Made by a program: the position numbers and the translations under genes
Source: JAUWCW01 sp030609125 [NCBI: Candidatus Rokuibacteriota bacterium]
GTDB lineage: Bacteria; JAUVQV01
Length of the DNA: 7,319 nt
Reading direction: 5' to 3'
NCBI GenBank assembly: GCA_030609125.1
Contig: JAUWCW010000094.1
Span: 1 to 7,319, forward strand
Part shown: piece by piece, positions 1 through 7,319 of the stretch
Layout: every line of letters begins with the position of its first letter
How positions within the stretch are numbered: position 1 is the first letter of the stretch
Notes under the pieces: generated by a model
Told to the model about the DNA's origin: nothing
What the model saw: only the letters and a program-made list of their open reading frames with translations
Databases searched by the model: none

Positions 1-170
1 CTCCTGAGAAGGCGCGTCTCCTTACTCGCCAGGGAGCAGAAGAGGCTGGTGTCGGGAAGGCGCTCCAGAGAAACGGGCAGACCGCCCGCGGCCGGCGAAG
101 GAAGCGGCGGCAGCGCCGCCACGGAAAGCACCGCGGCCAGAGCGAGGGCGGGCCCGGCGCCTTTCAGCAT
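1..170 (-). CDS. Exported protein of unknown function, N-terminal part only
   Basis: This minus-strand reading frame runs off the left edge of the window, so only the first 56 residues are visible. From ATG 170-168 it begins MLKGAGPALALAAVLSVAAL. This is a lysine followed by a long Ala/Leu/Val core, then a Pro/Ala stretch ending near PSPAAG, which is a typical Sec signal peptide with cleavage around residues 28-30. The mature part starts GLPVSLERLPDTSLFCSLA and contains one cysteine. The start is uncertain. An in-frame GTG at 194-192 would add MRVLTAAK, and the purine-rich GGGGAGGTGAGGG lies right on that GTG, while it is 17 or more nt from the ATG. No family can be named from this fragment. 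A possible TATAAA -10 lies at 254-259 (minus) without a good -35. What is seen is the open frame and the signal peptide; export is inference. Confidence 0.6.
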   Translation of the reverse strand, partial: MLKGAGPALALAAVLSVAALPPLPSPAAGGLPVSLERLPDTSLFCSLASKETRLLR

Positions 171-326
171 CTTTGCAGCGGTCAGAACCCTCACCTCCCC
201 GTAACGACTTCCAGCCGGGCCCCACAGCGGGGCTTCCGGTCCGTTCTTGCCTGTTTATACTCAATAAAAAGCTCACGGGTTACGGGTGCTCTGGGAAAAA
301 CCGGGTGTGACAACCCCGCCGTGGGG

Positions 327-361
327 AAAAAACAGCGGACCCGCCGAGTGGGCCCGCTGTT
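327..361 (-). terminator. Rho-independent terminator of the cold-shock gene
   Basis: On the minus strand an 8-bp stem (AACAGCGG with CCGCTGTT) continues, after one A-C mismatch, into a 3-bp CCC/GGG extension with a 7-nt loop. The stem is followed by a run of six T (positions 332-327). It begins 25 nt beyond the csp stop codon. In the plus direction no T run follows the stem, so it terminates minus-strand transcription only and separates csp from the exported-protein gene at the left edge. Confidence 0.85.
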
Positions 362-386
362 CAATCTGAAGAGGTATGAAAGGCCC

Positions 387-587
387 TTAGACGGGCCGAA
401 CGTTCGACGCCTGGGGTCCCTTGGGACCATCGGTCACTTCAAACTCCACTGCCTGGCCCTCTTCCAGCGACTTGAAACCCTGTCCCTGGATGGCGCTGTA
501 GTGGACGAAAACATCGGGGCCGTCCTCCTGTGAGATGAACCCGAAGCCTTTCTGGTCGTTGAACCATTTCACGTTTCCCTGTGCCAT
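387..587 (-). CDS. Cold-shock domain protein, CspA family
   Basis: A 66-residue single-domain cold-shock protein, the usual length of the family. These proteins bind single-stranded RNA and DNA, melt RNA structure and act in the cytoplasm as RNA chaperones. The protein starts [21 protein letters not shown]1 (KGFGFI) is at residues 13-18 and RNP2 (VFVHYSAI) at 26-33. The nucleic-acid-stacking aromatics Trp8, Phe15, Phe17, Phe27 and His29 are all present. A strong AGGAGG Shine-Dalgarno (597-602) sits 9-10 nt before the ATG. The gene is monocistronic, between the terminator at 327-361 and the promoter at 738-766, and has a leader of about 145 nt. Such a long leader is usual for cold-inducible csp genes, but cold induction itself cannot be seen here. 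Several paralogues are common per genome, so no letter is assigned. Confidence 0.97.
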
Positions 588-731
588 GTGCTACCGCCTC
601 CTTTCCTCGAGAATTGGGCTCTTCCGACTTCTACCCTTGATACTGCGATGGTGCGAAAGGCCCAGAGGAAAAGAATCCTGTTTCTCATGACTTTCCATCC
701 ACCGGAATATCGGGCGTCGAGAACGCCGATT
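588..731 (-). promoter_or_regulatory. Long structured 5' leader of the cold-shock mRNA
   Basis: From the predicted transcription start near 731 to the csp start codon the mRNA has about 145 nt of leader, close in size to the E. coli cspA leader of roughly 160 nt. At its extreme 5' end, positions 730-709 can fold into an 8-bp helix (ATCGGCGT with ACGC-C-CGAT, one bulged C) closed by a TCTCG loop. The AGGAGG site lies at the far end. Thermosensor or stability roles are known for cspA leaders; assigning one here is inference. Confidence 0.5.
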
Positions 732-737
732 GCCGTG

Positions 738-766
738 ACTATACGGTCCCCCATTTGACCTGTCAA
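738..766 (-). promoter_or_regulatory. Sigma70-type promoter of the cold-shock gene
   Basis: On the minus strand a perfect -35 TTGACA (766-761) is separated by exactly 17 nt from a -10 TATAGT (743-738), five of six matches to consensus. The transcription start should be near 731. It is the best promoter match in the window together with the one at 1865-1893, and predicts strong basal transcription of csp. Confidence 0.85.
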
Positions 767-853
767 GAGGTTTTTTCCCGCCTTCCCGAGGGGTTGTATC
801 GACATTTTCGCCGCCCGCACCCCGCCCTCCCGGACTGCAATACAGCAGGCTGA

Positions 854-982
854 CGAAGAAAATATCCGGGTGCGACCTGCGTCACCGTCGCCACGGACCT
901 GCAGGTCACGAGCGACGCGAAGAAGGAAAAGGTGAACCGACCGGCCCTTCCGGAAAGGCTCAGGCCGGGGCGCTTTTTTTAG
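854..982 (+). pseudogene. Start-less coding-like remnant
   Basis: The region 771-985 has no intact gene. One plus-strand frame, opened by a TGA at 851-853 and closed by TAG at 980-982, reads 42 codons with strong G/C preference at third positions and a protein-like composition, including ATCVTVATDLQVTSDAKKEK. There is no start codon or ribosome site near its beginning. A neighbouring frame just upstream (about 834-869) also reads plausibly (TAIQQADEENIRV), as though one frame had been broken by a shift near 865. It may be the 3' end of a decayed gene or chance. I recognise no family. Confidence 0.25.
941..980 (+). terminator. Rho-independent terminator just upstream of the DksA/TraR gene
   Basis: CCGGCC (941-946) pairs with GGCCGG (963-968), and a smaller CCTT/AAGG hairpin lies inside the loop. 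A GGCGC spacer is followed by seven T (974-980). The orientation is plus. No intact plus-strand gene lies upstream, so it ends either transcription through the decayed stretch 834-982, a short unannotated RNA, or a leader transcript of the following gene. Confidence 0.6.
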
Positions 983-1009
983 ACGGCTGTGTTTGGACGG
1001 CAGGTGCGC

Positions 1010-1015
1010 TATTAT
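1010..1015 (+). promoter_or_regulatory. Possible -10 element for the DksA/TraR gene
   Basis: TATTAT matches five of six positions of the -10 consensus. No convincing -35 lies 16-18 nt upstream (the hexamer at 17 nt is CTGTGT). A start 7 nt beyond the element would fall on the A of ATG 1022, giving a leaderless message. This fits the absence of a Shine-Dalgarno before that ATG but is inference. Confidence 0.3.
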
Positions 1016-1021
1016 TTATCG

Positions 1022-1381
1022 ATGCCCACTCTTGACGACGGTAAGACTGAGGAACTCCACCGGGACCTGCTCTCCCTCCAGCAGGAGATATGGCGCCTTC
1101 TTAGACTCACCAGCGCGGGGGTCCGCCCTGTCGACCTCGACGAGCCGATCGGCCGGCTCACCAGGATGGATTCCCTCCAGATGCAGAGCCTGGCTAAAGC
1201 GAGCCGCCAGGGGCTGGAAGTGAAGAGGCGGCAGGTGCAGGCGGCCCTGGAAGCCATGGCGAAGGGGGAATACGGCATCTGCCGCCGCTGTGAAGGGCCC
1301 ATCGGCTTCCGGCGACTCAAGGTCCGCCCGGAGACACCCTTCTGTCTCAGCTGCCAGGAAGCCCTCGAGGCCGAACACTAA
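1022..1381 (+). CDS. DksA/TraR family C4-type zinc-finger protein
   Basis: A 119-residue protein with the architecture of the DksA/TraR family: an N-terminal helical hairpin (about residues 6-80) and a C-terminal zinc finger. The finger reads YGICRRCEGPIGFRRL with Cys87, Cys90, Cys108 and Cys111, a C-X2-C-X17-C-X2-C pattern, ending in the typical PFCLSCQEALE helix. The tip of the coiled coil carries PVDLDEPIGRLTRMD (37-50), which resembles a short DksA-like subfamily rather than E. coli DksA with its DxxDxA tip. Family members bind the secondary channel of RNA polymerase and modulate initiation, often with ppGpp; that role is inferred here. GTG 989 or 1004 could extend the protein, but neither has a good ribosome site. 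ATG 1022 is chosen because it gives the family-like N-terminus, although it also lacks a Shine-Dalgarno. The nearest upstream signal is the terminator at 941-980. Confidence 0.9.
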   Translation: MPTLDDGKTEELHRDLLSLQQEIWRLLRLTSAGVRPVDLDEPIGRLTRMDSLQMQSLAKASRQGLEVKRRQVQAALEAMAKGEYGICRRCEGPIGFRRLKVRPETPFCLSCQEALEAEH

Positions 1382-1400
1382 GCCCATATCTTTTCTCTTT

Positions 1401-1414
1401 TTGATTTTAGTCAA
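1401..1414 (+). promoter_or_regulatory. FNR-like binding site upstream of the cupin gene
   Basis: TTGAT-TTTA-GTCAA matches nine of ten positions of the FNR consensus TTGAT-N4-ATCAA. Its centre (1407.5) lies 41.5 bp before the start predicted from the -10-like TATCTT at 1437-1442 (start near 1449). That is the standard position of a class II FNR/CRP-type activator site, and no proper -35 hexamer is present, as expected for an activator-dependent promoter. It suggests low-oxygen or redox activation of the cupin gene. Confidence 0.5.
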
Positions 1415-1436
1415 GGAAATCTCGCCCGGAACGGTC

Positions 1437-1442
1437 TATCTT
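1437..1442 (+). promoter_or_regulatory. Possible -10 element of the cupin promoter
   Basis: TATCTT matches four of six -10 positions. Its support comes mainly from its spacing to the FNR-like box at 1401-1414. The resulting leader of about 80 nt is GC-rich and ends in the AAGGAG ribosome site at 1514-1519. Confidence 0.35.
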
Positions 1443-1528
1443 TGGTCATCAGGGCGGTGCCCCGCTCCTTCCGACCCGCGGGAGGACCGGGCCCGAAGAC
1501 ATCACAATCGAAAAAGGAGAAACGAAAG

Positions 1529-1846
1529 ATGAAAAAGCTGCAACTCAGCGAGACCCGGGAGTTCAACCAGGAGCACATGAAGAAATTTCTTCTCCACGAC
1601 TCCCCCTGGTTCAGGATCATCAACTTCAACCTCGCCGCCGGCCTGACCTTTCCCGTTCATTCACACGACACGGAGGGACAGCTGAGCATCCTCGTCATCG
1701 AGGGCGAAGGGGAGTTTCTCGGCGAGAACGACGCGGCCATACCCGCCGTTCAGGGGGACATGCTGATATCCGAAATCAACGAGCCCCACGGGGTGCGGGC
1801 CAGAACGGACATGCGCATCGTCGTCACCATCGCCCCGCCCCTCTGA
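1529..1846 (+). CDS. Small single-domain cupin protein
   Basis: A 105-residue protein consisting of one cupin beta-barrel. Cupin motif 1 is AAGLTFPVHSHDTEGQLSIL (36-55) followed by the EGEGEF turn. The expected metal ligands are His44, His46 and Glu49, with His87 of motif 2 (GDMLISEINEPHGV, 76-89). All four ligands are in place, so a mononuclear metal site is likely. Small cupins of this type serve as metal-dependent enzymes, sugar or ligand sensors, or storage-like proteins; the substrate cannot be read from the sequence. The start is fixed by AAGGAG (1514-1519) 9 nt upstream of the ATG. No signal peptide is visible, so it is cytoplasmic. The gene stands alone behind an FNR-like site, suggesting expression under low oxygen. 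It ends four bases before a GAGCGAGCGGG stretch leading into the next promoter. Confidence 0.9.
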   Translation: MKKLQLSETREFNQEHMKKFLLHDSPWFRIINFNLAAGLTFPVHSHDTEGQLSILVIEGEGEFLGENDAAIPAVQGDMLISEINEPHGVRARTDMRIVVTIAPPL

Positions 1847-1864
1847 TGAGCGAGCGGGATTGTA

Positions 1865-1893
1865 TTGACCGCGCATCCCGGCAGGGATATAAT
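1865..1893 (+). promoter_or_regulatory. Sigma70-type promoter of the lipoprotein gene
   Basis: TTGACC (1865-1870), five of six matches, is separated by 17 nt from a perfect TATAAT (1888-1893). The predicted start is near 1900, giving a leader of about 54 nt before the start codon at 1954. This shows that the following gene has its own transcription and need not depend on the cupin promoter. Confidence 0.85.
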
Positions 1894-1953
1894 TCTCGTG
1901 ATTCAGGTTCTGTGCGTCTAATTCACCGGTGCAACGGAGGGGGGGACACCGTG

Positions 1954-2376
1954 ATGAGCATTCGTCGTTTCAGCCTTGCTTCCCTGCTGCTTCTTGCGTC
2001 GCCGGCCATGATATCCTGCGGCAGCGACGACCCGATGCGTTTCAATCTTGAAGGGCGCTACCTTCTGACGATGCAGGTTGAGGACTCGAACTGCGCGTGG
2101 GACCTTCTCACGGGGGAAATGATCATCCAGCATGACCGGGAGGATATCCTCCTCGGTGTGGTGGGCAGAACGGGGATGAACCCCGGGGATGCCAACCCGC
2201 TGACGGGAACGTTTACCGTCACCTGGCAGGACGACCAGGGGGTCAGACAGACGATGCAGGGCTCGACCTCAGGCTCCGACTTCCTCCGGGGAGATTACAA
2301 CGCCACCAAACCGTGCAGGGATCAGGTTTGCGACCAATGTTTCCTGGTGGCTTCCTGGTCGGCCCAGCGCCTCTGA
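1954..2376 (+). CDS. Putative lipoprotein of unknown function
   Basis: A 140-residue protein with an N-terminal export signal: MSIRRFSLASLLLLASPAMI has two arginines, then a Leu/Ala core, followed by Ser-Cys at 21-22 and a GSDD linker. The lipobox MIS-C is imperfect at its first position, so a lipid anchor on Cys22 is likely but not certain. The mature part looks beta-rich: GRYLLTMQVEDSNCAW, LTGTFTVTWQDD and FLRGDYNATK are short strands with turns, as in small lipocalin-like or similar barrels. Cys47, Cys121, Cys126 and Cys129 may form disulfides in the periplasm. The start could be ATG 1954 or the adjoining GTG 1951; the GGAGG at 1936-1940 with the G-run after it serves either. I recognise no named family. 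It has its own strong promoter and converges with the TPR gene 8 bp away. Confidence 0.75.
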   Translation: MSIRRFSLASLLLLASPAMISCGSDDPMRFNLEGRYLLTMQVEDSNCAWDLLTGEMIIQHDREDILLGVVGRTGMNPGDANPLTGTFTVTWQDDQGVRQTMQGSTSGSDFLRGDYNATKPCRDQVCDQCFLVASWSAQRL

Positions 2377-2384
2377 TACCGGAG

Positions 2385-3176
2385 TCAGGGCCCCGGGGCC
2401 CGGCGTGAAAGCTCCTGGAAGGCCTCGCTGCCCCTGACGGGATCGAAGTCCTTGTCTTCCCCAGCCGCTTCGATCCAGCGGCTTCCCCCGCTTTCGGAAG
2501 CGGTGCCCAGCCACCTGACGCTCTCTTCGGCGTTCCCCTGGATGCCGTACATGGCCGCCACGTTGTAGGCGGCCTGGTCCTTCAGCTCCCCGGGCTCATA
2601 CCAGCGGTAGGACTCCTCGAAGTACTCCCTGGCCTCGTCGTACTCCCTGCCGCGGTACACGCAGCTGCCGATTATGGAAAGGGCCAGGGGGTTCGGAGTC
2701 CCCACCACCGCCATCATCTCCTGCAACTCCGGCACGGCCTCGTCGCAGTTTCCCCCGGCGTAGAGCAGGAAGCCCCTCGCGCGGAGCACGTCCCTGTACA
2801 GCCGCAGGAAGGAGCGGTGGCGCACGGGCGCCACGGCCTCCCCCCCGTCGCCGCGGGCGCTCTCGACGAGGGCCTCCCGCAGGGCGGGCTTCACGCTGTC
2901 AAGGCGCCTCAGGGCCTCATCGTCGCGACCCTGCTTCTCGTAGAGAAAACCGATGAGCGCCGTCAGGATGAGGCGTGAGTCTCCCTGGGCGTCATGGATC
3001 CCTTCGGCGATCACCAGGGCCCTTTCCACTTCCCCTTCATCGTAGAGGCGCCAGACCTGCAGAACTTTTTCGTTGGTGGAACCGCCCTCGGCGGCAGGCG
3101 CCGCGGCGGGCGAAAGAAGCGCCCACGTCACCACGAGAGCCAGCGCCGTGACGACGACTGCAATCACAGATTTCAC
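2385..3176 (-). CDS. Exported TPR-repeat protein
   Basis: A 263-residue protein starting at GTG 3176-3174, chosen because AGGAG lies 8 nt upstream and a signal peptide follows directly. Residues 1-29 (KSVIAVVVTALALVVTWALL, then PAAAPAAEG) form a Sec signal with cleavage near Ala29. The rest is helical with about five tetratricopeptide-like units: roughly 36-60, 67-95 (RLILTALIGFLYEKQGRDDE), 130-158, 164-192 (GREYDEAREYFEESY) and 201-230 (YNVAAMYGIQGNAEESVRWL). The end, DKDFDPVRGSEAFQELSRR (241-259), is the closing segment often seen after TPR arrays ('FDPLR..pRFQeL'). TPR proteins act as protein-protein scaffolds, here in the periplasm or on a membrane face; partners are unknown. Cys144 and Cys172 lie in neighbouring repeats. 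The gene is monocistronic, divergent from the ABC exporter, and has an extended -10 promoter at 3234-3242. Confidence 0.85.
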   Translation of the reverse strand: MKSVIAVVVTALALVVTWALLSPAAAPAAEGGSTNEKVLQVWRLYDEGEVERALVIAEGIHDAQGDSRLILTALIGFLYEKQGRDDEALRRLDSVKPALREALVESARGDGGEAVAPVRHRSFLRLYRDVLRARGFLLYAGGNCDEAVPELQEMMAVVGTPNPLALSIIGSCVYRGREYDEAREYFEESYRWYEPGELKDQAAYNVAAMYGIQGNAEESVRWLGTASESGGSRWIEAAGEDKDFDPVRGSEAFQELSRRAPGP

Positions 3177-3233
3177 CTTTTTCTCTCCTCCCTCAGGGTA
3201 TCCCCGCAGCTCAAAGAGCCGGAGTTCCGCATG

Positions 3234-3242
3234 AGTATACCA
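3234..3242 (-). promoter_or_regulatory. Extended -10 promoter of the TPR-protein gene
   Basis: On the minus strand TGG-TATACT (3242-3234) matches the extended -10 form TGnTATAAT with one mismatch. No good -35 is present, which such promoters can tolerate. The transcription start should be near 3227, giving a leader of about 50 nt with the AGGAG site before GTG 3176. Confidence 0.55.
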
Positions 3243-3286
3243 GACAGCCCGGCACTGAACCCCTCCCCCGTGAGGCCCGGAAGATA

Positions 3287-3295
3287 TGCTACAGT
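3287..3295 (+). promoter_or_regulatory. Possible extended -10 for the ABC exporter operon
   Basis: TGC-TACAGT resembles an extended -10 (TG plus four of six -10 matches), with no -35. A start 6-7 nt downstream would fall at about 3301-3302, on the in-frame GTG 3301. There is no Shine-Dalgarno before either GTG 3301 or ATG 3313, so a leaderless message is possible. The element is weak on its own. Confidence 0.25.
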
Positions 3296-3312
3296 AACTC
3301 GTGATCACCGCC

Positions 3313-4218
3313 ATGGATGCGAAAATATGCGCGCTTGAAGTCATAGGCCTGAGCAAGTCCTTCGGCCCCCACAAGGTCGTTGACGACCTGGGACTGCGCC
3401 TTCAGCCGGGTGAAATATTCTCGCTTCTCGGACCTAACGGCGCCGGCAAGACCACCACCATGAAGATTCTCTACGGCTCCCTCAAGCCCGACTCGGGAAC
3501 CATCCTCTACGGCGGCAGGGATTTCGTCCGACACCGGCGCAAGGTCAAGCTCACCATAGGCGTCTGCAGCCAGAACGACACCATCGACTACGATCTGAGC
3601 GTCTGCGACAACCTGGAAGTCTTCGGCACCTATTACCACCTGCCCCGGCGGGAAGCGCGCGCCAGGGCGGCAAGGCTGCTCGCCCGGTTAGGTCTGGAGG
3701 GCTACCACCACAGTACGGCCCGGATGCTCTCGGGAGGGCTCAAGCGCAGGCTGCAGATCGCCCGGGCTCTCATCAACAACCCGCGCGTGGTCTTTCTGGA
3801 CGAACCGACGGTGGGCCTCGATCCCCACAGCCGAAGGGAGCTCTGGGACCTGCTGCACCAGCTGCGCAAAGAGGGGACAACTATCTTCCTCACCACCCAT
3901 TACATGGACGAGGCGGAAACCCTCTCCGACCACGTTGTGATCCTCGACCACGGACGTGTCATCGAGGAAGGCAAGCCGGCGGAGATGATCGGCAGGCACT
4001 TCGGCACGTTCGTACTGCAGGTTGCGGAAACACCCCGCATGCAGTCCCTCCTGGAGGCGGAGAAGATCCCCTTCTTCCGCGGCTACGGCCGGCTCACCGT
4101 GTACGCCGGCGGAAAGATCATTGACGGGCTGGCGGCCAGAATCACCGGCGAGGAGCTGGTGCGGCGCAAACCGAACCTGGAGGATCTCTTCATCAAACTG
4201 ACCGGGAAGGGATTCTGA
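3313..4218 (+). CDS. ABC-2 type exporter ATPase, NodI/DrrA-like
   Basis: A 301-residue ATP-binding subunit that powers an export pump from the cytoplasmic face of the membrane. All core motifs are intact: Walker A GPNGAGKTT (40-48), Q-loop Gln87 (GVCSQND), signature LSGGLKRRL (139-147), Walker B VVFLDEP (159-165), D-loop GLDP (168-171) and switch His196 (LTTHYMDEAE). The segment after the Q-loop (NDTIDYDLSVCDNLEVFGTY) resembles NodI-type exporters of lipo-oligosaccharides more than drug or antibiotic exporters. After about residue 225 comes the usual C-terminal regulatory tail, ending PNLEDLFIKLTG. The substrate is unknown; no biosynthetic gene lies beside the pair. The start could also be GTG 3301 (four extra residues); neither has a ribosome site. 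The stop overlaps the permease start by one base (TGATG), indicating translational coupling. Confidence 0.95.
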   Translation: MDAKICALEVIGLSKSFGPHKVVDDLGLRLQPGEIFSLLGPNGAGKTTTMKILYGSLKPDSGTILYGGRDFVRHRRKVKLTIGVCSQNDTIDYDLSVCDNLEVFGTYYHLPRREARARAARLLARLGLEGYHHSTARMLSGGLKRRLQIARALINNPRVVFLDEPTVGLDPHSRRELWDLLHQLRKEGTTIFLTTHYMDEAETLSDHVVILDHGRVIEEGKPAEMIGRHFGTFVLQVAETPRMQSLLEAEKIPFFRGYGRLTVYAGGKIIDGLAARITGEELVRRKPNLEDLFIKLTGKGF

Positions 4219-5024
4219 TGTGGCGCGACCTGGCGGACTGGCGCACCAGGGCCGTCACCCGGCGCAACCTCCTTGTGTACCTGCGCAACTGGAGGTCCGC
4301 TTTCGTGCCTCCCGTGCTGGAGCCGGTGGTCATGTTTCTCGTCTTCGGCATGGGCCTGGGTACTTACGTGGGCTCTCTTCTTTACCAGGGAAGGGAGGTA
4401 AGCTATCTGGAGTACGTGGCTCCCGGCATCCTGACCTACACCTTTTTCACCACCTCCTTCATGGAGTCCCTTTACGGTTCCTTCGTGCGGATGTTCTACC
4501 AGAAGACTTTCGAGGGGATCACGGGGACCGCCGTGGAAAGGGTGAACCTCATCTGGGGGGAAATCCTCTGGGCCTCCTGCAGGGCCACCATGTACGCCGT
4601 CTGCGTCTCCCTGGTGCTGGCGGCCTTTCACCTCCTCGGGCTCGTCTCCCTCTCCCTGGGCACGCTTTTCCTGCTCATACCCGTCGGCGCGGCGGCCACG
4701 GTCGCCTTCAGCAGCTTCGGGCTTCTTTTCACCTCCCGGGTGCCGACCATCGACCACATGAACTACCCGGTTTTTCTCGTGGGGGTCCCCCTCTCACTGA
4801 CCAGCAACACCTTTTTTCCCGTGGACCAGGTTCACCCCCTGGCGGCGGCGCTGGCCCAGTTCAATCCGCTCTATCACCTGAGCCGCATCTTCCGCCACGC
4901 ACTCCTCGGCGGGGGACCGGAGCCGTGGATGCTCGCTTCCCTCCTGGTTATAGCCGCCGCGATCCTGGGCCTCTCCTTCCTGGCCCACCGCTGGATGGAC
5001 AGGCGCCTCGAAAGAGAGTCCTGA
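4218..5024 (+). CDS. ABC-2 type exporter permease, NodJ-like
   Basis: A 268-residue membrane subunit that partners the preceding ATPase. Six hydrophobic segments can be placed at roughly 32-50, 63-84, 118-140, 147-170, 180-202 and 238-257, the normal topology of ABC-2 half transporters. The N-terminal amphipathic stretch (RTRAVTRRNLLVYLRNWR, 9-26) is the usual coupling helix. The family signature before the last segment is clear: NTFFPVDQVHPLAAALAQFN (197-216) followed by PLYHLSRIFRHALLG, close to the FFPxxxLP...NPlyH pattern of NodJ. Length is as expected (NodJ about 260). Translation starts on the ATG that overlaps the ATPase stop. With the ATPase it should form a 2+2 exporter. NodIJ homologues are widespread in non-symbiotic bacteria, so Nod factor export is not implied; an envelope glycolipid or similar is a guess. 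Confidence 0.94.
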   Translation: MWRDLADWRTRAVTRRNLLVYLRNWRSAFVPPVLEPVVMFLVFGMGLGTYVGSLLYQGREVSYLEYVAPGILTYTFFTTSFMESLYGSFVRMFYQKTFEGITGTAVERVNLIWGEILWASCRATMYAVCVSLVLAAFHLLGLVSLSLGTLFLLIPVGAAATVAFSSFGLLFTSRVPTIDHMNYPVFLVGVPLSLTSNTFFPVDQVHPLAAALAQFNPLYHLSRIFRHALLGGGPEPWMLASLLVIAAAILGLSFLAHRWMDRRLERES

Positions 5025-5031
5025 CCACCGC

Positions 5032-5060
5032 TTGCGCGGCCCGTGTGAAGACACTACTAT
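5032..5060 (+). promoter_or_regulatory. Possible promoter of the cytochrome gene
   Basis: TTGCGC (5032-5037, three of six) and TACTAT (5055-5060, four of six) are separated by the ideal 17 nt. This would start the message near 5067, just before the GGAGG ribosome site at 5081-5085. The match is moderate; read-through from the ABC operon, which ends 70 nt upstream with no terminator, is also possible. Confidence 0.35.
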
Positions 5061-5094
5061 CTATACAACAATACCCGACCGGAGGATGCAAACC

Positions 5095-5337
5095 ATGAAG
5101 CATGTCGCCATCTTTCTCGTCTTCGCGGCGCTCATCGTCGGACTTCTTTTCACGCTCTCCGACACCAAGGCCCCGAGGATTCCCGACAATGAGCAGCACC
5201 TCGTTTTCGATGTTGAGGATGTCTGCTGGGACTGTCACGGCCCCGATGGAGAGGCGCCGAGAAAAGAGACGCACCCCCCGAAAGACCAGTGCCTGGAGTG
5301 TCACAAGGTCAAGGACAACCGCCGCCGGGAGGAATAG
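5095..5337 (+). CDS. Small membrane-anchored di-haem cytochrome c
   Basis: An 80-residue protein with two haem-c attachment sites, CWDCH (44-48) and CLECH (66-70). It starts MKHVAIFLVFAALIVGLLFT; this uncleaved-looking hydrophobic segment (3-21) is followed by SDTKAP and is probably a membrane anchor leaving the haem domain in the periplasm. His35 and His60 lie before the two sites and could be the distal ligands, giving bis-histidine low-potential haems as in the short multihaem cytochromes of sulfate- and metal-reducing bacteria. The C-terminus is highly charged (KDNRRREE). GGAGG at 5081-5085 places the start at ATG 5095; ATG 5086, in frame, is too close to it. No redox partner gene lies next to it, so its electron donor and acceptor are unknown. 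Confidence 0.88.
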   Translation: MKHVAIFLVFAALIVGLLFTLSDTKAPRIPDNEQHLVFDVEDVCWDCHGPDGEAPRKETHPPKDQCLECHKVKDNRRREE

Positions 5338-5447
5338 GCCGGACCGGGCTGCTCAGGGGGAAGGCCCTCCGCGTCCCGCCCATTCGCCGGCGAAGTCCAT
5401 GAACTTCCGAAGCGCCTCCGGCCGCCTTTTGCGGCGGTGATTGATAG

Positions 5448-5684
5448 TCCTCCATCGCGCGCCGTGTGGCCGAACCGGCCTCCCGGACAAAGAGTTTCGC
5501 CGGGAAGGCCGCCACGGGGCAGATCGCCCCTTTTCTCGCCCTCGCCCTGCCGGCAGGCGTCGTGCCCGGAACGAAGATCGGCAGCCGGCTGAGCCGCCGG
5601 GCCCCGACGCACGTGCTGCGCTACGCCCTCGGGGTGCTAATCGTCGCCGCCTGTGCGAGAATGCTCCTCGATCTCGCAGGATAG
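5448..5684 (+). pseudogene. C-terminal remnant of a TauE/SafE (TSUP) membrane permease
   Basis: About 78 codons remain of what would be a protein of roughly 250 residues. The readable part, SFAGKAATGQIAPFLALALP, continues with a hydrophobic segment, then PGTKIGSRLSRRAPTHVLRY and a last membrane segment ALGVLIVAACARML. This matches the final two helices and the GxxxGxrlxrr..LR linker of the TauE/SafE sulfite/organoanion exporter family. Upstream the frame is closed by tandem TGA-TAG stops (5442-5447), and only about 100 nt separate these from the cytochrome stop, so the first three quarters are missing rather than merely frameshifted. GTG 5466 is an in-frame start codon but has no ribosome site. 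Its end lies 18 nt before selD, suggesting that an intact permease gene once stood directly upstream of selD. The rest of 5338-5447 holds no gene I can support. Confidence 0.6.
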
Positions 5685-5702
5685 AAACGAAAGGAGAAGA
5701 TC

Positions 5703-6752
5703 ATGCTGCCGTTCAAGAAGAAAACATTGATGGGCGTTTCGAAAACCTGCGGGTGAGCTGCCAAAGTCGATCCGACGGCCCTGTCGGATGCGCTGAGAGC
5801 CCTGCCGAGGCCGGAGGACCCGGACCTGCTCGTCGGCTTCGAGACAGCCGACGACGCGGCGGTCTACCGGGTGAGTCCCGAGATCGCCGTCATCTCCACG
5901 GCCGACTACATCACTCCCATAGTCGACGACCCGTTCTGGTTCGGGCGCGTGGCCGCGGCCAACTCCCTCTCCGACATCTGGGCCATGGGAGGAAGGCCCG
6001 TGATGGCCATCAACCTTGTCAATTTCCCCTCCCAGGTCCTGGACCCCGGCATCCTGCGCGACATGCTTCTGGGAGGCGCCGAGAAGGTCTCCGAGGCGGG
6101 CGCCGTCCTTGGGGGAGGACACTCCGTCGACGATCCGGAGCCGAAGTACGGCATGGCGGTGACCGGGGTGGTCCACCCCGACCGGGTCCTGACAAACAGC
6201 GGCGCGAAGCCCGGGGACGCGCTGGTCCTCACCAAACCCCTCGGCACCGGCGTAATCTTCAACGCCAACCGCGCGGGAAAGTTCCCCCCCGAGGCACTCG
6301 AAGAGATTCTTCCCGTGGTGGCCTCACTGAACAAGGGCGCCATGGAGACGGCCCTGAAGTACGACGTTCACGGCATGACGGACATCACGGGCTTCGGTTT
6401 TGCAGGCCACGCCCTCGAGATGGCGGTGCATTCGGGGGTGAGGATGAACATCTCTTTCTCCGCCCTGCCCGTCTACGAGGGTGCGGTGAAGATGTACGCG
6501 TCGGGAGTGAGCACCGGCACAAACGCGGGCAACAGACGCGCCTGCGGAGGCCGTCTCCGGGTGGCGGCCAACCTCAAGAGGGAGCAGAACGAGATCCTCG
6601 TCGATCCCCAGACTTCAGGAGGGCTTCTCATCTCACTTCCCGAGGGGCAGGCAAAAGAGCTCGTGGGCGATCTTCATGCGGCCGGCGTGCCCTGGGCGGC
6701 CCTCATCGGAAGCACAGAAGGCGGCATGCCGGAGATCGTGGTGGAGAGCTAG
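5703..6752 (+). CDS. selD: Selenide, water dikinase (selenophosphate synthase), itself a selenoprotein
   Basis: SelD makes selenophosphate from selenide and ATP, the selenium donor for selenocysteine and 2-selenouridine. The 349-residue frame contains one in-frame TGA (5754-5756) at codon 18, read as selenocysteine: SKTCG-Sec-AAKVDPTALSDA. Sec18 aligns with catalytic Cys17 of E. coli SelD and Lys21 with its essential Lys20; the second cysteine of the E. coli CGCK motif is Ala here. Beyond the TGA the family motifs are all present: FETADDAAVY, STADYITPIVDDPFWFGRVA, NSLSDIWAMGG, VLGGGHSVDDPEPKYG, MTDITGFGFAGHALEMA and DPQTSGGLL. AAGGAG lies 6-7 nt before ATG 5703 and nothing comparable exists downstream of the TGA, so the start is firm. 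A stop-based reading would wrongly begin at GTG 5871 and lose the catalytic site. It follows the permease remnant and converges with the cysteine-rich gene. Confidence 0.95.
5754..5789 (+). promoter_or_regulatory. UGA Sec codon with bacterial SECIS-like hairpin in selD
   Basis: The UGA (5754-5756) is followed, after 13 nt, by a perfect 7-bp stem ATCCGAC (5770-5776) / GTCGGAT (5783-5789) with a 6-nt apical loop GGCCCT. The loop begins with two G and lies 20 nt from the UGA. Known bacterial SECIS elements have a short apical loop with a G among the first two bases at about 16-37 nt from the UGA, so this fits. A shorter lower helix (5765-5768 with 5792-5794, one bulged T at 5767) may extend it. 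SelB charged with Sec-tRNA would bind here. Confidence 0.8.
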
Positions 6753-6781
6753 GAACAAGGGGGGGGCGGAGCAAAGGAGAG

Positions 6782-7258
6782 TCATTCGACAATCAGAAGG
6801 GTGAGGCCGCAGTCGGGACACTCGACCTCCGCGGGCCCCACGGTGTGGCCGCACGCCGGGCACTTTCCCTGGCTGATCATTTCCTGCGAAGCCCGTATTT
6901 CCGGGTGCACCTCCGAGAAATAGGCCTCGATTCGCGCATTCGCCTTGCCCGCATCCCTCTCCGACACCAGCAGTTGGCAGCCGGTTCCGCAGCACCCCTT
7001 TCTGCACGAGGGATCAGCGTGAACCCTGCAGGGAATGCCGGAACCGATGAGAACCCCGTGAAGCTCTTCCAGCCACCGCAGTTCACCCTCCCTGACCGCC
7101 ACCGGGTTTTCCAGGGTCTTCTCCGCGCAGAACTTTCTCTCCTCCTCCCGCCTTGCGTTTTCTTCCAGGGAAATCAGGACTGTTCCGCAATCCACGCAGG
7201 TCTCGACGTGGGAAAGATAGTCACACGAGCAGTCCGGACATATTTTCATTTCAGGCAT
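6782..7258 (-). CDS. Cysteine-rich protein with N- and C-terminal zinc ribbons
   Basis: A 158-residue cytoplasmic protein (no signal peptide) with 15 cysteines. The N-terminus (KICPDCSCDYLSHVETCVDC, 5-24) and the C-terminus (CPACGHTV...CPDCGLTLLIVE, 133-158) are each a two-knuckle zinc ribbon. Between them a helical, Glu-rich stretch (31-50) leads into RWLEELHGVLIGSGIPCRVH (61-80), which resembles the 'aexLxxxGIp' fold of small putative signal-transducing (DUF2007-like) domains. That domain carries an inserted cluster CRKGCCGTGC (85-94) just before the strand QLLVSERDAGKANARIEAYF. The cluster could bind metal or a redox cofactor; this is inference. Start: GGAG 6 nt before ATG 7258. It converges with selD, 29 bp from its stop, with no terminator between them. 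I do not recognise a named family. A role with selenium or metals is only suggested by position. Confidence 0.8.
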   Translation of the reverse strand: MPEMKICPDCSCDYLSHVETCVDCGTVLISLEENARREEERKFCAEKTLENPVAVREGELRWLEELHGVLIGSGIPCRVHADPSCRKGCCGTGCQLLVSERDAGKANARIEAYFSEVHPEIRASQEMISQGKCPACGHTVGPAEVECPDCGLTLLIVE

Positions 7259-7279
7259 ACGCTTCTCCGCGTGGCTGCA

Positions 7280-7309
7280 ATGTTATCACCGCCGCTCACC
7301 CCCCGCCAA
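7280..7309 (-). promoter_or_regulatory. Weak candidate promoter for the cysteine-rich gene
   Basis: On the minus strand TTGGCG (7309-7304, four of six) and TAACAT (7285-7280, four of six) are 18 nt apart. This would start the message about 15 nt before ATG 7258, which barely leaves room for the GGAG ribosome site. The window ends here, so a better promoter may lie outside. Confidence 0.25.
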
Positions 7310-7319
7310 GTCCCTTTTT

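Follow-up and report, generated by a model that had tools for sequence, protein, structure and literature searches.

A selD gene with an in-frame UGA, predicted to encode selenocysteine, in a sparsely sampled bacterial order

The window analyzed here is a stretch of 7,319 nucleotides that makes up an entire contig (C159) of a 2.32-Mb draft bacterial genome (376 contigs, 92% complete and 2% contaminated). Judging from its sequence, it almost certainly carries an ordinary selenocysteine (Sec)-containing SelD, or selenophosphate synthetase, in which a UGA at the active site is predicted to be read as Sec. This reading establishes where the gene starts and what it encodes, whereas a plain open reading frame (ORF) caller would cut it by 56 residues and lose the active site, and it shows Sec-decoding genes to be present in a sparsely sampled bacterial order.

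The selD frame, its start and its product

Positions 5703-6752 of the forward strand hold a SelD frame of 349 residues in the read-through translation, and the sole internal stop is the TGA at 5754-5756. The features of the gene are as follows.

5691-5696, forward strand: Shine-Dalgarno AAGGAG, with a six-base spacer to ATG 5703 (sequence reading)
5703-6752, forward strand: selD, selenide water dikinase, 349 aa via one UGA (TIGR00476, PF00586 and PF02769, 3u0o)
5754-5756, forward strand: UGA codon 18, predicted to be read as Sec, at the active-site position of E. coli Cys17 (alignment, read-through, comparison of loci)
5763-5765, forward strand: AAA codon 21, a Lys aligned with E. coli Lys20 (3u0o alignment; Lys in 109/109 loci)
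5770-5789, forward strand: candidate bSECIS upper hairpin of 8 bp, with apical loop GCCC at 5778-5781 (folding, comparison with locus L042 of a same-order genome)
5871-5873, forward strand: GTG, the first start codon past the UGA and the start given by a plain ORF caller, 293 aa (ORF listing)

The start is bounded on its 5' side by an in-frame TAG at 5682-5684, and the frame closes at the stop TAG at 6750-6752. The read-through product scores 369.1 bits over residues 10-315 against TIGR00476, the NCBIfam selD equivalog model with a curated cut-off of 125, matches both Pfam AIRS domains (PF00586 and PF02769), and matches E. coli SelD (3u0o) at E=2.6e-69. The active site of a SelD holds Cys or Sec, and in the 3u0o alignment E. 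coli Cys17 falls on the TGA. It is followed three residues later by K21, and a Lys is present at this position in all 109 loci compared below. We take this Lys, Lys20 in E. coli, to be important to the enzyme. The C17S mutant of E. coli SelD is catalytically inactive, according to the available text of PMC3956282, and a search of the text of PMC7595633 for active-site residues found none.

Direct reading and the 3u0o alignment bear out an earlier note on this DNA, which had described a Shine-Dalgarno sequence, ATG 5703 and a frame broken by TGA 5754-5756 alone, with Sec on the catalytic Cys17 and a Lys three residues on. The same note held that automatic callers would truncate the gene at GTG 5871. 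A plain ORF listing does so, but as a general statement this is too strong, because in the RefSeq entry for the Sec-type selD of Peptoclostridium acidaminophilum, our sole comparison of a Sec-type annotation with its TGA, the CDS begins before that codon.

Conservation of the TGA and of the N-terminal codons

Our comparison set was composed of 60 genomes, the genome of the window and its relatives, in which G001 is the one other member of the order and all others are related at the level of the domain only. With one other same-order genome among 60, the lineage is therefore sparsely sampled. The SelD of G001 (locus L042) is 70% identical to that of the window, has a TGA at the same codon, and shares with it the motif KKTLMGVS(K/R)TCGUAAK. 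Over codons 1-56, of which 40/56 residues are identical, dN is 0.20 and dS 0.76 with codon 18 left out (dN/dS about 0.26); for the remaining 293 codons the values are 0.25 and 1.30 (dN/dS 0.19). Judged by these substitution rates, codons 1-56 are under purifying selection, and the TGA is unchanged in L042.

Across the 60 genomes, 37 selD matches exceed the cut-off in 31 genomes, own genome included, and 33 of the 37 contain exactly one TGA. The active-site residue was read in 109 loci besides the window, consisting of 29 of the 36 other above-cut-off matches and 80 kept of 581 related stretches from named genomes; the seven remaining matches had no locus and hence lie outside the 109. It is Sec in 76 loci (L042 included), Cys in 33 and a third residue in none. 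Sec accounts for 25/29 in the 60-genome set (4 Cys) and 51/80 in the related stretches (29 Cys), shares that are no population estimate as the loci were picked by similarity. Sec-type genes make up 19% of SelD genes in reference prokaryotes, always with Sec at the same position, as given in the accessible part of PMC4561486. As a separate observation, G046 and G031 each have a long selD frame that lacks a TGA (open frames of 745 and 744 aa, respectively) in addition to TGA-containing selDs.

The selD of the window could conceivably be a pseudogene, or a Cys codon could have been misassembled as TGA, with a Cys-SelD doing the work. The single in-frame stop and a draft broken into 376 contigs are what such an explanation can draw on. 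Against it, the separate genome G001 likewise carries TGA at this codon, dN/dS is about 0.26 in codons 1-56 and 0.19 in the rest, the TGA is common to 76 of the 109 SelD loci, and no second selD above the cut-off of 125 was found in the 92% complete draft. Three weaker matches to the selD model in this genome reach 72.6, 56.5 and 18.8 bits, far under the cut-off. A Cys-SelD may lie in the 8% of the genome that the draft lacks. We reject a pseudogene or assembly error as very improbable. The weaker selD match on contig C359 was itself tried as a candidate and rejected: HypE scores highest there, followed by ThiL, both under their own cut-offs.

No more probable is a true start at GTG 5871, which would give a shortened, Sec-free SelD-like kinase. 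The 293-aa frame does still match both AIRS domains, but it loses the Sec, the Lys and the DDAAVY at residues 50-55 from which the AIRS match starts, L042 conserves codons 1-56, and ATG 5703 has a good Shine-Dalgarno sequence. The downstream start is rejected as well, in favor of a Sec-containing SelD that begins at ATG 5703.

Sec-decoding machinery in the genome

Profile search of the contigs detected selA (593 bits, cut-off 268) and selB (314.5 bits, cut-off 242) adjacent to each other on contig C310, and a tRNA-Sec gene (selC) with anticodon UCA on contig C359 (67.9 bits, gathering 47). These are the selA, selB and tRNA-Sec by which a bacterium with selenoproteins is recognized, with selB running off the contig end. 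A second selenoprotein gene, formate dehydrogenase-N alpha, is located on contig C21 (1428 bits, cut-off 814), with its in-frame TGA within RIUHSATVAALAESCGRGAMTNHW, where U presumably corresponds to the Sec residue of E. coli FdnG. Selenouridine synthase (TIGR03167) was not found in the own genome (G000) or in G001 at E<=0.001. In G001, one TGA lies inside each of three matches, two to formate dehydrogenase (C311 and C332) and one to FlpD (C155), and therefore G001 probably also decodes Sec.

Genome-wide reassignment of UGA to an ordinary amino acid (Trp or Gly, codes 4 and 25) is the least probable explanation and is rejected, since nothing except the in-frame TGA speaks for it, TGA is the true stop of three Pfam-supported window genes (1844-1846, 4216-4218 and 5022-5024), so that a reassigned code fails to explain the selD frame, and the UCA-anticodon tRNA fits the tRNA-Sec model (67.9 bits, gathering 47).

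The claim of the earlier note that selD is a selenoprotein gene is accordingly borne out by the family match, the UGA at the active site, the relatives and the Sec machinery. It had named three findings that would speak against this claim: absence of selA, selB and selC, all of which are in the genome; an intact second selD with Cys, of which the 92% complete draft shows no sign above the cut-off; and codons 1-55 unconserved in relatives, whereas codons 1-56 are conserved in L042.

A candidate bSECIS hairpin

The stretch of 45 bases past the UGA has a folding energy of -16.9 kcal/mol and leaves 21 bases between the UGA and the loop. As stated in the available text of PMC13188914, a bSECIS has an apical loop of 3-9 nt with a G in its first two bases, an upper stem of 4-16 bp, a distance of 16-37 nt from the UGA and an energy of at most -7.5 kcal/mol; the selD hairpin (GCCC, 8 bp, 21 nt, -16.9 kcal/mol) falls within each of these limits as given there. 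Our own, looser hairpin filter is also passed by 12% of synonymous versions of the window selD. In L042 a hairpin lies in the same register, and 7/7 pairs are kept in both sequences (7 of the 8 were tested), with one pair changed on both sides, from A-U to C-G, and another from A-U to G-U. Sliding the helix by one to three columns left 21-50% of cells paired in the two sequences, versus 7/7 in register; a helix shuffle control gave 260 of 500 and is powerless with two sequences.

Synonymous shuffles, which drew codons from the same gene, gave z -1.06 for the window hairpin, with 16% of shuffles equally stable, which alone is not significant, and a strong z of -2.93 for L042. Taken as groups, the 77 Sec-selDs depart from the shuffled expectation with a mean z of -1.47, and the 33 Cys-selDs show no such departure, with a mean z of -0.16 (Mann-Whitney p=4e-6, a value that is too small since the sequences are related). 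The looser filter is passed by 53/77 Sec genes, where 38 are expected, and by 11/33 Cys genes, where 13 are expected. Dinucleotide shuffles of six folded window stretches ranged from z -0.05, for a 61-base stretch, to -2.00, and an Rfam search of the window at E up to 1 returned no match at the selD UGA.

In the route that we propose, ribosomes would initiate at ATG 5703, and SelB on the hairpin just past the UGA would bring Sec-tRNA-Sec. Sec18 and Lys21 of the finished enzyme would then convert selenide and ATP to selenophosphate, to be used by SelA in charging tRNA-Sec. As described in the accessible text of PMC1794560 and PMC13188914, SelB binds a SECIS just past the UGA and delivers Sec-tRNA-Sec, and SelA makes Sec on tRNA-Sec from selenophosphate supplied by SelD. 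Since SelA needs this selenophosphate, a Sec-SelD requires its own product to be made; we infer the same dependence in this organism, where the amount of SelD would be expected to follow selenium supply.

Cys residues near the Sec and neighbors of selD

At window positions 5748-5765 (forward strand) the frame reads C-G-U-A-A-K, so that the Cys sits at -2 relative to the Sec, the usual positions being +2 or -3. Of the 109 loci, L042 alone shares this arrangement with the window. A Cys lies within six residues of the site in 33/33 Cys-SelDs and is absent from 15/76 Sec-SelDs (Fisher p=0.005, uncorrected for relatedness); among groups formed at 65% identity, 14 have a Sec-SelD without a nearby Cys and none has a Cys-SelD without one. 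The presence of a nearby Cys in all Cys-SelDs and its absence from some Sec-SelDs suggests, without proving, that Sec makes the partner Cys dispensable in SelD.

Immediately upstream of selD, a 72-aa frame (5466-5684, forward strand) that ends 18 bases before selD is a C-terminal piece of a TauE/SafE permease. It scores 31.7 bits against PF01925, just under the 32.6 cut-off, and is 43% identical over 61 aa to the gene adjoining selD in Desulfosporosinus (L093). Full-length TauE/SafE homologues directly adjoin selD in 5/109 loci, all of Sec type. They lie downstream in L093 and L083 (same genus) and in L106, upstream on the same strand in L023, and upstream and divergent in L047, the weakest match. 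A literature search for selD with TauE/sulfite exporter permease and selenium found nothing on topic, and the available text of PMC5322559 names YedE, not TauE.

Convergent with selD, a frame at 6782-7258 on the reverse strand reaches a sub-threshold 88 bits (cut-off 130) against NF049953, the NCBIfam model for zinc ribbon-containing (seleno)protein DG, and contains no in-frame TGA. NF049953 has matches in 22/60 genomes at E<=0.001, none above the cut-off, and none in G001. Around the 109 selD loci there is no DG match at E<=0.01 within at most about 1.5 kb on each side for 29 loci and up to 5 kb for 80. It is a doubtful proposition, taken jointly, that the TauE/SafE permease may move selenium for SelD, that the DG relative may share in the process, and that SelD of this lineage may use the Cys of C-G-U instead of the usual +2 Cys; if true, the selD neighborhood hints at unrecognized selenium-handling partners. 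Elsewhere in the window, a cspA thermoregulator match (328-711, reverse strand; 65.1 bits, below the gathering threshold of 78) encloses a frame at 387-587 on the same strand that we take, by eye, to be a cold-shock protein.

Comparison with known systems

Sec-containing SelD has long been described, with 38 reported in the accessible part of a 2006 survey (PMC1794560), in agreement with the earlier note, which had called the class known. The window selD is a further Sec-SelD, in a sparsely sampled bacterial lineage, and the type itself is already known. Its closest counterpart here, the SelD of G001, shares 70% identity, the TGA, the TCGUAAK motif and the hairpin register, but has other neighboring frames within 1.5 kb on each side, none of which matches TauE or the DG zinc-ribbon protein. 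The Sec-SelD of P. acidaminophilum (NZ_CP007453.1) is 46.8% identical over query residues 9-336 and has an in-frame TGA and the GUAAK motif; however, its RAAGU corresponds to TCGU in the window, whose Cys precedes the Sec by two residues. E. coli SelD (3u0o) aligns over residues 13-319 and has the same active-site position and Lys, but carries Cys17 and a second Cys19 at the places of Sec18 and Ala20 in the window, where the nearby Cys is Cys16. Finally, animal SPS2 (SEPHS2) has Sec at the homologous site, although its SECIS is in the 3' UTR (as described for Ciona in the available text of PMC4561486), in contrast to the in-frame candidate in the window selD.
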